A DNA stretch of 64,000 bases, from the NCBI RefSeq assembly GCF_013391805.1, contig NZ_CP058364.1:1984501-2048500 (forward strand), read 5' to 3'. The first letter of the stretch is position 1; the number at the start of each line of letters is the position of its first letter. Shown piece by piece: positions 1 to 64,000 of this stretch. Below the pieces are notes generated by a model. The model saw only the letters and a program-made list of their open reading frames with translations. It did no database searches and was not told the DNA's origin. The translations under genes were made by a program, and so were the position numbers. This DNA comes from Galbibacter sp. BG1 (GTDB taxonomy: Bacteria > Bacteroidota > Bacteroidia > Flavobacteriales > Flavobacteriaceae).

Positions 1-519
1 CAGTTTTTTAATAAAACAAGTGAAAGGGAGTATGTGGCCTTAGTTTGGGGGAACATTGAAGAAGAGGAAGGTACTGTAGAGGGACATATTGGAAGGCATC
101 CTAAAAACCGTTTGCAAATGACTGTTTTTCCCGATGGAGAACAAGGAAAAGATGCCATTACCCATTTTAAGGTGTTGGAACGGTTTGGGTATGTAACTCT
201 GGTTTCCTGCAAATTGGAAACGGGGCGAACACACCAGATACGGGCGCATATGAAATATATTGGACACACACTTTTTAATGATGAACGCTACGGCGGGGAT
301 AAAATTTTGAAGGGTACTACATTTACGAAATACAAACAGTTTGTGGAGAATTGTTTCAAGGTGCTTCCCAGACAGGCACTTCATGCTAAAACACTAGGTT
401 TTGAACATCCGGTAACCGGTAAATTTTTAAGTTTCAATACCGATATTCCTGAAGATATGGAGCAATGTTTGGAGAAGTGGAGAAATTACGCCAAGCACCA
501 AGAACTAAGCGAAGAATAG
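1..519 (+). CDS. RluA-family 23S rRNA pseudouridine synthase, 5' partial
   Basis: The reading frame is open from base 1, so the N-terminus, including the S4-like domain and catalytic Asp motif, lies upstream of the window. The visible 172 codons are the C-terminal half of an RluA/RluD-type synthase, which isomerises uridine in large-subunit rRNA. The diagnostic GRTHQIRAHM motif is followed by IGHTLFNDERYGG, which matches the family's conserved GRTHQIRVHxxxxGxPixGDxxYG block. Internal GTG codons (for example at 34) are not the start. A hairpin with a T tract follows the stop. The family is certain; which uridine is modified cannot be told. Confidence 0.9.
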   Translation, partial: QFFNKTSEREYVALVWGNIEEEEGTVEGHIGRHPKNRLQMTVFPDGEQGKDAITHFKVLERFGYVTLVSCKLETGRTHQIRAHMKYIGHTLFNDERYGGDKILKGTTFTKYKQFVENCFKVLPRQALHAKTLGFEHPVTGKFLSFNTDIPEDMEQCLEKWRNYAKHQELSEE

Positions 520-540
520 ATTTTACTAATTTATTCATAG

Positions 541-568
541 AAAAGAACAAATCTTTAGTTCTTTTTTT
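541..568 (+). terminator. Intrinsic terminator after the RluA-family gene
   Basis: A perfect 8-bp stem (AAAAGAAC with GTTCTTTT) and a 9-nt loop run straight into a T run, 21 bases after the stop codon. Confidence 0.6.
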
Positions 569-631
569 ATGCTTTCTTCGTCGTATCTTTATATGTGAAA
601 AAGAGAATAATTTAAAAAAAAAGAGCTACTT

Positions 632-1393
632 GTGAAAATAGTTGTATCACCTGCAAAATCACTGGATTTTGAAACGGAATTACCTACCGATAAATATACA
701 AATCCTGAATTTTTAAAAGAAGCGGAGCAATTAAACACAGTGCTTCAAAAGAAATCTCCCAAGAAGCTCTCGGAGCTCATGAGTATTTCAGAAAAACTAG
801 CGGATTTAAATTGGCAGCGTAATCAAGATTTTACAACGCCTTTTACCCCAAAAAATTCAAGGCCTGCCATTTATGCCTTCAATGGCGATGTCTATACCGG
901 TTTGGATGCCTATACCATTCCACAGGATAAAATTGATAGCCTTCAAGAAAAATTACGGATTTTAAGCGGACTTTATGGTGTCTTAAAACCCTTAGATCTT
1001 ATGCAACCGTATAGGTTGGAAATGGGTACGAAACTTTCCATCGGAAAAAATAAAAATCTCTACGAATTTTGGCAGAAGAAAATTACAGCAAAACTTAACG
1101 AGGAGCTTGGCAAAGAAGAGCTTTTTCTGAATTTAGCCAGTAATGAATATTTTGGAGCTGTGAATGAGAAGGAATTAAAGGTTCCTGTAATTACTCCCGT
1201 ATTTAAGGATTGGAAGAACGATAAACTGAAAATTATTAGTTTCTACGCCAAAAAAGCACGGGGTTCCATGGTGCGTTATATTATAGATACCAATGCAAAA
1301 ACCCTCGAAGATTTAAAAGGTTTTGATTACGATGGGTATGCATTTAGCGAGGAGCATACCAAAAAGAAGAACGAACTGGTTTTTGTGAGATAG
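632..1393 (+). CDS. yaaA: YaaA family (UPF0246/DUF328) peroxide-stress protein
   Basis: This 253-residue protein matches the YaaA family over its full length, from the N-terminal [14 protein letters not shown] block to the C-terminal [20 protein letters not shown] block. YaaA proteins bind DNA and limit oxidative DNA damage by lowering free iron during peroxide stress; this is family knowledge from E. coli. The start is GTG at 632, because the conserved [11 protein letters not shown] begins there and no upstream ATG is in frame. The gene is monocistronic and converges on the bTHX gene, with a shared hairpin between them. Confidence 0.9.
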
Positions 1394-1410
1394 CAAATAC
1401 CTATAAAAAT

Positions 1411-1438
1411 CCCCCAAAGATTTTAAAACCTTTGGGGG
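1411..1438. terminator. Bidirectional terminator between yaaA and bTHX
   Basis: A 9-bp stem (CCCCCAAAG with CTTTGGGGG) and a 10-nt AT loop lie between two converging genes. The T-rich flank is better on the minus strand. Confidence 0.65.
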
Positions 1439-1445
1439 TATCTAT

Positions 1446-1574
1446 TTACTTTTTAGTATCTACACTTACTTTTTCTTCCACAGGAGTACGCTTTTTTATT
1501 TTTTTCCGGCGGCGTACGCCATAACTTCCCCTGCTAATTTTACCCCTTTTTGTTTTTTTATCTCCTTTTCCCAT
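1446..1574 (-). CDS. 30S ribosomal protein bTHX (Thx)
   Basis: A 42-codon ORF below usual length cut-offs begins MGKGDKKTKRGKISRGSYG and continues with an RRRKKIKKR basic cluster and an acidic tail. This is the signature of bTHX, a small very basic protein that sits in the head of the small subunit; the GDxKTxRGKIxxGSYG core is diagnostic. ATG is at 1574 and the stop at 1446-1448. It stands alone, convergent with yaaA and divergent from the downstream glycosylase-like gene, with about 60 bases for that promoter region. Confidence 0.88.
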   Translation of the reverse strand: MGKGDKKTKRGKISRGSYGVRRRKKIKKRTPVEEKVSVDTKK

Positions 1575-1633
1575 AACCTTTACATTTATAATTAAGTTTA
1601 AAGTTAGTTATTTTGTCAGTGTAAATCAAGAAT

Positions 1634-2290
1634 ATGTTCCTACATAAGCACCCATACAAACCTTATATTCCTAAAAAAGCTACTAAACTCATCGTCGGTA
1701 CGCTTCCACCACCACGTTTTTCGGTAAGGGAATTCAAACCTGGGGATGTAGATTTTTGCTACGGTAGTAGGGATGGTTATTTATGGCCTGTACTGAATGA
1801 AATTTTTCAATTAAATCTACTATTTGAAACCACCCCAAAAGCGATTAGTCAGCGGAAAGAATTTCTAACAAGGCACAGAATTGGAATTTGCGATATTGTG
1901 GATTCCGCAGAAAGGGAAGCTATAGACGCTTCCGACCTTGGAATGCAAAATGTAGTTTGTAGGGATATTTTGAGTCAATTAGTTGAAAATCCGACAATCG
2001 GTACATTATTATTTATGGGCGGCAATAGTAAAAACGGACCAGAATATTTCTTCAGAAAACAATGGAAGCAAAAAAATATTATGTTAACTCCTGTTTCTTT
2101 GGAAGTCCCGAGGAGGTTTTCTTTTAAATTGAATGGCAGAATAATTGAAACCATTTCACTAACATCTCCTTCTGGCGCTGCGAATAGGGCAGTGGGAGCC
2201 ATACCAGCGTATAAGGCATTAAAAAAGAAGCACCCAAACTTCAATACAATTGACTTTAGAGTGCTTCAGTATTCAAAATATTTTAAGTGA
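1634..2290 (+). CDS. Uracil-DNA glycosylase superfamily protein
   Basis: This 218-residue protein has the layout of the single-domain UDG superfamily. A motif-1-like GTLPPPRF sits at about residues 22-29, a CYGSRDGYLWPVL segment resembles the YG/F(R)N-W motif of family-6 (hypoxanthine) glycosylases, GICDIVDS is an internal core strand, and a C-terminal SLTSPSGAANRA block corresponds to the motif-2 leucine-loop region. Such enzymes remove deaminated bases. No iron-sulfur cysteine set is visible, so families 4 and 5 are unlikely. The exact substrate is inference. It is a single gene. Confidence 0.7.
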   Translation: MFLHKHPYKPYIPKKATKLIVGTLPPPRFSVREFKPGDVDFCYGSRDGYLWPVLNEIFQLNLLFETTPKAISQRKEFLTRHRIGICDIVDSAEREAIDASDLGMQNVVCRDILSQLVENPTIGTLLFMGGNSKNGPEYFFRKQWKQKNIMLTPVSLEVPRRFSFKLNGRIIETISLTSPSGAANRAVGAIPAYKALKKKHPNFNTIDFRVLQYSKYFK

Positions 2291-2328
2291 TAAATATTCA
2301 CTTAAGATAGATTTCGGGGGAATCAAAC

Positions 2329-2469
2329 CTATTTCTTATTTTGTTGATCTTTGATGGTTTCTTCATCAATATCAAATTTATTGGTGTCGATATTCCTATT
2401 TCCTGTTGGATTGGTAGGATTATCTTGTTCGTGTTTTCTTTTCCATTTTTTATCTTTAATAGTGCTCAT
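2329..2469 (-). CDS. Small hypothetical protein, 46 aa
   Basis: The ORF runs from ATG at 2469 to TAG at 2329-2331. It encodes a highly charged, soluble peptide rich in Lys, Asn and Asp (start MSTIKDKKWKRKHEQDNP) with no cysteine, signal or membrane segment. A purine-rich AAAGAAAG lies just upstream of the start. It sits between the glycosylase-like gene and the end of the trp operon. I do not recognise a family. Its support is a clean start, a composition unlike a random AT-rich frame, and the gap it fills. Confidence 0.45.
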   Translation of the reverse strand: MSTIKDKKWKRKHEQDNPTNPTGNRNIDTNKFDIDEETIKDQQNKK

Positions 2470-2560
2470 AACTTTCTTTTTTTGATTATACTGTAATATA
2501 CAAAGCATATGTTCAAAACTCTATTAAAGCAATGGTAAAATCTTGTTAATGGTTTAACAA

Positions 2561-3337
2561 TTAAGGGTTTGAGGTGGGGTTAATTCCTTTAATAAACTTT
2601 TCAATACCATTAATTCCTTCAGCGGTAATCATTTTTATAAAAGCAGAACCAATAATCGCGCCCTTCCCATATTTGGTAGCCGATTTAAAGGTTTCCGCAT
2701 TGCTTATACCAAAGCCAACTATTTGGGGTGCGTTAAGGTTCAGAGCGTCCACTCTTTTAAAATATTCGTTTTGGATATCCCCAAAATTACTTTTGGCGCC
2801 GGTAACACTTGCAGAACTTACCAGATAAATAAACCCGTTGGAAACAGAGTCTATAAAACGGATGCGTTCTTCTGAAGTTTGCGGGGTTATAAGAAAAACA
2901 TTTATAAGGCCGTATTTCTCAAAAATTTCTTGGTATTCTTCATGGTAGACATCCACTGGAAGATCCGGAATAATAAAACCATCGATGCCTATTTCTGCAC
3001 ATTTTTTGCAAAATGCTTCCACGCCATACTGCATCATCGGGTTAAAATAACCCATAATAATTAAGGGAATGGAAACTGTTTTTCTGATATCCTTTAATTG
3101 ATCAAACAACTTTGCGGTTGTCATTCCATTTTTTAGGGCTTTGGTAGAACTTTCCTGAATGGTCGGTCCATCGGCCAGCGGATCAGAAAAGGGGAGTCCT
3201 ATTTCGAGCATGTCCACACCACTTTCCTGAAGTTTTTCAATTATAGGAACCGTATCTTCCAGATTTGGGTAACCGGCGGTAAAGTATATGGAAAGTAGTT
3301 TTTTATCTTCCTGTAGTTTTTTATTAATTCTGTTCAT
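2561..3337 (-). CDS. trpA: Tryptophan synthase alpha subunit
   Basis: TrpA cleaves indole-3-glycerol phosphate to indole and glyceraldehyde-3-phosphate, and passes indole to TrpB through the alpha2-beta2 tunnel. The 258-residue protein has the family TIM barrel. The catalytic Glu and Asp are in MLEIGLPFSDPLADGP, and the phosphate-binding GFGISN and GAIIGSAF loops are present. I place the start at the internal ATG at 3337 (MNRINKKLQEDKKLL). A longer frame would start at 3394 and overlap trpB, but its extra residues are atypical. It is the last gene of the operon. Confidence 0.95.
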   Translation of the reverse strand: MNRINKKLQEDKKLLSIYFTAGYPNLEDTVPIIEKLQESGVDMLEIGLPFSDPLADGPTIQESSTKALKNGMTTAKLFDQLKDIRKTVSIPLIIMGYFNPMMQYGVEAFCKKCAEIGIDGFIIPDLPVDVYHEEYQEIFEKYGLINVFLITPQTSEERIRFIDSVSNGFIYLVSSASVTGAKSNFGDIQNEYFKRVDALNLNAPQIVGFGISNAETFKSATKYGKGAIIGSAFIKMITAEGINGIEKFIKGINPTSNP

Positions 3338-3374
3338 TGGTTTTGTAATTTCTTGTTTAAAATACCCCTGAATT

Positions 3375-4559
3375 TTACAAATCGAAATAATCAATATAAG
3401 TATTCAGGTCTTTATCCCCACGCCCGGAAAGGTTGATTACGATAACATCCTCTTTTTTGAATTTTTTATGATCGAAAATTGCCAGCGCGTGGGAGCTTTC
3501 TATCGCCGGGATGATGCCCTCGGTTTTGCACAGCTCCAGTCCCGCTTTCATGGCATCCTCATCGGTAATAGAAAAGAATTCCCCACGCCCTGAACGGTAT
3601 AAATGGGCATGCATGGGTCCAACACCGGGATAATCCAATCCGGCTGAAATGGAATAAGGTTCTGTTATTTGGCCGTCCCCAGTTTGCATCAATAAGGTTT
3701 TGCATCCATGGATAATTCCTTCCTTGCCCAATGCTGAGGTAGCCGCACTTTCTCCTGAGTTAACTCCTTTTCCTGCAGCTTCCACAGCGATTATTCCAAC
3801 GTCCTTTTCATCTAAAAAGTGGTAATATGTTCCAGCGGCGTTACTGCCTCCCCCAATGCATGCAACGACATAATCTGGATTTTCACGCCCTTCTTTTTCC
3901 TTAAGCTGCCATTTTATTTCTTCAGAAATAATACTTTGAAAACGGGTAACCATATCTGGATAAGGATGTGGACCAATGGCAGAACCAATAATGTAATGCG
4001 TATCTACAGGGTTATTTATCCAATCCCGAATGGCCTCGTTGGTGGCATCTTTTAAAGTTCTACTTCCTGAAAGCGCCGGGCGTACCTCGGCACCCAGCAT
4101 TTTCATACGAGCCACGTTTGGAGCTTGTCGGGAAATATCAATTTCTCCCATGTACACCACACATTCAATCCCCATAAGTGCACAAACGGTAGCGGTAGCA
4201 ACTCCATGCTGCCCAGCTCCCGTTTCTGCAATAATTCTTTTTTTGCCCAAACGCTTTGCCATTAGAATTTGCCCAATAGTGTTGTTTATTTTATGGGCAC
4301 CGGTGTGATTGAGGTCTTCCCGCTTAAGATAAATTTTAACCCCGTATTTCTCAGACATTCTTTTTGCGAAATAGAGAGGGGAAGGGCGCCCCACATAATC
4401 TTTCAGTAATTGATCGAATTCTTCTTTAAAAGACTCTTCGTTCATTATAGAAAGATATTGCTGGCGTAATTCTTCAACATTAGGGTATAACATTTCTGGA
4501 ATGTAAGCACCCCCAAAATCGCCATAATATCCTTTTTCGTTTACGTTATATGTTTTCAT
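3375..4559 (-). CDS. trpB: Tryptophan synthase beta subunit
   Basis: This PLP enzyme condenses indole with serine to give tryptophan. The protein is 394 residues, standard for TrpB1. The PLP lysine is Lys90 in [10 protein letters not shown], and the phosphate-binding loop is [10 protein letters not shown]. The N-terminal [15 protein letters not shown] block is canonical and fixes the ATG. It lies 37 bases upstream of trpA and 38 bases downstream of trpF on the same strand, so it is cotranscribed with the rest of the trp operon. Confidence 0.97.
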
Positions 4560-4597
4560 TCGTTTAAAATTTAATTCTTATGTCCATCACAGCTATT

Positions 4598-5269
4598 CTA
4601 AAACCTGAAGTCTTTTACAAAATTTTGCAACAGTTCTACGTTTTTTAAGCCCGGTTCCAATTCAAACTTGCTGTTTACATCTATGGCGTGAATGGGCAAT
4701 TCCAGATTCATGTTTTTTATTTTTTCTAAGTGCTCCATCCCGATCCCTCCACTTAAAAAGAATGGTTTATTGGAAGGGTAGTTTTTTAAAACTTCCCAAT
4801 TAAAAGAATAACCATTTCCACCTGGGAGCTTTCCTTTGGTATCAAACAAAAAGAAATCGACCGTATCTTCAAAAGGTTGCAACCTGCCAAAATCGAATTC
4901 ATCTTTAATGGAAAAAACTTTTACGATTTTAATGTTCTTTGTTTCCTCATGTGAAGTTGTTTTATTTTCCTTTAGGCCAGTTTCCGGGGTCATTATCCTA
5001 TTTCTAAGCTCTTTGCAATATTCAGCAGACTCCTTTCCGTGAAGTTGTATGGCATTCAGCTGATGTTTTTTTACTTTTTCAACAACAAAATCAATTTCAG
5101 CATCTACAAAAACCCCAACTTTATGAATGTTGGATGGCAGTGTAGGCACCGTGTCTTCATTGTTACGGGCAGAATTTTCATAAAATATAAATCCGAGGTA
5201 GTCTGGTTGCAATGCTGCAACAGCTTCTATATTTTCTCGGTATTTCATTCCGCAGACTTTGATTTTCAT
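4598..5269 (-). CDS. trpF: Phosphoribosylanthranilate isomerase
   Basis: TrpF catalyses the Amadori isomerisation of N-(5-phosphoribosyl)anthranilate. The protein is 223 residues, slightly longer than usual. The catalytic Cys is in KVCGMKYRENI at the N-terminus, GFIFYENSAR and the glycine-rich SGGIGMEH phosphate loop follow, and the catalytic Asp is in AIDVNSKFE. A Lys/Thr/Glu-rich insertion of roughly 15-20 residues near residue 100 accounts for the extra length. It is a separate gene from trpC, as in most Bacteroidota. Confidence 0.95.
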   Translation of the reverse strand: MKIKVCGMKYRENIEAVAALQPDYLGFIFYENSARNNEDTVPTLPSNIHKVGVFVDAEIDFVVEKVKKHQLNAIQLHGKESAEYCKELRNRIMTPETGLKENKTTSHEETKNIKIVKVFSIKDEFDFGRLQPFEDTVDFFLFDTKGKLPGGNGYSFNWEVLKNYPSNKPFFLSGGIGMEHLEKIKNMNLELPIHAIDVNSKFELEPGLKNVELLQNFVKDFRF

Positions 5270-5292
5270 GCTAATGTCAAATTTGTAATCAC

Positions 5293-6072
5293 TTATAATT
5301 TCTTTATAAAATCGGTAGCACTTTTTCCAGGATTATCTGTTTTCATAAAGTTTTCTCCTATTAAAAAACCTTTATATCCGTAAGGTTTTAATTCTTTAAT
5401 TGATTGAATATTGCTAATGCCACTTTCTGAAACTTTTACAAAATCATCTGGTATTTTTTCTGAAAGGGATTTGCTTATCTCCAAGCTTACCTCGAACGTT
5501 TTTAGGTTTCTGTTATTTACCCCTAACATATCTAAGCTCGGCATAATGGATTTTTCAAGTTCTTCCTCATTATGGACTTCCAGCAGCACGTCCAATCCAA
5601 GATTTTTTGCTGTTTCTGAAAGCAATTTAGTTTCGTAGCGCGTTAAAATAGCTGCAATCAATAAAATAACATCGGCGCCATAGGCTTTTGCTTCTATTAA
5701 TTGATAAGTGTCTACGATGAATTCTTTACGCAATAACGGAATCGAGACCGAAGCCCTAGCGAGTAACAAATCGTCTAGCGAACCTCCAAAATATTTCCCA
5801 TCGGTGAGTACCGACATCCCGCAGGCACCGGCGTTCTCATAACCTTTGGCCACATCTTGAACATTCAAAGATTGATTGATGACCGACTTTGAAGGCGAAC
5901 GGCGTTTATGTTCTGCGATGATACCAGTGTTGCTTGCCTTTAATTTTTCAGCTAAAGAAAAGCAATTCCTACTAAAAAGAACACTGGCTTCTAATTGTGA
6001 AACCGGAATCAACTCTTTTTTTAAAGTTACTTCTTTCTTTTTATCTGCTACTATTTTATCTAAAATGTTCAT
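5293..6072 (-). CDS. trpC: Indole-3-glycerol phosphate synthase
   Basis: TrpC closes the indole ring, with loss of CO2 and water. The 259-residue (beta-alpha)8 protein shows the family motifs: catalytic Lys in IIAEHKRRSPSKS, VLTDGKYFGG, RKEFIVDTYQL, the LGVNNRNL strand and KVSESGI near the C-terminus. It is monofunctional. It lies 23 bases upstream of trpF. Upstream of it, where trpD would be expected directly, the operon is interrupted by a WG-repeat gene with a 24-base gap. Confidence 0.96.
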   Translation of the reverse strand: MNILDKIVADKKKEVTLKKELIPVSQLEASVLFSRNCFSLAEKLKASNTGIIAEHKRRSPSKSVINQSLNVQDVAKGYENAGACGMSVLTDGKYFGGSLDDLLLARASVSIPLLRKEFIVDTYQLIEAKAYGADVILLIAAILTRYETKLLSETAKNLGLDVLLEVHNEEELEKSIMPSLDMLGVNNRNLKTFEVSLEISKSLSEKIPDDFVKVSESGISNIQSIKELKPYGYKGFLIGENFMKTDNPGKSATDFIKKL

Positions 6073-6096
6073 TTTTTTTAATTGGTTAAATGAATT

Positions 6097-7470
6097 TTAT
6101 TCTATCTTATTTAAGTCACAATCATACTCATCTCTTTTAGGAGAATTTTCGGAATATATTCCTAAACCTTTTGTGTTATCATTTTTCGTGTATACAAAAA
6201 TCTCGTTTTTAGAGAAAGGGATTAATATTTTATTATTACTATTTAGAATTGAATATTCATCGTTTTTTTTGACAACTATGTTATTTTCACAAAATAATTC
6301 AACTTCATCATAAATTATGGGAATCAAAATTTCATTATGAATATTAATGATACCTTTTTTTTCATTCATTTCCACAATAATCAATTTGTTACTTGGAAGG
6401 TAATCATGTACTATATAGTCGTATTGATAAGGGAATAACATGTTTAAATTATCATTGTCAATTAAGGTTTCTTTGTTGTCTTTTCGTATTATGCTGAAAT
6501 CCTTGGAGTATTGAGAGAATTTATCGAAATTATATTCTTCATTAAGTTTTTTTGACCGGGTGTCATAAATTTGTTTGAATCCATTTTTACCAAGAATAAT
6601 TTTTTCAGGAAATTGCATATTTAAACTTTCATATTTAACTGGAATAATATTGTTTTCTTGAATATCTATTATACCCCATTTCCCTTTGTTCTTAACAATC
6701 AGAATATCTTCAGGAAGGTTACTGTGATAGTATATCCTTTTATATTTTATTTCATCATATTTAGGTTCAATTACAATATTATTACTGTCGTCTAAGATTC
6801 CCTTTTTTTTATTTTCAGAAAAAACGTAATAATTATCATATTTAGATGTACGAAAGACATTATTTCCATTAATATTGTATTTACTTATTTTACCATCAAT
6901 TAAGTAACTAATTTTGTCGTCTTTTTTTAGCTCAAACAAATTATTTTTTAATATAATTTCATTATATACTATTGGGACTACTAATTCACCTTTTTTGTTT
7001 AGGATACCATATTTTCCATTTTTTTTAACATGGATTTCCGCTCCTTTTTGAGTAGAAAATTTTATTTCATCGAATTCAGGTTCTAGTGTTATATCATCAG
7101 TGTATAAACCTAATTTATTTTCTAATGTTACAACCCAATATTGTCCATAGACATTTTCAATAGTATCATATTCTATTGGAATAAGAATTTTCTCAAATCG
7201 AGCAGATACGAGACCAACCTTATTTTCTTTTTTTACTACATAATTTGATGAGAAACCTGATGCATAAGAGATTTCATCAATATTTGATATGAATGGATCA
7301 CCATTTTTGTTTGTAAGTATATATTTCCCATTTAATTGAGTAATATAATAGTCCTGGTCTATACTTCTAGGAGCTTCTTCTACTGTTGTTGCACTTTCCT
7401 CGATAACTTGTGATTGGATGCAGTTACTGTTTAAAATTAATATAATGATCAGACTTAATAAATTTTTCAT
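6097..7470 (-). CDS. Secreted WG-repeat protein inserted in the trp operon
   Basis: The 457-residue protein has an N-terminal signal peptide (hydrophobic LLSLIIILILNSNC) and at least eight degenerate WG/KWGI-type beta repeats. Examples are NKVGLVSARFEKILIPIEYD, GKYGILNKKGELVVPIVYN, KKKGILDDSNNIVIEPKYDE and GKWGIIDIQENNIIPVKYE. WG repeats form surface-exposed beta structures of mostly unknown role, often in envelope proteins. A cysteine follows the hydrophobic stretch, but the LNSNC sequence is a poor lipobox. Nothing here suggests a step in tryptophan synthesis. The gene is visibly more AT-rich than its trp neighbours and separates trpD from trpC on the same strand, which suggests insertion into the operon. 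Confidence 0.85.
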   Translation of the reverse strand: MKNLLSLIIILILNSNCIQSQVIEESATTVEEAPRSIDQDYYITQLNGKYILTNKNGDPFISNIDEISYASGFSSNYVVKKENKVGLVSARFEKILIPIEYDTIENVYGQYWVVTLENKLGLYTDDITLEPEFDEIKFSTQKGAEIHVKKNGKYGILNKKGELVVPIVYNEIILKNNLFELKKDDKISYLIDGKISKYNINGNNVFRTSKYDNYYVFSENKKKGILDDSNNIVIEPKYDEIKYKRIYYHSNLPEDILIVKNKGKWGIIDIQENNIIPVKYESLNMQFPEKIILGKNGFKQIYDTRSKKLNEEYNFDKFSQYSKDFSIIRKDNKETLIDNDNLNMLFPYQYDYIVHDYLPSNKLIIVEMNEKKGIINIHNEILIPIIYDEVELFCENNIVVKKNDEYSILNSNNKILIPFSKNEIFVYTKNDNTKGLGIYSENSPKRDEYDCDLNKIE

Positions 7471-7510
7471 TTTATAATGAATTAGTTAGAATGTTTATTT
7501 ACTTAGAATT

Positions 7511-8500
7511 TCACGACATAGAATTTAATCTATTAAAAGCAGTTAACCCTTTTCCGCTTAATAATGATTCTTTGGCTTGTTCAAAACCTTCTTTAGGAGT
7601 GAGTTCTTTTACCGTAGCAATTGCCATTCCTGCATTGGCGCATACTACATTGTTCTGTGCTTCTGTTCCTTTCCCGCTTAAAACATCCATAAAAATTTTT
7701 GCGGAAGCTTCTATAGTATCGCCACCGGTAATGTCGGATTGCTGGTGTTCTTCTACCCCAAAATCGCTAGCCTTAAGCATTTGTTCGGTTTGATTTCTAA
7801 TGGCTTTGGTAGGGCCCGTGAGCGAAACCTCATCGTAGCCATCGAGGGCGTGTAAAATGGTATAATTTTTATCTGTATTTTGATAGAGGTAGCCGTACAT
7901 TCTGGCCAGCTCTAAGTTAAAGACCCCGACCATTTGATTTTTTGGGAAAGCGGGATTAACCATTGGCCCGAGCATATTGAAAAAAGTTTTTACCGCCAAT
8001 TCTTTTCGAATGGGAGCTACATTTTTCATAGCAGGGTGGAAGAGAGGGGCATGTAAAATGCAAATACCAGCATCAGCGATAGATCTTTTCAAAAAATCTT
8101 GATCATTGGAAAATTTAATTCCTAAATGCTCCATAACATTGCTAGATCCACATTTTGAAGACACGCCATAGTTTCCGTGCTTGGTAACATGCACACCTGC
8201 ACCGGCGGTTACAAAAGAGGCTAAAGTAGATATATTAAAAGTATCTTTGCCATCTCCACCTGTGCCGCATAGATCTATGGCGTTGTATTCTTTTAAGTCT
8301 ACTGCCAAACACAACTCTAAAAGTGCATCCCGAAAACCTTCTAGCTCTTCAATGGTAACGCTACGCATCATATAAACTGTTAAGAATGCGGCAATCTGAC
8401 TCGTATTGTATTCCCCGTTGGAAATATTCACAAGCACGTTTTTGGCCTCTTCCTTGGAGATGGTTTCGTGGTTTATTAATCTGTTTAGTATTTCTTTCAT
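7511..8500 (-). CDS. trpD: Anthranilate phosphoribosyltransferase
   Basis: TrpD transfers phosphoribose from PRPP to anthranilate. The 329-residue protein carries the PRPP/Mg loop LCGTGGDGKDTFNIST (about residues 78-93), KHGNYGVSSKCGSSNVMEHLG and the GPMVNP block of family-3 phosphoribosyltransferases. It is monofunctional. The upstream neighbour is a broken four-helix-bundle gene and the downstream neighbour is the WG-repeat gene, 40 bases away. Confidence 0.96.
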   Translation of the reverse strand: MKEILNRLINHETISKEEAKNVLVNISNGEYNTSQIAAFLTVYMMRSVTIEELEGFRDALLELCLAVDLKEYNAIDLCGTGGDGKDTFNISTLASFVTAGAGVHVTKHGNYGVSSKCGSSNVMEHLGIKFSNDQDFLKRSIADAGICILHAPLFHPAMKNVAPIRKELAVKTFFNMLGPMVNPAFPKNQMVGVFNLELARMYGYLYQNTDKNYTILHALDGYDEVSLTGPTKAIRNQTEQMLKASDFGVEEHQQSDITGGDTIEASAKIFMDVLSGKGTEAQNNVVCANAGMAIATVKELTPKEGFEQAKESLLSGKGLTAFNRLNSMS

Positions 8501-8539
8501 GATTATAAGTCGGCAGACGGAAGTCCGTAGTCCGGTGTT

Positions 8540-8895
8540 TTATTTTATACTTTTTTTAAATGCAATCATCATATTCATAAGACTGAATAAGTCTTCATAA
8601 AGAATCTCGAATTTATTTTTGGTTATGTAATTTCTGTTGAATGCTTTATGTAAGTAACTACTTCAGCAATGGAACGGATCGCATAGCCTTGAAATTTTCT
8701 ATTCTCTGGATTTGTTTGTCCGATAGAACCTTCGGCTATATTTAAAGCGATGGAATCGGCAGCTCTCCTAATTTGTGACGATAGATTAAATTGTTCTTTT
8801 GCAGGGAAACCTAATGTAACCTCATTAATATCCTCTCCTAATTTCATGGCTTTTTGCCAAACTAATAGTTTTTCGAATTTAAATTTATATTCCAT
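8540..8895 (-). pseudogene. Four-helix-bundle (23S rRNA IVS-type) protein, frameshifted
   Basis: The intact part (8623-8895, 90 aa) is a clear four-helix-bundle protein of the S23/IVS family: KLLVWQKAMKL, SSQIRRAADSIALNIAEGS, and the YAIRSIAEVVT helix. The frame then changes. The expected continuation, HKAFNRNYITKNKFEILYE followed by DLFSLMNMMIAFKKSIK and a stop at 8540-8542, is readable in another frame beginning near 8655. A deletion of one or four bases around 8652-8656 would explain it, unless it is a sequencing error. The reading above is direct; the loss of function is inference. Members of this family are of uncertain function and turn up as stray genes in Bacteroidota. It lies 6 bases downstream of trpG and interrupts the trp operon. 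Confidence 0.75.
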
Positions 8896-8901
8896 TGGAC
8901 A

Positions 8902-9570
8902 TTAGTTGATGTTATAAACTTCCCTCTCCTGGCTTCTGTCTTCGGTCTTTTTATTAAGCCAATTCTCCAAAATTTTCTTGCCATGCGGCGTAAGAACGGA
9001 TTCTGGGTGGTATTGAACTCCGCATACATCGTATTCGGTATGGGTAAGGGACATAACTTGACCGTTTTCATCGTAAGAGGTAGCTTTTAGCACTGAAGGC
9101 AATTTAGGGTCTACAACCCAACTATGGTATCTTCCCACTTCAATCTCTTTAGGAAGGTCTTTATAAATAGGATCGTCTTGAGAGATTTCTATTTTAGTGG
9201 CCACACCATGATATACTTCGTCGATATTTATGAGTTTTCCACCAAAAACTTCACCGATAGCTTGTTGCCCCAAGCATACCCCGAAAATACTTTTGGTAGG
9301 CGCATATTCTTTTATAATGGCTTTTAGCAGTCCAGCTTCTTCTGGAATTCCCGGCCCCGGTGAAAGTACAATTTTGTCGAAGGGAGCTACTTCCTCCAGC
9401 GTTAATTGGTCATTTCTTTTAACAGTTACTTCGCAACCTAGGTCCTCTAGGTAATGCACCAAGTTATAAGTGAAACTGTCGTAATTATCTATAACTAATA
9501 TTTGGAGTCCCTCCTTAATCCTCTCCGATGTGGAGGGGATTTGCTGGGCGTTATTTTCTTTCGTCTTCAT
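8902..9570 (-). CDS. trpG: Anthranilate synthase component II (glutamine amidotransferase)
   Basis: TrpG supplies ammonia from glutamine to TrpE. The class-I amidotransferase domain is complete: LVIDNYDSFTYNLVHYLE, the nucleophile Cys99 in FGVCLGQQAIGE, and the His-Glu pair in QYHPESVLTPHG. The protein has an N-terminal tail of about 22 residues that is not part of the family. Residues 11-23 (IPSTSERIKEGLQ) are the translation of a GC-rich palindromic repeat. No ATG, GTG or TTG lies between the repeat and ILVIDNYD, so translation must start before the repeat, at ATG 9570. The C-terminal tail (KTEDRSQEREVYNIN) is also low-complexity. Confidence 0.95.
   Translation of the reverse strand: MKTKENNAQQIPSTSERIKEGLQILVIDNYDSFTYNLVHYLEDLGCEVTVKRNDQLTLEEVAPFDKIVLSPGPGIPEEAGLLKAIIKEYAPTKSIFGVCLGQQAIGEVFGGKLINIDEVYHGVATKIEISQDDPIYKDLPKEIEVGRYHSWVVDPKLPSVLKATSYDENGQVMSLTHTEYDVCGVQYHPESVLTPHGKKILENWLNKKTEDRSQEREVYNIN
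9508..9539 (-). repeat. GC-rich palindromic repeat, copy 1 (inside trpG)
   Basis: On the minus strand it reads TCCCCTCCACATCGGAGAGG followed by ATTAAGGAGGGA. This shares the core TCCCC-n-GGAGAGG-n-AGGG with three other copies between 9606 and 11195. It lies in frame within trpG codons 11-21. Confidence 0.75.
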
Positions 9571-9605
9571 TTTTAATTTTGTGTTTCTTCATTCAAGATA
9601 GTTTT

Positions 9606-9640
9606 TCCCCTTTCCTTTGGAGAGGGGTAAGGGGGAGAGG
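9606..9640 (+). repeat. GC-rich palindromic repeat, copy 2 (trpE-trpG spacer)
   Basis: TCCCCTTTCCTTTGGAGAGG followed by GGTAAGGGGGAGAGG. It occupies half of the 73-base spacer between trpE and trpG and is nearly identical to copy 3 in the opposite orientation. Confidence 0.75.
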
Positions 9641-9643
9641 CTA

Positions 9644-11161
9644 TTATATATCTTCCGCCATTTCCATTGCTTTTTTTAAAGCTCCTAATTTATTATACGT
9701 CTCTTGTAACTCGCTTTCTGGTTTAGATTCTGAAACAATTCCTGCTCCTGCCTGAAAATAAAGTTCATGATTCTTACTTAAAAAAGTACGGATCATTATA
9801 GCGTGGTTAAAATTACCTTCAAAATCCATAAAACCGATGGCACCACCATAATAATCGCGGTTGGTAGCTTCGTATTTATCTATGAGTTTTAATGCCATGT
9901 ATTTTGGGGCACCGCTTAATGTGCCAGCCGGGAAAGTATCTGCAACTACTTGCATGGTTGGTATTTCTTTCTTTTTTTGTCCGGTTACCTTGGAAACTAA
10001 ATGGATAACATGGGAAAAAAATTGTACTTCCCGATAGGTTTCCACTTCTACGGTATTTCCATTTCTGCTGAGGTCGTTTCTCGCCAAATCAACCAACATT
10101 ACATGTTCGCTATTCTCTTTTTCGTCTACCGCAAGTTGTTTGGCCAGTTCTGCGTCTTTTTCATCGTTTCCAGTACGTTTAAATGTACCGGCAATAGGAT
10201 GAATTTCTGCTTTATTATCTTTTACGATGAGTTGCGCTTCTGGTGAGCTGCCAAAAATTTTAAAGTTTCCGTAGTCGAAATAGAATAAATAGGGTGACGG
10301 ATTTATAGATCGTAAGGCACGGTATACATTAAATTCGTCTCCCTTGAATTTTTGGGCGAAGCGACGACTTAGTACCAATTGAAAAACATCCCCGCGATGG
10401 CAGTGTTTCTTGGCTTCTTCTACAAGCTGTTTGTAATCGTCGTCTTTTAATTTAGATTCTGGGTTCCCCACTTTGGAAAAATTGTAGGAAGCAAAGTTTT
10501 TAGCCTGTAATAATTGATGTATTTCATCAATATTGTTTTCGCAATCATAACAATGACAAAATATATAAGCTTCGTTTTTAAAGTGGTTGATGGCTATTAT
10601 GTTTTGATAAACGGCGTAATAGATATCTGGGATTTCTAAGGAATCTTCCTTTTTTGTAATTTCAATATCTTCAAAATATTGAACTCCATCGTAAGCAATA
10701 TAGCCAAACAGACCATTGTTTATGAATTTAAAATCATTCTTTTCCGACTTAAAATGTTTGGTGAAGTCTTCTATTACAGCAGGTACATGGGTTTCTTTTG
10801 TAATCTTTTCTTTGGAAGCGGCTCCATCTGGGAATGTCTTTGAAATCTCATTTTTTTCAACCTTTATGGTAGCAATGGGATTAAAGCAGATGTAAGAAAA
10901 GCTATTATCGTTGGCATGGTAATCGCTACTTTCCAATAAAATACTATTCGGATATCGATCGCGTATTTTTAGGTAAACGCTTACCGGTGTTATGGTGTCG
11001 GCAAGTATTTGTTTGTAATTGGTTTTTAAATGATAGGCCTCTCCCCCCGCCCCCCTCTCCGAAGGAAAAGGGGAGTTAATTTGTCTATAATTTTTATTTT
11101 TTTTCATAAGTCTCTTAGATTTTTGAAATATTTCATTCTTTTTAGACTCCCCTAATTTCAT
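9644..11161 (-). CDS. trpE: Anthranilate synthase component I
   Basis: TrpE converts chorismate to anthranilate and is normally feedback-inhibited by tryptophan. The chorismate-binding domain is complete: DVFQLVLSRRFAQ, GSSPEAQLI, IHPIAGTFKRTG, LVDLARNDLSR and AGTLSGAPKYMA. The tryptophan-sensing LLESSDYH element is at the N-terminus of the conserved part. The family start (HLKTNYKQILADTITPVS) is preceded by about 40 extra residues. The last of these (INSPFPSERGAGGEA) are a translated palindromic repeat. No start codon lies between the repeat and the conserved region, so the repeat is read. ATG 11161 gives 505 aa; ATG 11107 (MKKNKNYRQ) is an equally possible start. Confidence 0.95.
   Translation of the reverse strand: MKLGESKKNEIFQKSKRLMKKNKNYRQINSPFPSERGAGGEAYHLKTNYKQILADTITPVSVYLKIRDRYPNSILLESSDYHANDNSFSYICFNPIATIKVEKNEISKTFPDGAASKEKITKETHVPAVIEDFTKHFKSEKNDFKFINNGLFGYIAYDGVQYFEDIEITKKEDSLEIPDIYYAVYQNIIAINHFKNEAYIFCHCYDCENNIDEIHQLLQAKNFASYNFSKVGNPESKLKDDDYKQLVEEAKKHCHRGDVFQLVLSRRFAQKFKGDEFNVYRALRSINPSPYLFYFDYGNFKIFGSSPEAQLIVKDNKAEIHPIAGTFKRTGNDEKDAELAKQLAVDEKENSEHVMLVDLARNDLSRNGNTVEVETYREVQFFSHVIHLVSKVTGQKKKEIPTMQVVADTFPAGTLSGAPKYMALKLIDKYEATNRDYYGGAIGFMDFEGNFNHAIMIRTFLSKNHELYFQAGAGIVSESKPESELQETYNKLGALKKAMEMAEDI
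11038..11074 (-). repeat. GC-rich palindromic repeat, copy 3 (inside trpE)
   Basis: On the minus strand TCCCCTTTTCCTTCGGAGAG leads into a G-rich tail ending GGGGAGAGG. It matches copy 2 closely and is translated in frame near the N-terminus of TrpE. Confidence 0.75.
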
Positions 11162-11195
11162 TCCCCTCCATTATGGGGAGGGGTTAGGGGAGGGG
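11162..11195 (+). repeat. GC-rich palindromic repeat, copy 4 (trpE leader)
   Basis: TCCCCTCCATTATGGGGAGG followed by GGTTAGGGGAGGGG. It lies between the attenuator terminator and the trpE start codon, and the first ATG of trpE touches its edge. Confidence 0.7.
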
Positions 11196-11202
11196 CACAA
11201 AA

Positions 11203-11230
11203 AAAGGCTTGTCGTGATAGACAAGCCTTT
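11203..11230 (-). terminator. trp attenuator terminator
   Basis: A perfect 11-bp stem (AAAGGCTTGTC with GACAAGCCTTT) with a 6-nt loop TATCAC runs into a T tract on the minus strand. It lies 32 bases after the WWW leader peptide and 41 bases before the longest trpE start, which is where a premature terminator should be. Confidence 0.85.
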
Positions 11231-11269
11231 GTGTATTTTAAATATACTATAGGGAAGCTAGCTCACGAC
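11211..11269 (-). promoter_or_regulatory. Candidate antiterminator pairing of the trp leader
   Basis: On the minus strand GTCGTGA (11269-11263), which overlaps the last sense codons and the stop of the leader peptide, is exactly complementary to TCACGAC (11217-11211) in the loop and 3' arm of the terminator. The two structures exclude each other. A ribosome stalled on the three Trp codons would leave GTCGTGA free; a ribosome reaching the stop codon would cover it. The complementarity is visible; the mechanism is inferred. Confidence 0.6.
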
Positions 11270-11319
11270 GTTTTACGTAAGTTAGACCACCACCAAGTAT
11301 TTCTTCTAATTGTTCTCAT
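11263..11319 (-). CDS. trpL: trp operon leader peptide with tandem Trp codons
   Basis: The 18-codon ORF MRTIRRNTWWWSNLRKTS contains three consecutive TGG codons at positions 9-11. It starts at ATG 11319, with GGAG five bases upstream, and ends in TGA at 11263-11265. It sits upstream of trpE and is followed by a strong terminator hairpin. Tandem Trp codons in a short ORF before trpE are the hallmark of translation-coupled attenuation, as known from enterobacteria. Low charged tRNA-Trp would stall the ribosome and permit read-through into the operon. Confidence 0.85.
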   Translation of the reverse strand: MRTIRRNTWWWSNLRKTS

Positions 11320-11327
11320 TTATACTC

Positions 11328-11357
11328 CAAATATAGAAATCAATTTTAAACTTTCAA
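11328..11357 (-). promoter_or_regulatory. trpLp: Candidate trp promoter (Bacteroidota type)
   Basis: The minus strand has TATATTTG (11335-11328), matching the Bacteroidota -7 consensus TAnnTTTG. A TTG lies 19 bases upstream (11357-11355), as expected for the -33 element. The box ends only 8 bases before the leader ATG, so the transcript would have almost no 5' UTR. That leaves the assignment uncertain. Confidence 0.5.
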
Positions 11358-11415
11358 ACAAAAAAGAACAATTACCACTAAATTTATATAGGTTGTTAAA
11401 ATGTTTGCAAAAAAA

Positions 11416-11438
11416 ATAGGAGCCGTTTGGGCTCCTAT
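11416..11438 (-). terminator. Terminator of the marR-nitroreductase-yceI operon
   Basis: The 9-bp stem ATAGGAGCC with GGCTCCTAT and a 5-nt loop runs into an eight-T tract on the minus strand. It lies between the yceI stop and the trp promoter region. The 100 bases between it and yceI hold nothing recognisable. Confidence 0.8.
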
Positions 11439-11546
11439 TCTTCAATTTTTCTTTTTCATTTCCTCCAAGAGGATTCAATTTTTTCCCATACCATCACGAG
11501 TTTTTATACTCTTTTATGCGATATCGGGTTCTATGGGTTTCTTTAT

Positions 11547-12119
11547 TTAGAAAACTAAATCTACCACAAGATCGAATTCGTCGTAAATGGTTTTGTCTCC
11601 TAAATTATCGAAGAAACTTCCAGAACCGTAGCGCACATTGTGTTTGGTTCTGTCTATTTTTACATTGGCTGTAGCCTTACTTCCGTATACGGACATATCG
11701 AAAGTAACGGGATGCGTTTCTCCTTTAACGGTAAGGTCTCCAGTAACTTCATAAGAATTTTTACCCGTAGATTTTACCTTAGTAAAGGTAAGATTGGCTG
11801 TTGGGTGATTGTTTACGCCAAAAAAATCATCAGATTTTAAGTGACCATCCAATTTAGTCTTGTACTCACCTTCTAGGTCTGTAGATCCCAAGGAAGTCAT
11901 GTCTACTGTAAAGTCACCTCCCACAAGCTTGTCGCCATCAAACGTAAGTTCACCGCTCTTCAATGCTACTGTACCTTCATGAGATCCAGTTACTTTATAA
12001 CCTTTCCAGGTAACCTCACTTTTTTCGGTGTCAACTTTCTTGGTTTCGACTTCCGTGAAAGAAGAAGAGCCAATGACTACAGAAAATGCCAATACTGATT
12101 TTAAAATGTTCTTTTTCAT
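11547..12119 (-). CDS. YceI family periplasmic lipid-binding protein
   Basis: The 190-residue protein has a signal peptide (MKKNILKSVLAFSVVIGSSS) and a complete YceI lipocalin-like barrel: VDTEKSEVTWKGYKVTGSHEG, FTVDMTSLGSTDLEGEYK, HLKSDDFFGVNNHPTANLTF and the C-terminal DEFDLVVDLVF. YceI proteins bind polyisoprenoid or quinone-like lipids in the periplasm. The gene is last in an operon after a nitroreductase and a MarR regulator, a grouping that fits quinone or electrophile stress. That role is inferred from context. Confidence 0.88.
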   Translation of the reverse strand: MKKNILKSVLAFSVVIGSSSFTEVETKKVDTEKSEVTWKGYKVTGSHEGTVALKSGELTFDGDKLVGGDFTVDMTSLGSTDLEGEYKTKLDGHLKSDDFFGVNNHPTANLTFTKVKSTGKNSYEVTGDLTVKGETHPVTFDMSVYGSKATANVKIDRTKHNVRYGSGSFFDNLGDKTIYDEFDLVVDLVF

Positions 12120-12158
12120 AATAATTGATTTTTAAAATTTATAGAGTTGTTTTAGTGT

Positions 12159-12788
12159 TTATATGTTTATAAATAATTCTTCAGCAGGTTTTCTTACCTT
12201 TTTTAGATGTTGGTAAGAATCGTCTTCTGCTCGGTAACCAATAGGAGCGATTACAGTAGGGGTTAACCCGAGTTTATCTAATCCTAAAATCTCCTTGAAC
12301 TGCTCTGCATTAAAGCCTTCCATGGGGCAGGTGTCTATTTTTAAATCGGCTGCAGCGGCCAAGAGGTTTCCTAAGGCAATATATGTTTGTTTCGCCGCCC
12401 ATGTACTTTTCATGTCTTCTGAAAGTGGGGCGAGTGTTCCTTTAATCATACCAGAAAGACCTTCGAGCTCGGAAACTTCAATATCCCTTGTTTCACTTAT
12501 GTTCTGAATGTAATCGTCTACATGGGAATCTCCAAGGTTATCGATACTCGCAAAAATAATAATATGGGAAGCATCGGTAATTTGTGTTTGATTCCATGCC
12601 GCTGGCTTTAGCTTTTCTTTCGTTTCCTTGTTGGATACTACCAATACTTTATAAGGTTGTAGGCCATAAGACGAAGCCGAAAGTTGTATAGCTTCTTTAA
12701 GGGTTTCTAGATCCCCGTTGGAAACCGTTTTAGTGTTGTCGAATTTTTTGGTGGCATATCGCCAGTTTAAATTTGTGTTGTAAGCGCT
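12159..12788 (-). CDS. NAD(P)H-dependent nitroreductase-family oxidoreductase
   Basis: This FMN-dependent nitroreductase (NfsB/YfkO-like) is about 209 residues from the chosen start. LNWRYATKKFD at the N-terminus, the SSYGLQPYKVLVV phosphate/FMN region, and the C-terminal CPMEGFN, ELFI and PIGYR elements are typical. Such enzymes reduce quinones, nitro compounds and flavins. I prefer ATG 12788 because homologues start a few residues before the NWRYATKKFD motif; ATG 12809 would add seven residues. A perfect palindrome, TTGTATATACAA, lies just upstream, probably the binding site of the adjacent MarR protein. Confidence 0.88.
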   Translation of the reverse strand, partial: SAYNTNLNWRYATKKFDNTKTVSNGDLETLKEAIQLSASSYGLQPYKVLVVSNKETKEKLKPAAWNQTQITDASHIIIFASIDNLGDSHVDDYIQNISETRDIEVSELEGLSGMIKGTLAPLSEDMKSTWAAKQTYIALGNLLAAAADLKIDTCPMEGFNAEQFKEILGLDKLGLTPTVIAPIGYRAEDDSYQHLKKVRKPAEELFINI

Positions 12789-12812
12789 CATTAATTGTTG
12801 TTTTAACATTTA

Positions 12813-12824
12813 TTGTATATACAA
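12813..12824. promoter_or_regulatory. Candidate MarR operator before the nitroreductase gene
   Basis: The perfect 12-bp palindrome TTGTATATACAA matches 11 of 12 bases with the site in front of marR at 13323-13334. Confidence 0.6.
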
Positions 12825-12848
12825 GTGTTATTGTAATTTTTTTTACTT

Positions 12849-13307
12849 TTAATTTCCCGAATCCCTTAGTTTTTCTAAAATCTCATTAAACTGATTCAAT
12901 TGTTCTTTAGTTAAATTTTTTACCATAGCTTTATGGTGTTCTTCAATAGGGTCATCCAATTCGGCAAGTACTTCTAGGCCTTTTTCGGTAATGGTTATTT
13001 CAACCTTCCTTCTGTTGGCCTCGCATGTAACCCTGCTTACCAGATCTTTTTTAATAAGCTTATCTACGAGACGGGTGGTGTTACTCATTTTGGTAATCAT
13101 TCTTTCCTGGATCGTACAAAGGTTGGCAGGTTTTCCATGTTGTCCCCGTAAAATACGGAGTACATTAAATTGTTGTGTCGACAAATCGAATGGCTTTAAA
13201 ATCTCCAATGTGCGATCTTGGAGTACATTGGTGGTGTACATCAAATTGATGGCCGTTTTGCGCTCTAAAGGCATGTCATTCGAAACTATAATATCTTCAA
13301 TTTTCAT
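12849..13307 (-). CDS. MarR family transcriptional regulator
   Basis: The 152-residue winged-helix protein has a dimerisation helix, the recognition region TICTIQERMITKMSNTTRLVD and the wing KDLVSRVTCEANRRKVEITI with the family's DxR-like basic tip. MarR proteins repress their own operon and release DNA when bound by phenolic or oxidising ligands. The regulated unit is probably marR - nitroreductase - yceI. A palindrome overlaps its own candidate -7 promoter box, and a second lies in front of the nitroreductase gene. Confidence 0.88.
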   Translation of the reverse strand: MKIEDIIVSNDMPLERKTAINLMYTTNVLQDRTLEILKPFDLSTQQFNVLRILRGQHGKPANLCTIQERMITKMSNTTRLVDKLIKKDLVSRVTCEANRRKVEITITEKGLEVLAELDDPIEEHHKAMVKNLTKEQLNQFNEILEKLRDSGN

Positions 13308-13322
13308 TTGTCTTTACAACTA

Positions 13323-13339
13323 TTGTTTATACAAATGTA
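13323..13339 (-). promoter_or_regulatory. marR promoter with overlapping operator
   Basis: TTGTTTATACAA (13323-13334) resembles the site at 12813. It overlaps TACATTTG (minus strand, 13339-13332), a TAnnTTTG -7 box. A repressor bound here would block RNA polymerase, which fits autoregulation. Confidence 0.55.
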
Positions 13340-13452
13340 GTTTAAATTTTGAATTTATTGTGTGGTTGGGTAATAAAATTTTGTTAAAAAGATGTGCTAT
13401 GTGCTTCCTATTTTTACTTTTAGTGCTTCATAAATGAAATAGATCGACGGTA

Positions 13453-14004
13453 ATGAAAAGGATTTTTAGCTTTATATGTTTATTAATTTTAACAGGGTGC
13501 AATCAGCAAAAAGGGAGTGATGGCAGGTTCGCTTTAAGTGAATTTAACAATGTGGAGCCAATTGCCGTTATTGAAGCAGAGAAATATGAAATTCCGGTAT
13601 ACGATTTTAACAGATTTGAAAAAATTTGGGAAGAGAAGAATGATAAAATCTATGTGGTAAATTTTTGGGCAACATGGTGCAAACCTTGTGTGAAAGAATT
13701 ACCTGCTTTCGAAAAGTTATACAGAAAGTATAAGAGGGACGATGTGGAGGTTATTTTGGTAAGTTTGGATTTTCCTAAAAAAGTGGACGAAGTCTTGGTG
13801 CCATTTTTGGAAGAAAAGGATTTTAAACGAAATGTAATGCTACTAGACGACCCAAAACAAAACACCTGGATTCCAAAAGTGGACGCAAACTGGTCGGGTG
13901 CTATTCCCGCCACCATAATTTTTAATAAAAATAAGCGTTTATTTTATGAAAAATCTTTTACCTTTAAGGAATTAGAGAAAGAGCTCCAGGGCTTTTTAAA
14001 TTAA
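13453..14004 (+). CDS. TlpA/ResA-like thioredoxin-fold lipoprotein
   Basis: The 183-residue protein has a lipoprotein signal (FICLLILTGC, lipidated Cys16) and a thioredoxin fold with the active site ATWCKPC near residue 75 and a cis-Pro region in GAIPATIIF. TlpA-like proteins reduce disulfides in the periplasm or on the envelope. It lies 19 bases upstream of a second redox protein, so the two are probably cotranscribed. The physiological partner is unknown. Confidence 0.88.
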   Translation: MKRIFSFICLLILTGCNQQKGSDGRFALSEFNNVEPIAVIEAEKYEIPVYDFNRFEKIWEEKNDKIYVVNFWATWCKPCVKELPAFEKLYRKYKRDDVEVILVSLDFPKKVDEVLVPFLEEKDFKRNVMLLDDPKQNTWIPKVDANWSGAIPATIIFNKNKRLFYEKSFTFKELEKELQGFLN

Positions 14005-14023
14005 CTAAACCACCTTCTTTAAA

Positions 14024-14638
14024 ATGAAACTTTTAAAATTAGCAATCTTGGCGCTTTTGGTTTTTACCACGAGTTCCTTTACCACTCCCAATAAGCTTGA
14101 TGATGGTTATAGTGTAGGGGATAAAGCAACAGATTTTGAATTGAAAAATGTGGATGGTACCACAGTTTCTTTAGCAGACTATAAAGATGCAAAAGGCTTT
14201 CTGGTAATTTTCACATGTAATAGCTGTCCTTATGCAAATGCTTATGAAGATAGAATTTTAAGCTTAAACGATAAATATGAAAGCAAAGGGGTGCCCGTAA
14301 TTGCTATCAATCCCAACAATCCGAAAATACAACCAAAGGACAGTTTTGAAAATATGAAAAAGCGGGCCGCCGAAAAGCAATATACGTTCCCTTACCTGTT
14401 TGATGAAAAACAGGAGGTATTTCCAGCTTATGGAGCGAAACGTACGCCACACTGCTTTCTACTGGAAAAAACTCCAAATGGGAATATTGTAAAATACATT
14501 GGCGCCATCGACGATAATTATCAAGACGCCGATGCTGTAGAGGTGAAGTATGTGGAAAATGCTATTGATGCCATGCTTGCTGGGCAGAAAATAGACATAC
14601 AAAACACCAAAGCTATTGGTTGTTCCATTAAAGTATAA
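14024..14638 (+). CDS. Secreted redoxin (AhpC/TSA-like thioredoxin-fold) protein
   Basis: The 204-residue protein has a signal peptide (LLKLAILALLVFTTSSFT) and a redoxin domain with GDKATDFELKNVDGT, the CxxC-type centre FTCNSCPYANAYE near residue 68, and the cis-Pro-like RTPHCFLL. This subgroup is annotated as a thioredoxin-family or peroxiredoxin-like protein. The second Cys of CNSC and the C-terminal AIGCSIKV Cys could form further disulfides. It follows the TlpA-like gene closely, which suggests a joint role in envelope thiol redox. Confidence 0.82.
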   Translation: MKLLKLAILALLVFTTSSFTTPNKLDDGYSVGDKATDFELKNVDGTTVSLADYKDAKGFLVIFTCNSCPYANAYEDRILSLNDKYESKGVPVIAINPNNPKIQPKDSFENMKKRAAEKQYTFPYLFDEKQEVFPAYGAKRTPHCFLLEKTPNGNIVKYIGAIDDNYQDADAVEVKYVENAIDAMLAGQKIDIQNTKAIGCSIKV

Positions 14639-14681
14639 TTTTCTTTAGGAAGAATGTAAACCATAACTTCCATAAGTTTTA

Positions 14682-14718
14682 TAAATTTGTAATCCGAAGG
14701 TTATCTTCGGATTTTTTT
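14682..14718 (+). terminator. Terminator hairpin overlapping a promoter-like box
   Basis: AATCCGAAG pairs with CTTCGGATT (14691-14712) followed by a T run, terminating the two redox genes. The TAAATTTG box at 14682-14689 matches the -7 consensus. A transcript starting from it would begin inside the hairpin, so only one of the two readings may be real. Confidence 0.65.
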
Positions 14719-14742
14719 TGATTTAAAAATTAAAATATAATT

Positions 14743-15057
14743 ATGGCAGATTTAACACAAGAAGAATGGGCAGCACAGCTTAAAGAAGACGGTAATGCTG
14801 TAGTATTGGATGTTCGCACCGACGAGGAGGTGGAAGAAGGATATATTCCAAAGGCTATTCAAATTGATATTTATAAAGGACAGGGTTTTTTAGATGAAGT
14901 TGAGAAATTGGATAAATCTAAAAACTATTATGTTTATTGCCGCTCTGGCAAAAGAAGCGCACAGGCATGTATGTTGATGAATCAGCTTGGTTTCGAAAAC
15001 ACTCATAATTTACTTGGAGGTTTTATGGAGTGGGAAGGTGAAGTTGTTGAGGATTAG
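14743..15057 (+). CDS. Single-domain rhodanese-like protein
   Basis: The 104-residue cytosolic rhodanese domain has VLDVRTDEEVEEGYIPKAIQ, the active-site loop YCRSGKRSAQACM with the catalytic Cys, and the C-terminal LLGGFMEWEG. These enzymes carry persulfide sulfur, as in GlpE or PspE. It has no signal peptide. It is probably monocistronic, with a hairpin upstream and about 80 bases to the next gene. Confidence 0.92.
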   Translation: MADLTQEEWAAQLKEDGNAVVLDVRTDEEVEEGYIPKAIQIDIYKGQGFLDEVEKLDKSKNYYVYCRSGKRSAQACMLMNQLGFENTHNLLGGFMEWEGEVVED

Positions 15058-15136
15058 TACTGTTCGTTATTTAGAAAATACCCGATATTAAAAAAAATAT
15101 TCTTATCTTCTTTCAGAATTTTGAGCATTCTAAATT

Positions 15137-16405
15137 TTGAAAGAAGATTTTTTACATTATATCTGGAAGTTTAAAAAGTTTGAGCACAGCCGACTTAAAA
15201 TCCATACTGGCGAGGTGTTGGAGATTATTTCTTTGGGAACGCATAACCATCACTCTGGGCCAGATTTTTTAAATGCGCAACTAAAAATTGGCAACCAACA
15301 TTGGGCAGGCAATGTGGAGATGCATCTTAAATCTTCCATGTGGTTTGCGCACCACCATGAGAAGGATAGTGCATACAACAATGTAATCCTGCACGTAGTT
15401 TGGGAGCACGATGTTGAGGTTTTCAATCAATCAAACGTACAAATTCCAACATTGGTGCTTAAAGACCTTGTCAATAACAGGACCTTATTAAGTTACCGTA
15501 ATTTGGTAGCCTCTCATAAAAAATTCATCAATTGCGAAACGCATATCTCCGAGGTTGATCCATTTCTTCGGGAACGATGGTTGGAGCGACTTTATTTTGA
15601 ACGCCTGAAAAAGAAAAGTGATTTTATAGATAAAGAGCTTTTAATATCTAAAAACGATTGGGAAGCCGTTTTGTTTAAGTTATTGCTGAAAAATTTTGGT
15701 TCAAAAATAAATGGGGAAGCTTTTGAAACAATTGCAGCACACTTGCCTTTTACCGTTTTTAGAAAGAACACCCATTCCCTTCAAAACCTTGAAGCCTTGC
15801 TTTTTGGTATTTCAAACCTATTGCCTACAGATGTTATCGATGTCTATCCCCAAACGCTACAGGAAGAATATAAGTATCTAAAAGTTAAATTTAGCCTTGC
15901 AGAAACAGCAATTACTCCAGAATTCTTTAAACTTCGGCCGTATAATTTCCCAACCTTACGTTTGGCTCAAATTGCGGCATTGTATCATAAAGAACAAAAT
16001 CTGTTTCAAAAAATTATGGAGACCAAAAAAGTTGAGAAATTTTACCGGATATTCAATGTAGTAGCCTCCCCTTATTGGGACGATCATTTTACCTTCCGTA
16101 AAGAAACTCCGCTAGTAAGAAAGAAAAAATTAAGTAAGGAACTGGTCGATTTACTATTGATAAATACGATTATTCCATTAAAATTCTGTTTTGCAAAACA
16201 TGCAGGGAAAGACATCAATGAGGAGATTATTGAAATTTTACGTACGCTAAAAAGCGAAAAAAACAACCTCGTGGATAAATTCAAGAATCTTCAACTTCCC
16301 GTAAGATCGTCTTTAGAAAGTCAGGCAGTTTTAGAGCTTTACCATAATTATTGCTCTAAAAATAAATGTTTGCATTGCGAAATTGGTGTGCAATTAATTG
16401 GATGA
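15137..16405 (+). CDS. DUF2851 family protein
   Basis: This 422-residue soluble protein matches DUF2851, a family largely restricted to Bacteroidota. Typical are MKEDFLHYIWKFKKFE, the histidine-rich LGTHNHHSGPDFLNAQLKIG and WAGNVEMHLKSSMWFAHHHE blocks, and a C-terminal Cys cluster (NYCSKNKCLHCEIG). The His and Cys clusters suggest a metal-dependent nuclease-like fold, but the function is not established. The start is TTG at 15137, since the conserved MKEDFLHY begins there. Confidence 0.85.
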   Translation: MKEDFLHYIWKFKKFEHSRLKIHTGEVLEIISLGTHNHHSGPDFLNAQLKIGNQHWAGNVEMHLKSSMWFAHHHEKDSAYNNVILHVVWEHDVEVFNQSNVQIPTLVLKDLVNNRTLLSYRNLVASHKKFINCETHISEVDPFLRERWLERLYFERLKKKSDFIDKELLISKNDWEAVLFKLLLKNFGSKINGEAFETIAAHLPFTVFRKNTHSLQNLEALLFGISNLLPTDVIDVYPQTLQEEYKYLKVKFSLAETAITPEFFKLRPYNFPTLRLAQIAALYHKEQNLFQKIMETKKVEKFYRIFNVVASPYWDDHFTFRKETPLVRKKKLSKELVDLLLINTIIPLKFCFAKHAGKDINEEIIEILRTLKSEKNNLVDKFKNLQLPVRSSLESQAVLELYHNYCSKNKCLHCEIGVQLIG

Positions 16406-16411
16406 TAGTTT

Positions 16412-16419
16412 TATATTTG
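16412..16419 (+). promoter_or_regulatory. TATATTTG box directly before the PspC-like gene
   Basis: The box matches TAnnTTTG but ends only 4 bases before the ATG at 16424, so a transcript from it would be leaderless. No TTG is spaced at 19 bases. Confidence 0.35.
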
Positions 16420-16423
16420 TACC

Positions 16424-16651
16424 ATGAGTTTTTTCCAAGATATAAGATATTATTTCGAAAAACATGGTTATGCGGTTTCTTCAAGAATGGCAGATCGTCT
16501 AGGGATGAAAACAAAAAATGTACGCCTATTTTTTATTTATGCGTCTTTTTTCACCTTGGGAATATGGTTTTTCGTTTATTTAACCTTAGCTTTTTGGTTG
16601 AAATTGAAAGATTTGGTCTATACCAAGCGCACCTCTGTTTTCGATTTGTAA
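16424..16651 (+). CDS. PspC domain-containing small membrane protein
   Basis: The 75-residue protein has the PspC layout: an amphipathic N-terminal segment (MSFFQDIRYYFEKHGYAVSS), RLGMKTKNVRLFFIYASFF and one long hydrophobic segment (LGIWFFVYLTLAFWL). PspC-type proteins belong to envelope-stress systems. No pspA homologue lies nearby. I take the ATG at 16424, because the upstream extension of the alternative frame overlaps the DUF2851 coding end. Confidence 0.75.
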   Translation: MSFFQDIRYYFEKHGYAVSSRMADRLGMKTKNVRLFFIYASFFTLGIWFFVYLTLAFWLKLKDLVYTKRTSVFDL

Positions 16652-16729
16652 GCAGTTCCGTTTAATAGATTTTTTAAACAGGAGTTTAGCTAGACAAATT
16701 ATAACGTTAAAAACCCAAAACCCGTAAGA

Positions 16730-17755
16730 ATGTTTAAACTTTTTCGGTCTAAATTTTATATTGCCATAGCCTTATTGGTTTTTATCTTTTCCTTTGGCAT
16801 TCTCGGGTATAGATTTTTAAGTGATTATTCTTGGGTGGAAGCTGCTTACATGACGGTTATTGCGGTTACTACCGTTGGATTCAGTGAGGTGAGGCCTACC
16901 GACGATGCCGATAAGATATTTACCATTATCTTAATTATTTCCAGTGTTTTTATTGTCGCTTATGCCATATCGGTGGTTACGGAATATGTGCTATCCAGAA
17001 GTACCCTGTTTAATATAAAATATCGAAAAATGAAAAAGCAAGTAGATAAGTTAAATAACCATATAATTATATGTGGTTATGGAAGAAATGGGATGCAAGC
17101 CGCCAAAAAATTAAAGGCTTACGAAAAAGATTTCGTGGTAATAGAGCAGGATGAAGACCTGGTGAACAAACACAGCGATGAGGCGTTGTTTGTAATTGGG
17201 AATGCCAATGAAGACGAAACGCTGGAAGAAGCTGGTATAAGTAGGGCCTCATGTTTAATTTCTGCATTGCCGAACGATGCCGATAATCTTTTTGTGGTAC
17301 TATCTTCTCGACAATTAAACAAAGAAATTACCATTATAAGCCGCGCATCTCAAGAAACCTCACAGCGAAAACTTAAATTGGCAGGGGCCAATAAAACCAT
17401 AATGCCGGACAAGATTGGAGGAGACCATATGGCTTCTTTAGTAGTTTTGCCAGACCTAATTGAGTTTATGGATCAATTGTCCATAGACGATGAAACAACC
17501 ATAAACCTGGAAGAGGTTGCGGTAGACAATTTGCCAAATGGCTTTTTGTACAAAACCCTTGTAGATTTAGATTTAAGGCGGCAAACCGGCTGTACGGTAA
17601 TTGGTTATAAACAACCGAATGGAAAGTACATTATTAATCCCGATGCTAATGTGGAATTACTACCAAATTCTAAGCTAATGGTGCTGGGGCAGCCTTCCCA
17701 GATAAAAAAACTCCATACTATATTTCAAATCCCAGAAAATACATTTAACGGGTAA
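16730..17755 (+). CDS. Two-TM potassium channel with RCK (TrkA-N/TrkA-C) domain
   Basis: The 341-residue protein has TM1 (YIAIALLVFIFSFGILGY), a pore loop AAYMTVIAVTTVGFSEV, TM2 (IFTIILIISSVFIVAYAI), then a TrkA-N Rossmann domain (IIICGYGRNGMQAAKKL, with an Asp/Glu at the end of beta-2 for NAD) and a TrkA-C domain. The filter reads TTVGFSEV, where most channels have TVGYGD. GF occurs in some channels, but the filter is divergent. The protein is likely a tetrameric K+ channel gated by nucleotides. It is a single gene. Confidence 0.87.
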   Translation: MFKLFRSKFYIAIALLVFIFSFGILGYRFLSDYSWVEAAYMTVIAVTTVGFSEVRPTDDADKIFTIILIISSVFIVAYAISVVTEYVLSRSTLFNIKYRKMKKQVDKLNNHIIICGYGRNGMQAAKKLKAYEKDFVVIEQDEDLVNKHSDEALFVIGNANEDETLEEAGISRASCLISALPNDADNLFVVLSSRQLNKEITIISRASQETSQRKLKLAGANKTIMPDKIGGDHMASLVVLPDLIEFMDQLSIDDETTINLEEVAVDNLPNGFLYKTLVDLDLRRQTGCTVIGYKQPNGKYIINPDANVELLPNSKLMVLGQPSQIKKLHTIFQIPENTFNG

Positions 17756-17843
17756 AATTTGAATAACCGCCTTTTTTTTATGATATTGCCGCGTCAGTTT
17801 TTCAGAATTTTATAATTTAAATATAACCTAAACATAATTCTTT

Positions 17844-19925
17844 ATGAGAAAACAGTTTCTCTCAATTTTTATAATGCTTAGTTCGGTAGCGATTTTTGCT
17901 CAAGAACTTACGGTAAAAGAAACCGTAATAAACCCTTCAGATGGTATTAATGATGGACAAGTGGAGTTGGAAGTTTCAGGGGGGCAACCACCTTACGAAT
18001 ACAAATGGAGTAACCAGAGTACATCTCTAGATTCTAATGTAGCATCGGGTTTAACGGAAGGAATTGATTATACGGTTACCGTTTCAGATGCTTCTGGAGC
18101 AACGGTTAATAAAACTTTTAATATTGAGGCCAAATCCATTACAGAAATTTTTAATGGAACCATGACCCCAGCGGTAGCGGGCATTGAAACTGTTTTATTC
18201 TGGGATCCATTTGCGGCAATTGGATTGTACGATCCAATAATGTATGCTGACAAAAAAATGGTTTCTATTCCTGGTTGGACTACGGAAACAGAAAATAAAT
18301 TTACCCTAAAAGAATGGCTTGCCGCAAATGGAGCGGAAGTGAAAAAGGGAGATCCTATTGCTGTTATTTCCAAAAAGAATGGAGCCGATGAAACCGTTAA
18401 AGCGAATGCTAGCGGGAAATTGGAACATCTTCTAAATGAAGGAGAAGTAATCTACAATGCTAATAATACAGAGCATAAAATTGAAACAAACGCAGATGTT
18501 TTTGCAGATATAATATACGATGAACCCGTACCGCTAACACATCCAAATGGTGATTTTCAAAGAATCACCATTCCTTTTATAGTGGTATGGTTAATCTTCG
18601 GAGCGGCATTTTTCACCATAAGAATGGGCTTTATTAATGTGAGGGGATTCAAGCACTCCTTAGATTTGGCTAAAGGAAAATACGACGATCCAAACGCTCC
18701 CGGAAGTATTACCCACTTTCAAGCATTGGCAACCGCGGTTTCCGCTACGGTTGGTCTTGGTAATATTGCTGGGGTAGCAGTGGCAGTTTCCTTGGGGGGA
18801 GCTGGAGCTACTCTTTGGATGATTGTTGCCGGATTGCTAGGAATGTCTTCTAAGTTTGTGGAGTGTACGTTAGGGGTAAAATACAGGGACATTCTTCCTG
18901 ATGGCCGTGTTTTCGGTGGACCTATGAATTATTTGCGTTACGGTCTAGAAAAGAAGAATAAATCTGGTTTAGGGAAAGTATTAGCGGTATTATTCGCTAT
19001 TCTAGCAGTTGGTGCTTCCTTTGGAGGTGGTAATATGTTCCAAGCCAACCAATCATTCGAAATACTTTCTGGACAATTTGATTTTCTTGTTGGAAACGGA
19101 TTCTGGTTTGGGGTTATTGTTGCCATTCTAGTTGGAGTAGTGATTATTGGGGGGATAAATAGTATTGCCAAAGTTACTGGTAAAATTGTTCCTTTTATGG
19201 CTGCTGTTTATGTAATTGGTGCCTTAATAGTGATTTTCGTGAACATTAAAAATATTGGGCCTGCATTTGAGGCAATTATCGACGGAGCTTTTAGTCCTAG
19301 TGCTTTAAAAGGTGGAATCCTCGGGGTTCTGGTAGTAGGTTTTCAACGTGCAGCTTTTTCCAATGAAGCAGGGGTAGGTTCTGCCGCTATTGCACACAGT
19401 GTGGCGAAAACAAACCATCCACCATCTGAAGGATTCGTTGCTCTGTTAGAGCCATTTATAGATACGGTAGTGGTTTGTACACTTACTGCGTTGGTTTTAA
19501 TTTTTACAGGAATGCACGAAGTATCTGGAGTGGCAGGGGCAGAGCTTACATCTACCGCATTTGGTAGTGTTATTTCATGGTTCCCATATGTGTTGGCAGC
19601 AGCAGTATTTTTGTTTGCATTCTCTACTATGATTTCTTGGTCTTACTACGGAATGAGAGCTTGGACATATCTTTTTGGAAAAAGCACAAAAACAGAGTTT
19701 GTGTACAAAATATTGTTTTTGTTCTTTGTGGTTGTAGGTGCCTCTGTAAGTTTAGGTGCAGTATTAACATTTTCAGATATGATGATTCTCGCCATGTCGT
19801 TCCCTAATATTATTGGGTTGTACATTATGAGTGGTGAAGTGAGAAACGATCTACGGGAATACTGGAGAAAATTGCACAACAACGAATTATTTAAAAAACA
19901 AAAAGTCGAAAAGAAAACGGCTTAA
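17844..19925 (+). CDS. Alanine/Na+ symporter (AGCS) with N-terminal SprB-like and lipoyl-like domains
   Basis: Residues 1-20 are a signal peptide. Residues about 20-97 resemble an SprB/PKD-like repeat (SDGINDGQVELEVSGGQPPY, YTVTVSDASG). Residues about 150-225 look like a biotinyl/lipoyl barrel (GDPIAVISKK, VKANASGKLEHLLNEGEVI). From about 240 onward it is a full AGCS transporter: FQALATAVSATVGLGNIAG, GGPMNYLRYGLE, FSNEAGVGSAAIAHS. Ordinary AGCS proteins are 450-550 residues; this is 693. The membrane part should import alanine or glycine with Na+. The extra domains face the periplasm by inference, and their job is unknown. Confidence 0.88.
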   Translation: MRKQFLSIFIMLSSVAIFAQELTVKETVINPSDGINDGQVELEVSGGQPPYEYKWSNQSTSLDSNVASGLTEGIDYTVTVSDASGATVNKTFNIEAKSITEIFNGTMTPAVAGIETVLFWDPFAAIGLYDPIMYADKKMVSIPGWTTETENKFTLKEWLAANGAEVKKGDPIAVISKKNGADETVKANASGKLEHLLNEGEVIYNANNTEHKIETNADVFADIIYDEPVPLTHPNGDFQRITIPFIVVWLIFGAAFFTIRMGFINVRGFKHSLDLAKGKYDDPNAPGSITHFQALATAVSATVGLGNIAGVAVAVSLGGAGATLWMIVAGLLGMSSKFVECTLGVKYRDILPDGRVFGGPMNYLRYGLEKKNKSGLGKVLAVLFAILAVGASFGGGNMFQANQSFEILSGQFDFLVGNGFWFGVIVAILVGVVIIGGINSIAKVTGKIVPFMAAVYVIGALIVIFVNIKNIGPAFEAIIDGAFSPSALKGGILGVLVVGFQRAAFSNEAGVGSAAIAHSVAKTNHPPSEGFVALLEPFIDTVVVCTLTALVLIFTGMHEVSGVAGAELTSTAFGSVISWFPYVLAAAVFLFAFSTMISWSYYGMRAWTYLFGKSTKTEFVYKILFLFFVVVGASVSLGAVLTFSDMMILAMSFPNIIGLYIMSGEVRNDLREYWRKLHNNELFKKQKVEKKTA

Positions 19926-19938
19926 AACATACTTTTAA

Positions 19939-20754
19939 ATGAAATTGATATCCCACTTCCGGTTTTCAAAAAGCCAACGAAGTGGGATATTGTTTTTAGC
20001 AACCCTTATTATTGGTGTTGGTTTTTTGGCTATCGGATTTTCTTCATTTATAAATCCTAAAAAGAATGTTGCCAAACCAATTACTTCGGAAGAAGATAAA
20101 TTGCCACCCTTCAAAATATATCCCTTTAATCCAAATTATATATCAGATTTTAAAGGGTATTCCATCGGGTTATCCCCTGAAGCAATCGATCGGCTTACGG
20201 AATATAGAAATACAGGTAGGTTTATAAACTCTTCGAAAGAGTTTCAGAAAGTGACTAAAATTTCAGATTCTCTATTGAGGGAAATAGCACCTCATTTTAA
20301 ATTCCCCACTTTTGAAGTTGTATCAAAAAAAGTTCCTACAGAAAAAGCAATTGTGAAAATTGATATTAACAAGGCGACACCGGCGGATTTTAAATCGGTG
20401 TATGGAGTTGGTGACAAATTAAGCGAGCGTATTGTTAAATACAGGGAGCTCCTGGGTGGCTATTACTATTTAGATCAGTTGGAGGAAGTTTATGGATTAA
20501 GTTCCGAGACTATTGCCAACATTAAAAACGGTTTTGCTATAAAAACCCTGCCTGTATACCATAAGATAAATGTAAATACGGCCAGTGTTAAAGAAATTAG
20601 TGAAGTTCCATACCTGAACTGGAGCATTGCAAAAAAAATCGTAACTTACAGAACCAAACAACGCAACGTTAATTCGATCTCTGAATTAACAAAAATAGAA
20701 GATTTTCCTGCCAATAAATTAAATAGAATTGAACTATATTTGACAACGGATTAG
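19939..20754 (+). CDS. Membrane-anchored helix-hairpin-helix protein (ComEA-like)
   Basis: The 271-residue protein has one N-terminal membrane segment (SGILFLATLIIGVGFLAIGF) followed by three helix-hairpin-helix units: LSPEAIDRLTEYRNTGRFIN, DINKATPADFKSVYGVGDKL and VNTASVKEISEVPYLNWSIA. Tandem HhH units of this type bind DNA without sequence preference and are found in ComEA-type uptake proteins. It begins 13 bases after the symporter stop and may be cotranscribed with it. Confidence 0.82.
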   Translation: MKLISHFRFSKSQRSGILFLATLIIGVGFLAIGFSSFINPKKNVAKPITSEEDKLPPFKIYPFNPNYISDFKGYSIGLSPEAIDRLTEYRNTGRFINSSKEFQKVTKISDSLLREIAPHFKFPTFEVVSKKVPTEKAIVKIDINKATPADFKSVYGVGDKLSERIVKYRELLGGYYYLDQLEEVYGLSSETIANIKNGFAIKTLPVYHKINVNTASVKEISEVPYLNWSIAKKIVTYRTKQRNVNSISELTKIEDFPANKLNRIELYLTTD

Positions 20755-20877
20755 TGCTTTACTAAGGCAATTCGATAGTCTCTGAAGTAAAAATTTGAGG
20801 TCTCACCTAGTGAGAATGAAGAAAAATTACGCTTTTAAAGCAAAGTTAACGCCACTTTGGTGGATTAAAATAGTAGA

Positions 20878-22041
20878 ATGGAACTGGATATCGCGGCACA
20901 AATGAATTTTGATTATTCTGAAACACAGCAAATGGTGGCAAATGCTGCCAAGGAATTTGCTGAACAATATATTAAGCCTCACGTAATGGAGTGGGACGAA
21001 TCTCAAACTTTTCCAGTAGAAGTTTTTAAGAAAGCAGGGGAGCTTGGTTTTATGGGGATTTTAGTGCCAGAAACCTATGGCGGATCTGGGTTGGGATATC
21101 ATGAGTACATTGCTATTTTAGATGAAATCTCAAAAGTAGATCCCTCTATTGGTTTATCTGTGGCTGCGCATAATTCCCTTTGTACCAATCATATTCTAAC
21201 TTTCGGGAACGATGAGCAAAAGGAAAAGTGGCTTCCTAAATTGGCTACTGCCGAGTGGATAGGAGCGTGGGGGCTTACAGAGCACAATACAGGTTCTGAT
21301 GCCGGTGGAATGAGTACCACTGCCGTTAAGGATGGAGATGATTGGATTATAAACGGTGCCAAGAATTTTATAACCCATGGAAAGAGTGGAGATATTGCCG
21401 TTGTTATTGTAAGAACTGGCGAAAAGGGGGATTCCCATGGAATGACTGCTTTCGTGGTTGAAAAAGGGACTCCTGGATTTTCAAGTGGAAAAAAAGAAGA
21501 CAAGTTAGGTATGCGCGCCAGTGAAACAGCAGAGCTTGTATTTTCAGATTGTAGAATTCCAGATGCAAATAGATTAGGGGAAGTGGGCGATGGATTTATA
21601 CAATCGATGAAGATTTTAGATGGTGGTAGAATTTCTATAGGCGCTTTGTCACTTGGTATTTCTAAAGGGGCTTACGAAGCTGCTCTGAAATATTCAAAGG
21701 AAAGGGTTCAATTTGGAAAGCCAATCTCGGAATTTCAAGGGATTTCTTTCAAGTTAGCAGACATGGCTACAGAAATTGAAGCTTCAGAATTACTATTGCA
21801 TAAAGCCGCTTTCGAGAAAAATGCCGGTAGAAAGATGACTAAAATGAGCGCCATGTGTAAAATGTATGCTTCTGAAGCATGTGTTAGAATTGCCAACGAA
21901 GCGGTGCAAATTCACGGTGGTTATGGGTATACCAAAGATTTTCCAGTGGAGAAATTCTACCGGGACTCTAAATTATGTACTATTGGGGAAGGTACTACCG
22001 AAATCCAAAAAGTGGTTATAGCCAGAAATTTATTAAAATAA
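20878..22041 (+). CDS. Acyl-CoA dehydrogenase
   Basis: This 387-residue FAD enzyme catalyses alpha,beta-dehydrogenation of acyl-CoA in fatty-acid or branched-chain catabolism. Motifs include ETYGGSGLGYHEY, the FAD-binding WGLTEHNTGSDAGG, KNFITHGKSGD, the EFQGISFKLADMATE helix and the C-terminal QIHGGYGYTKDFPVEKFYRD with YRDSKLCTIGEGTTEIQ, whose Glu is the catalytic base. I keep ATG 20878, which has the A-rich upstream bases typical of this phylum; ATG 20905 would remove nine residues. Confidence 0.93.
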   Translation: MELDIAAQMNFDYSETQQMVANAAKEFAEQYIKPHVMEWDESQTFPVEVFKKAGELGFMGILVPETYGGSGLGYHEYIAILDEISKVDPSIGLSVAAHNSLCTNHILTFGNDEQKEKWLPKLATAEWIGAWGLTEHNTGSDAGGMSTTAVKDGDDWIINGAKNFITHGKSGDIAVVIVRTGEKGDSHGMTAFVVEKGTPGFSSGKKEDKLGMRASETAELVFSDCRIPDANRLGEVGDGFIQSMKILDGGRISIGALSLGISKGAYEAALKYSKERVQFGKPISEFQGISFKLADMATEIEASELLLHKAAFEKNAGRKMTKMSAMCKMYASEACVRIANEAVQIHGGYGYTKDFPVEKFYRDSKLCTIGEGTTEIQKVVIARNLLK

Positions 22042-22121
22042 ACTTCTTACTTGCTGACATACAGTTGCTAAGGACGGATTAAATTTTTATTTTTTTTTAT
22101 TTTAAAATTTAAAATTATTTC

Positions 22122-22129
22122 TATCTTTG
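22122..22129 (+). promoter_or_regulatory. rpsU promoter -7 box
   Basis: TATCTTTG matches TAnnTTTG in a very AT-rich region 31 bases before the rpsU start, leaving room for the Shine-Dalgarno at 22142-22151. Confidence 0.55.
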
Positions 22130-22141
22130 CCGCCATTAAAG

Positions 22142-22151
22142 AAAGGAGGTG
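22142..22151 (+). promoter_or_regulatory. Unusually strong Shine-Dalgarno of rpsU
   Basis: AAAGGAGGTG is fully complementary to the 16S anti-Shine-Dalgarno, with about 8 bases to the ATG at 22160. I see no comparable SD before the other ribosomal genes here. In Flavobacterium johnsoniae the anti-SD is reported to be masked by bS21, and rpsU is reported to use a strong SD for autoregulation. Confidence 0.8.
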
Positions 22152-22159
22152 GTCAACTT

Positions 22160-22354
22160 ATGTTAATAATACCAATTAAAGAAGGAGAAAATATAGACAG
22201 AGCGCTTAAGCGTTACAAGCGTAAATTCGATAGAACTGGTACTATGCGTCAGCTACGTAGCCGTCAGCAGTTTACAAAGCCTTCTGTAGAGAAAAGAGCT
22301 CAAGTTCAAAAAGCAGCTTACGTTCAAAATTTAAGAGATCAGGAATCAGTTTAA
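22160..22354 (+). CDS. rpsU: 30S ribosomal protein bS21
   Basis: The 64-residue basic protein starts MLIIPIKEGENIDRALKRYK and contains FDRTGTMRQLRSRQQFTKPS, standard for Bacteroidota bS21. In this phylum bS21 takes part in sequestering the 3' end of 16S rRNA. The ATG at 22160 is chosen because it follows the strong SD and matches homologues; an in-frame extension to 22127 would run across that SD. A Rho-independent terminator follows at 22380. Confidence 0.95.
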   Translation: MLIIPIKEGENIDRALKRYKRKFDRTGTMRQLRSRQQFTKPSVEKRAQVQKAAYVQNLRDQESV

Positions 22355-22379
22355 TTTCGTTCCTGCTTAAAATAATAAG

Positions 22380-22409
22380 AATCCCGTTTCGTTTGAAGCG
22401 GGATTTTTT
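22380..22409 (+). terminator. Terminator after rpsU
   Basis: The stem AATCCCGTTT with AAGCGGGATT (one G-T pair) is followed by a T6 tract. The next 135 bases up to the xerC promoter box hold no gene. Confidence 0.8.
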
Positions 22410-22544
22410 GTGTTCCGGGGTTTTAAAAGTAAGTCAATCTCTGGATAATCTGTGTGGTTTTATTTTCCTTGGAAATCGATACTTATTGGTAAACTTTAAT
22501 CTTCATTTATAATTGTTGTTTTAAGTCAGCTCTCAACATTTCCT

Positions 22545-22552
22545 TATCTTTG
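22545..22552 (+). promoter_or_regulatory. xerC promoter -7 box
   Basis: TATCTTTG matches TAnnTTTG 24 bases before the xerC start. No well-spaced TTG is seen upstream. Confidence 0.45.
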
Positions 22553-22576
22553 GTAAGAACCTGCTACAAATAGTAT

Positions 22577-23470
22577 ATGCCATTTAGAAAATTCATCGAT
22601 TACCTTCAGCTGGAAAAAAACTATTCCAAGCATACAGTTTTGGCATATCAAAGAGATTTAGAAGCATTTCTGGGCTTCTGTGAAACCACTTTCGATGAAC
22701 ATTCCGTTTTAAATGCCAACTATTCCCAAATACGTTCTTGGATTGTTAGCTTGGTGGACCAAGGAATAAGCAATAGAAGTATTAATAGAAAAGTAGCTTC
22801 TTTAAAAGCTTATTATAAATTTTTGCTAAAGGCCCAACAAATAGAAGTGAACCCACTTGCCAAGCACAAAGCGCTTAAAACCGCTAAAAAAGTAGAGATA
22901 CCATTTTCTACGAAAGAGATGGAGCAGGTATTGCAAGGGTTGGAGTTTGAAAATGATTTTGAAGGAATTCGGGATCGTCTAATTATTGAACTTTTTTATG
23001 CCACTGGCATGCGCCGTATCGAATTGGTAGACTTAAAGTTGCAGGATGTGGATTTTTCCAATAAAACAATTAAGGTCTTGGGGAAACGCAACAAAGAACG
23101 TTTTGTTCCATTGCTGCCATCGGTCGAGATTTTAATTAAGGAATATTTAGCAAAGAGGGACGGAGTTGTTAACGAAGCTTCAGCAGACTCTTTATTTCTT
23201 CTTAAAACGGGTCATAAAATTTACGAAAGCTTTGTTTATAGAACAATAAATAATTACTTTAGTAAGGTGTCGACCAAATTAAAAAAGAGTCCGCATATAC
23301 TTAGGCATACATTTGCAACACATTTACTGAATAATGGTGCCGATTTAAATTCTGTAAAAGAACTTTTGGGGCATTCCAGTTTGGCGTCTACGCAAGTGTA
23401 TACACATAATAGTATAGCCGAATTGAAAAAACAATATGGTAACGCACATCCGAGAAACAATAAAAATTAA
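22577..23470 (+). CDS. xerC: Tyrosine recombinase XerC/XerD
   Basis: The 297-residue protein has an N-terminal SAM-like DNA-binding domain (YLQLEKNYSKHTVLAYQRDL) and a catalytic domain with the R-K-HxxR-H-Y set: Arg in YATGMRRIELVDL, HILRHTFATHLL, LGHSSLASTQVYTH. It is the length of the housekeeping Xer recombinases that resolve chromosome dimers at dif, and it lies in a housekeeping neighbourhood rather than an island. Assigning XerC over XerD is inference. It is probably followed by hpf in the same transcript. Confidence 0.88.
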   Translation: MPFRKFIDYLQLEKNYSKHTVLAYQRDLEAFLGFCETTFDEHSVLNANYSQIRSWIVSLVDQGISNRSINRKVASLKAYYKFLLKAQQIEVNPLAKHKALKTAKKVEIPFSTKEMEQVLQGLEFENDFEGIRDRLIIELFYATGMRRIELVDLKLQDVDFSNKTIKVLGKRNKERFVPLLPSVEILIKEYLAKRDGVVNEASADSLFLLKTGHKIYESFVYRTINNYFSKVSTKLKKSPHILRHTFATHLLNNGADLNSVKELLGHSSLASTQVYTHNSIAELKKQYGNAHPRNNKN

Positions 23471-23571
23471 ATCAAAACTTTGCATGAAACACTTTTACAC
23501 TATTCGATAAAGTATCGAGCGAGTAACCCTCTTGTTTTAAGAGGTAATGTTTAACCTTAAATTTAAAGGAA

Positions 23572-23874
23572 ATGGAAGTAAACACACAGTCTGTCAACTT
23601 CAATGTAGATCAAAAATTGTTAAATTTCATTCAGAAGAGAATGGATAAATTAGATCACTATTACGATAAGGTCGTCTATTCAGACATTTATTTAAAGGTG
23701 CAAAACACCAGTGTTAAAGAGAATAAGATTGCTGAAGTAAAAGTACATGTTCCTGGAGATGAATACATAGTAAAAAAGAAGTGTAAAACCTTTGAGGAAG
23801 CAGTAGATTGTGCTGCCAGTTCTTTGGAGCGCTCCCTTAAAAAAAGAAAAGAGAAATTAAGGGCCTATAGCTAG
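23572..23874 (+). CDS. hpf: Ribosome hibernation-promoting factor (HPF/RaiA family)
   Basis: The 100-residue short-form HPF has the beta-alpha-beta-beta-beta-alpha fold: VNFNVDQKLLNFIQKRMDKL, YSDIYLKVQ, EVKVHVPGDEYIVKKKCKTF, EAVDCAASSLERSLKKRKEK. It binds the decoding region of idle 30S subunits in stationary phase. AAAGGAA precedes the ATG. It lacks the C-terminal dimerisation domain of the long form. Confidence 0.92.
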   Translation: MEVNTQSVNFNVDQKLLNFIQKRMDKLDHYYDKVVYSDIYLKVQNTSVKENKIAEVKVHVPGDEYIVKKKCKTFEEAVDCAASSLERSLKKRKEKLRAYS

Positions 23875-23882
23875 ATAAAAAT

Positions 23883-23926
23883 TTTATACAATTTGTTTTG
23901 TATAAAGAATAATTTATATACATTTG
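23883..23926 (+). promoter_or_regulatory. Promoter of the tRNA-tuf region with an inverted repeat
   Basis: TACATTTG (23919-23926) is a -7 box, with a TTG 18 bases upstream (23898-23900). The -33 region is embedded in a perfect 9-bp inverted repeat TTTATACAA-n6-TTGTATAAA (23883-23906), which could be an operator or an AU-rich terminator of hpf. The first tRNA begins at 23964. Confidence 0.55.
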
Positions 23927-23963
23927 CAGTCCGTTAGAAATAGCGGACTTTTTTACTGAAAAA

Positions 23964-24037
23964 GCCGATGTAGCTCAGCTGGCTAGAGCAGCTGATTTGT
24001 AATCAGCAGGTCGTGGGTTCGAGTCCCTCCATCGGCT
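23964..24037 (+). tRNA. tRNA-Thr (TGT)
   Basis: A full cloverleaf: acceptor GCCGATG/CATCGGC, D arm GCTC-GAGC, anticodon stem GCTGA/TCAGC with loop TTTGTAA, TTCGAGT T loop. CCA is not encoded. The last bases are duplicated 116 bases downstream. Confidence 0.95.
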
Positions 24038-24117
24038 CATTTTTTTAGGGGAAAGAGTTTTAGGATAGCAGTTTTGGATTTTTTGGAATTAGAAACTGAT
24101 TAGGGGCGAGAAGTCTG

Positions 24118-24155
24118 TCCTGAGCTCGGTCGAAGGAAGTCCCTCCATCGGCTCA
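24118..24155 (+). repeat. Short palindromic repeat plus 18-bp copy of the tRNA-Thr 3' end
   Basis: TCCTGAGCTCGGTCGAAGGA (24118-24137) has self-complementary ends of a kind frequent in flavobacterial spacers. It abuts AGTCCCTCCATCGGCTCA (24138-24155), identical to the tRNA-Thr 3' end at 24022-24039. Confidence 0.7.
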
Positions 24156-24232
24156 AGAAAAGTTAAGTTTTTTGATAATTTGATGATTTCTAGGAGTGTA
24201 AAATAAATCTTTAAAAAAGATTTAAAAATAAG

Positions 24233-24262
24233 TTGTTTATTGATAAATAATAACTATTTTTG
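24233..24262 (+). promoter_or_regulatory. Promoter of tRNA-Tyr
   Basis: TTG (24233-24235), a 19-base spacer and TATTTTTG (24255-24262) form a textbook Bacteroidota promoter 53 bases before tRNA-Tyr. Confidence 0.65.
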
Positions 24263-24315
24263 CGCTCGGAATTTTTGAATAGAAGGGTTTAAATTCTTTT
24301 CATTCAAAACCAATT

Positions 24316-24397
<82 letters not shown>

Positions 24398-24560
24398 CAA
24401 AAATTTTCTTAGTGTTGCTAATTAAAGCTTGCTTTTGTAGGGGCGTATAGGTAAAATTTTATGTTCGTAAGAATGCGAACGGGATTGCCGAGCTGTGCGA
24501 GGTAATCTGTAGAAATTTAAATTAGTTTTAAAATTTTATTTGTTTGAAATTTTAAAAAAT

Positions 24561-24633
24561 GCGGGAGTAGCTCAGTTGGTAGAGCGTCAGCCTTCCAAGC
24601 TGAATGTCGCGAGTTCGAACCTCGTCTCCCGCT
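24561..24633 (+). tRNA. tRNA-Gly (TCC)
   Basis: Acceptor GCGGGAG/CTCCCGC, D arm GCTCAGTTGGTAGAGC, anticodon loop CTTCCAA, T loop TTCGAAC, discriminator T. Confidence 0.95.
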
Positions 24634-24802
24634 CAAACCAGAATTGGCTTGAGCATTGCTTGAGTTTGTAAAATAGAGATGAGACTAATCTTAAGAAAAT
24701 AAGGTGTGTTCTCTTCTCTAATTCTAGTACTTTGAGTTTATGGTTTTTGTTTAAAGCGATTTTTTAAAAAGCAATTTTTAAACTATAAGCTTAAACTTTC
24801 TA

Positions 24803-24874
24803 GCCGGTGTAGCTCAGGGGTAGAGCGCTTCCTTGGTAAGGAAGAGGTCACGAGTTCAATTCTCGTCATTGGCT
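24803..24874 (+). tRNA. tRNA-Thr (GGT)
   Basis: Acceptor GCCGGTG/CATTGGC contains two adjacent G-U pairs. The anticodon stem is CTTCC/GGAAG with loop TTGGTAA and the T loop TTCAATT. It lies 56 bases before tuf, in the usual tRNA-tuf order. Confidence 0.93.
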
Positions 24875-24930
24875 CTTATTGCGTTTAAATTTGAACACTA
24901 ATATATAACTAAGATTAAAATTATTAAATC

Positions 24931-26118
24931 ATGGCAAAGGAAACTTTTGATCGTTCCAAACCCCACTTAAATATAGGTACTATTGGACACGTAGATCACG
25001 GTAAAACTACTTTAACTGCTGCTATTACTAAAGTATTAGCTGATGCTGGTTTTTCTGATGCACGTTCATTCGATTCAATCGATAACGCTCCTGAAGAGAA
25101 AGAAAGAGGTATCACAATTAATACTTCTCACGTAGAGTATCAAACTGCAAATCGTCACTATGCACACGTTGACTGTCCTGGTCACGCGGATTACGTAAAG
25201 AACATGGTTACAGGTGCTGCTCAAATGGACGGTGCTATTTTGGTAGTTGCTGCTACAGATGGTCCTATGCCACAAACTCGTGAGCACATCCTTTTAGGTC
25301 GTCAGGTTGGTATTCCAAGAATCGTTGTTTTCTTGAATAAAGTTGACATGGTTGATGATGAGGAGCTTTTAGAGCTTGTTGACATGGAGGTTAGAGAATT
25401 ACTTTCTTTCTACGAGTATGATGGAGATAACGCTCCTGTAATTCCAGGATCTGCACTTGGTGCTTTGAACGGTGAGCAGAAGTGGGTTGACTCTGTAATG
25501 AAGTTGATGGAAGCTGTTGATGAGTGGATCGAGTTACCAGAAAGAGATATCGATAAAGATTTCTTAATGCCTATCGAAGATGTATTTACAATTACAGGTC
25601 GTGGTACAGTTGCAACTGGACGTATCGAGTCTGGTGTTGCTAAAACTGGTGAGTCTGTAGATATTATCGGTATGGGAGCAGAAAAATTAACTTCTACTAT
25701 TACTGGGGTTGAGATGTTCCGTAAAATATTAGATAGAGGAGAAGCTGGAGATAACGTAGGTATCCTTCTAAGAGGTATCGAGAAAACTGATATCAAAAGA
25801 GGTATGGTTATCTGTAAGCCAGGTTCTGTTAAGCCGCACGCTAAATTTAAAGCAGAGGTTTACGTTCTTAAAAAAGAAGAAGGTGGACGTCACACTCCAT
25901 TCCACAACAACTACCGTCCACAGTTCTACGTACGTACAACTGACGTAACAGGTACTATTTCTTTACCTGATGGGGTTGAAATGGTTATGCCTGGAGATAA
26001 CTTGACAATTACTGTAGATTTACTTCAGCCAATTGCATTGAACAAAGGTCTACGTTTCGCTATCCGTGAAGGTGGTAGAACTGTTGGTGCAGGTCAGGTT
26101 ACTGAAATTTTAGACTAA
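24931..26118 (+). CDS. tuf: Elongation factor Tu
   Basis: The 395-residue GTPase delivers aminoacyl-tRNA to the ribosome. G1 is GHVDHGKT (about residues 19-26), G2 is in ERGITI, G3 is [10 protein letters not shown]4 is NKVDM, and domains 2 and 3 are complete up to the C-terminal GAGQVTEIL. Codon use is strongly biased, as for a highly expressed gene. It lies between tRNA-Thr and tRNA-Trp, the conserved tRNA-tuf-tRNA-secE-nusG order. Confidence 0.98.
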
Positions 26119-26141
26119 TTTCATTTAGTATACAAGCTTAA

Positions 26142-26167
26142 GGGTGTCCCGCCTCGGCGGGATGCCT
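26142..26167 (+). terminator. Hairpin between tuf and tRNA-Trp
   Basis: A stem of up to 12 pairs, including G-U pairs, has a strong TCCCGCC/GGCGGGA core but only a short pyrimidine tail (CTTTC). It may be a leaky terminator or a processing site that uncouples tuf from secE-nusG. Confidence 0.5.
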
Positions 26168-26181
26168 TTCAACTTGAATAA

Positions 26182-26252
26182 ACGGGTGTAGTTCAAGGGT
26201 AGAATACCGGTCTCCAAAACCGTTGATGGGAGTTCGAATCTCTCCACCCGTG
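26182..26252 (+). tRNA. tRNA-Trp (CCA)
   Basis: Acceptor ACGGGTG/CACCCGT, anticodon loop CTCCAAA, T loop TTCGAAT, discriminator G. It lies 18 bases before secE. Confidence 0.95.
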
Positions 26253-26270
26253 CAAATAGATAGAGATAAA

Positions 26271-26459
26271 ATGGTAAATTATATTAAAGAATCATTCGAA
26301 GAGTTAAGAGCGAATGTTACTTGGCCTTCATGGGCTGAGGGACAAAACCTAATGGTTGTTGTTGCTGTTTTCTCTATACTTTTTTCATTAGCAATATGGG
26401 GTGTAGATACAGTCTTCGCAAGACTTATCAAGCTTTATTTTGGTGTAATAGGTAATTAA
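26271..26459 (+). CDS. secE: Preprotein translocase subunit SecE
   Basis: The 62-residue minimal SecE has an amphipathic helix MVNYIKESFEELRANVTWPS and a single membrane helix (LMVVVAVFSILFSLAIWGV). It clamps SecY in the translocon. The ATG at 26271 is used; an upstream in-frame ATG lies inside tRNA-Trp. It begins 18 bases after that tRNA. Confidence 0.95.
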   Translation: MVNYIKESFEELRANVTWPSWAEGQNLMVVVAVFSILFSLAIWGVDTVFARLIKLYFGVIGN

Positions 26460-26480
26460 TATTTAAAGACGGGTATTGCA

Positions 26481-27032
26481 ATGGCAGAAGCGTTGGCAAA
26501 ACAATGGTATGTAGTAAGGGCTGTAAGCGGTCAAGAGAATAAAGTTAAAGGCTACATAGAGCAAGATATCGCTCGTCTTGGGTATGAGGATTATGTAGAT
26601 GAAGTGTTGGTGCCTACCGAAAAGGTGGTACAAATACGTAACGGAAAGAAAATAAATAAAGAGCGTGTTTATTTCCCTGGATATGTAATGATGAAAGCCA
26701 ATCTAGGAGGGGAGATTGTGCACGTTATAAAATCTATAACTGGTGTTATCGGTTTTCTTGGAGAGGTTAAAGGAGGAGATCCTGTGCCATTGAGAAAATC
26801 GGAAGTAAATAGGATGTTAGGTAAAGTGGATGAGTTGTCTGTGAAAACAGATAATGTGGCCATTCCTTTCGTTTTAGGAGAAACTGTAAAAGTTATCGAT
26901 GGTCCTTTTAACGGTTTCAATGGAACTGTAGAAAAGATCAACGAAGAAAAGCGTAAACTTGAGGTGATGGTTAAGATTTTCGGAAGAAAGACACCGTTGG
27001 AATTAAGTTATATGCAAGTAGAGAAAGTATAA
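26481..27032 (+). CDS. nusG: Transcription termination/antitermination factor NusG
   Basis: The 183-residue protein has an NGN domain (WYVVRAVSGQENKVKGYIEQ, RVYFPGYVMMKANL) and a C-terminal KOW domain (GETVKVIDGPFNGFNGTVEKI). It binds RNA polymerase and links it to Rho or the ribosome. It is 21 bases after secE in the standard secE-nusG pair. Confidence 0.97.
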   Translation: MAEALAKQWYVVRAVSGQENKVKGYIEQDIARLGYEDYVDEVLVPTEKVVQIRNGKKINKERVYFPGYVMMKANLGGEIVHVIKSITGVIGFLGEVKGGDPVPLRKSEVNRMLGKVDELSVKTDNVAIPFVLGETVKVIDGPFNGFNGTVEKINEEKRKLEVMVKIFGRKTPLELSYMQVEKV

Positions 27033-27052
27033 TTGTTACATATTATATAGAT

Positions 27053-27079
27053 TCGCCTTGCTTCCATTAAATGAGGCGA
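27053..27079 (+). promoter_or_regulatory. Hairpin in the nusG-rplK spacer
   Basis: TCGCCT pairs with AGGCGA across a 15-base loop, 25 bases before the rplK start. In many bacteria this spacer holds the L1 translational operator. The motif is short, so the role is inference. Confidence 0.35.
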
Positions 27080-27104
27080 TCAAATTTTAAATTGAACAAA
27101 AACA

Positions 27105-27542
27105 ATGGCAAAAGAAGTTAGTAAAGTAGTTAAGCTACAAGTTAGGGGAGGTGCTGCGAATCCGTCGCCACCGGTTGGACCCGCTTTAGGTGCTGCCGGT
27201 GTTAACATCATGGAGTTCTGTAAGCAGTTTAATGCTCGTACACAGGACAAACAAGGTAAGGTTTTACCTGTTGTTATCACCGTTTACAAAGACAAATCAT
27301 TCGACTTTGTAATAAAGACACCGCCAGCGGCAGTTCAGCTAATGGAAGCGGCTAAGGTTAAAAAGGGATCTGGAGAGCCAAACCGTAAAAAGGTTGCTAG
27401 CGTTACTTGGGATCAAGTTAAAGCTATCGCAGAAGACAAAATGCAGGATCTTAATGCGTTTACTGTAGAATCGGCAATGAGCATGGTTGCAGGAACAGCA
27501 AGATCTATGGGATTAACGGTTTCAGGTGATAAGCCTTTTTAA
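27105..27542 (+). CDS. rplK: 50S ribosomal protein uL11
   Basis: The 145-residue L11 has the N-terminal [20 protein letters not shown] thiostrepton-loop proline motif and the C-terminal rRNA-binding domain ([15 protein letters not shown]). It forms the GTPase-associated centre and is needed for stringent response signalling. It is first in the rplKAJL cluster. Confidence 0.98.
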
Positions 27543-27561
27543 ATCTTAAAAGAATCTAGAA

Positions 27562-28251
27562 ATGGCAAAATTGACAAAAAAGCAAAAAGAAGCAGTTGGG
27601 AAAGTAGACAGAAACAAATTGTATTCTGTGGAAGAAGCTTCTCAACTAGTAAAAGATATCACTAACGTTAAGTTTGATGCATCTGTAGATTTAGCAGTAC
27701 GTTTAGGAGTAGATCCTCGTAAAGCAAATCAAATGGTAAGAGGGGTAGTTACACTTCCTCACGGTACCGGGAAAGATGTAAAGGTTTTAGCCTTGGTTAC
27801 TCCAGATAAGGAAGCTGAAGCTAAGGAAGCTGGAGCAGATTACGTAGGGTTAGACGAATACTTACAAAAGATCAAAGACGGTTGGACAGATGTTGATGTA
27901 ATCATCACTATGCCAAGCGTTATGGGTAAATTAGGTCCCCTAGGACGTGTTTTAGGTCCAAGAGGTTTAATGCCAAACCCAAAGACTGGTACAGTTACAA
28001 TGGATGTTGCTAAAGCTGTAGGTGAAGTAAAAGCTGGTAAAATCGACTTTAAAGTAGATAAAACTGGTATCGTTCACGCTGCAATAGGAAAAGCTTCATT
28101 CTCGGCAGATAAAATTGCTGGTAACGCCAATGAATTATTACAAACATTAATGAAACTTAAGCCAACTGCGGCTAAAGGAACCTATGTGAAGAGTATCTTT
28201 ATTTCAAGTACTATGAGTCCTAGTATTCCTGTAGATCCTAAGGCAGTTTAA
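27562..28251 (+). CDS. rplA: 50S ribosomal protein uL1
   Basis: The 229-residue L1 has [31 protein letters not shown] and the C-terminal [19 protein letters not shown] strand. It forms the L1 stalk and, in other bacteria, represses its own operon. It is 19 bases after rplK. Confidence 0.98.
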
Positions 28252-28274
28252 TTGGCAGTATAAATTTTTTAATC

Positions 28275-28796
28275 ATGACTAGAGAAGAAAAGTTAACGGT
28301 AATAGAAGATTTAACTGCGCAGTTAGGTGAGAACGGAAATATCTATTTAGCAGATATTTCAGGATTGGATGCTCAAACAACTTCTAATTTACGTAGAGCT
28401 TGTTTTAAAGCAAACATCAAACTTGCAGTTGTAAAAAATACATTGCTTGCAAAAGCAATGGATGCTTCTGATAAAGATTTCGGGGAACTTCCATCAGTAC
28501 TTAAAGGAAATACTTCTTTAATGTTTTCTGAAACTGGAAACGGTCCTGCAAAAGTAATTAAGGATTTCCGTAAGAAATCTGAAAAGCCTCTATTGAAGGG
28601 TGCTTTTATCGAAGAGGCTATTTACCTTGGAGATGATAAGCTAGATGCCTTAGTAAGCATCAAATCTAAAGACGAGGTTATTGGAGATATTATCGGATTG
28701 TTACAATCGCCTGCTAAGAATGTTATTAGCGGACTTAAATCAGGTGGTGGTAAATTAGCCGGTATTCTTAAGACTTTATCAGAAAGAGAATCATAA
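28275..28796 (+). CDS. rplJ: 50S ribosomal protein uL10
   Basis: The 173-residue protein has VIEDLTAQL, YLADISGLDAQTTSNLRRAC and VKNTLLAKAMD in the rRNA-binding part, and a C-terminal helix (KTLSERES end) that carries the L7/L12 dimers. It is 23 bases after rplA, with no long L10 leader between them. Confidence 0.97.
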   Translation: MTREEKLTVIEDLTAQLGENGNIYLADISGLDAQTTSNLRRACFKANIKLAVVKNTLLAKAMDASDKDFGELPSVLKGNTSLMFSETGNGPAKVIKDFRKKSEKPLLKGAFIEEAIYLGDDKLDALVSIKSKDEVIGDIIGLLQSPAKNVISGLKSGGGKLAGILKTLSERES

Positions 28797-28850
28797 GTAG
28801 TACGCACTTAAACAATTATATTTTTAAAAATTTATTAAAACGATAGAAAA

Positions 28851-29228
28851 ATGGCAGATTTAAAAGATTTTGCAGAACAATTAGTTAATTTAACAGTTAA
28901 AGAAGTAAACGAATTAGCTGATATCCTTAAAGAAGAGTATGGTATAGAGCCTGCTGCTGCAGCTGTAGCTGTTGCAGGTGGAGCTGCTGCTGGTGGTGAC
29001 GATGCTGCTGAAGAGAAAACAGAATTTGATGTTATTCTTAAAGCTGCTGGTGCATCTAAGTTAGCTGTTGTAAAACTAGTTAAAGAATTAACTGGTCTTG
29101 GACTTAAAGAAGCTAAAGAAATAGTAGATAGCGCTCCTAAAGCTATTAAAGAAGGAGTATCTAAAGATGAGGCTGAAGGTCTTCAAAAGTCTTTAGAAGA
29201 AGCTGGTGCAGAGGTAGAATTAAAGTAA
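28851..29228 (+). CDS. rplL: 50S ribosomal protein bL12 (L7/L12)
   Basis: The 125-residue protein has an N-terminal dimerisation domain ([20 protein letters not shown]), an Ala/Gly-rich hinge and a C-terminal factor-binding domain ([20 protein letters not shown]). It recruits translation GTPases. A hairpin with a T5 tail follows before rpoB. Confidence 0.98.
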
Positions 29229-29259
29229 TTCCAGCCTACAGCGCACAGCTGTAAGATAC

Positions 29260-29306
29260 GGTTTAGGTCCTTTCCATTTTATGGGGAAAGAGACCTAAAC
29301 CCTTTT
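29260..29306 (+). terminator. rplL-rpoB attenuator-like hairpin
   Basis: GGTTTAGGTC pairs perfectly with GACCTAAACC (29260-29269 with 29292-29301). A further CTTTCC/GGAAAG arm lies inside and CTTTTT follows. It should terminate part of the ribosomal-protein transcripts before rpoB, like the E. coli rplL-rpoB attenuator. Confidence 0.7.
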
Positions 29307-29364
29307 TGCGTATATAAATGTATACGCTTTTATAATTTCATTTTAATCAAAATATTGTCCATTG

Positions 29365-32300
29365 ATGTTCACAAATCAGACTGAAAGAATTAATTTCGCC
29401 TCTGCAAAGAATACTCCGGCATACCCGGATTTCTTGGACATTCAGATTAAATCATTCCAGGATTTCTTTCAACTGGAAACAAAATCTGAAGAGAGAGGTA
29501 ACGAAGGTCTTTATAACACCTTCTTGGAGAACTTCCCCATTACTGATACGCGCAATCAATTTGTACTAGAATTTTTAGACTACTTTATCGATCCTCCCCG
29601 TTACTCTATCCAAGAGTGTATAGAAAGAGGGTTAACGTACAGTGTACCATTAAAGGCTAGACTAAAACTGTATTGTACAGATCCAGAGCACGAAGATTTT
29701 GAAACCATAGTACAGGATGTTTATTTGGGAGTAATTCCTTACATGACACCTAGTGGTACGTTTGTTATTAACGGAGCAGAACGTGTAGTCGTATCTCAAT
29801 TACACAGGTCTCCAGGTGTATTCTTTGGTCAATCGTTCCACGCAAACGGGACAAAGTTATATTCTGCCAGAGTAATCCCTTTTAAAGGTTCTTGGATAGA
29901 ATTTGCTACCGATATCAACAGCGTTATGTACGCTTATATCGATAGAAAGAAAAAATTACCTGTTACAACACTTTTCCGCGCCATTGGTTTTGAGCGTGAT
30001 AAAGACATTTTGGAAATTTTCGATCTTGCTGAAGAGGTAAAAGTTTCTAAAAGTGGCTTGAAAAAAGTATTGGGCAGAAAGTTAGCGGCACGTGTGCTTA
30101 AAACTTGGCATGAAGATTTTGTTGATGAAGATACAGGAGAGGTAGTTTCTATTGAACGTAATGAAATTATCTTAGACAGGGATACGGTTCTGGAAAAAGA
30201 ACATATCGAAGAAATCTTAGAAACCGATGTTAAAACTATCTTACTTCATAAGGAAGATAGCCAAACAGGCGACTATGCTATAATTTACAATACCTTACAA
30301 AAAGACCCTACAAACTCAGAAAAAGAGGCTGTAGAACACATATACCGTCAATTGCGTAATGCTGAGCCGCCAGATGAAGAAACGGCTAGAGGTATTATAG
30401 ACAAGTTGTTCTTCTCCGATCAACGTTACAACTTAGGTGAAGTTGGTCGTTACAGAATGAACAAAAAGTTAGGCTTGGATATCGCAATGGATAAACAAGT
30501 TTTAACTAAAGAAGATATTATTACCATTATTAAATATCTAATCGAATTAATCAATTCTAAAGCAGAGATAGATGATATCGATCACTTATCTAACCGTCGT
30601 GTTAGAACCGTAGGTGAGCAGTTGTCTTCTCAGTTTGGTGTTGGTCTTGCCCGTATGGCAAGAACTATTCGTGAGCGTATGAACGTACGTGATAACGAGG
30701 TGTTTACACCAATCGATTTGATTAATGCGAAAACGTTATCATCGGTAATAAACTCTTTCTTTGGTACCAACCAGTTGTCTCAGTTTATGGATCAAACCAA
30801 TCCATTGGCAGAGATTACGCACAAGCGTCGTCTATCGGCACTTGGGCCAGGGGGTCTTTCCCGTGAACGTGCAGGTTTCGAGGTTCGTGACGTTCACTAT
30901 ACGCACTACGGGCGTCTTTGTCCGATTGAAACACCTGAAGGGCCAAACATTGGTTTGATATCTTCACTAAGTGTGTTTGCTAAAGTGAATGGTATGGGAT
31001 TCATTGAAACTCCATATAGAAAAGTAGACAATGGTAAAGTAGATCTTTCGGAGATACTTTATTTAAGTGCGGAAGAAGAAGAAGAAAAGAAAATAGCACA
31101 GGCAAACATACCTTTAAAAGACGATGGAACCATCGATTCTGAAAAAGTAATTGCCCGTGAGGAAGGTGACTTCCCAGTAGTAGATCCAGATGAGATCCAC
31201 TACACCGATGTAGCGCCAAACCAAATTGCTTCTATTTCGGCTTCTTTAATTCCATTCTTGGAGCATGATGATGCGAACCGTGCATTGATGGGATCGAACA
31301 TGATGCGTCAAGCAGTTCCATTATTAAGACCAGAATCTCCAATTGTTGGTACAGGTTTGGAGCGTCAAGTAGCTTCAGATTCCAGAGTATTGATCAATGC
31401 TGAAGGAAATGGAGTAGTGGATTATGTAGATGCTTCTAAAATCAGGATTAAATACGACAGAACTGAAAATGATAGATTGGTAAGTTTTGATGACGATTTT
31501 AAAACCTACGATCTTGTAAAATTCAGAAAAACAAACCAAGGAACTTCCATCAACTTGAAGCCTATCGTAAGAAAAGGTGATAAAGTTGAAAAAGGACAGG
31601 TACTTTGTGAAGGATATGCTACACAGCAAGGAGAACTGGCATTGGGTAGAAACCTACAAGTGGCCTTCATGCCTTGGAAAGGATATAACTTCGAGGATGC
31701 GATCGTAATTTCTGAAAAAGTGGTAAGGGAAGATATCTTTACCTCTATTCATATCGATGAGTATTCATTAGAAGTAAGAGATACCAAATTAGGTGCTGAA
31801 GAGTTAACAAACGATATTCCTAACGTTTCTGAAGAGGCTACAAAAGACCTTGATGAAAACGGGATGATTCGTATTGGTGCAGAAGTAAAACCTGGGGATA
31901 TTTTAATTGGGAAGATTACACCGAAAGGGGAATCAGACCCAACTCCAGAGGAAAAATTACTTCGTGCCATCTTTGGTGACAAAGCCGGTGACGTTAAAGA
32001 TGCTTCCTTAAAAGCGTCTCCATCGTTAAACGGGGTGGTAATCGATAAGAAATTGTTCTCAAGAGCTATTAAAGATAAGCGTAAGAGAGCAAAAGATAAA
32101 GAAGATATTGCTAAGTTGGAGTTGGAATTTGAAAGCAAATTCACTGCACTTAAAGATGTGTTGGTAGATAAGTTGTTCTCTATCGTAAACGGAAAAACAT
32201 CACAAGGGGTATTCAACGATTTAGGGGAAGAAGTTTTTCCTAAAGGAAAGAAATATACTCAAAAGATGTTGAATGCTGTAGACGATTTCGCTCACTTGGT

Positions 32301-33174
32301 AAGTGGAACTTGGACTACAGATGACGATACGAACGCGTTGATCAACGATCTTCTTCACAATTATAAAATTAAATTAAACGACCTTCAAGGAGCTTTACGT
32401 AGGGATAAGTTTACTATTTCTGTTGGAGATGAATTACCAGCAGGAATTATGAAGCTTGCCAAAGTGTATATCGCTAAAAAACGTAAGCTTAAAGTAGGGG
32501 ATAAAATGGCAGGTCGTCACGGTAACAAAGGTATCGTAGCGAGAATTGTTCGTCAAGAAGATATGCCATTCCTAGAAGATGGAACACCGGTAGATATCGT
32601 ATTGAATCCACTAGGGGTACCATCGCGTATGAATATTGGTCAGATCTACGAAACCGTATTAGGTTGGGCAGGTAAAAACATCGGTAAGAAGTTTGCAACA
32701 CCAATCTTTGATGGAGCATCTCTAGATCAGATTAATGAACTTACAGACCAAGCAGGAATTCCAAGATTCGGTCACACCTATCTTTACGATGGTGGTACTG
32801 GAGAACGTTTCGATCAAGCAGCTACAGTGGGTGTAATTTACATGCTTAAATTGGGTCACATGGTAGACGATAAGATGCACGCACGTTCTATAGGTCCATA
32901 CTCATTAATTACGCAACAGCCTCTAGGAGGTAAAGCCCAATTTGGTGGTCAGCGTTTTGGTGAGATGGAGGTTTGGGCACTTGAAGCATACGGTGCATCA
33001 AGTACACTTAGGGAAATCTTAACTGTAAAATCTGATGATGTTATTGGTAGAGCTAAAACTTACGAGTCTATCGTTAAGGGAGAGATGATGCCAGAACCGG
33101 GATTGCCAGAATCATTCAATGTATTGATGCATGAATTGAAGGGTCTTGGATTAGACATTAGATTAGAAGAATAA
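29365..33174 (+). CDS. rpoB: DNA-directed RNA polymerase subunit beta
   Basis: The 1269-residue beta subunit is complete, from [15 protein letters not shown] to [15 protein letters not shown]. The rifampicin region ([38 protein letters not shown]) looks wild type. [22 protein letters not shown] and the GRHGNKG catalytic-channel motif are present. I start at ATG 29365; the TTG one codon earlier would add a single residue. It is separated from rplL by a hairpin and from rpoC by 181 bases. Confidence 0.98.
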
Positions 33175-33355
33175 TAATTTTAGTATAGGCACTTGGTTTT
33201 GCCGAGTGCCTTCTCTAAAAAGGTTGTAAGCAACTACCGTGGGCAACGTCCCAAAGGTTTTTAAAGTAAAACAATTTAATTCTTTCCAACATAAAGTTGG
33301 GGAATTAAGCCCTCGATGAGGGTAAATTACACTTAATTCATTATCACCATATATT
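33175..33355 (+). other. Structured rpoB-rpoC spacer
   Basis: This 181-base gap holds no ORF. It contains three consecutive inverted repeats: AGGCACT/AGTGCCT near 33186-33210, TTCCAAC/GTTGGGG near 33280-33303, and CCCTC/GAGGG near 33309-33322. None has a clear T tract, so these are more likely mRNA structures or processing sites than terminators. Confidence 0.5.
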
Positions 33356-36300
33356 ATGGCTAGAAATAAAGATAAGAATACAGTACAACAGAGGTTTAAT
33401 AAAATCTCTATCGGTTTGGCCTCTCCAGAGTCTATTTTAGCAGAGTCTAGAGGAGAAGTGCTAAAACCGGAAACCATTAATTACCGTACGCACAAGCCAG
33501 AGCGTGACGGTCTTTTCTGTGAGCGTATTTTTGGTCCGGTAAAGGATTACGAATGTGCTTGTGGAAAATACAAGAGAATACGTTACAAAGGTATAGTTTG
33601 TGACCGATGTGGTGTGGAGGTTACCGAGAAAAAGGTACGTAGAGATAGAGTAGGGCACATTAATTTGGTGGTACCAGTAGCACATATCTGGTATTTCCGT
33701 TCGTTACCAAATAAAATAGGTTACCTTCTTGGATTGCCATCTAAGAAGTTGGACATGATTATCTATTACGAGCGTTACGTAGTAATCCAACCTGGAGATG
33801 CTAAAAATGCCGATGGAGAACCAGTTCAAAAAATGGATTTCCTTACGGAAGAAGAATATTTAAATATTCTTGAATCTATTCCTGCGGAAAACCAATACTT
33901 GGAAGATACAGACCCAAATAAGTTTATTGCTAAAATGGGTGCGGAGTGTTTGATCGAACTTTTATCAAGAATCGATCTTAATGAACTTTCTTACGAATTA
34001 AGACACAAAGCGAATACAGAAACTTCTAAGCAACGTAAAACGGAAGCACTTAAGCGTCTTCAAGTTGTTGAAGCACTTAGGGAATCTCAAAAGAACAGAG
34101 AGAACAACCCAGAGTGGATGATCATGAAAGTAATTCCGGTGATTCCACCAGAATTACGTCCATTGGTTCCTTTGGATGGAGGTCGTTTTGCAACTTCAGA
34201 TTTAAATGATCTTTACCGTCGTGTGATTATTAGAAACAATCGTTTAAAGCGATTGATGGAAATTAAAGCACCAGAAGTAATTTTACGTAATGAGAAGCGT
34301 ATGCTTCAGGAGTCGGTAGATTCACTATTCGACAACACACGTAAATCTTCAGCGGTAAAAACGGAATCTAACAGACCGTTAAAATCACTTTCAGATTCAT
34401 TAAAAGGTAAACAAGGACGTTTCCGTCAAAACCTTCTAGGTAAGCGTGTTGATTATTCTGCACGTTCGGTAATTGTTGTTGGACCAGAAATGAAATTATA
34501 CGAGTGTGGTCTTCCGAAGAACATGGCAGCAGAGCTGTACAAGCCTTTTGTAATTAGAAAATTAATTGAAAGAGGAATTGTAAAAACGGTAAAATCTGCC
34601 AAGAAAATTATAGATAAAAGAGAGCCTGTAGTTTGGGATATCCTAGAGAACGTACTTAAAGGACACCCAGTACTACTTAACCGTGCTCCTACGCTTCACC
34701 GTTTGGGTATTCAAGCGTTCCAGCCTAAGTTAATTGAAGGAAAAGCTATTCAGTTGCACCCATTGGTATGTACGGCATTCAACGCCGATTTCGATGGGGA
34801 TCAAATGGCGGTTCACTTACCACTAGGTCCAGAAGCGATTTTGGAAGCACAAATGTTAATGTTGGCTTCCCATAACATATTGAACCCTGCAAATGGTTCA
34901 CCAATTACAGTACCTTCCCAGGATATGGTTCTTGGACTGTACTATATGACCAAAGCAAGAAGATCTACAGAAGATCACCCGATTAAAGGGGAAGGATTAA
35001 CGTTCTATTCTGCAGATGAAGTAACTATTGCTTTTAATGAAAAGAAAGTTGATTTGAACGCCATGGTTAAAGTGCGTGCAAAAGACTTTAATGAAGCAGG
35101 GGAATTGGTGCCACAGATTATTGAAACTACGGTAGGTAGAATTTTGTTCAACCAAGTAGTTCCAGAAAAGGCAGGTTATATTAACGAAGTATTGACTAAA
35201 AAGTCGCTGCGTGATATTATTGGAAATATTTTAAAAGCTACGGATGTTCCTACCACTGCAGATTTCTTGGATAAGATCAAGAGTATGGGTTATAACTTCG
35301 CATTTAAGGGAGGTCTTTCTTTCAGTTTAGGGGATATTATTATTCCTGAAGAAAAACACCCAATGATTGCCGAGGCAAACGAGCAGGTGGATGGAATTAT
35401 GGCCAATTATAACATGGGTCTTATTACCAATAATGAGCGTTATAATCAGGTTATTGATGTTTGGACATCTACAAACGCAATGCTTACCGAGCTAGCCATG
35501 AAACGTATTCGTGAAGACAACCAAGGGTTTAACTCGGTGTTCATGATGCTTGATTCTGGAGCAAGGGGATCTAAAGAACAGATCCGTCAGCTTACAGGTA
35601 TGCGTGGATTAATGGCGAAACCTAAAAAATCTACTGCCGGTGGTGGGGAAATTATTGAGAATCCAATTCTTTCTAACTTTAAAGAAGGTCTTTCTATTCT
35701 TGAATACTTTATCTCTACTCACGGTGCACGTAAAGGACTTGCGGATACGGCATTGAAAACTGCAGATGCTGGTTACTTAACACGTCGTTTGGTAGATGTT
35801 TCTCAAGATGTTATTGTGAATACGGAAGACTGCGGAACTTTACGTGGTGTAGAAGTTGAAGCATTGAAGAAAAATGATGAAATCGTTGAATCTCTAGGGG
35901 AAAGAATTCTTGGACGTGTGTCGCTACACGATGTGTACGATCCACTTACAGAAGAATTGTTGGTGGCTGCCGGAGAAGAAGTTTCAGAAGAACTTGTTAA
36001 GAAAATCGAAGCTTCTCCTGTAGAAAGAATGGAAGTGCGTTCGCCACTTACATGTGAGGCTAGACAAGGGATCTGTGCTAAATGTTACGGTAGAAACCTA
36101 GCTACAGGAAAAATGGTTCAAAGAGGAGAGGCTGTTGGAGTTGTTGCTGCACAGTCTATTGGAGAGCCTGGTACGCAGCTTACGCTACGTACATTCCACG
36201 TGGGAGGTATTGCAGGAAACATTTCAGAAGAAAACAAAATCATCGCTAAGTTTAAGAGCAAGGTTGAGATTGAAGATCTTAAAACTGTTAAAGGAACCGA

Positions 36301-37660
36301 TGCAGAAGGAAAAGAAGTTGATATTGTAATTTCCAGAACAGCAGAGGTTAAGTTTATCGATGAGAAAACAAATATTACTTTGGCTACCAACAACGTTCCT
36401 TACGGTTCGCAAATTTTTGTGAAAGAAGGACAGTCGGTAGAAAAAGGAACAATTATTTGTCAGTGGGATCCATACAACGCGGTGATTGTTTCTGAATTCT
36501 CAGGAAAAATTGCTTACGAAAATATCGATCAAGGGGTTACTTATCAAGTAGAAATCGATGAACAAACCGGTTTCCAGGAAAAAGTAATTTCTGAATCTAG
36601 AAACAAAAAGTTAATCCCAACCTTATTGATTAAAGATAAGAAAGGTGAAACTTTACGTTCTTACAACTTACCAGTAGGAGCTCACATTATGGTAGATAAT
36701 GATGAGAAAATCGAAGAAGGTAAAACACTTGTTAAGATTCCAAGAAGATCTTCTAAAGCAGGGGATATTACTGGAGGTCTTCCAAGAGTTACCGAGCTTT
36801 TCGAAGCACGTAACCCTTCTAATCCAGCGGTAGTTTCAGAGATCGATGGTGTTGTTTCCTTCGGAAAAATAAAAAGAGGTAACCGTGAGATTATCGTAGA
36901 ATCTAAATTAGGGGATATTAAGAAGTACTTGGTTAAATTATCTAACCAAATCTTGGTGCAGGAGAACGATTATGTTCGTGCTGGAATGCCTCTTTCTGAT
37001 GGTTCTATAACTCCGGAAGATATCTTGAGAATTAAAGGCCCATCTGCTGTACAGCAATACTTGGTAAATGAAGTACAGGAAGTGTACCGTTTACAAGGGG
37101 TGAAAATTAACGATAAGCACTTTGAGGTAGTAGTACGTCAAATGATGCGTAAAGTTAATATTCAGGATTCTGGAGATACTACATTCCTTGAGCAACAATT
37201 AGTTCACAAAGACGACTTCATTGAAGAAAATGATAGAATCTTTGGAATGAAAGTAATCGAGGATGCAGGGGACTCCACTACCTTAAAAGCTGGACAAATT
37301 ATTTCTCCACGTGAGTTGAGGGATGAGAACTCTATCTTAAGAAGAAATGATAAGGAATTGGTAGTAGCAAGAGATGTAGTTCCTGCAGTTGCTACACCAA
37401 TACTACAGGGTATCACAAGAGCGTCATTACAAACGAAGTCGTTTATTTCGGCTGCATCGTTCCAGGAAACTACAAAAGTACTGAACGAGGCTGCAGTGAG
37501 CGGTAAAATAGATGACCTTGAAGGATTAAAAGAAAATGTAATTGTTGGACACAGAATCCCAGCTGGTACAGGAATGAGAGACTATGATGATATTATTGTA
37601 GGATCGAAAGAAGAGTACAATGAGATTATGGCTAGTAAACAACAGCACGTTAACTTTTAA
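33356..37660 (+). CDS. rpoC: DNA-directed RNA polymerase subunit beta'
   Basis: The 1434-residue subunit is complete. The N-terminal zinc finger is [20 protein letters not shown], the Mg2+ triad is [12 protein letters not shown], the bridge helix/trigger-loop region is [20 protein letters not shown], and the second zinc site is [13 protein letters not shown]. Its ATG at 33356 follows an A/T-rich leader. A strong terminator follows, closing the rpo operon. Confidence 0.98.
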
Positions 37661-37682
37661 GGATACTTAAATATATTATATG

Positions 37683-37712
37683 AACCCCAAAGGAATTTCC
37701 TTTGGGGTTTTC
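37683..37712 (+). terminator. Terminator of the rpoBC operon
   Basis: The 11-bp stem AACCCCAAAGG with CCTTTGGGGTT and a 5-nt loop is followed by a T-rich tract, 23 bases after the rpoC stop. Confidence 0.9.
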
Positions 37713-37792
37713 TTTTTTTTAATACTATTTTTACGCTATACAGTTTTAAAAGGAAATATTCTTTTTGGAACTTTAATTTTAAAACCAATACT

Positions 37793-38107
37793 ATGAGTGA
37801 TCAAAACGAGAAAAATAAAAACCAGATTAATATAGAGTTAGATGATGCGACTGCTGAAGGCACCTACGCAAATTTGGCTATCATCAACCATTCGGTTTCA
37901 GAATTTGTAGTGGACTTTGTGAGTATAATGCCAGGAAGACCGAAAGCAAAAGTAAAAAGCCGAATCATCCTTACGCCACAACATGCTAAAAGATTTTTAA
38001 AGGCTTTGGGCGATAATGTACAAAGGTTCGAGCAGGCCCATGGAGAAATTAAAGATTACGAGCAACCTCCAATGCCGCTAAACTTTGGTCCTACTGGAGA
38101 GGCTTAA
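37793..38107 (+). CDS. DUF3467 domain protein
   Basis: The 104-residue soluble protein has the DUF3467 pattern: NIELDDATAEGTYANLAIIN, SEFVVDFVSIMPGRPKAKV, SRIILTPQHAKRFLKALGDN. The family is small, widespread and uncharacterised; its beta-rich fold with a C-terminal helix suggests a binding role. It sits downstream of the rpoC terminator, so it is probably transcribed separately. Confidence 0.88.
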   Translation: MSDQNEKNKNQINIELDDATAEGTYANLAIINHSVSEFVVDFVSIMPGRPKAKVKSRIILTPQHAKRFLKALGDNVQRFEQAHGEIKDYEQPPMPLNFGPTGEA

Positions 38108-38137
38108 TTCAACATTGATTGAAATAAATTTATTTTT

Positions 38138-38171
38138 AATAGCCCTGTCTATATTTTGAGACAGGGCTATT
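38138..38171. terminator. Bidirectional terminator
   Basis: A 13-bp perfect stem AATAGCCCTGTCT/AGACAGGGCTATT with A/T tracts on both sides lies between the converging DUF3467 and DUF4197 genes. Confidence 0.88.
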
Positions 38172-38185
38172 ATTATGGTGTTCTG

Positions 38186-38902
38186 TTAGTTTGTTAATAT
38201 GGAGTTTAAAATGGTAGACGGATTCTCCCGGGCATCGTTTTCTCCATCTTCCACAATATTGAACAGGCCGTCTGTGAGTTGTTTCGTTATTGCATCGTTT
38301 AATTGATCTGAACCACTCGCAGAACTTCCTGTGCCCAGTACGGCCCCAATAAGTTCGTTTAAAGAACTGTTTGTGCCTCCCAAAGCATTATTTAGTAATT
38401 TATTAATTCCTAGACTTTCGGTTTTGGCAGTCACTACAGGATTAATGGCTTTGGTTAGGTCAGTATACGTTTTATTCCTTAAATACTGCGTGGCGGCACC
38501 CTTTCCGCCCGATAAGATGGAAACGGCATCTTGTGGGGTCATTTCGTTTATTGCTTTATTTACAATGGGTTTAGCCGTCGCAATGGAGGCTTCTGCTACT
38601 TCACTGATCAAAGCTTTCTCTTTTTTTACTACACTTGAAAGCCCGTAGGACTCTAATTTCGTATTGATATTTTTCAGTTCCTGTGGCATTGCGGCTTCAA
38701 TAAGCGCATTTGTCATAAAGGCTTCGGTATCGCCAAAAACATTGAAAGCATTTTGTGTACCACTTTTTAATACAGATTGAACCGTATTTAAAACAACGTT
38801 GCTGTTTTGAGAATTTTCTCCCGCCGTTTGCAAAGATGTACAACCGAAAAACAGTCCAGTGTTTAAACAAATTAAAGCTAAATTTTTAAGTAGTCTTTTC
38901 AT
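38186..38902 (-). CDS. DUF4197 lipoprotein
   Basis: The 238-residue protein has a lipoprotein signal (LALICLNTGLFFGC) and the DUF4197 helical domain: ALKSGTQNAFN-like start, AFMTNALIEAAMPQELKNIN, MTPQDAVSILSGGKGAATQY and a long tail. Function is unknown. I start at ATG 38902, where the lipobox is well placed. An upstream ATG at 38944 overlaps the phosphodiesterase stop as ATGA, so translational coupling is possible. Confidence 0.82.
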   Translation of the reverse strand: MKRLLKNLALICLNTGLFFGCTSLQTAGENSQNSNVVLNTVQSVLKSGTQNAFNVFGDTEAFMTNALIEAAMPQELKNINTKLESYGLSSVVKKEKALISEVAEASIATAKPIVNKAINEMTPQDAVSILSGGKGAATQYLRNKTYTDLTKAINPVVTAKTESLGINKLLNNALGGTNSSLNELIGAVLGTGSSASGSDQLNDAITKQLTDGLFNIVEDGENDARENPSTILNSILTN

Positions 38903-38940
38903 GATAAAATGTGCTTGATTGATTTTTTTAAAATGGGTTA

Positions 38941-39438
38941 TCATACCTTTTTTTCTAATTCAATAATCTCTAGATCTTTGATGTTTTCGTTGTCAATAAC
39001 AAAACGCAGCATGGTTCTTACTTTATGGAAACCGTGTTTTCCTGCCGCTCCGGGATTCATGTGAAGGAGATTAAGTTTTTTGTCCCACATCACCTTAAGA
39101 ATATGGGAATGCCCGCTTATAAAGAGTTTTGGCGGATTTTGTCTAATCTCATCCCGAATCCGTTTATCATAGCGATTGGGATATCCGCCAATGTGCGTAA
39201 TCCAAACATCTACCCCTTCGCAATAAAATCTATTGTTTTCTGGGAATTCCAAACGAACCTGATCGTTGTCAATGTTACCGTAAACTCCCTTCAGAGGTTT
39301 TAATTTTTTTATGGAATCTGTTACCTCGAGATCTCCAATGTCCCCAGCATGCCAAACTTCATCGGCTTGATGTACGTATTTTAAGATTTTATCATCGAGA
39401 AAACTATGAGTGTCCGATAGTAAAAGAATTTTTCGCAT
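38941..39438 (-). CDS. YfcE/MJ0936-type metallophosphoesterase
   Basis: The 165-residue phosphodiesterase has dinuclear-metal motifs LLSDTHSFLDDKI, EVWHAGDIGDLEV, KGVYGNIDND, FISGHSHILK and LLHMNPGAAGKHG. This family hydrolyses phosphodiesters in vitro; its physiological substrate is not known. The start at ATG 39438 matches homologues (MRKILLLSDTH). It is followed directly by the DUF4197 gene. Confidence 0.9.
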   Translation of the reverse strand: MRKILLLSDTHSFLDDKILKYVHQADEVWHAGDIGDLEVTDSIKKLKPLKGVYGNIDNDQVRLEFPENNRFYCEGVDVWITHIGGYPNRYDKRIRDEIRQNPPKLFISGHSHILKVMWDKKLNLLHMNPGAAGKHGFHKVRTMLRFVIDNENIKDLEIIELEKKV

Positions 39439-39630
39439 AGATGTTTTTATGAAGTTGTAAAGTTAAAACTTCAATAGAAGAAATTGGATTACACCTAAAA
39501 AAAATAATGGAGTCGGTTGATTTGGTTTTTTAATTATTCGAGATCCTATATTTCAGCCTTAACCTTCCGTTGATTGCACAAATTTCCAGCATTAATTTTT
39601 TCCGGTGGAGCACTAACCTCAAAATATTGG

Positions 39631-39638
39631 TATCTTTG
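39631..39638 (+). promoter_or_regulatory. truA promoter -7 box
   Basis: TATCTTTG matches TAnnTTTG, 26 bases before the TTG start of truA. The divergent spacer 39439-39664 holds no gene. Confidence 0.5.
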
Positions 39639-39664
39639 TATCTTGGTAAAAACGGAAATTTAGT

Positions 39665-40417
39665 TTGAGGTATTTTTTAGAGTTATCATACAATGGCAAG
39701 CACTACCATGGTTGGCAGTATCAACCAAATGCTATTACGGTTCAGGAGGTTTTAGAAAAAGCACTTTCCACATTGATGCGCCAAGAAATTCAAATTCTAG
39801 GGGCAGGAAGAACCGATGCTGGCGTACATGGTAAGCAAATGTATGCACACTTCGATGTGGAGAACACCATAAAAAGGGAAGAAATGCTTTATAAACTGAA
39901 TAGCTTTTTACCACCAGATATCGCCATAAAAGACATAATCCCTGTAAAAGAAGATGCCCATGCTAGGTTTGATGCCGAACAAAGAAGCTACGAATATTGG
40001 ATTGTACGGGAGAAAAATCCTTTCTATACAGACTATGCCTATAATTTAAAAGCCGATTTAAATCTCGAGGCGATGAATGAAGCTGCTAAAATATTATTAA
40101 AGCATAAGGATTTTCAATGCTTCTCCAAGTCAAACACCGATGTAAAAACCTATCTTTGTGATGTTCGGCGTGCAGAATGGGTGGAGAAAGAAGACCTGTT
40201 AGTTTTTCACATTACTGCCGACAGATTTTTGAGAAATATGGTTCGCGCTGTGGTTGGCACGCTTTTAAATGTAGGGATAGGAAAGGCAAGTGTAGAAGAT
40301 GTGGAGAACATTATAAATAGTAAAAGCAGAAGCAAAGCTGGAGCTTCGGTTCCCGCACATGGATTGTATTTAACAGAAGTTGTGTATCCCAATAGAATTT
40401 ATAAAATTAATGAGTAA
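39665..40417 (+). CDS. truA: tRNA pseudouridine(38-40) synthase TruA
   Basis: The 250-residue enzyme has the catalytic Asp51 in GAGRTDAGVHG, the N-terminal YFLELSYNGKHYHGWQYQPN, and RFLRNMVRAVVGTLLNVG. It modifies the anticodon stem of many tRNAs. The start codon is TTG at 39665, since the conserved LRYFLELSY begins there without an ATG. The stop overlaps the following ABC transporter start by 8 bases, so the two genes are translationally coupled. Confidence 0.95.
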   Translation: MRYFLELSYNGKHYHGWQYQPNAITVQEVLEKALSTLMRQEIQILGAGRTDAGVHGKQMYAHFDVENTIKREEMLYKLNSFLPPDIAIKDIIPVKEDAHARFDAEQRSYEYWIVREKNPFYTDYAYNLKADLNLEAMNEAAKILLKHKDFQCFSKSNTDVKTYLCDVRRAEWVEKEDLLVFHITADRFLRNMVRAVVGTLLNVGIGKASVEDVENIINSKSRSKAGASVPAHGLYLTEVVYPNRIYKINE

Positions 40418-42179
40418 AGATAAAACAGGAAGTACATTCGATCTCGGGCTTTTTACCCGTCTTTTGAAGTACACAAAACCTTACCGGTTAACGTTTTTTG
40501 GGGTTGCTTTGGCAGCCATCATGCTATCTGTATTCTCCTCTATTCGACCTATATTATTGAAATATACGGTAGACGATTATATTTTGAATAAAGACAGTCA
40601 TGGACTGCTTATGTTCGTAGTTTATATGACTATTGTACTCTTTTTAGAAGTCATAAGTCAACTTTCCTTTATTTACTATGCCAATTGGTTAGGGCAATCG
40701 GTTATTGAGGATATTCGGGTAAAACTATTTAAACACATGCTACGTTTCCGCATGAAGTATTTCGATAGCTCTTCCGTAGGGGTTTTGGTAACGCGTGCTG
40801 TGAGTGATATTGAACGTATTGCTGCTATTTTTAGCGACGGCTTGTTTATGATTGTGAGCGACTTGCTAAAAATGATTGTAGTGGCCGGAGTGATGATTTA
40901 CTTTGATTGGAAATTGTCCCTTATCATTTTTGCCATTTTACCACTTATGTTATATGCTACAAGGCTGTTCCAGAAAGCGATGAAGAAGGCTTTTGTGGAG
41001 GTAAGAAAAGAAGTATCTAACTTAAATTCTTTTGTACAGGAGCGTATTTCTGGAATGAAGATTGTCCAACTTTTTGTTCGTGAACGGGAAGAGTACAATC
41101 AGTTTAAGGAAATCAATGAAAAACACAAAAAAGCTTGGATAAACACCGTTTGGTACAATTCTATTTTTATTGCGGTAGTAGAATTAATGTCGTCCATTAC
41201 CACCGGTTTAATTGTGTGGTTTGGAGGTTTGCGTGCCGTAATGAGTGGAGCGGAAGACCTCGGTAATATATTTATGTTTATCATGCTTTCTTCTATGATT
41301 TTTAGGCCACTAAGACAAATAGCCGATAAATTCAATACGCTCCAAATGGGAATGGTAGCCGCCAATCGTGTGTTTGATATTCTTGATACCGATAGTAAAA
41401 TTGAAAATATAGGAACACGTGTTGCCGAAAATTTAAAGGGGGATATAGCTTTTAAAGACGTACGCTTTGGTTATTTGGAAGATGAAGAAGTACTCCATGG
41501 GATATCTTTTGAAGCAAGACCTGGAGAAACCGTAGCCATTGTAGGAGCTACTGGAGCTGGAAAATCTACCATTATTAATTTACTGAACCGTTTTTACGAT
41601 ATCAAATCAGGTGAAATCTTGGCCGACGGTATAAATATCAATGAATTTACCTTGCAATCGCTGCGTTCGCAGATTGCTATTGTTCTTCAGGATGTGTTTC
41701 TATTTGCCGACACTATTTTAAATAATATTACGTTGAATGACACTTCCATTAAAGAAGAAGATGTTATTCAAGCAGCAAAAGATATCGGAATCCACAAATT
41801 TATAATGAGCCTTCCAGGAGGTTACCATTACAACGTCAAGGAGCGCGGAAGCATGCTTTCAAGCGGACAGCGGCAGTTAATTGCTTTCTTGAGGGCGTAT
41901 GTAAGTAACCCAAGTATTTTAATTTTGGATGAAGCAACTTCTTCTGTAGATGGACATTCTGAAAGGCTTATTCAAAAAGCAACGGATAAAATCACTAAAG
42001 GCCGAACCTCTATCGTTATTGCACACCGATTGGCTACCATAAAAAAAGCCGATAAGATTTTGGTCATGGAAGCCGGAAATATTGTGGAAGCTGGAACCCA
42101 CGAAGAATTACTGAAAAAGCAAGACGGTTATTATCGTAATTTGTACGAAGTGCAGTTCTTGGCGGAAGAAGCCGTTTAA
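40410..42179 (+). CDS. ABC exporter, fused membrane and ATPase (MsbA/MdlB-like)
   Basis: The 589-residue half-transporter has six TM helices (residues about 25-310) and an ATPase domain: Walker A GATGAGKST, Q-loop IVLQDVFLF, signature LSSGQRQL, Walker B ILILDEATSS, H-loop IAHRL. It should work as a dimer in lipid or drug export. The signature LSSGQ deviates mildly from LSGGQ. The ATG at 40410 (MSKDKTGSTFDLG) overlaps the truA stop. The substrate is not predictable. Confidence 0.92.
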   Translation: MSKDKTGSTFDLGLFTRLLKYTKPYRLTFFGVALAAIMLSVFSSIRPILLKYTVDDYILNKDSHGLLMFVVYMTIVLFLEVISQLSFIYYANWLGQSVIEDIRVKLFKHMLRFRMKYFDSSSVGVLVTRAVSDIERIAAIFSDGLFMIVSDLLKMIVVAGVMIYFDWKLSLIIFAILPLMLYATRLFQKAMKKAFVEVRKEVSNLNSFVQERISGMKIVQLFVREREEYNQFKEINEKHKKAWINTVWYNSIFIAVVELMSSITTGLIVWFGGLRAVMSGAEDLGNIFMFIMLSSMIFRPLRQIADKFNTLQMGMVAANRVFDILDTDSKIENIGTRVAENLKGDIAFKDVRFGYLEDEEVLHGISFEARPGETVAIVGATGAGKSTIINLLNRFYDIKSGEILADGININEFTLQSLRSQIAIVLQDVFLFADTILNNITLNDTSIKEEDVIQAAKDIGIHKFIMSLPGGYHYNVKERGSMLSSGQRQLIAFLRAYVSNPSILILDEATSSVDGHSERLIQKATDKITKGRTSIVIAHRLATIKKADKILVMEAGNIVEAGTHEELLKKQDGYYRNLYEVQFLAEEAV

Positions 42180-42299
42180 AATTTTTGACACCTAGTGATA
42201 AAAATAAATCAGCGCTAACGGGTAATTACAATAATCTAATTTTTCTCGCTTAATTCTTTAAACAAATAAGCCAATCAACATTATAATAATAAAAAAAGC

Positions 42300-42576
42300 A
42301 AAGAAAAGTCAAACGGTATCTACAGTTTTTCTGTTGCTGGGGGTGTGTTAATAGTTACCCATTAGGCCTATCTGTAAGTCATCAAGCTCCAAATTGGACG
42401 CTAGCTTATATTGGCGGTGGATTAACTATCATTGCAATACTAATGCATTTAATAATGTAAATAAGGGCATTGATACTTATAACCTTAATTTACACGATAT
42501 TTCTTACTATAAATTTCAAACTAAATTTAATATTGTTTCCAGTGGAAATGGTATTGGTTTACGAATGAGTTTTTAA
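42300..42576 (+). pseudogene. Decayed gene remnant, membrane/outer-membrane type
   Basis: Two frames together read like one protein. The first gives NSYPLGLSVSHQAPNW then TLAYIGGGLTIIAILMHL and hits a stop at 42457. The second continues NAFNNVNKGIDTYNLNL and ends NIVSSGNGIGLRMSF, a C-terminus ending in Phe like many outer-membrane barrels. The frame shifts near 42445-42455, and the region upstream of about 42330 is also out of frame. No start codon with support is seen. I read it as the C-terminal remnant of a membrane protein; a homology search is needed to name it. Confidence 0.45.
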
Positions 42577-42634
42577 TTTCATTTTTGCTTTTGTATAACT
42601 CAACTTAACACTTCATCTTTAAAATGAATTACTT

Positions 42635-42760
42635 CGTTAAAGGGAGATTTCAATTATCCTTTAACGATTCAGTATTCTATATTTTCTTAAAATCGTTCAT
42701 TTGAACGAAAAAAAGCATTTCGTTTAAATTAAATTTCTATATTTAGACGAAAATAAGCAT
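42635..42760. repeat. Inverted and direct repeats upstream of a small membrane protein gene
   Basis: CGTTAAAGG...CCTTTAACG (42635-42666) is a perfect 9-bp inverted repeat, and CGTTCATTTGAACG (42694-42707) is a palindrome. ACGAAAAAAAGCAT (42705-42718) recurs as ACGAAAATAAGCAT (42747-42760). They lie in a 220-base gap without genes. Confidence 0.55.
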
Positions 42761-42798
42761 GATTTTACTTTTTAATTAAGTATAAAAATTCTATTTAA

Positions 42799-42933
42799 AT
42801 GGCGTTAGAAATATTTTTTTCCGGCAGAACTGAATTGATACTTGGCGCATTATCATCAATCGTCTTGATTTTAGCACTCGTCTTGGTTGCCTTGCGTATC
42901 GATAAAAAAAGAAGTAAAAAGACTAAATCTTAA
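42799..42933 (+). CDS. Small single-pass membrane protein, 44 aa
   Basis: The ORF runs from ATG 42799 to TAA 42931-42933. It starts MALEIFFSGRTELILGALSS, has one hydrophobic helix (IVLILALVLVAL) and ends in the basic tail RIDKKRSKKTKS, which by the positive-inside rule would lie in the cytoplasm. The upstream region is A-rich. It is unrecognised but has the clean layout of a small membrane protein and fills an otherwise empty gap before two further membrane genes. Confidence 0.55.
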   Translation: MALEIFFSGRTELILGALSSIVLILALVLVALRIDKKRSKKTKS

Positions 42934-42949
42934 AGTAAAAAGCTTCAGT

Positions 42950-43023
42950 CGAATAATTGTTTTCTTTTGTTTAGATGTCTGTGTGTGATTTTGCATAAGA
43001 AAACAATGTTTTTAAGTTATTCG
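42950..43023. repeat. Nested inverted repeat in a spacer
   Basis: CGAATAATTGTTTTCTT (42950-42966) pairs with AAGAAAACAA (42997-43006) and then, across a 10-base bulge, with TTATTCG (43017-43023). The transcript could form a long AU-rich hairpin of 17 pairs without a terminator T tract. Confidence 0.5.
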
Positions 43024-43062
43024 TTCTTCATTTTTGTTTAAAAACAACCTAAACCAAAAACT

Positions 43063-43383
43063 ATGCTCGGACTTGTACTACTTTATTGGATTGGAAAATA
43101 CTTCTATAGACTGGCAGATGAGTACCAAAAAAGTAAATGGGGGTTTGCCCTGCTGGGAATAGCAACCTACTATGCTGGTATTGTTGGAATGAGTTTCTTT
43201 ATCGGGATTCTAGTTGAAGTGTTTTCTCCAGGACTTCTGGACAATGCAAACGAAACCTTATTTGGCTTCTTAATGCTACCCTTTGGAATTTTAAGCTGCT
43301 ATCTTTTGTATAAATTCTTGGAGAAAACGTGGGAGCAAAATAAACCGGACTCTATTGATTTGATTGGAAATACGGAAAATTAA
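43063..43383 (+). CDS. Hypothetical membrane protein, 106 aa
   Basis: The protein has an N-terminal hydrophobic [19 protein letters not shown] segment and two clear TM helices ([45 protein letters not shown]) with a soluble C-terminal tail. I do not recognise a named family. It lies 18 bases upstream of a second membrane gene on the same strand, so the two are probably an operon. Confidence 0.75.
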
Positions 43384-43401
43384 CAAAATTAATTTTATGC
43401 T

Positions 43402-44037
43402 ATGAATTCAACTGGTATGCCAATAGCATTAAAAAGAATGGTCGATAATGAAAAAACCGATTTCTTTGTTAAAAGTCGTCGTAACTATCCAAAGAAAAAG
43501 GCAGTATCTGTTCTAGTTTTTTCACTTTTATGGAATGCTCTAGTTAGCGTTTTTGTTGTAGCTTTTATATGGCCCCTTTTTAAAGGAGAAGAAGTGCATT
43601 TTAAAAGTAACGATGTTCCAACCAGTGGGAGTTTGGAAAATTGGGAACCTGTACTTGTTCCAACATTAATTATTGGTTTATTTGTTGTTGTAGGTCTCAT
43701 AACATTTTTCTCTGGAATGTTTATGTTGTTTCAAAGAGGCGGATATTTTGTGGGTACAGAAACTCGGTTTATAAAATATAGAAGGGGTAAATTTATTGTA
43801 AAGGATTGGGAACAATTTTCTGGGAATATCGAGATAAAATCCAACAGAACTTTAGGCGATTTAGAATTAGAACTTCGAACCGGTAAAATGAAAAGTAGAG
43901 ATAAAGGATCAGATAAATTTGTGCCAGACATTATGTATTTATCGGGAATAAGGAATGCTTTTGATGTTGAAAAAAAATGCAGAATTAGAATAAAAGAAAA
44001 TGATCCTACTCCAAGAGTGGCCATTGAAACGACTTAA
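43402..44037 (+). CDS. Hypothetical membrane protein, 211 aa
   Basis: After a basic N-terminus (KSRRNYPKKK) come two TM helices (VLVFSLLWNALVSVFVVAFI and LVPTLIIGLFVVVGLITFFSG) and a C-terminal soluble domain of about 90 residues (YFVGTETRFIKYRRGKFIVK, DWEQFSGNIEIKSNRTLGDL) that looks like a PH-like beta domain following the membrane pair. The function is unknown. It follows the 106-residue membrane gene and is followed by a terminator-like hairpin. Confidence 0.78.
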   Translation: MNSTGMPIALKRMVDNEKTDFFVKSRRNYPKKKAVSVLVFSLLWNALVSVFVVAFIWPLFKGEEVHFKSNDVPTSGSLENWEPVLVPTLIIGLFVVVGLITFFSGMFMLFQRGGYFVGTETRFIKYRRGKFIVKDWEQFSGNIEIKSNRTLGDLELELRTGKMKSRDKGSDKFVPDIMYLSGIRNAFDVEKKCRIRIKENDPTPRVAIETT

Positions 44038-44064
44038 AGCTTTATCCAAGTAAATCAAATAAAA

Positions 44065-44098
44065 AAGTGAGATTTAAAAGAAAACCAAATCCCACTTT
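44065..44098. terminator. Terminator between converging genes
   Basis: AAAGTGAGATTT pairs with AAATCCCACTTT with a single mismatch and an A-rich loop, between the membrane-protein operon and the convergent pirin gene. Confidence 0.55.
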
Positions 44099-44124
44099 CT
44101 AAATTGATAAAATGAATGTTTTTT

Positions 44125-44835
44125 CTAAGCCATAGGAACTTCCATCAATAGTAATTTACTATCGCTGTCAGCATTAATTTTTAAATCATCCACTTCGCGG
44201 ATGCCTATCGCATCCCTTCGGTCTAAGCTTTCATCGTTAATAGATAAATTACCTTCCAGCACAAAAGCGTACACTCCGTTTTTAGGATTATGCAGTTTAT
44301 AATTCAACTCTTTCCCGGCATCCATTTCCGTAATACTGAACCACGCATCTTGGTTTATGGTTACGCCGTCATCATCTGGGTTAGGGGAAACGATTTGTTG
44401 GAATTTATTCTTGCGGTCTTCGAGTTTTAGACTAATTTGATCGTAAGCTGGGGTAATATTTCGTTTCTTGGGCATCAACCAAATTTGCAGCAACTTAACT
44501 TCCTTATCTTGGTTGGCGTTGTATTCGCTATGTACTACCCCTGTTCCGGCAGACATGGATTGTACATCGCCTTCTTTAATAACTTTTTTATTGCCCATAC
44601 TGTCTTCGTGCTCTAAATCGCCAGATAACGGAATGGTGATAATTTCCATATTATCATGCGGATGCTTGCCGAAACCCATTCCAGGAGCAATAGTATCATC
44701 ATTCAATACCCTTAAAACCCCAAAGTTCATGCGCTGTGGATCAAAATAATTGGCAAAACTAAAACTGTGATATGCATTGAGCCAACCATGATTGGCATGG
44801 CCTCTTGTATCTGATTTATAAAGCGTTGTTTTCAT
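44125..44835 (-). CDS. Pirin family protein
   Basis: This 236-residue bicupin has the pirin metal motif: FGKHPHDNMEIITIPLSGDL with two His and the SAGTGVVHSEYN block with a further His, plus HANHGWLNAYHSFSFANYFD. Bacterial pirins (YhaK/YhhW) bind Fe and some oxidise quercetin. It is monocistronic, with a 91-base gap to the divergent MFS gene. Confidence 0.9.
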   Translation of the reverse strand: MKTTLYKSDTRGHANHGWLNAYHSFSFANYFDPQRMNFGVLRVLNDDTIAPGMGFGKHPHDNMEIITIPLSGDLEHEDSMGNKKVIKEGDVQSMSAGTGVVHSEYNANQDKEVKLLQIWLMPKKRNITPAYDQISLKLEDRKNKFQQIVSPNPDDDGVTINQDAWFSITEMDAGKELNYKLHNPKNGVYAFVLEGNLSINDESLDRRDAIGIREVDDLKINADSDSKLLLMEVPMA

Positions 44836-44926
44836 TTGTTTTTTCTTATTTTTAGTTCACTCTTTAGACGTATTAAAGGTAGTTTTCTTACATTAAACAA
44901 TAGTTAAACTAAGCTCAATTTTAAGA

Positions 44927-46081
44927 ATGAATTCTCTGAAATTAATAATGACCCAAAAGAAATACTTGGCCCCAGCCTGGGTATTTGCATCCCTAAATAT
45001 TTTGTTTGGTACATGGGCCATTTACATTCCAGATATAAAATCAAAATTGCAAATAACGGAAGGCCAGTTAGGGATTGCGTTGTTTTTCTTCGCTTTGGGG
45101 ACTTTATTGTTTATTCCCGTTGCGCCTATAATTATTAAAAAATTCGGATTGGGAAAAGCAACGATTTCTGCTATTTCCCTACATGCTTTTTCGTTTATTT
45201 TACCTTTTATAGCGCCTTCTTATTTTTTACTGGCTGGTGCACTTTTTATAGTAGGGGTAACCTCTGGCTTAACAGATATTGTCATGAACACGTTGGTTTC
45301 CGAAGTAGAAAAAGAAAACAAAGTCAATATTATGTCTGCTTCTCACGGTTTTTTTAGCCTAGGAGGCGTAATAGGTGCTGGTATTGGCAGTTTTTTAAAA
45401 TTGTATTTTGAAATTCCTGCGCTTCATATGCTCTTTATAATTGGGGTTATATTTTTTACCAACATTTGGCTGTACAAGTGGTACCGGAATGTGGAAGGAA
45501 CACCTTCCAGCACAGGAGGTCTCGATCTTAAATATTTATAACCCCTGTTTGGGTTGAGTGTTATAGGATTTTTAATTTTAGCAAGTGAAGGAGCCATTGC
45601 CGATTGGAGTAGTCTTTATTTAGAAACCGTGACTCTTACTTCTTCCACCATTTTAATGGGTTTGGGTTATACTATTTTTTCTGCTACTATGACTTTAGGA
45701 AGGTTTTTTGGAGATTCCGTAAGCAGTAAATACGGAGCTTTAAAAATTATTAATGTGGGAGTGGGAATAGCTATTTTTGGGTACGCTTTAATTTTAGTTG
45801 CAAACACATCTTTGGCTCTTGTAGGCTTTGGGTTTGTAGGATTAGGTTTCTCGGTAATTATTCCTGAACTATTTCGCCTGGCAGGAAAAGTGGATGGCGT
45901 AGAGCCGGCCAAAGGTATTTCGTTTATAGCGGGAATTAGCTATGTCGGTTTTCTTTCTGGGCCTGTAATTTTAGGTTTTCTAGCAGATTTATCCTCCTTG
46001 AGATTGAGTTTTATGGCACTTTTAATGGCGGCCATAACAGTATTTTTAACTACTTACTATTTAAGGAAAAAAAGGAATTAA
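44927..46081 (+). pseudogene. MFS transporter interrupted by an in-frame stop
   Basis: Two segments in the same frame (44927-45541 and 45542-46081) make one 384-codon MFS protein with 12 TM helices: N half LAPAWVFASLNILFGTWAIY, IKSKLQITEGQLGIALFFFA; C half FLILASEGAIADWSSLYLE, TLGRFFGDSVSSKYG. A single TAA at 45539-45541 separates DLKYL from PLFGLSVIGF. No frameshift is needed. One base change (for example TTA to TAA) explains it. The first half alone would be six helices. The substrate is unknown; FucP- or YbjJ-like members resemble it. The gene is presumably inactive unless the stop is suppressed. Confidence 0.8.
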
Positions 46082-46746
46082 TTTTTAGAAGCGGTGACGC
46101 TGATATTCGTAAAATATAATTTAAAAACACCATTTTCATTTTGGTGCATGGTTGCTAATTTTAGTCCTTCAAAATTTTTATAATCTTCCCAGGTGGTCAT
46201 CATACAATTAGAAGTGCTGTTATCTTCTCGGTAAACCCATTCTTTTACTTCATGGTCTTCATCGTAATAAAAATCGTATGCATCACCGGGAGTGTAACCT
46301 CCTTCGTTGCTGTAAGTAATTGTTAGTTTTTGCAGGGAATCTTTGCTTATAGGAGCCATAGCCATTGTGGGCTCTTCATATTCAAGACCAGTGTCCCAAA
46401 CCAGTTTGTAAGGGGCTAACAACCAGTATACATCGTTTATAAAATTTTTATCAGCTACCAACTCTTCGTCACTTAATATTTGGTTTCTATCGTAGGTGAT
46501 GGATTCCCCATCTTTAGTAGCCGTTACTTCATTTTTTTTTGGTTTCCAAACCCAGCTTCTTTCAAAATGCGTGGTATCCCTATCTACATTAAAGGTAAAT
46601 TTTATGGCATCTACCTTGTTCCAATTCTCAAAGCCATTGGCGTAAGCAATCTCTTCCAAAGGATTGAGGTCTTTTTGCTTTTTCTCTTGTTTGTTACAGC
46701 TTAGTAATACCAGTGATAGAATTGCAAGTAGGCTTAAGTTTTTCAT
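46078..46746 (-). CDS. Hypothetical lipoprotein, DUF6503-like
   Basis: The 222-residue protein has a lipoprotein signal (LLAILSLVLLSC) followed by a beta-rich domain (AIKFTFNVDRDTTHFERSWV, YDFYYDEDHEVKEWVYRED). It resembles flavobacterial lipoproteins with a LolA-like open barrel, but I am not sure of the named family. Its stop overlaps the convergent MFS stop by 4 bases. Confidence 0.75.
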   Translation of the reverse strand: MKNLSLLAILSLVLLSCNKQEKKQKDLNPLEEIAYANGFENWNKVDAIKFTFNVDRDTTHFERSWVWKPKKNEVTATKDGESITYDRNQILSDEELVADKNFINDVYWLLAPYKLVWDTGLEYEEPTMAMAPISKDSLQKLTITYSNEGGYTPGDAYDFYYDEDHEVKEWVYREDNSTSNCMMTTWEDYKNFEGLKLATMHQNENGVFKLYFTNISVTASKN

Positions 46747-46837
46747 GTGAAAGCGGATTTTTTATAAAGGTAAAAATAATTTAAAACATTCGATGTTTTC
46801 AACTTTAAGGCTCTTATATTTTCGTTTAACGTGTCTT

Positions 46838-47422
46838 CTACGAAATCTCTTTGGTCAACTTCCGGCGAAGCCTACTTAAGCTTTCTGGTTTTATACCTAA
46901 GTAGTTGGCTATTTGATAGTTGGGTACACGTTGTTCTATATTGGGGTAAGTGGCTAAAAAATCGAGATACCGCTCGGCGCTATTTTTATCCAAAGCAGAT
47001 AAAATGCGGTCCTGCATGGAAAGAAAGGCATTGGTAAGCTTAATCCGGAAAAATCGGTTAAACTTCGGCACTTTATTAAACAGGTTTTCCAAATCTTCTT
47101 TAGAAATTTTTAAAAGCTCTACATCTTCAACGCAATCTATATAAAGAGATGCTGGGATTTTATTGTAATAAGCCTTGAAGTCGCTTATCCACCAATCTTC
47201 AATGGCAAATTGGATAATGTGTTCGTCTCCTTGAGCATCTATTTCAAAAGCTTTTAAACATCCTTTTACTACAAAATATTGATCGTCTACACGGTCTCCA
47301 GGACTAATTAGAATGTCTTTTTTTTGGAGCTCTACTGGCTTTAAAAGGCTAAAAAAGTACGACTGCTCTTTTGAAGTTAATGAAATGTGTTCTGAGATAT
47401 GTTTCTGAATCGATGCCCGCAT
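46838..47422 (-). CDS. Crp/Fnr family transcriptional regulator
   Basis: The 194-residue protein has an N-terminal cyclic-nucleotide-binding jellyroll (LQKKDILISPGDRVDDQYFV, QFAIEDWWISDFKAYYN) and a C-terminal winged helix ending YQIANYLGIKPESLSRLRRK. The FNR cysteine cluster is absent. Flavobacterial members of this subgroup are common and mostly uncharacterised. It is probably monocistronic. Confidence 0.85.
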   Translation of the reverse strand: MRASIQKHISEHISLTSKEQSYFFSLLKPVELQKKDILISPGDRVDDQYFVVKGCLKAFEIDAQGDEHIIQFAIEDWWISDFKAYYNKIPASLYIDCVEDVELLKISKEDLENLFNKVPKFNRFFRIKLTNAFLSMQDRILSALDKNSAERYLDFLATYPNIEQRVPNYQIANYLGIKPESLSRLRRKLTKEIS

Positions 47423-47500
47423 ACTTACAAAAATAGCAATAAGGACAATAGTAAAGTAGCGTTTAAAAGTAAATTAAGATTTTAAAAAATGCGTGTAAAT

Positions 47501-47535
47501 AAAAAGCCTCTCGATATAAAAACGAGAGGCTTTTT
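47501..47535. terminator. Bidirectional terminator
   Basis: A perfect 13-bp stem AAAAAGCCTCTCG/CGAGAGGCTTTTT has an 9-nt AT loop. It lies between the Crp-type gene's upstream region and the lmo0937-type gene, which it would terminate. Confidence 0.85.
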
Positions 47536-47627
47536 CCCTAAACTAATACCTACTACTATGTAATGATTACTTTATATACGGTGCATTTTTACATTTGGAT
47601 CACGCAAAAGTAATTTTTTTTAAAAAT

Positions 47628-47786
47628 TTATGGTCTGCGCCCTGTTGCCAGTCTATAAAGTATACCTATAATGGCTAGAACCAGTAAGATATGTATTAAA
47701 CTTCCAACAGCTTCTCCAAACCCAAAATAGCCAACTAACCATCCAATGATTAGAATTACTATAATTAACCAGATTAAATCTCTCAT
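47628..47786 (-). CDS. lmo0937-type small membrane protein (DUF5670-like)
   Basis: The 52-codon ORF from ATG 47786 to TAA 47628-47630 reads MRDLIWLIIVILIIGWLVGY, then FGFGEAVGSLIHILLVLAII and GILYRLATGRRP. Two hydrophobic helices with a short G-F-G-rich turn and an RRP-type tail are typical of the lmo0937 family, tiny stress-associated membrane proteins common in Bacteroidota. The strong terminator at 47501 follows it. Confidence 0.85.
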   Translation of the reverse strand: MRDLIWLIIVILIIGWLVGYFGFGEAVGSLIHILLVLAIIGILYRLATGRRP

Positions 47787-47916
47787 AATATTGTTTTTTG
47801 TTCACCGATGTTATCGGCGAGGTTGAATAGTAATCTTAAGATAGAAAAAAAGGCTTTCAGTTTCACTTGCATTAACAACTTTTAACTCAAAGCTTTAAAA
47901 TATTTGTAAAAAGAAA

Positions 47917-47941
47917 AACCCTCGCTTAATAGCAAGGGTTC
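47917..47941 (-). terminator. Second minus-strand terminator in the gap
   Basis: AACCCTCGC pairs with GCAAGGGTT (one mismatch) and on the minus strand runs into TTTTTC. Confidence 0.6.
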
Positions 47942-48049
47942 ATTGAAATATATATAGACGCTTGGAGCGGTATTTTAAGTGGTTCTGTTTTATATATACG
48001 CCTGAAAATTGCATTCGGATTTTAGGTTGTGTGTTAAATAAAAGCAAAA

Positions 48050-48075
48050 AAAAGTAGGCGATGATGCCTACTTTT
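48050..48075 (-). terminator. Terminator after the 80-residue helical protein gene
   Basis: A perfect 10-bp stem AAAAGTAGGC/GCCTACTTTT with a 6-nt loop is followed by eight Ts on the minus strand. Confidence 0.85.
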
Positions 48076-48096
48076 GAATTTAAAAATTTCAATTTT

Positions 48097-48339
48097 TTAT
48101 TCCGGAGTGAGCTTTTTAACACGCTCTTCGTATTCGTTAATGGCTTCCCGAACCATGTCTACATTATCTGATGCTCTTTGGTGTGCATCTTCCATAACTT
48201 TTTCGAGTTTGGCATCTGGATGCTGAAAGAGATCTGTAATTACATGGTTAATCTTATCGATACTACTTTCCTGCGTATTTTTAATATCTTCCAGTTTTGA
48301 AAGAATTTTACGCATTCTATCCAATTTATTTTCACTCAT
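48097..48339 (-). CDS. Small helical protein, 80 aa, unknown
   Basis: The soluble, highly charged, all-helical peptide has heptad-like spacing (LDRMRKILSKLEDIKN, VREAINEYEERVKKLT), suggesting a coiled coil or two-helix bundle. I do not recognise it. A clean ATG and a strong downstream terminator support a real gene. It may be cotranscribed with the Old Yellow Enzyme gene, 50 bases upstream on the same strand. Confidence 0.7.
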   Translation of the reverse strand: MSENKLDRMRKILSKLEDIKNTQESSIDKINHVITDLFQHPDAKLEKVMEDAHQRASDNVDMVREAINEYEERVKKLTPE

Positions 48340-48389
48340 AATTTTAATGTTTTAAAATTACCTTAATATACGGAATATTTTTCAAATCA

Positions 48390-49508
48390 TTAATTATCAG
48401 TGTTTTTTAAGCTTTCTTTATAAGTTGGATAATCCGTATACCCTTTTGCTCCCGGAACATAAAAAGTATCCTCGTCCCACTCAGCTATCGGTGCGTTTAG
48501 AGCGAAGCGTTCTGGTAAATCTGGATTTGAAATAAATGGTTTTCCAAAAGAAACAAGATCGGCATTCTCTTCTTCAATGATACCGTTTCCCTTTTCTTGG
48601 TTAAAGTTGGTATTAATCATTAACGTTCCATTATATAATGGTCTGTAATGCAGTGCAATTTCACTTACCAAAAATGGTATATCAGTTACATCGGTAAATG
48701 GTTCCGATAAATGGAGGTATGCCAGGTTATAGTCGTTTAACTTTTCAACGATATAATCAAAAGTAGGAATGGTTTCTTTATCTGCTTCCATCCCAAAGAC
48801 TCCATGTAATGAAGGGTTCAGGCGAACGCCAATGCGATTTTCAGGAAAAACCTGTTTCACTTCCTCTAAAACTTCAAAAAAGAACCTTGTTTTATTTACC
48901 ACACTTCCACCGTAATCGTCTTTTCTTTTATTGGAGCTGTTATTAAAGAATTGATGGAATAAATATCCGTTGGAAGAATGTATTTCAACGCCATCAAAAC
49001 CTGCTTCTTTGGCATTTACAGCCGCTTGTTTAAAATCGGCTATAGTTCTTTTAATGTCTTCTATAGTCATTTCTTTTGGTGTCACCGTTTCCTCAAAACC
49101 ATCCGGTGTGTATACTTTTTCATTCGGATTGACAGCGCTTGGAGCCAATGGTAACCCGCCATCGTGAAAATAGGGGTGAGACATTCTTCCTACATGCCAG
49201 AGCTGGGCAAATATCTTTCCGTTTTCTTCATGTACGGCTTTGGTCACTTTTTTCCAACCTTCTACTTGTGCTTTGGAATGAATTCCTGGTGTGTTAATAT
49301 ATCCTACACCTTCTTTAGACACTTGAGTACCTTCAGTAATTATAAGTCCGGCTCCGGATCTTTGTCTATAATATTCTGCATGAAGATCGGTAGGTGCTTT
49401 CTCTGGATTATCCGCTCTAGAACGTGTCATAGGAGCCATAATCACTCGGTTTTGCAAGGTGATACTTCCTAAATTATAACTTTCTAATAAGGGTTGATTC
49501 GATTTCAT
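48390..49508 (-). CDS. Old Yellow Enzyme family alkene reductase (NemA-like)
   Basis: The 372-residue FMN barrel enzyme has LQNRVIMAPMTRSRADNPE, GLIITEGTQVSKEGVGY, QLWHVGRMSHP, FDGVEIHSSNGYLFHQFFNN (His and Asn proton-donor region) and the phosphate-binding LVSFGKPFISNPDLP. It reduces activated C=C bonds of electrophiles with NADPH. The upstream region has a palindrome resembling the MarR boxes at 12813 and 13323. Confidence 0.92.
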   Translation of the reverse strand: MKSNQPLLESYNLGSITLQNRVIMAPMTRSRADNPEKAPTDLHAEYYRQRSGAGLIITEGTQVSKEGVGYINTPGIHSKAQVEGWKKVTKAVHEENGKIFAQLWHVGRMSHPYFHDGGLPLAPSAVNPNEKVYTPDGFEETVTPKEMTIEDIKRTIADFKQAAVNAKEAGFDGVEIHSSNGYLFHQFFNNSSNKRKDDYGGSVVNKTRFFFEVLEEVKQVFPENRIGVRLNPSLHGVFGMEADKETIPTFDYIVEKLNDYNLAYLHLSEPFTDVTDIPFLVSEIALHYRPLYNGTLMINTNFNQEKGNGIIEEENADLVSFGKPFISNPDLPERFALNAPIAEWDEDTFYVPGAKGYTDYPTYKESLKNTDN

Positions 49509-49558
49509 AGTATTTTAATTTTTTTTGTTTTACTTACAACGTAAGGTTTAGCATGTTT

Positions 49559-49612
49559 CAAAAGTAATTTCGAAACGTAATTTTATATTCTAACCCTCAT
49601 TTTGTATACAAA
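49559..49612 (-). promoter_or_regulatory. Promoter region of the Old Yellow Enzyme gene with palindrome
   Basis: TACTTTTG (minus strand, 49566-49559) matches TAnnTTTG. The palindrome TTTGTATACAAA (49601-49612) lies about 35 bases upstream of it and shares TTGTATA/TATACAA halves with the marR operators. Confidence 0.45.
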
Positions 49613-49689
49613 TGAGTAGTTACTATCAAAGATAGTTATAGATAAAGTGCGATATAATTAACATAAGTTAATAAAACCATATAAATTGT

Positions 49690-49720
49690 TAACTTTGTAG
49701 TATATCCCGCATAAGCGGGA
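49690..49720 (+). promoter_or_regulatory. kmo promoter box and 5' UTR hairpin
   Basis: TAACTTTG (49690-49697) matches the -7 consensus. TCCCGC-ATAA-GCGGGA (49705-49720) is a compact hairpin followed by CTTTTATTTT, placed between the likely transcription start and the kmo ATG at 49739. It could stabilise the mRNA or attenuate. Confidence 0.5.
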
Positions 49721-49738
49721 CTTTTATTTTCGAATTTC

Positions 49739-51082
49739 ATGCAAACGCCCAAAAAAATTGCGATTACCGGTAGCGGTCTCGTAGGAAGTTTATTAGCTAT
49801 TTATTTAAGGAAAAAAGGACACCAGGTTGATGTGTTCGATAGGCGACCGGATATTAGGACTATGGAGTTTTCTGGTCGTTCCATCAATTTAGCAATGTCT
49901 ACACGTGGCTGGAAGGCGTTGGAGAACATCGGGATGGCAGAGCCCATTAAGCAAATCGCCATTGCGATGGATAAAAGGGCAATTCATACCAAAGGGAAAC
50001 CAATGTATTTTCAGCATTATGGCAACGAAGGGGAGGCTATTTATTCTATTTCCAGAGGGATATTGAATAAAAGGATGATCGACTTGGCCGAAGATGCGGG
50101 CGTAAATTTTATTTTCAATACAAAAGTTTGGGACGTTTCGCTTCCAGAAGCCATTTTATATACTGGGGAAACCGAAAAAGGGGAGTGGGAAGCGCATCAA
50201 TACGACATGGTATTTGGAGCAGACGGTGCTTTTTCCCGTATTCGCCATAAAATGCAGCGACGCAGTATGTTTAACTACAGTCAGCATTTTTTAAATACAG
50301 GATATAAGGAATTGAGCATTCCTCCCAATGAAGACGGTACGCATAAACTCAACAAAAATTCATTACATATTTGGCCACGCGGCGAGTTCATGCTTATTGC
50401 TCTGCCCAATTTGGACGGAAGTTTTACCTGTACTCTTTTTATGCCTTTTGAAGGTGAAAATTCTTTTGAGAGTTTAAATACGGAAGCCAAGGTTGAAGAA
50501 TTTTTTACCGCTCATTTTGAAAATGTGATGGAAGACATTCCCAACCTTATAAAAGATTTCTTTAAGAACCCCACCAGCTTTTTGGTAACTGTAAAATGTG
50601 AGCCTTGGACGTATTGGAATAAAGTTGCTTTAATTGGAGATGCCGCCCATGCGATTGTTCCGTTTTATGGCCAAGGGATGAATGCAGGTTTTGAAGATAT
50701 TACTGTGTTAAGCGAGTTTATGGAAATGTATGGCGACGATTGGGAACGCATTTTTTCTGAATATGAAAAAAGCCGTAAGCCCAATGCAGATGCCATTGCC
50801 GAATTGAGCTATCGAAACTTTATGGAAATGAGTTCTAAAACAGCTGATGAAAACTTTTTACTTCGGAAGAAAATAGAAAAGCACTTTTCCAATAAATACC
50901 CTGACCGATGGGTTCCACTATACAGCCGTGTAACCTTTTCCAATAACCCTTACAAAGAAGCACTGGAAATTGGTGATTTTCAAAAAAAGATTATGGATGA
51001 GGTTATGGCTATGGAAAACATTCACGAGAAGTGGGATAGTGAAGAAGTAGAAAACAAAATCCTTGAAAAACTTTCCAAATAA
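49739..51082 (+). CDS. kmo: Kynurenine 3-monooxygenase
   Basis: The 447-residue FAD monooxygenase has GxGxxG in ITGSGLVGSLLAIYLRKKGH, the second FAD motif in ALIGDAAHAIVPFYGQGMNA, and the KMO-specific RSINLAMSTRGWKALENIGM region. It hydroxylates L-kynurenine to 3-hydroxykynurenine, a step of aerobic tryptophan breakdown and of the eukaryote-like NAD route found in some Bacteroidota. No other kynurenine gene is in the window. Confidence 0.92.
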   Translation: MQTPKKIAITGSGLVGSLLAIYLRKKGHQVDVFDRRPDIRTMEFSGRSINLAMSTRGWKALENIGMAEPIKQIAIAMDKRAIHTKGKPMYFQHYGNEGEAIYSISRGILNKRMIDLAEDAGVNFIFNTKVWDVSLPEAILYTGETEKGEWEAHQYDMVFGADGAFSRIRHKMQRRSMFNYSQHFLNTGYKELSIPPNEDGTHKLNKNSLHIWPRGEFMLIALPNLDGSFTCTLFMPFEGENSFESLNTEAKVEEFFTAHFENVMEDIPNLIKDFFKNPTSFLVTVKCEPWTYWNKVALIGDAAHAIVPFYGQGMNAGFEDITVLSEFMEMYGDDWERIFSEYEKSRKPNADAIAELSYRNFMEMSSKTADENFLLRKKIEKHFSNKYPDRWVPLYSRVTFSNNPYKEALEIGDFQKKIMDEVMAMENIHEKWDSEEVENKILEKLSK

Positions 51083-51267
51083 TCGGTAAATGTTTTTAGC
51101 TCCCGATTGTAAACTTTTAGCAATGATTTTCCAATACTAATTCCTGAATTCAATAGTGTTAAAAATAGTATTAAAACCGCAATTAAATGATGCTATTTTC
51201 CTTAACTTGGGGAGGAAACTGTATTTAATGCAGTAAATTGTCTAGCAACCATTAAATAAATTTAATA

Positions 51268-51918
51268 ATGAATGTTTTAGTAATAGGTGCAACAGGTAGA
51301 ACGGGCCGTCATGTGGTGAGGTTGGCACTTAATGAAGGGCACCATGTTACGGTTTTTGTGAGATCTCCAGAAAAACTATACCGCCCGCAAACAGGCGTTA
51401 AAATAGTTCGTGGCGATGCGTTGGATGCTACCGCAATACAAAACCTTATCTACCATAACAGTTACGACAGCTTGGTCTTAGTCGTTGGCGCAGATTCTCT
51501 AAAATGTTCTACAGTGCGGGGAGACATTACCAAAAATGTGGTAAAGTCCCTCGAGCAAAAAAATGCATCTACCCGTATTTGGGTGGTGAGTTCCGCAGGT
51601 ACTAACGAAAGCATCAATCAACTAGGTTTTTTCAGTAAAACATTTGTAAATACTATTTTAAAGGGTCAAATACTCGATCATAAAAATCAAGAAAATATAG
51701 TTAGGGAAAGTTCTTTGCCTTTCACCATTGTTAGGCCTGTTGGGTTAAGGGATACCCCTCCAGATAGCGCGGAAAAATACATGATTCTAGAAAATGGAAG
51801 AGTTGCAACCACAAGCATTTCCCGGGTAAATGTAGCCGATTTTATCATTAAAAATTTAGACAATCCTGCCTATCTTCAGAAGGCCGTTACCCTTTGTGCG
51901 GTGAGCGATAAAGATTAA
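51268..51918 (+). CDS. NmrA-like NAD(P)-binding oxidoreductase
   Basis: The 216-residue atypical SDR has GATGRTGRHVVRLALNEGH at the N-terminus, a Rossmann fold (VRGDALDATAIQNLIYHNSY), SSAGTNESIN, and RPVGLRDTPPDS. Family members act as NAD(P)H-dependent reductases or redox sensors. It is monocistronic, with its stop 4 bases from the convergent ABC gene stop. Confidence 0.87.
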   Translation: MNVLVIGATGRTGRHVVRLALNEGHHVTVFVRSPEKLYRPQTGVKIVRGDALDATAIQNLIYHNSYDSLVLVVGADSLKCSTVRGDITKNVVKSLEQKNASTRIWVVSSAGTNESINQLGFFSKTFVNTILKGQILDHKNQENIVRESSLPFTIVRPVGLRDTPPDSAEKYMILENGRVATTSISRVNVADFIIKNLDNPAYLQKAVTLCAVSDKD

Positions 51919-51922
51919 TTTT

Positions 51923-53761
51923 TTACTGGTAACCAGAGGCTTGTAAGGAAAACAACTCGGCATACAAATCATTGTTTTTCATTAAAGCTTCATGAGTGCC
52001 AATTTCAAGAATTTTACCATCTTTTAAAACCAGAATTCTATCTGCCATGCGTACCGTAGAAAATCTATGGGAGATAATAATGCTGGTTTTTCCTTTAGTT
52101 AACCCGATAAAACGATCAAAAACTTCGTATTCTGCTTTCGCATCAAGGGCAGAGGTAGGTTCATCGAGAATTAATACATCGGCATCTTTCATATAAGCCC
52201 TTGCCAGCGCTATTTTTTGCCATTGCCCGCCAGATAATTCTTGACCTTTTTTAAACCGTTTTCCAAGTTGTTGCTCGTATCCATTTTTAAATTCGCTTAC
52301 TACTTCGGAAGCTAAACTTTGATGCGCTGCTTTTTCAATGCGGCTTAAATTATCAATTTCGTCAATTTTACCCACGGCAATATTTTCCTTCAGAGTGAAT
52401 TCATACTTAAAGAAATCCTGAAAAATAACCCCGAATACTTTTTGATATTCCTCCTTATTAAATTTTCTAATATCTATTCCGTCTAAATAAATAGTTCCCG
52501 AAGTAGGTTCGTAAAAACGAAGAAAAAGCTTTATCAACGTTGTTTTTCCAGCTCCGTTTTGCCCGACAAAGGCCATTTTTTCCCCTGCTTTTAACTGAAA
52601 GGAAATCTCTTTTAAAACAAAATCCCTGTTACCCGGATATTTAAAGGAAACGTTTTCCAGTACAAACCCTTCTTTAATCGTTTTCGGGATTGGTAGGTCT
52701 TTAGAATCGTCTTTTACAATTTCTAGATCTATAAAATCGAAATAATCTTTAAGGTAAAGTGCGCTTTGAGAGATTCGGGTAAAGCGGGAAAAGAATCCCT
52801 GAAGGCTATTACGCAATCGGTTAAAAGAGCCGCTTAAAAATGTAAGCTCCCCGATGGTAATAACACCTGTTAAAACCCTGTAAATAATTAAAATATAAGC
52901 GGCATAGTAAGAAAGGACTCCCAATAAATTGAATAGTGCCCCATAACTGCTCTTTTTTACAGCTAGTTTTTTGTTGAGTTGGTAGTATTCATCCGAAAGT
53001 AGTTTAAATCGATCTGCAACAAAATTTGTGAGTCCGAATAGCTTAATTTCTTTCGCCGTTTTGTCGTTTGCTCCAACATAACGCAGGTAATCGAGTTCGC
53101 GGCGTTCTGCCGTCCAACTTCGTGCCAGGGAATAACTTTCGGAACTAAATTTTAATTCATTTATAAAAGAAGGAACAATGCTAAGAACTAGGATGATAAT
53201 TAGAATAGGCTCGAAATAAATGAGTCCGAAAATTAGGGATGCAATACTTATTAAACTTTGTACTTGCGTAAGAATGTTAGACATAAGATTAACCCTACTC
53301 GTGGTTTGTGTGCGGGCCCTTTCCAGTTTATCGTAAAACTCTGGATCTTCAAGCTGACTTATGCCGATTTCGTTGGTTTTTTTTATGATAGTGACGGAAG
53401 ATTTATTGGCATATAAATCTCCGAGGAGACTATCGGTAAGGGTAATAACCCTGCTTATGAGATCGGAAATTAATGCGATAAAAAGCTCTAAAGCGATATA
53501 TTTCCAAAGTAGAGAATAATCTTTGTTGGTAGCACTTATTTGAAAAATGATTTCATCTATAATAAGTTTTCCAACCCAAAGCAATGCTACAGGGGTAAAT
53601 GCGTTGATTATTCTTGAGATGCTGTTTATTAAATACATAACCTTATGTGCTTTCCATATTTCTGTGGAAAAACGTGGAATGTATTTAAATGCCGCAAAGG
53701 AGTCTCGGATGGAAGTTTTTTTCTTCTTTTTGTCTTTTATGGAATTTAATCTTCTGGCCAA
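51923..53761 (-). CDS. ABC transporter, fused membrane and ATPase domains
   Basis: The 612-residue exporter half has six TM helices (residues about 35-320) and an ATPase domain with Walker A VGQNGAGKTTLI, Q-loop VIFQDFFKY, signature LSGGQWQKIALA, Walker B VLILDEPTSALD and H-loop ISHRFSTV. It should act as a homodimer. The substrate is unknown. It is second in a gene pair with the DUF4174 gene, 15 bases upstream. Confidence 0.9.
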   Translation of the reverse strand: MARRLNSIKDKKKKKTSIRDSFAAFKYIPRFSTEIWKAHKVMYLINSISRIINAFTPVALLWVGKLIIDEIIFQISATNKDYSLLWKYIALELFIALISDLISRVITLTDSLLGDLYANKSSVTIIKKTNEIGISQLEDPEFYDKLERARTQTTSRVNLMSNILTQVQSLISIASLIFGLIYFEPILIIILVLSIVPSFINELKFSSESYSLARSWTAERRELDYLRYVGANDKTAKEIKLFGLTNFVADRFKLLSDEYYQLNKKLAVKKSSYGALFNLLGVLSYYAAYILIIYRVLTGVITIGELTFLSGSFNRLRNSLQGFFSRFTRISQSALYLKDYFDFIDLEIVKDDSKDLPIPKTIKEGFVLENVSFKYPGNRDFVLKEISFQLKAGEKMAFVGQNGAGKTTLIKLFLRFYEPTSGTIYLDGIDIRKFNKEEYQKVFGVIFQDFFKYEFTLKENIAVGKIDEIDNLSRIEKAAHQSLASEVVSEFKNGYEQQLGKRFKKGQELSGGQWQKIALARAYMKDADVLILDEPTSALDAKAEYEVFDRFIGLTKGKTSIIISHRFSTVRMADRILVLKDGKILEIGTHEALMKNNDLYAELFSLQASGYQ

Positions 53762-53776
53762 TAGTGTGTAGGGGAA

Positions 53777-54205
53777 TTAGTTATTATCCATTTCTCGTTT
53801 TCTCATGGGCATGGTATCGATAAGGGCATACACCTCTTCCGGCTGTACTAAAAATTCTTTTTTTAGTTTGATGCCACCATCTTTACCAATTAAAATTACT
53901 CCTTCAAAATCTTGTTTTAAGTGGAGTTGTTCCCAGAATTGTTCTGGTTTTTGGGATGTTTTTTGCTCACCCATATATGCTTTTTCTGGATCAATGGAAA
54001 AAATAAGCAAATCACGATCTTTATTTTCCTGGTCGTTTTTTAAGAACAATTGGGTTTGCTCTGCATTTTTCACCTCAATAGGATTATTGTATTTAACAAC
54101 TACAATTCTATTCTTCCATTTTAAATCTGTTAGATCCATATTTTGAGATTTTGCGTGAAAACCAACCACAACTAGCATTAGGAATATTACAATAGTGTTT
54201 TTCAT
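53777..54205 (-). CDS. DUF4174 domain protein, secreted
   Basis: The 142-residue protein has a signal peptide (IVIFLMLVVVGFHAKS) and a DUF4174 domain with thioredoxin-like strands (DLTDLKWKNRIVVVKYNN, FEGVILIGKDGGIKLKKEFL). The active-site cysteines of thioredoxins are missing. It lies just upstream of the ABC transporter gene and probably forms an operon with it. Confidence 0.85.
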   Translation of the reverse strand: MKNTIVIFLMLVVVGFHAKSQNMDLTDLKWKNRIVVVKYNNPIEVKNAEQTQLFLKNDQENKDRDLLIFSIDPEKAYMGEQKTSQKPEQFWEQLHLKQDFEGVILIGKDGGIKLKKEFLVQPEEVYALIDTMPMRKREMDNN

Positions 54206-54263
54206 GGCTTTTTATCTTAATATACTACAATTATGGATATTATATTAATTATAGGAATAAAAA

Positions 54264-54285
54264 AAGCCCCGCGAATGCGAGGCTT
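54264..54285 (-). terminator. Terminator of the nif3-like operon
   Basis: AAGCCCCGC pairs with GCGAGGCTT with one mismatch. On the minus strand a seven-T tract follows, 20 bases after the coiled-coil gene. Confidence 0.8.
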
Positions 54286-54304
54286 GAATTAAAAATAAAT
54301 ATTA

Positions 54305-55084
54305 TTAGATGGAAGCAAAAAGATCTTCCATTTTTTGTTTTTCTTCTTCCGCAAGGGCAGGGTCTACCAAGATTCTTCCACTGTGCTCGTCTGTAATAAT
54401 TTTTTTACGTGAAGCAATCTCCATTTGTACCTGTGGAGGAATTGTAAAGAAAGAACCTCCAGAAGCGCCACGTTCAATAGCCACTACAGCCAAGCCGTTT
54501 TTAACGCTTTCGCGAATTCTTTTATAAGCAGAAAGAAGTCTAGGCTCGATAAGATCTTCGTAAGAAAGACTTTTGTCCATTAATGTTTTTTCTTCTTTTT
54601 CTGTTTCTTTAAGGATATCGTCAAGCTCTCCTTTTTTGTGTTTAAGGTGGTTTTCCCTTTCGGCCAAACGCTCTTTGGTTTGCGCTATAACTTCTTTTTT
54701 CTGTTCGATTTGAACTTTAAATTCTTTTATATGCTTTTCTGCCAATTCTATTTCCAACTCTTGGAATTCAATTTCTTTAGAAAGTGAGTTAAATTCCCTG
54801 TTGTTACGAACATTTTTTTGTTGCTCTGTATATTTCTTTATAGAATTTTTAGACTCCTCGATAAGGTTTTTCTTATTGGAAATCTCTTGCGTGATTTCAT
54901 CAAGGTTCCCGTTGAGTTTATCCAAACGTGTTCTAAGACCTTCTACTTCATCTTCTAAATCTTCCACCTCTAAAGGTAGTTCACCACGCACATTTCTTAT
55001 TTCATCTATTCGAGAATCTATAAGTTGCAAATCGTATAAGGTTCTTAATTTTTCTTCTACTGTTGCTTCTGTTTTCTTTGCCAT
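54305..55084 (-). CDS. Coiled-coil protein with degenerate zinc ribbon (CT398/HP0958-like)
   Basis: The 259-residue protein has a long two-helix coiled-coil hairpin (residues about 25-190) and a C-terminal domain homologous to the zf-RING_7 ribbon. The canonical ligands CGGC and CxxCGR are replaced: the sequence reads RGASGGSFFTIPPQVQMEIA and ITDEHSGRILVDP, with no cysteine. The rest of the motif (IPPQ, SRKKII, GRIL) is conserved. Homologues in other phyla act as chaperone-like or nucleic-acid-binding proteins. It is 5 bases after the Nif3-like gene. Confidence 0.87.
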   Translation of the reverse strand: MAKKTEATVEEKLRTLYDLQLIDSRIDEIRNVRGELPLEVEDLEDEVEGLRTRLDKLNGNLDEITQEISNKKNLIEESKNSIKKYTEQQKNVRNNREFNSLSKEIEFQELEIELAEKHIKEFKVQIEQKKEVIAQTKERLAERENHLKHKKGELDDILKETEKEEKTLMDKSLSYEDLIEPRLLSAYKRIRESVKNGLAVVAIERGASGGSFFTIPPQVQMEIASRKKIITDEHSGRILVDPALAEEEKQKMEDLFASI

Positions 55085-55089
55085 ATTTT

Positions 55090-56184
55090 TTATAAATACT
55101 TGACGGGATTTGTATTACAAACTGATAAAACGACTGCAAAATTAGTGAATTTTTTTGTAAGAAACTCAACTAAAAGATTTTTTGTGAATTGTTCTGTTTC
55201 ATAATGGCCAATATCAGCTATAATCATCTTGTTTTCAGCTTTATAAAAGTCGTGATACTTTACATCCCCCGTTATATAAACATCGGCTCCAGAAGCTATT
55301 GCATTTGGAATGGCAAACGCCCCACTACCGCCGAGCACTGCCACTTTTTTCACTTTTTTATCAATTAATTTTGAGTGTCTTACGCATCCGGTTTGCATTC
55401 GTTCTTTTACGAATTTAAGAAAATCCAGCGGATTTTGAGCAGTTTCCAGCTCTCCAATCATCCCAATTCCAATATGTTGATTGGTATTTTCCAGGGTGGT
55501 TATTTCATAAGCAACTTCTTCGTAGGGATGCGCCGCAAATAGGGTATTTAAAATTTTTCCTTCCAGATGTCTAGCAAATGTAATTCCTATTTGGGTTTCT
55601 TCTTCAAAATGCGTAACCCCTTTTTCTCCAATTACAGGATTGGAGTCTTCATTACCTTTAAAACTTCCTTTACCCTGAACATTAAAGCTGCAATGGTCGT
55701 AATTTCCTATCGACCCTCCGCCTACTTCAAAAAGTGCATTCCGCACTTTATCGGCATCTTGGGTTGGTACAAATGTGAGCAGTTTTTTAATGGTATTTTT
55801 CTGCGGAATCAATATTTGTCTGTTTTGAAGTTCGAGAACCTCACAAATTTTGTCATTTACCCCTACAATACTGTTATCTAAAGCGGTATGGGTAGCGTAA
55901 ATGGCAATATTGTTTTTAATGGCTTTTAAAACAACGCGTTCTACATAGTTTTTGCCCGTAATTTTTTTTAAACCGCCAAAAATGATGGGATGGAAGCTTA
56001 CAATTAGGTTGCAGTTTTTTTTAATGGCTTCTTCAACCACTTCTTCTAAGGTATCCAAACAAACTAAAACACCAGTAGCTTCTAGATTTTTGTCCCCAAC
56101 CAATAAACCAACATTGTCAAAATCTTCCGCATAATTTAAAGGGGCTATTTCCTCAATGGCATTAATTACTTCTTGAATAAGCAT
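55090..56184 (-). CDS. Nif3-like dinuclear metal centre protein (YqfO type)
   Basis: The 364-residue Nif3/DUF34 protein has NYAEDFDNVGLLVGD, LIVSFHPIIFGGLK (metal His), IAIYATHTALDNS, a central CutA-like insertion (residues about 130-230) typical of the YqfO form, and GDVKYHDFYKA, ADIGHYETEQF at the end. The family binds two metals; its reaction is unsettled. I prefer ATG 56184; an in-frame TTG at 56202 overlaps a TATCTTTG promoter box (56207-56200). Confidence 0.9.
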   Translation of the reverse strand: MLIQEVINAIEEIAPLNYAEDFDNVGLLVGDKNLEATGVLVCLDTLEEVVEEAIKKNCNLIVSFHPIIFGGLKKITGKNYVERVVLKAIKNNIAIYATHTALDNSIVGVNDKICEVLELQNRQILIPQKNTIKKLLTFVPTQDADKVRNALFEVGGGSIGNYDHCSFNVQGKGSFKGNEDSNPVIGEKGVTHFEEETQIGITFARHLEGKILNTLFAAHPYEEVAYEITTLENTNQHIGIGMIGELETAQNPLDFLKFVKERMQTGCVRHSKLIDKKVKKVAVLGGSGAFAIPNAIASGADVYITGDVKYHDFYKAENKMIIADIGHYETEQFTKNLLVEFLTKKFTNFAVVLSVCNTNPVKYL

Positions 56185-56199
56185 ACGATCATTTTTTTT

Positions 56200-56223
56200 C
56201 AAAGATAAAATATTCTAATTTCG
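56200..56223. promoter_or_regulatory. Divergent promoter boxes of the nif3-like gene and lpxK
   Basis: TATCTTTG on the minus strand (56207-56200) matches TAnnTTTG 15 bases before the nif3-like ATG. TAATTTCG on the plus strand (56216-56223) is a near match only 5 bases before the lpxK ATG. Confidence 0.4.
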
Positions 56224-56228
56224 CCTTT

Positions 56229-57230
56229 ATGCGAAGATGGAGAAAATTGCTCTTACCACTTTCTTGGATATATGGAGTGGTTATATTTATAAGGAACTAC
56301 TTGTTTGATATTCAATTTTTCAAATCTGTAAGTTACGATTTTCCGGTTATTTGTATTGGGAACTTGAGTGTAGGCGGTACTGGTAAGACCCCTATGACAG
56401 AATATATTGCGCAATTACTGTCCTCTCACCATAACACAGCAATTTTAAGCCGTGGATACAAGCGGGTCACGAGCGGATTTATCTTGTCAGATGAAAATGC
56501 TTCTGCTGAAAGTATTGGCGATGAGCCATTTCAATATCATAAAAAATTAAAAGAAGTACATGTGGCGGTAGATGAAGATCGTAGACATGGAATCTCTTCT
56601 TTAAAACAAATGGTACATCCGGAGGTTGTGATTTTGGATGATGCTTTTCAGCATCGAAAAGTCAAGGCTGGATTAAATATACTGCTAACCATGTACAACG
56701 ATTTGTATGTGAACGATCTTTTGTTGCCAGCAGGGAATTTACGGGATTTAAAATCGCAAGCGAAGCGGGCCGAAATAATTGTAGTCACGAAATGTCCACC
56801 AAAATTGTCGGTACAGGAAAGAGATGAGATTATCGAGAGATTGAATCCGTGTTCGCATCAAAAAGTATTCTTTGCCACCATTGTCTATAAGGAGCACGCC
56901 TATGCCAATTCAGAAAAGTTTTCATTGCAAAACCTTCAAGGGAGATCTATTACGGTGGTTACTGGAATAGCGCATCCGGAGCCTTTTTTAAATTATTTAG
57001 AAAGTATCGGACTTCAGTTTGATCATAAGCAGTATGCCGACCATCATAATTTTTCACCTTCAGAAATAGAAGAACTAAAACAAAAGGAGCTTATTTTAAC
57101 TACGGAAAAGGACTACGTAAGATTGGAAAATAAACTGAATAATGTTTTTTACCTTCCTATTGAGGTTTCTTTTATTTCTGAAGAAGATACTTTTAAAACG
57201 GAAGTTTTAAACTTTGCTGCCTGTTCTTGA
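56229..57230 (+). CDS. lpxK: Tetraacyldisaccharide 4'-kinase LpxK
   Basis: The 333-residue membrane-associated P-loop kinase has an N-terminal hydrophobic helix (LLLPLSWIYGVVIFIRNYLF), Walker A GNLSVGGTGKTPM near residue 45, and the family motif ILDDAFQHRKVK. It phosphorylates the lipid A precursor at the 4' position. Its 3' end overlaps the convergent histidine kinase gene by 24 bases. Confidence 0.95.
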   Translation: MRRWRKLLLPLSWIYGVVIFIRNYLFDIQFFKSVSYDFPVICIGNLSVGGTGKTPMTEYIAQLLSSHHNTAILSRGYKRVTSGFILSDENASAESIGDEPFQYHKKLKEVHVAVDEDRRHGISSLKQMVHPEVVILDDAFQHRKVKAGLNILLTMYNDLYVNDLLLPAGNLRDLKSQAKRAEIIVVTKCPPKLSVQERDEIIERLNPCSHQKVFFATIVYKEHAYANSEKFSLQNLQGRSITVVTGIAHPEPFLNYLESIGLQFDHKQYADHHNFSPSEIEELKQKELILTTEKDYVRLENKLNNVFYLPIEVSFISEEDTFKTEVLNFAACS

Positions 57231-59399
57231 AATGGCATTTCCGATTATTTTGTAGAAAAGGTCTGGTTTAAACGGCTTGGTAATAATATCGTTGCAACCC
57301 GAGCTAAAGAAATCGTCTGTGCTTTCATCGAGCGTTAGTGCGGTTAAAGCAATTATTGGAATGGTGGTGTTAAAAGTTCTTATTTCTTCGGTAGCTTTCA
57401 AACCACTGATGCCGGGCATGTGGATATCCATTAAAATAAGGTCGTAATTATTCTGTTTGGCAAGCTCTATTGCCTCATACCCGTTATCTGCCACATCGCA
57501 ATTCACTCCTTTCTTTGCCAGCATTTTTTTGGTGATCACTTGGTTTATCTTATTGTCTTCAACAACTAAAAAGTAGAGATCCTTTAAAACGGCTTCTTCC
57601 AATTCTTCTTCCTCTTCTTGTTCTATTTCGGCTGGATCTGGCGCCTTAAATTCCAAATCGAAAAAGAAAGAACTTCCCATGCCGATTTCACTTTTAACCT
57701 GGATATCACTATTAAATAAACTCAACAGGCTTTTTACAATCGTAAGGCCTAAACCGGTACCGCCATATTTTCGGTTGATTTGGATAGACCCTTGGGAGAA
57801 ACTTTCGAATATATTTTTTTGCATATCTTCAGAAATTCCAATCCCTTCATCATTAACTTCAAAATGAATCTTATAGGTATCTTCCGTAGCGCTTAATAGT
57901 TTAGTATGCACAATAACCTTTCCGTTTTCTGTAAATTTCAAGGCATTTCCTACTAAATTGATAAGGATTTGAGATAGTTTTAAAGGGTCCCCAACCAGTT
58001 TTTTAGGGGTGTTTTTATCAATGTCGAGAATAATGGTATTTTTGTTTTCTTTGGCTGTTTGCTTTAAAGAATACACCACATCCTCCAAGGTTTTTTGAAG
58101 GTCGAAAATTAAGTTTTCTGCAATGAGTTTATTGGCGTCTATTTTGTTTATTTGAAGGATGTCGTTAATAAAATCCAACAAGTATTCTCCAGAGAACTTA
58201 AGGGATTTTAAGTGTTCTTTCTGGCTCTCCTTTGGGTCTTCCTCGAGAAGTAAATGGGTTAAGCCAGTAACGGCGTAGAGCGGTGTTCTAAGTTCGTGGC
58301 TTACTGTAGAAAGGAACTGCCCTTTGGCACGCATGGCCTTTTCCGCCTTATCCTTGGCCGTTTGTAATTCCCTATTCTTTTTAAGTAATAAATCGTTGGT
58401 TTTAAATTTAATTTGATTGTTGCGGTAAAGGGAAATAGTTAGTAGTGAAATGATAATTAATAAGGCAGAACTAAGCACAGAAGTAAGTTTGGAAATATTT
58501 ACCTTTTGCTGTTGTTCAATCTCATCTTGACTCATCCTGGCGATTACATCATTTAAAAACTGTGCTTCGTTGGTATAGGCAGCCTCATTTTGAGCCCTTA
58601 AAATCTCTGGGTTAAAATATTTTAATTTTATGCTGTCTGCCTTTTTGTAATACAACAGTGCCGCATGGAAATCTTTACTTTCGCTGGCTATTTCATACTT
58701 CAATAAATTGGTGCCCAACAATATTTCTGGAAATTTGTTTCGGGCAGCCATACGCATTACATTATCCAATAGTATTTTGGCACTTTCGTAATTGTTCCCG
58801 TCAATATAGATGTTCGCCAATTGAAGTTGCGTGGCTGCAGAAAGGAATTGTTGTTCGTATTTATGTTCTGGAGGGATCATTTTTTGAAAAATGGACTTCG
58901 CTTTGGCGCTTTTGCCCAATTCGAAATAGGTAAGTCCTTGGTAGTATAAAATAGTGTTCAATAGACTTTTATCTTTATAGTCTACGGCTTCAAAAGCCTC
59001 ATTTATATATCCTTCGGCAATGCTGTTTCTTTTATTTTTGGCGCTTATATACGCTTGTAGAATGGCTGTTAGTGCCTTGCCGTTGTTGTATTTATAAAGA
59101 CTTAAAACTTCCCTGGCTTCATGAAGGTATATCTCTGGATTTACAGGTTTTTTATACTGAATGTTAAGCCGCGCAGAAAGGTTGTAGAAGTCTACAATAG
59201 ATTCATAAGCATTTATAGAGCTCGCAATTTTTAAACCTTTCTCGATTTCGGAAAGTGCCAACTCATAATTTCCGTTATTTTTATTTTTGTAAATCTTTTT
59301 GGTAATAGACTCTATACTGTCCCTATAGGCCGTGTTTTGTTGGGCCCCTATGGAGATAGGGCACAAGGTTAAGAAGATTATGAGGACAACAAAACGCAT
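57207..59399 (-). CDS. Hybrid sensor histidine kinase with TPR sensor region
   Basis: The 730-residue protein has a signal peptide, TPR-like helical repeats (residues about 20-290), one TM (LSSALLIIISLLTISLY, about 305), a coiled coil, HisKA with the phospho-His368 in STVSHELRTP, an HATPase domain (NEGIGIS-like DEGIGISEDM, GGTGLGLTIV) and a C-terminal receiver with the acceptor Asp658 in LILMDIHMPG. The sensor TPRs face the periplasm. No separate response regulator gene is adjacent. Confidence 0.92.
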   Translation of the reverse strand: MRFVVLIIFLTLCPISIGAQQNTAYRDSIESITKKIYKNKNNGNYELALSEIEKGLKIASSINAYESIVDFYNLSARLNIQYKKPVNPEIYLHEAREVLSLYKYNNGKALTAILQAYISAKNKRNSIAEGYINEAFEAVDYKDKSLLNTILYYQGLTYFELGKSAKAKSIFQKMIPPEHKYEQQFLSAATQLQLANIYIDGNNYESAKILLDNVMRMAARNKFPEILLGTNLLKYEIASESKDFHAALLYYKKADSIKLKYFNPEILRAQNEAAYTNEAQFLNDVIARMSQDEIEQQQKVNISKLTSVLSSALLIIISLLTISLYRNNQIKFKTNDLLLKKNRELQTAKDKAEKAMRAKGQFLSTVSHELRTPLYAVTGLTHLLLEEDPKESQKEHLKSLKFSGEYLLDFINDILQINKIDANKLIAENLIFDLQKTLEDVVYSLKQTAKENKNTIILDIDKNTPKKLVGDPLKLSQILINLVGNALKFTENGKVIVHTKLLSATEDTYKIHFEVNDEGIGISEDMQKNIFESFSQGSIQINRKYGGTGLGLTIVKSLLSLFNSDIQVKSEIGMGSSFFFDLEFKAPDPAEIEQEEEEELEEAVLKDLYFLVVEDNKINQVITKKMLAKKGVNCDVADNGYEAIELAKQNNYDLILMDIHMPGISGLKATEEIRTFNTTIPIIALTALTLDESTDDFFSSGCNDIITKPFKPDLFYKIIGNAISRTGSKV

Positions 59400-59435
59400 A
59401 ATTATATTAATGCTATGTTGTAAATATAATTAATT

Positions 59436-60431
59436 CTATTTAATAAGATGAATTAAATCGACAATACGGCTACTATATCCATATTCATTGTCGTACCAAC
59501 CGATTATTTTTACCATTTTCCCGATTACCGAGGTCATTTGGGCATCGAAAGTGCAGGAATATGGATTATTAATTATATCTACTGAAACAATAGGATCTTC
59601 CGTATATGATAAAATATTTTTTAAGGAGCCTTGAGAAGCATTTTTAAAAGCCTCGTTCACTTCAGCAATGGAAGTTTCTTTTTTTACGTTGAAAGTAATA
59701 TCGGTAAGGGAGCCATCTGGTACTGGAACCCTAATGCCACAACCTCCAATAACATCACTAAGTTCTGGGAATACGCTTGTTAATGCCTTGGCTGCACCGG
59801 TTGTAGTAGGCACAATGGATTGACTGGCAGCACGAGCTCTTCTTAAATCCCTGTGGGGCTGGTCGTGCAAACTTTGGTCGGAAGTATACGAATGGACGGT
59901 AGTGATATAAGCTTGTTCAATTCCGCAAAGTTCTTTTATTACCTTTATCATCGGCGCCGCATTATTGGTAGTGCAGGAGGCATTGGAGATAATGTTTTCT
60001 GAACCGTCCAAGATATGTTCGTTAACGCCCAAAACCACCATTTTAATGGAGTCATCTTCGGCGGGAACGGATAGAATTACTTTTTTGGCACCGCCTAAAA
60101 GATGGTGCTGCAACTGTTCCCTCGTCTTAAACTTTCCTGTAGCTTCAATAACAATGTCTACATTGAACTTTTTCCAACTGATGGAATTTAGTGAACTGCA
60201 ATTTATTAATGGAAATTTCTTGTCCTCAACAATAATATGATCCCGATCGTATGTTACGGTCTTTGGCAATACCCCATGAATACTATCGTATTTTAAGAGG
60301 TGACTTAACGTTTTTGTATCTGCCAAATCATTGATGGCTACAACTTCAATTTCGGGATGATCGAGAAGGAGTCTAAAAACAGTACGACCTATTCTTCCGA
60401 AGCCATTGATGGCAATGCTGGTTTTTTTCAA
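59436..60431 (-). CDS. gap: Glyceraldehyde-3-phosphate dehydrogenase, type I
   Basis: The 331-residue enzyme has INGFGRIGRTVFRLLL, AINDLAD (the Asp after the second beta strand favours NAD), catalytic Cys153 in SNASCTTNNAAP and WYDNEYGYSSR. It converts glyceraldehyde-3-phosphate to 1,3-bisphosphoglycerate. The sequence is somewhat divergent from the highly conserved housekeeping form, so it may be a second copy with a gluconeogenic role. Confidence 0.93.
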   Translation of the reverse strand: MKKTSIAINGFGRIGRTVFRLLLDHPEIEVVAINDLADTKTLSHLLKYDSIHGVLPKTVTYDRDHIIVEDKKFPLINCSSLNSISWKKFNVDIVIEATGKFKTREQLQHHLLGGAKKVILSVPAEDDSIKMVVLGVNEHILDGSENIISNASCTTNNAAPMIKVIKELCGIEQAYITTVHSYTSDQSLHDQPHRDLRRARAASQSIVPTTTGAAKALTSVFPELSDVIGGCGIRVPVPDGSLTDITFNVKKETSIAEVNEAFKNASQGSLKNILSYTEDPIVSVDIINNPYSCTFDAQMTSVIGKMVKIIGWYDNEYGYSSRIVDLIHLIK

Positions 60432-60507
60432 AATAAGTATAGTAAAAGAAGCTCGCTATTAATTTTTGCACGTTGAAAATACAATGTTTGGGGAAGCTTC
60501 AAATTCT

Positions 60508-61386
60508 TTATTCAATATGTTTATGGGCTTTGTAAGATGAGCGTACCAAAGCACCGCTTTCTACATGTCTAAAACCAAGATCAAGACCAATTTCTTCATA
60601 TTTTTTAAATTGATCTGGGGTAATAAACTGTTTTACCGGTAGATGTTTTTTAGAAGGTTGTAGGTATTGACCGATAGTTATCACATCCACTTCTGCTTTT
60701 CTAAGGTCGTGCAGGGTTTCAATAACTTCTTCTTCCTTTTCGCCTAAACCAAGCATGATTCCAGATTTCGTTCTTTTAATTCCTTGGTTTTTTAAATATT
60801 GTAAAACAGCTAAACTACGGTCGTATTTAGCTTGAATCCTCACTTCCCGCGTTAATCTTTTTACTGTTTCCATATTGTGGGAAACTACTTCTGGAGCCAC
60901 TTCCACAATACGGTCTAAATTGCGTTCTACTCCTTGAAAATCGGGAATAAGGGTTTCGAGTGTCGTTTCTGGATTCATTCTGCGGATGGACTTTACAGTT
61001 TCCGCCCAAATAATGGATCCCATATCCTTAAGATCGTCCCTGTCTACGGAAGTAATAACGGCATGTTTAATGCTCATTATTTTAATGGAACGTGCTACCT
61101 TTTCTGGTTCTTCCCAATCTACAGTCTCGGGTCTTCCCGTTTTTACACCGCAAAAACCACAAGATCGGGTACATACATTTCCTAAAATCATAAACGTAGC
61201 GGTCCCTTCACCCCAGCATTCCCCCATATTCGGGCAACTACCAGAGGTGCAAATAGTGTGTAGATTGTATTTATCTACCAATCCTCTTAATTCGGTATAT
61301 TTTTTTCCGGTCGGCAGTTTTACTCTAAGCCATTTTGGCTTTCCTTTTTTAGGAGGAGCAATGCTGCCGGCAGTATCTATACTCAT
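60508..61386 (-). CDS. lipA: Lipoyl synthase LipA
   Basis: The 292-residue radical-SAM enzyme inserts two sulfur atoms into protein-bound octanoate. Its auxiliary cluster ligands are in [13 protein letters not shown], the SAM cluster ligands in [10 protein letters not shown], and the C-terminal [11 protein letters not shown] motif is present. It is not accompanied by lipB here. The start ATG 61386 gives the usual N-terminal extension. Confidence 0.96.
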
Positions 61387-61477
61387 ATCAAAATTTTAGA
61401 ATACAAAGATACAAAGTTATGTCTGAAAAATAAGTTAAACGCACGGAAGTAATTTGTGGTAAGTTAAATGCTGCCGG

Positions 61478-62695
61478 TTAAAGAATGGTGGAAATATACC
61501 AAATGGAAAAACCGATTAAAAAAGCAATACCTGCCCAGCTTAAAAGATGCATTTTTAAACTTGGCCGCCATTTTTCTGGCATATGCTTAGAGGCAACCAA
61601 TTTGTAGTTTATGATGGCATAAAACGGAGCGGTGAGGAAAGATAGGATGGTGGCAATGTCTATAAGCAATTTCATTTCAGATAATAAAAAGAGCAGAATA
61701 CAAACAGTACCAGCCGCTAAGATAAATATCCAAAGGGTAAAAGCGTGTTTAAATTCTCTTTTGAAAATAATATTGGAACATTTGGCCATGGCCCTGGGGC
61801 TGGCGTCCAAAGTGGTTAGAGTGGTGCTGAGCATAGCGGTAAAGGCAGCTATTGCAACAATGTAGTAGGTATAACTCCCCAAAGTTTCGGTGTACATATT
61901 GATAAACTGAAAAGCAAATTGGGTCGCGCTGTTGTTAAAACTTTCATCTGATTGATGCATGACGAACGCTCCCAAACTTAAAAAGAAAATACCTAGAACT
62001 ACGGTGCTGAGATAACCAATATTAAAATCGGTAATAGAGCGTTTTGTTTTGTAGGATTTTTGAACTTTCTTTTTTTCCAGGGCCCATAAGGAATGCCAAA
62101 CGGAAATATCGAGCGGTGCTGGCATCCAGCCCATAAATGCAATGATAAAAGCAATGCCGGCAACGTCCGTAGGGACTGTTTGTTTAAGATCTAAATGCTC
62201 TGTTGTTGCTGAAAATGCCATGGTAATTGCAATTACGGTGCAAATGGTAAGTGTGCATATGATTACTTTCATTAAACGATCCAAGAGCTTATACTTGCCA
62301 ATAATTAGCACGAGCATACAAACCACGGTAATTATGATGCTCCAAGTGATAGGATTTGGGGTGATGCCAAAAAGGTTGGAGGCCAAACCAGCGGTAACAA
62401 TGGTAACAGCGGTCTGTATGGTAAACATGGTAGCAAAATTCAGAATAAAATAAGTAAATAATACGCCTTTCCCCAGTTTTTTATAACCATCGAGCAAACT
62501 TTCGCCTGTAGCCATGGCATAGCGAGGAGCATATTGAAAAAAAGGATATTTAAAAAGGTGAGCTAAAAGAAGTGCCCAAAGGAGTCCGAAACCATAATCG
62601 GCACCTGCCCTGGTCGACTGAACTAAATGGGATACACCAATGGCCGCTCCCGCAAATAAAAGTCCGGGACCTAATTTTTTAAGAAAGTTTCTCAC
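61478..62695 (-). CDS. Nramp-like transporter without the canonical metal motifs
   Basis: The 405-residue protein has about 11 TM helices and the Nramp fold: GPGLLFAGAAIGVSHLVQST, RAGADYGFGLLWALLLAHL, FIIAFMGWMPAPLDISVWHS. In classic Nramp metal importers TM1 has DPGN and TM6 has MPH. Here TM1 reads AIGVSHLVQS and TM6 MGWMPAPLD, so the usual Mn/Fe coordination site is absent. It belongs to a Nramp-related group common in Bacteroidota. The substrate is unknown. Confidence 0.85.
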   Translation of the reverse strand: MRNFLKKLGPGLLFAGAAIGVSHLVQSTRAGADYGFGLLWALLLAHLFKYPFFQYAPRYAMATGESLLDGYKKLGKGVLFTYFILNFATMFTIQTAVTIVTAGLASNLFGITPNPITWSIIITVVCMLVLIIGKYKLLDRLMKVIICTLTICTVIAITMAFSATTEHLDLKQTVPTDVAGIAFIIAFMGWMPAPLDISVWHSLWALEKKKVQKSYKTKRSITDFNIGYLSTVVLGIFFLSLGAFVMHQSDESFNNSATQFAFQFINMYTETLGSYTYYIVAIAAFTAMLSTTLTTLDASPRAMAKCSNIIFKREFKHAFTLWIFILAAGTVCILLFLLSEMKLLIDIATILSFLTAPFYAIINYKLVASKHMPEKWRPSLKMHLLSWAGIAFLIGFSIWYISTIL

Positions 62696-62746
62696 TTCTA
62701 AGTTGGGTTGTTGTTGGTTATTTAGGAAGTGAAAATAAGAAAATTA

Positions 62747-63316
62747 TTATTTCTTTTTTTGGTGAATAATTTCGGCCAACAACTTTTTTGCCCTTAAGAG
62801 TTTAACCTTAACATTGTTTAAAGGCTCGTTAAGTTCTTTCGCTATTTCTGCATAGGACAATTCTTGAAAATACCTAAGGTTGATAACTTCTTGGTAGTGT
62901 GGCTTCAGCTTTTTTATATGTTGTAAAAGGCTGGCCAAGTTTTGTTCAGTAATTAAATTGTCTTCCGCAGAAGGTGTGCTGTCGGCTACATTATAGATGT
63001 TGCTATCTTCTTGCTGTAGGGTTTTATGGCTAACTTCCGATTGTTTCTTTCGGATGAGATCGATATGGATGTTTTTGGAAATGGTAATAAGCCATGTCTT
63101 AAACTCATATTCATCATTATAAGATTCTATCTTATCAAAAGCCCTGGAAAACGTTCTTATGGTAATATCTTCAGCTTCGTTTTCGTTTCTTGTTCGCAAA
63201 AGTTGAAAACTATATACATCAATCCAAAAATTATTCAGTAGGAAACTAAAGGACTTTTGGTCACCTTTTTTGGCGAGGTGTATATGTTCTTTGATGTCTT
63301 GTGCGGTTACTTGCAA
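62747..63316 (-). CDS. ECF-type RNA polymerase sigma factor
   Basis: The 189-residue sigma-70 family protein has region 2 (FDKIESYNDEYEFKTWLITI, SKNIHIDLIRKKQSE) and region 4 (VINLRYFQELSYAEIAKEL, NEPLNNVKVKLLRAKKLLAE). No anti-sigma gene is adjacent, so its control is not visible here. The minus strand downstream carries the Nramp-like gene, 51 bases away. Confidence 0.9.
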   Translation of the reverse strand: MQVTAQDIKEHIHLAKKGDQKSFSFLLNNFWIDVYSFQLLRTRNENEAEDITIRTFSRAFDKIESYNDEYEFKTWLITISKNIHIDLIRKKQSEVSHKTLQQEDSNIYNVADSTPSAEDNLITEQNLASLLQHIKKLKPHYQEVINLRYFQELSYAEIAKELNEPLNNVKVKLLRAKKLLAEIIHQKKK

Positions 63317-63424
63317 TACAGGTAGATTTTCATTCTATATAAAAATAGGAAATTAACGGCCGTAGAAATAAAAAATATAGATTTATTCTGGAAGTACCCA
63401 AGAAATTACTTCAGTGTAAATGTA

Positions 63425-63628
63425 TTAATTGTGTTGAGGTTCTGCTTTGCAATCTTGTTCATCTGGCATTTTTCCACAAAAGCTGCACGCTTCGCCCTCT
63501 TTGTTTAAAAAGGGGGATTGACTGGCACATGTTCCGGCAAATTTACCGTCTTTCTTTCCCCAAATTTTAATAGCAATTCCAGCAAAAGCCAATCCTAATA
63601 ATACAATGCTAATTAATATAAGTTTCAT
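63425..63628 (-). CDS. Small Cys-rich membrane protein, 67 aa
   Basis: The protein has an N-terminal membrane helix (MKLILISIVLLGLAFAGIAI) and a hydrophilic part with CASQSPFLNKEGEACSFCGK and a final Cys, four cysteines in all. I recall similar flavobacterial proteins with the same CASQxP-EACSFCG core, but no assigned function. The ATG at 63628 is chosen; an upstream in-frame TTG exists. A TAACTTTG promoter box (minus strand, 63709-63702) and an inverted repeat AAAGGTTG/CAACCTTT (63660-63690) lie in its leader. Confidence 0.75.
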   Translation of the reverse strand: MKLILISIVLLGLAFAGIAIKIWGKKDGKFAGTCASQSPFLNKEGEACSFCGKMPDEQDCKAEPQHN

Positions 63629-63649
63629 TTTTAATATTCTTTGTATCAA

Positions 63650-64000
63650 GTTAGACGTAAAAGGTTGTAATACATTTCAAAGCAACCTTTTTTGGTCGGT
63701 GCAAAGTTACAAAAAACATCTTTCTTAATGTATAAAGTATAGTTAATTACCTTGCTGCCAATAAAACGTAAAGTACATGCTATTTTATTTAGCTCTAAGC
63801 TCTATAGCTACTCCATCAAATAGAAGGCGATGGTTTTTTGAGTTTGAGTTGATTCGGGAAATATCTCTCAAGTGATTACGGTTTCTCCATGTAATTTATT
63901 TTGCTAAATTTATACCAAGCTGTTTTTCAAGTTATGTAATATAAATTGTGAAAAGCAGTCATGTCCATTACAACAATCCTAATCTAAATAAAGAATAATG
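63650..64000. other. Terminal gap
   Basis: I see no confident gene. There is the promoter and hairpin region of the small Cys-rich gene at 63660-63709. A minus-strand open stretch of 36 codons without an ATG lies at 63785-63892 and ends DGVAIELRAK. It could be a gene remnant, but I cannot assign it. Confidence 0.4.

Follow-up and report, generated by a model that had tools for sequence, protein, structure and literature searches.

The DNA upstream of trpE raises the question of whether a short open reading frame (ORF) with consecutive tryptophan codons and the terminator that follows it act together as a ribosome-mediated attenuator and, if so, which pairing would keep the terminator from forming. 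An earlier note, made from the sequence alone, had proposed such an attenuator on the grounds of an 18-codon ORF with WWW at codons 9-11, a 32-nt spacer and an 11-bp terminator, all of which are present on the minus strand. It had further pointed to an exact complementarity of GTCGTGA to TCACGAC, and this is borne out at 11269-11263 and 11217-11211. The features of the locus, in positions of the window (the whole 64 kb stretch of DNA that was analysed), are as follows.

11328..11335, minus strand: putative −7 promoter box of the Bacteroidota type, TATATTTG (TAnnTTTG), with 8 nt between it and the leader ATG (from the sequence)
11263..11319, minus strand: leader peptide ORF MRTIRRNTWWWSNLRKTS*, 18 codons (from the sequence and an ORF scan)
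11287..11295, minus strand: the putative sensor, three consecutive TGG (Trp) codons, codons 9-11 (from the sequence; conserved in relatives)
11244..11300, minus strand: leader hairpin, the stem of RF01692 (from the minimum-energy fold and alignment to the Rfam model)
11263..11269, minus strand: GTCGTGA, the candidate antiterminator core, which closes the ORF and includes its stop codon
11203..11230, minus strand: intrinsic terminator with an 11-bp stem, a 6-base loop and a T run after it (from the sequence and fold)
11211..11217, minus strand: target TCACGAC of the core, made up of the last four loop bases (TCAC) and of GAC, with which the 3′ arm begins
9644..11161, minus strand: trpE, presumably the first controlled gene (from Pfam domains)

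The tryptophan leader and its operon

The terminator stem is perfect (AAAGGCTTGTC/GACAAGCCTTT, loop TATCAC) with a fold of −17.7 kcal/mol (z = −6.3), and the spacer of 32 nt between the stop codon of the leader ORF and the terminator stem occupies 11262-11231. In the leader hairpin the Trp codons pair with the segment after the stop codon and the upper stem holds part of the antiterminator core, the whole leader fold having a z of −4.7. Scanning the 64 kb window for ORFs of less than 150 nt with an ATG, GTG or TTG start, one ORF per stop, gave 13 ORFs encoding WW. Among these, MRTIRRNTWWWSNLRKTS is the only one that encodes WWW and the sole one with a terminator after it.

Positions 11339-11220 match Rfam RF01692 (Bacteroid-trp) over the full model length (1-131), scoring 79.1 bits where the cut-off is 49, and RF01692 was the sole trp leader among the Rfam matches up to E = 5 at the locus. 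Judged by this match, the element of the window is a member of an already catalogued family, so the element itself is not new. Over the leader hairpin four positions are marked as non-standard in the RF01692 alignment, and the minimum-energy fold is a hairpin over the same segments. Inspection for repeats near the leader gave one imperfect inverted pair.

The TAnnTTTG motif, the consensus given in PMC9723704, occurs in the 60 nt preceding the leader ATG in 146 of 149 relatives, compared with 6% of shuffled upstreams. The distances between box and ATG in the relatives fall into two main groups of about 4-12 and 14-22 nt, and five lie further off. If the box works, the leader ORF of the window genome would be nearly leaderless. 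Leaderless mRNAs are described as uncommon in flavobacteria, at 5.5%, in PMC9723704, and PMC6847099, which describes Bacteroidota as lacking Shine-Dalgarno sequences, gives a leader of more than 10 nt for 87% of predicted transcripts. After the upstream YceI-like gene there is a hairpin with a T run (11415-11439, minus strand), which suggests that the leader starts from a promoter of its own.

By Pfam domains the operon has the order trpE, trpG, trpD, WG-repeat gene, trpC, trpF, trpB and trpA, down to 2561, and the gene of the WG-repeat protein lies at 6097-7470 in the trpD/trpC interval. The trpE ORF opens 41 nt past the terminator and homology begins about 165 nt past it, most trpE homologues aligning from about residue 42-47. 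The longest trpE ORF has some 41 N-terminal residues (11036-11161) that are unmatched in most homologues and that contain SPFPSERGAGGEA, encoded by a G/C-rich stretch. A similar trpE stretch, SSSPLERGPGGEA, is present in one congener (L008) and absent from another (L020). A genome repeat family was considered for the GC-rich stretches that separate the leader from conserved trpE sequence and was rejected, each of two patterns having one match in the genome, at the window's own place (with at most three and at most two mismatches, respectively).

Elsewhere in the same genome a leader ORF, MTIYTSHHHHFHFFAQAR, is found before hisG (L195, G000:C1 ~3391600-3391740), followed by a terminator with a 13-bp stem, and by eye GCUCAGGCG past the His run can pair with CGUUUGAGU of the 5′ arm and loop. 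Before pheA (prephenate dehydratase) the leader ORF MLANGYIWNFYFFFFYFFNKRTGRL is likewise followed by a terminator (L196, G000:C1 ~2136640-2136780), and here CGGGAC past the Phe run is, again by eye, complementary to GUCCCG of the terminator 5′ arm.

Conservation and register of the predicted antiterminator pairing

Relatives within RF01692 were gathered as 156 loci, 30 and 100 of them from the upper part of the 208-genome family list and 26 from the phylum draw, so composed that weak matches are under-represented; 149 could be parsed and 7 unresolved ones were dropped. The parser demanded TGGTGG and a terminator, and the terminator is thus present in all 149 by construction. The Trp run was WWW in 145 loci and WW in 4. 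A core was recognised by script in 143 of the 149, and in 139 of these it starts 17-19 nt past the last Trp codon. In 139 of all 149 loci the leader's best run of complementarity to the terminator also starts 17-19 nt past that codon, and in 141 it takes the loop and 3′ arm. At each of the six central positions core and target form standard pairs in 142-148 of the 149 loci.

The placement of the core relative to the ORF varies. It ends in the stop codon in 83 of the 149 loci, is internal to the ORF and read in frame +1 in 29, and lies wholly after the stop in 26; 3 loci have it in frame 0 and 2 in frame 2, with 6 unrecognised. Since the core is kept in any frame or after the stop, it is the RNA rather than the peptide that is kept, and the GTCGTGA match is thereby not explained by conservation of the peptide.

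Because the core is nearly invariant within RF01692, there is little covariation and the difference between own and swapped pairs of leader and terminator is small (−9.79 vs −9.43 kcal/mol), the own value being reached in 0 of 20000 permutations. Double changes are few, with one genus carrying GUCGCAA/UUGCGAC. The flanking pair does covary; over 135 loci the counts are 61/21/10/43 (Fisher 2e-10, with kinship left uncorrected). When leaders were shuffled, 13 of 2000 shuffled versions of the window's own leader equalled its leader-terminator duplex, and for sets of loci 0 of 100 set means from own-leader shuffles reached the observed value in each of three sets. Single loci had p ≤ 0.05 against such shuffles in 93 of 149, 14 of 20 and 31 of 59 cases, and many are not significant alone.

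Outside the family of the window, own pairs at 59 loci averaged −13.25 kcal/mol compared with −9.87 kcal/mol for swapped pairs, with 0 of 5000 permutations, and with a single locus from each of 24 families the count was again 0 of 5000 for all five draws. The control, the sequence preceding the ORF on its 5′ side, gave 992 of 5000. In the 55 loci that belong to neither f1 nor f2, the best run took the 5′ arm and loop in 24, the loop and 3′ arm in 13, the 5′ arm in 8, the 3′ arm in 5, both arms in 4 and the loop in 1, and for the four f2 loci it took the 5′ arm and loop in 3 and the 5′ arm alone in 1. With restricted targets and one locus per family, 429 of 5000 permutations were counted for the 5′ arm, 21 of 5000 for the 3′ arm and 0 of 5000 for the loop extended by three bases each way. 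When all 59 loci were used, the corresponding counts were 0, 137 and 0 of 5000, and the 5′ arm alone therefore also carries signal there. The apex of the hairpin is the common denominator of the predicted pairing across families.

Among the f2 leaders, L172, L173, L176, L178 and L179 have similar peptides in which WWW is followed by SNSSSGL. Leader L057 has a different peptide, and it matches, together with the four parsed f2 leaders, the 5′ arm or the 5′ arm and loop, nearer to the classical arrangement.

The earlier note had regarded the 7-bp antiterminator as inference on account of its shortness. It is conserved in 149 relatives, and complementarity is kept over 24 other families. In the leaders of relatives, to which the note had looked for confirmation, the short ORF with tandem TGG is indeed conserved and the flanking pair covaries around a core that itself hardly changes.

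Distribution of tryptophan leaders before trpE

Of 299 genomes from the family of the window, 208 had an RF01692 match at E ≤ 0.001 (184 of them above the cut-off), compared with only 30 of 296 genomes taken phylum-wide, of which 28 belong to the same family, one to the same order and one to the same class; both scans were run with the stricter filters of Infernal, by which weak matches are lost. Among 27 genomes without an RF01692 match trpE was found in 21, with upstream DNA for 20, and a WW leader ORF with a terminator preceded it in 18 of these 20.

Class-wide, a WW or WxW leader ORF and a terminator were present in 78 of 94 trpE upstreams of at least 250 nt, a non-random sample of which 20 came from genomes picked for their absent RF01692 match, compared with 4 of 770 block-shuffled trpE upstreams. 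Four of 98 trpE loci had less than 250 nt upstream and were left out of the 94, and one of them (L194) is still in the set of 59 loci above. The remaining 16 of the 94 comprise 5 with such an ORF and no terminator by the criteria used, and 11 without such an ORF within 600 nt. At one of these 11, L247, an RF01692 leader is situated about 1.3 kb upstream of trpE (L247/L038, G525), and another gene may come first in the operon. For the other classes 20 of 39 trpE matches were sampled; a WW/WxW leader with terminator was found in 8 of these 20 upstreams, and two more had a WWW ORF without terminator.

How widely such attenuation occurs in Bacteroidota had been left as a question in the earlier note, and by the counts within and outside the class such leaders are common before trpE. 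This type of switch seems to be commoner in the phylum than the RF01692 catalogue shows, and the sequences compared give evidence of a regulation that is widespread in the phylum and of which RF01692 detects only a part.

Nascent folding, rival readings and known systems

Nascent folds were computed for three ribosome states with assumed footprints and with transcripts that end four bases into the 3′ arm. In the 149 loci the loop was held by the leader (P > 0.5) in 148 with a ribosome at WWW, in 42 with no ribosome, in none with a ribosome at the stop and in 16 with a ribosome at WWW and the leader shuffled. The 59 loci outside the family gave 33, 9, 0 and 6, respectively. Since the loop is leader-held in 42 of 149 loci without a ribosome, the leader hairpin does not shield the core everywhere. 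For the window, when four to seven bases of the 3′ arm have emerged, the computed probability of the antiterminator is 0.99 for a ribosome stalled at WWW and at most 0.03 without a ribosome, and with a ribosome at the stop the core is covered. A second short helix, of AGCUU with AGGCU of the terminator 5′ arm, is predicted in the stalled nascent fold of the window.

The stalled antiterminator value of the window drops to 0.15 once nine bases of the 3′ arm are out. With the complete hairpin, the terminator is favoured in all three ribosome states, with means of 0.90-0.96; in the stalled state its mean is 0.90 and the leader holds the loop (P > 0.5) in 7 of 149 loci. Equilibrium folding is thus ruled out as an explanation of the switch, the completed terminator winning in every ribosome state. 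Since the finished terminator is more stable than the antiterminator, switching would be under kinetic control, and the leader would need to capture the apex while the 3′ arm is still being made.

The element is very probably a transcription attenuator, a member of RF01692, that senses charged tRNA-Trp through translation of the 18-codon leader. This explanation draws on the anatomy of the locus, its conservation, the complementarity across families and the nascent folding, and from these we infer the ribosome footprints, transcript start, kinetics and response to tryptophan. When charged tRNA-Trp is scarce, a ribosome would stall on WWW, melt the leader hairpin and expose GUCGUGA, which would pair with the emerging loop and the top of the 3′ arm (UCACGAC). 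The predicted AGCUU/AGGCU helix would extend this antiterminator and help to hold the lower stem open, the terminator would be pre-empted and trpEGDCFBA would be transcribed. When tryptophan is sufficient, a ribosome at the stop would cover GUCGUGA and the terminator would form. The ribosome-mediated attenuation originally proposed gains comparative support from the conserved antiterminator and from the cross-family complementarity. Of the classic model invoked with it, the mutually exclusive structures set by ribosome position recur in the computed nascent folds; the model is refined in two respects, the 7-bp helix involving the loop and no more than three bases of the 3′ arm, and the complete terminator being more stable.

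Attenuation might also be real with GTCGTGA working only in the leader hairpin, its match to the loop being a by-product and read-through coming about by another pairing, such as the classical one of the post-stop segment with the 5′ arm. We consider this unlikely, even though the 5′ arm is involved in several of the results: the nascent fold of the window also pairs AGCUU with AGGCU of that arm, it is leader-paired at a mean of 0.53 when the ribosome is stalled and of 0.69 outside the family, the best match in f2 is to the 5′ arm and loop (3 of 4) or to the 5′ arm (1 of 4) and L057 matches it too, and as the only target over the 59 loci it gave −7.57 vs −6.18 kcal/mol with 0 of 5000 permutations. 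However, RF01692 leaders average −4.70 kcal/mol against the 5′ arm, which is near the −3.93 of shuffled leaders against the loop side, as opposed to −9.79 against the loop and 3′ arm, and with one locus per family the 429 of 5000 for the 5′ arm stands against 0 of 5000 for the loop with three bases on either side. A classical 5′-arm antiterminator was accordingly rejected as the principal pairing for the window's family, where there is little signal between leader and 5′ arm, and was kept as the short second helix.

Tryptophan sensing as such would be dispensable if the terminator were constitutive and the short translated ORF before it coupled translation to transcription. This is hard to reconcile with WW/WxW leaders and terminators in 78 of 94 trpE upstreams of the class vs 4 of 770 shuffled ones, and with the analogous His-rich and Phe-rich ORFs before hisG and pheA of the same genome, and it is considered very improbable. 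That the leader peptide would act in trans, as reported for peTrpL of Sinorhizobium meliloti (PMC7298713), has this precedent in its favour, but with a peptide that is not kept past WWW and the same RNA core in different frames or after an earlier stop, there is little chance that it applies here.

Beyond the attenuator of the window, we lean slightly towards the reading that an old trp attenuator is common to Bacteroidota, its antiterminator being a segment that lies about 17 nt past the Trp codons and captures the apex of the terminator prior to closure. The register would slide between lineages, with the 5′ arm and loop taken in many families and the loop and 3′ arm in that of the window; the sequence would turn over and the complementarity would stay, and RF01692 would see mainly one lineage.

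RF01692 and the element of the window are alike in their position before trp genes, the Trp-rich leader ORF, the leader hairpin and the start of the terminator. The model of 131 positions extends to the GUC at the end of the terminator 5′ arm. It does not cover the pairing between the core and the loop and 3′ arm, and it misses many leaders of this kind. Part of the gap in coverage is due to the model and not to absence of leaders, and a revised family model could annotate such leaders across the phylum. RF01692 is found in table 1 of PMC2864571 (Weinberg et al. 2010), the main text of which names Bacteroid-trp there only and is without the words tryptophan, attenuation and leader peptide. In PMC6414381 it is described as similar to the E. 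coli leader and noted before the trp operon of Flavobacterium psychrophilum. For the same species PMC9723704 reports strong clues for leader-peptide attenuation before amino-acid operons, with conserved 5′ elements before pheA and hisG that have no Rfam match; trp and tryptophan do not occur in its main text, and its candidates differ in this from the trp leader of the window.

In the main texts of the open-licence literature on attenuation and leader peptides in Bacteroidetes and Flavobacteriaceae, on Bacteroides trpE and on antiterminators that take a terminator loop, no experimental study of this attenuator was found. A description of the core-apex pairing was likewise not found in that literature and may exist elsewhere, e.g. 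in the supplement of PMC2864571. What is added here is a candidate antiterminator partner with cross-family support, together with its sliding register, and this defined partner would be directly testable by compensatory mutations.

The trp attenuator of Escherichia coli is the classical case of ribosome-mediated attenuation, and its antiterminator takes the 5′ arm of the terminator. It and the element of the window are alike in their tandem Trp codons, their terminator and their mutually exclusive leader structures, between which the position of the ribosome decides. In contrast to the 5′ arm taken in E. coli, the main helix predicted for the window consists of the loop and three bases of the 3′ arm, with a short second helix to the 5′ arm, which suggests that capture of the hairpin apex may be a workable alternative to capture of the 5′ arm.
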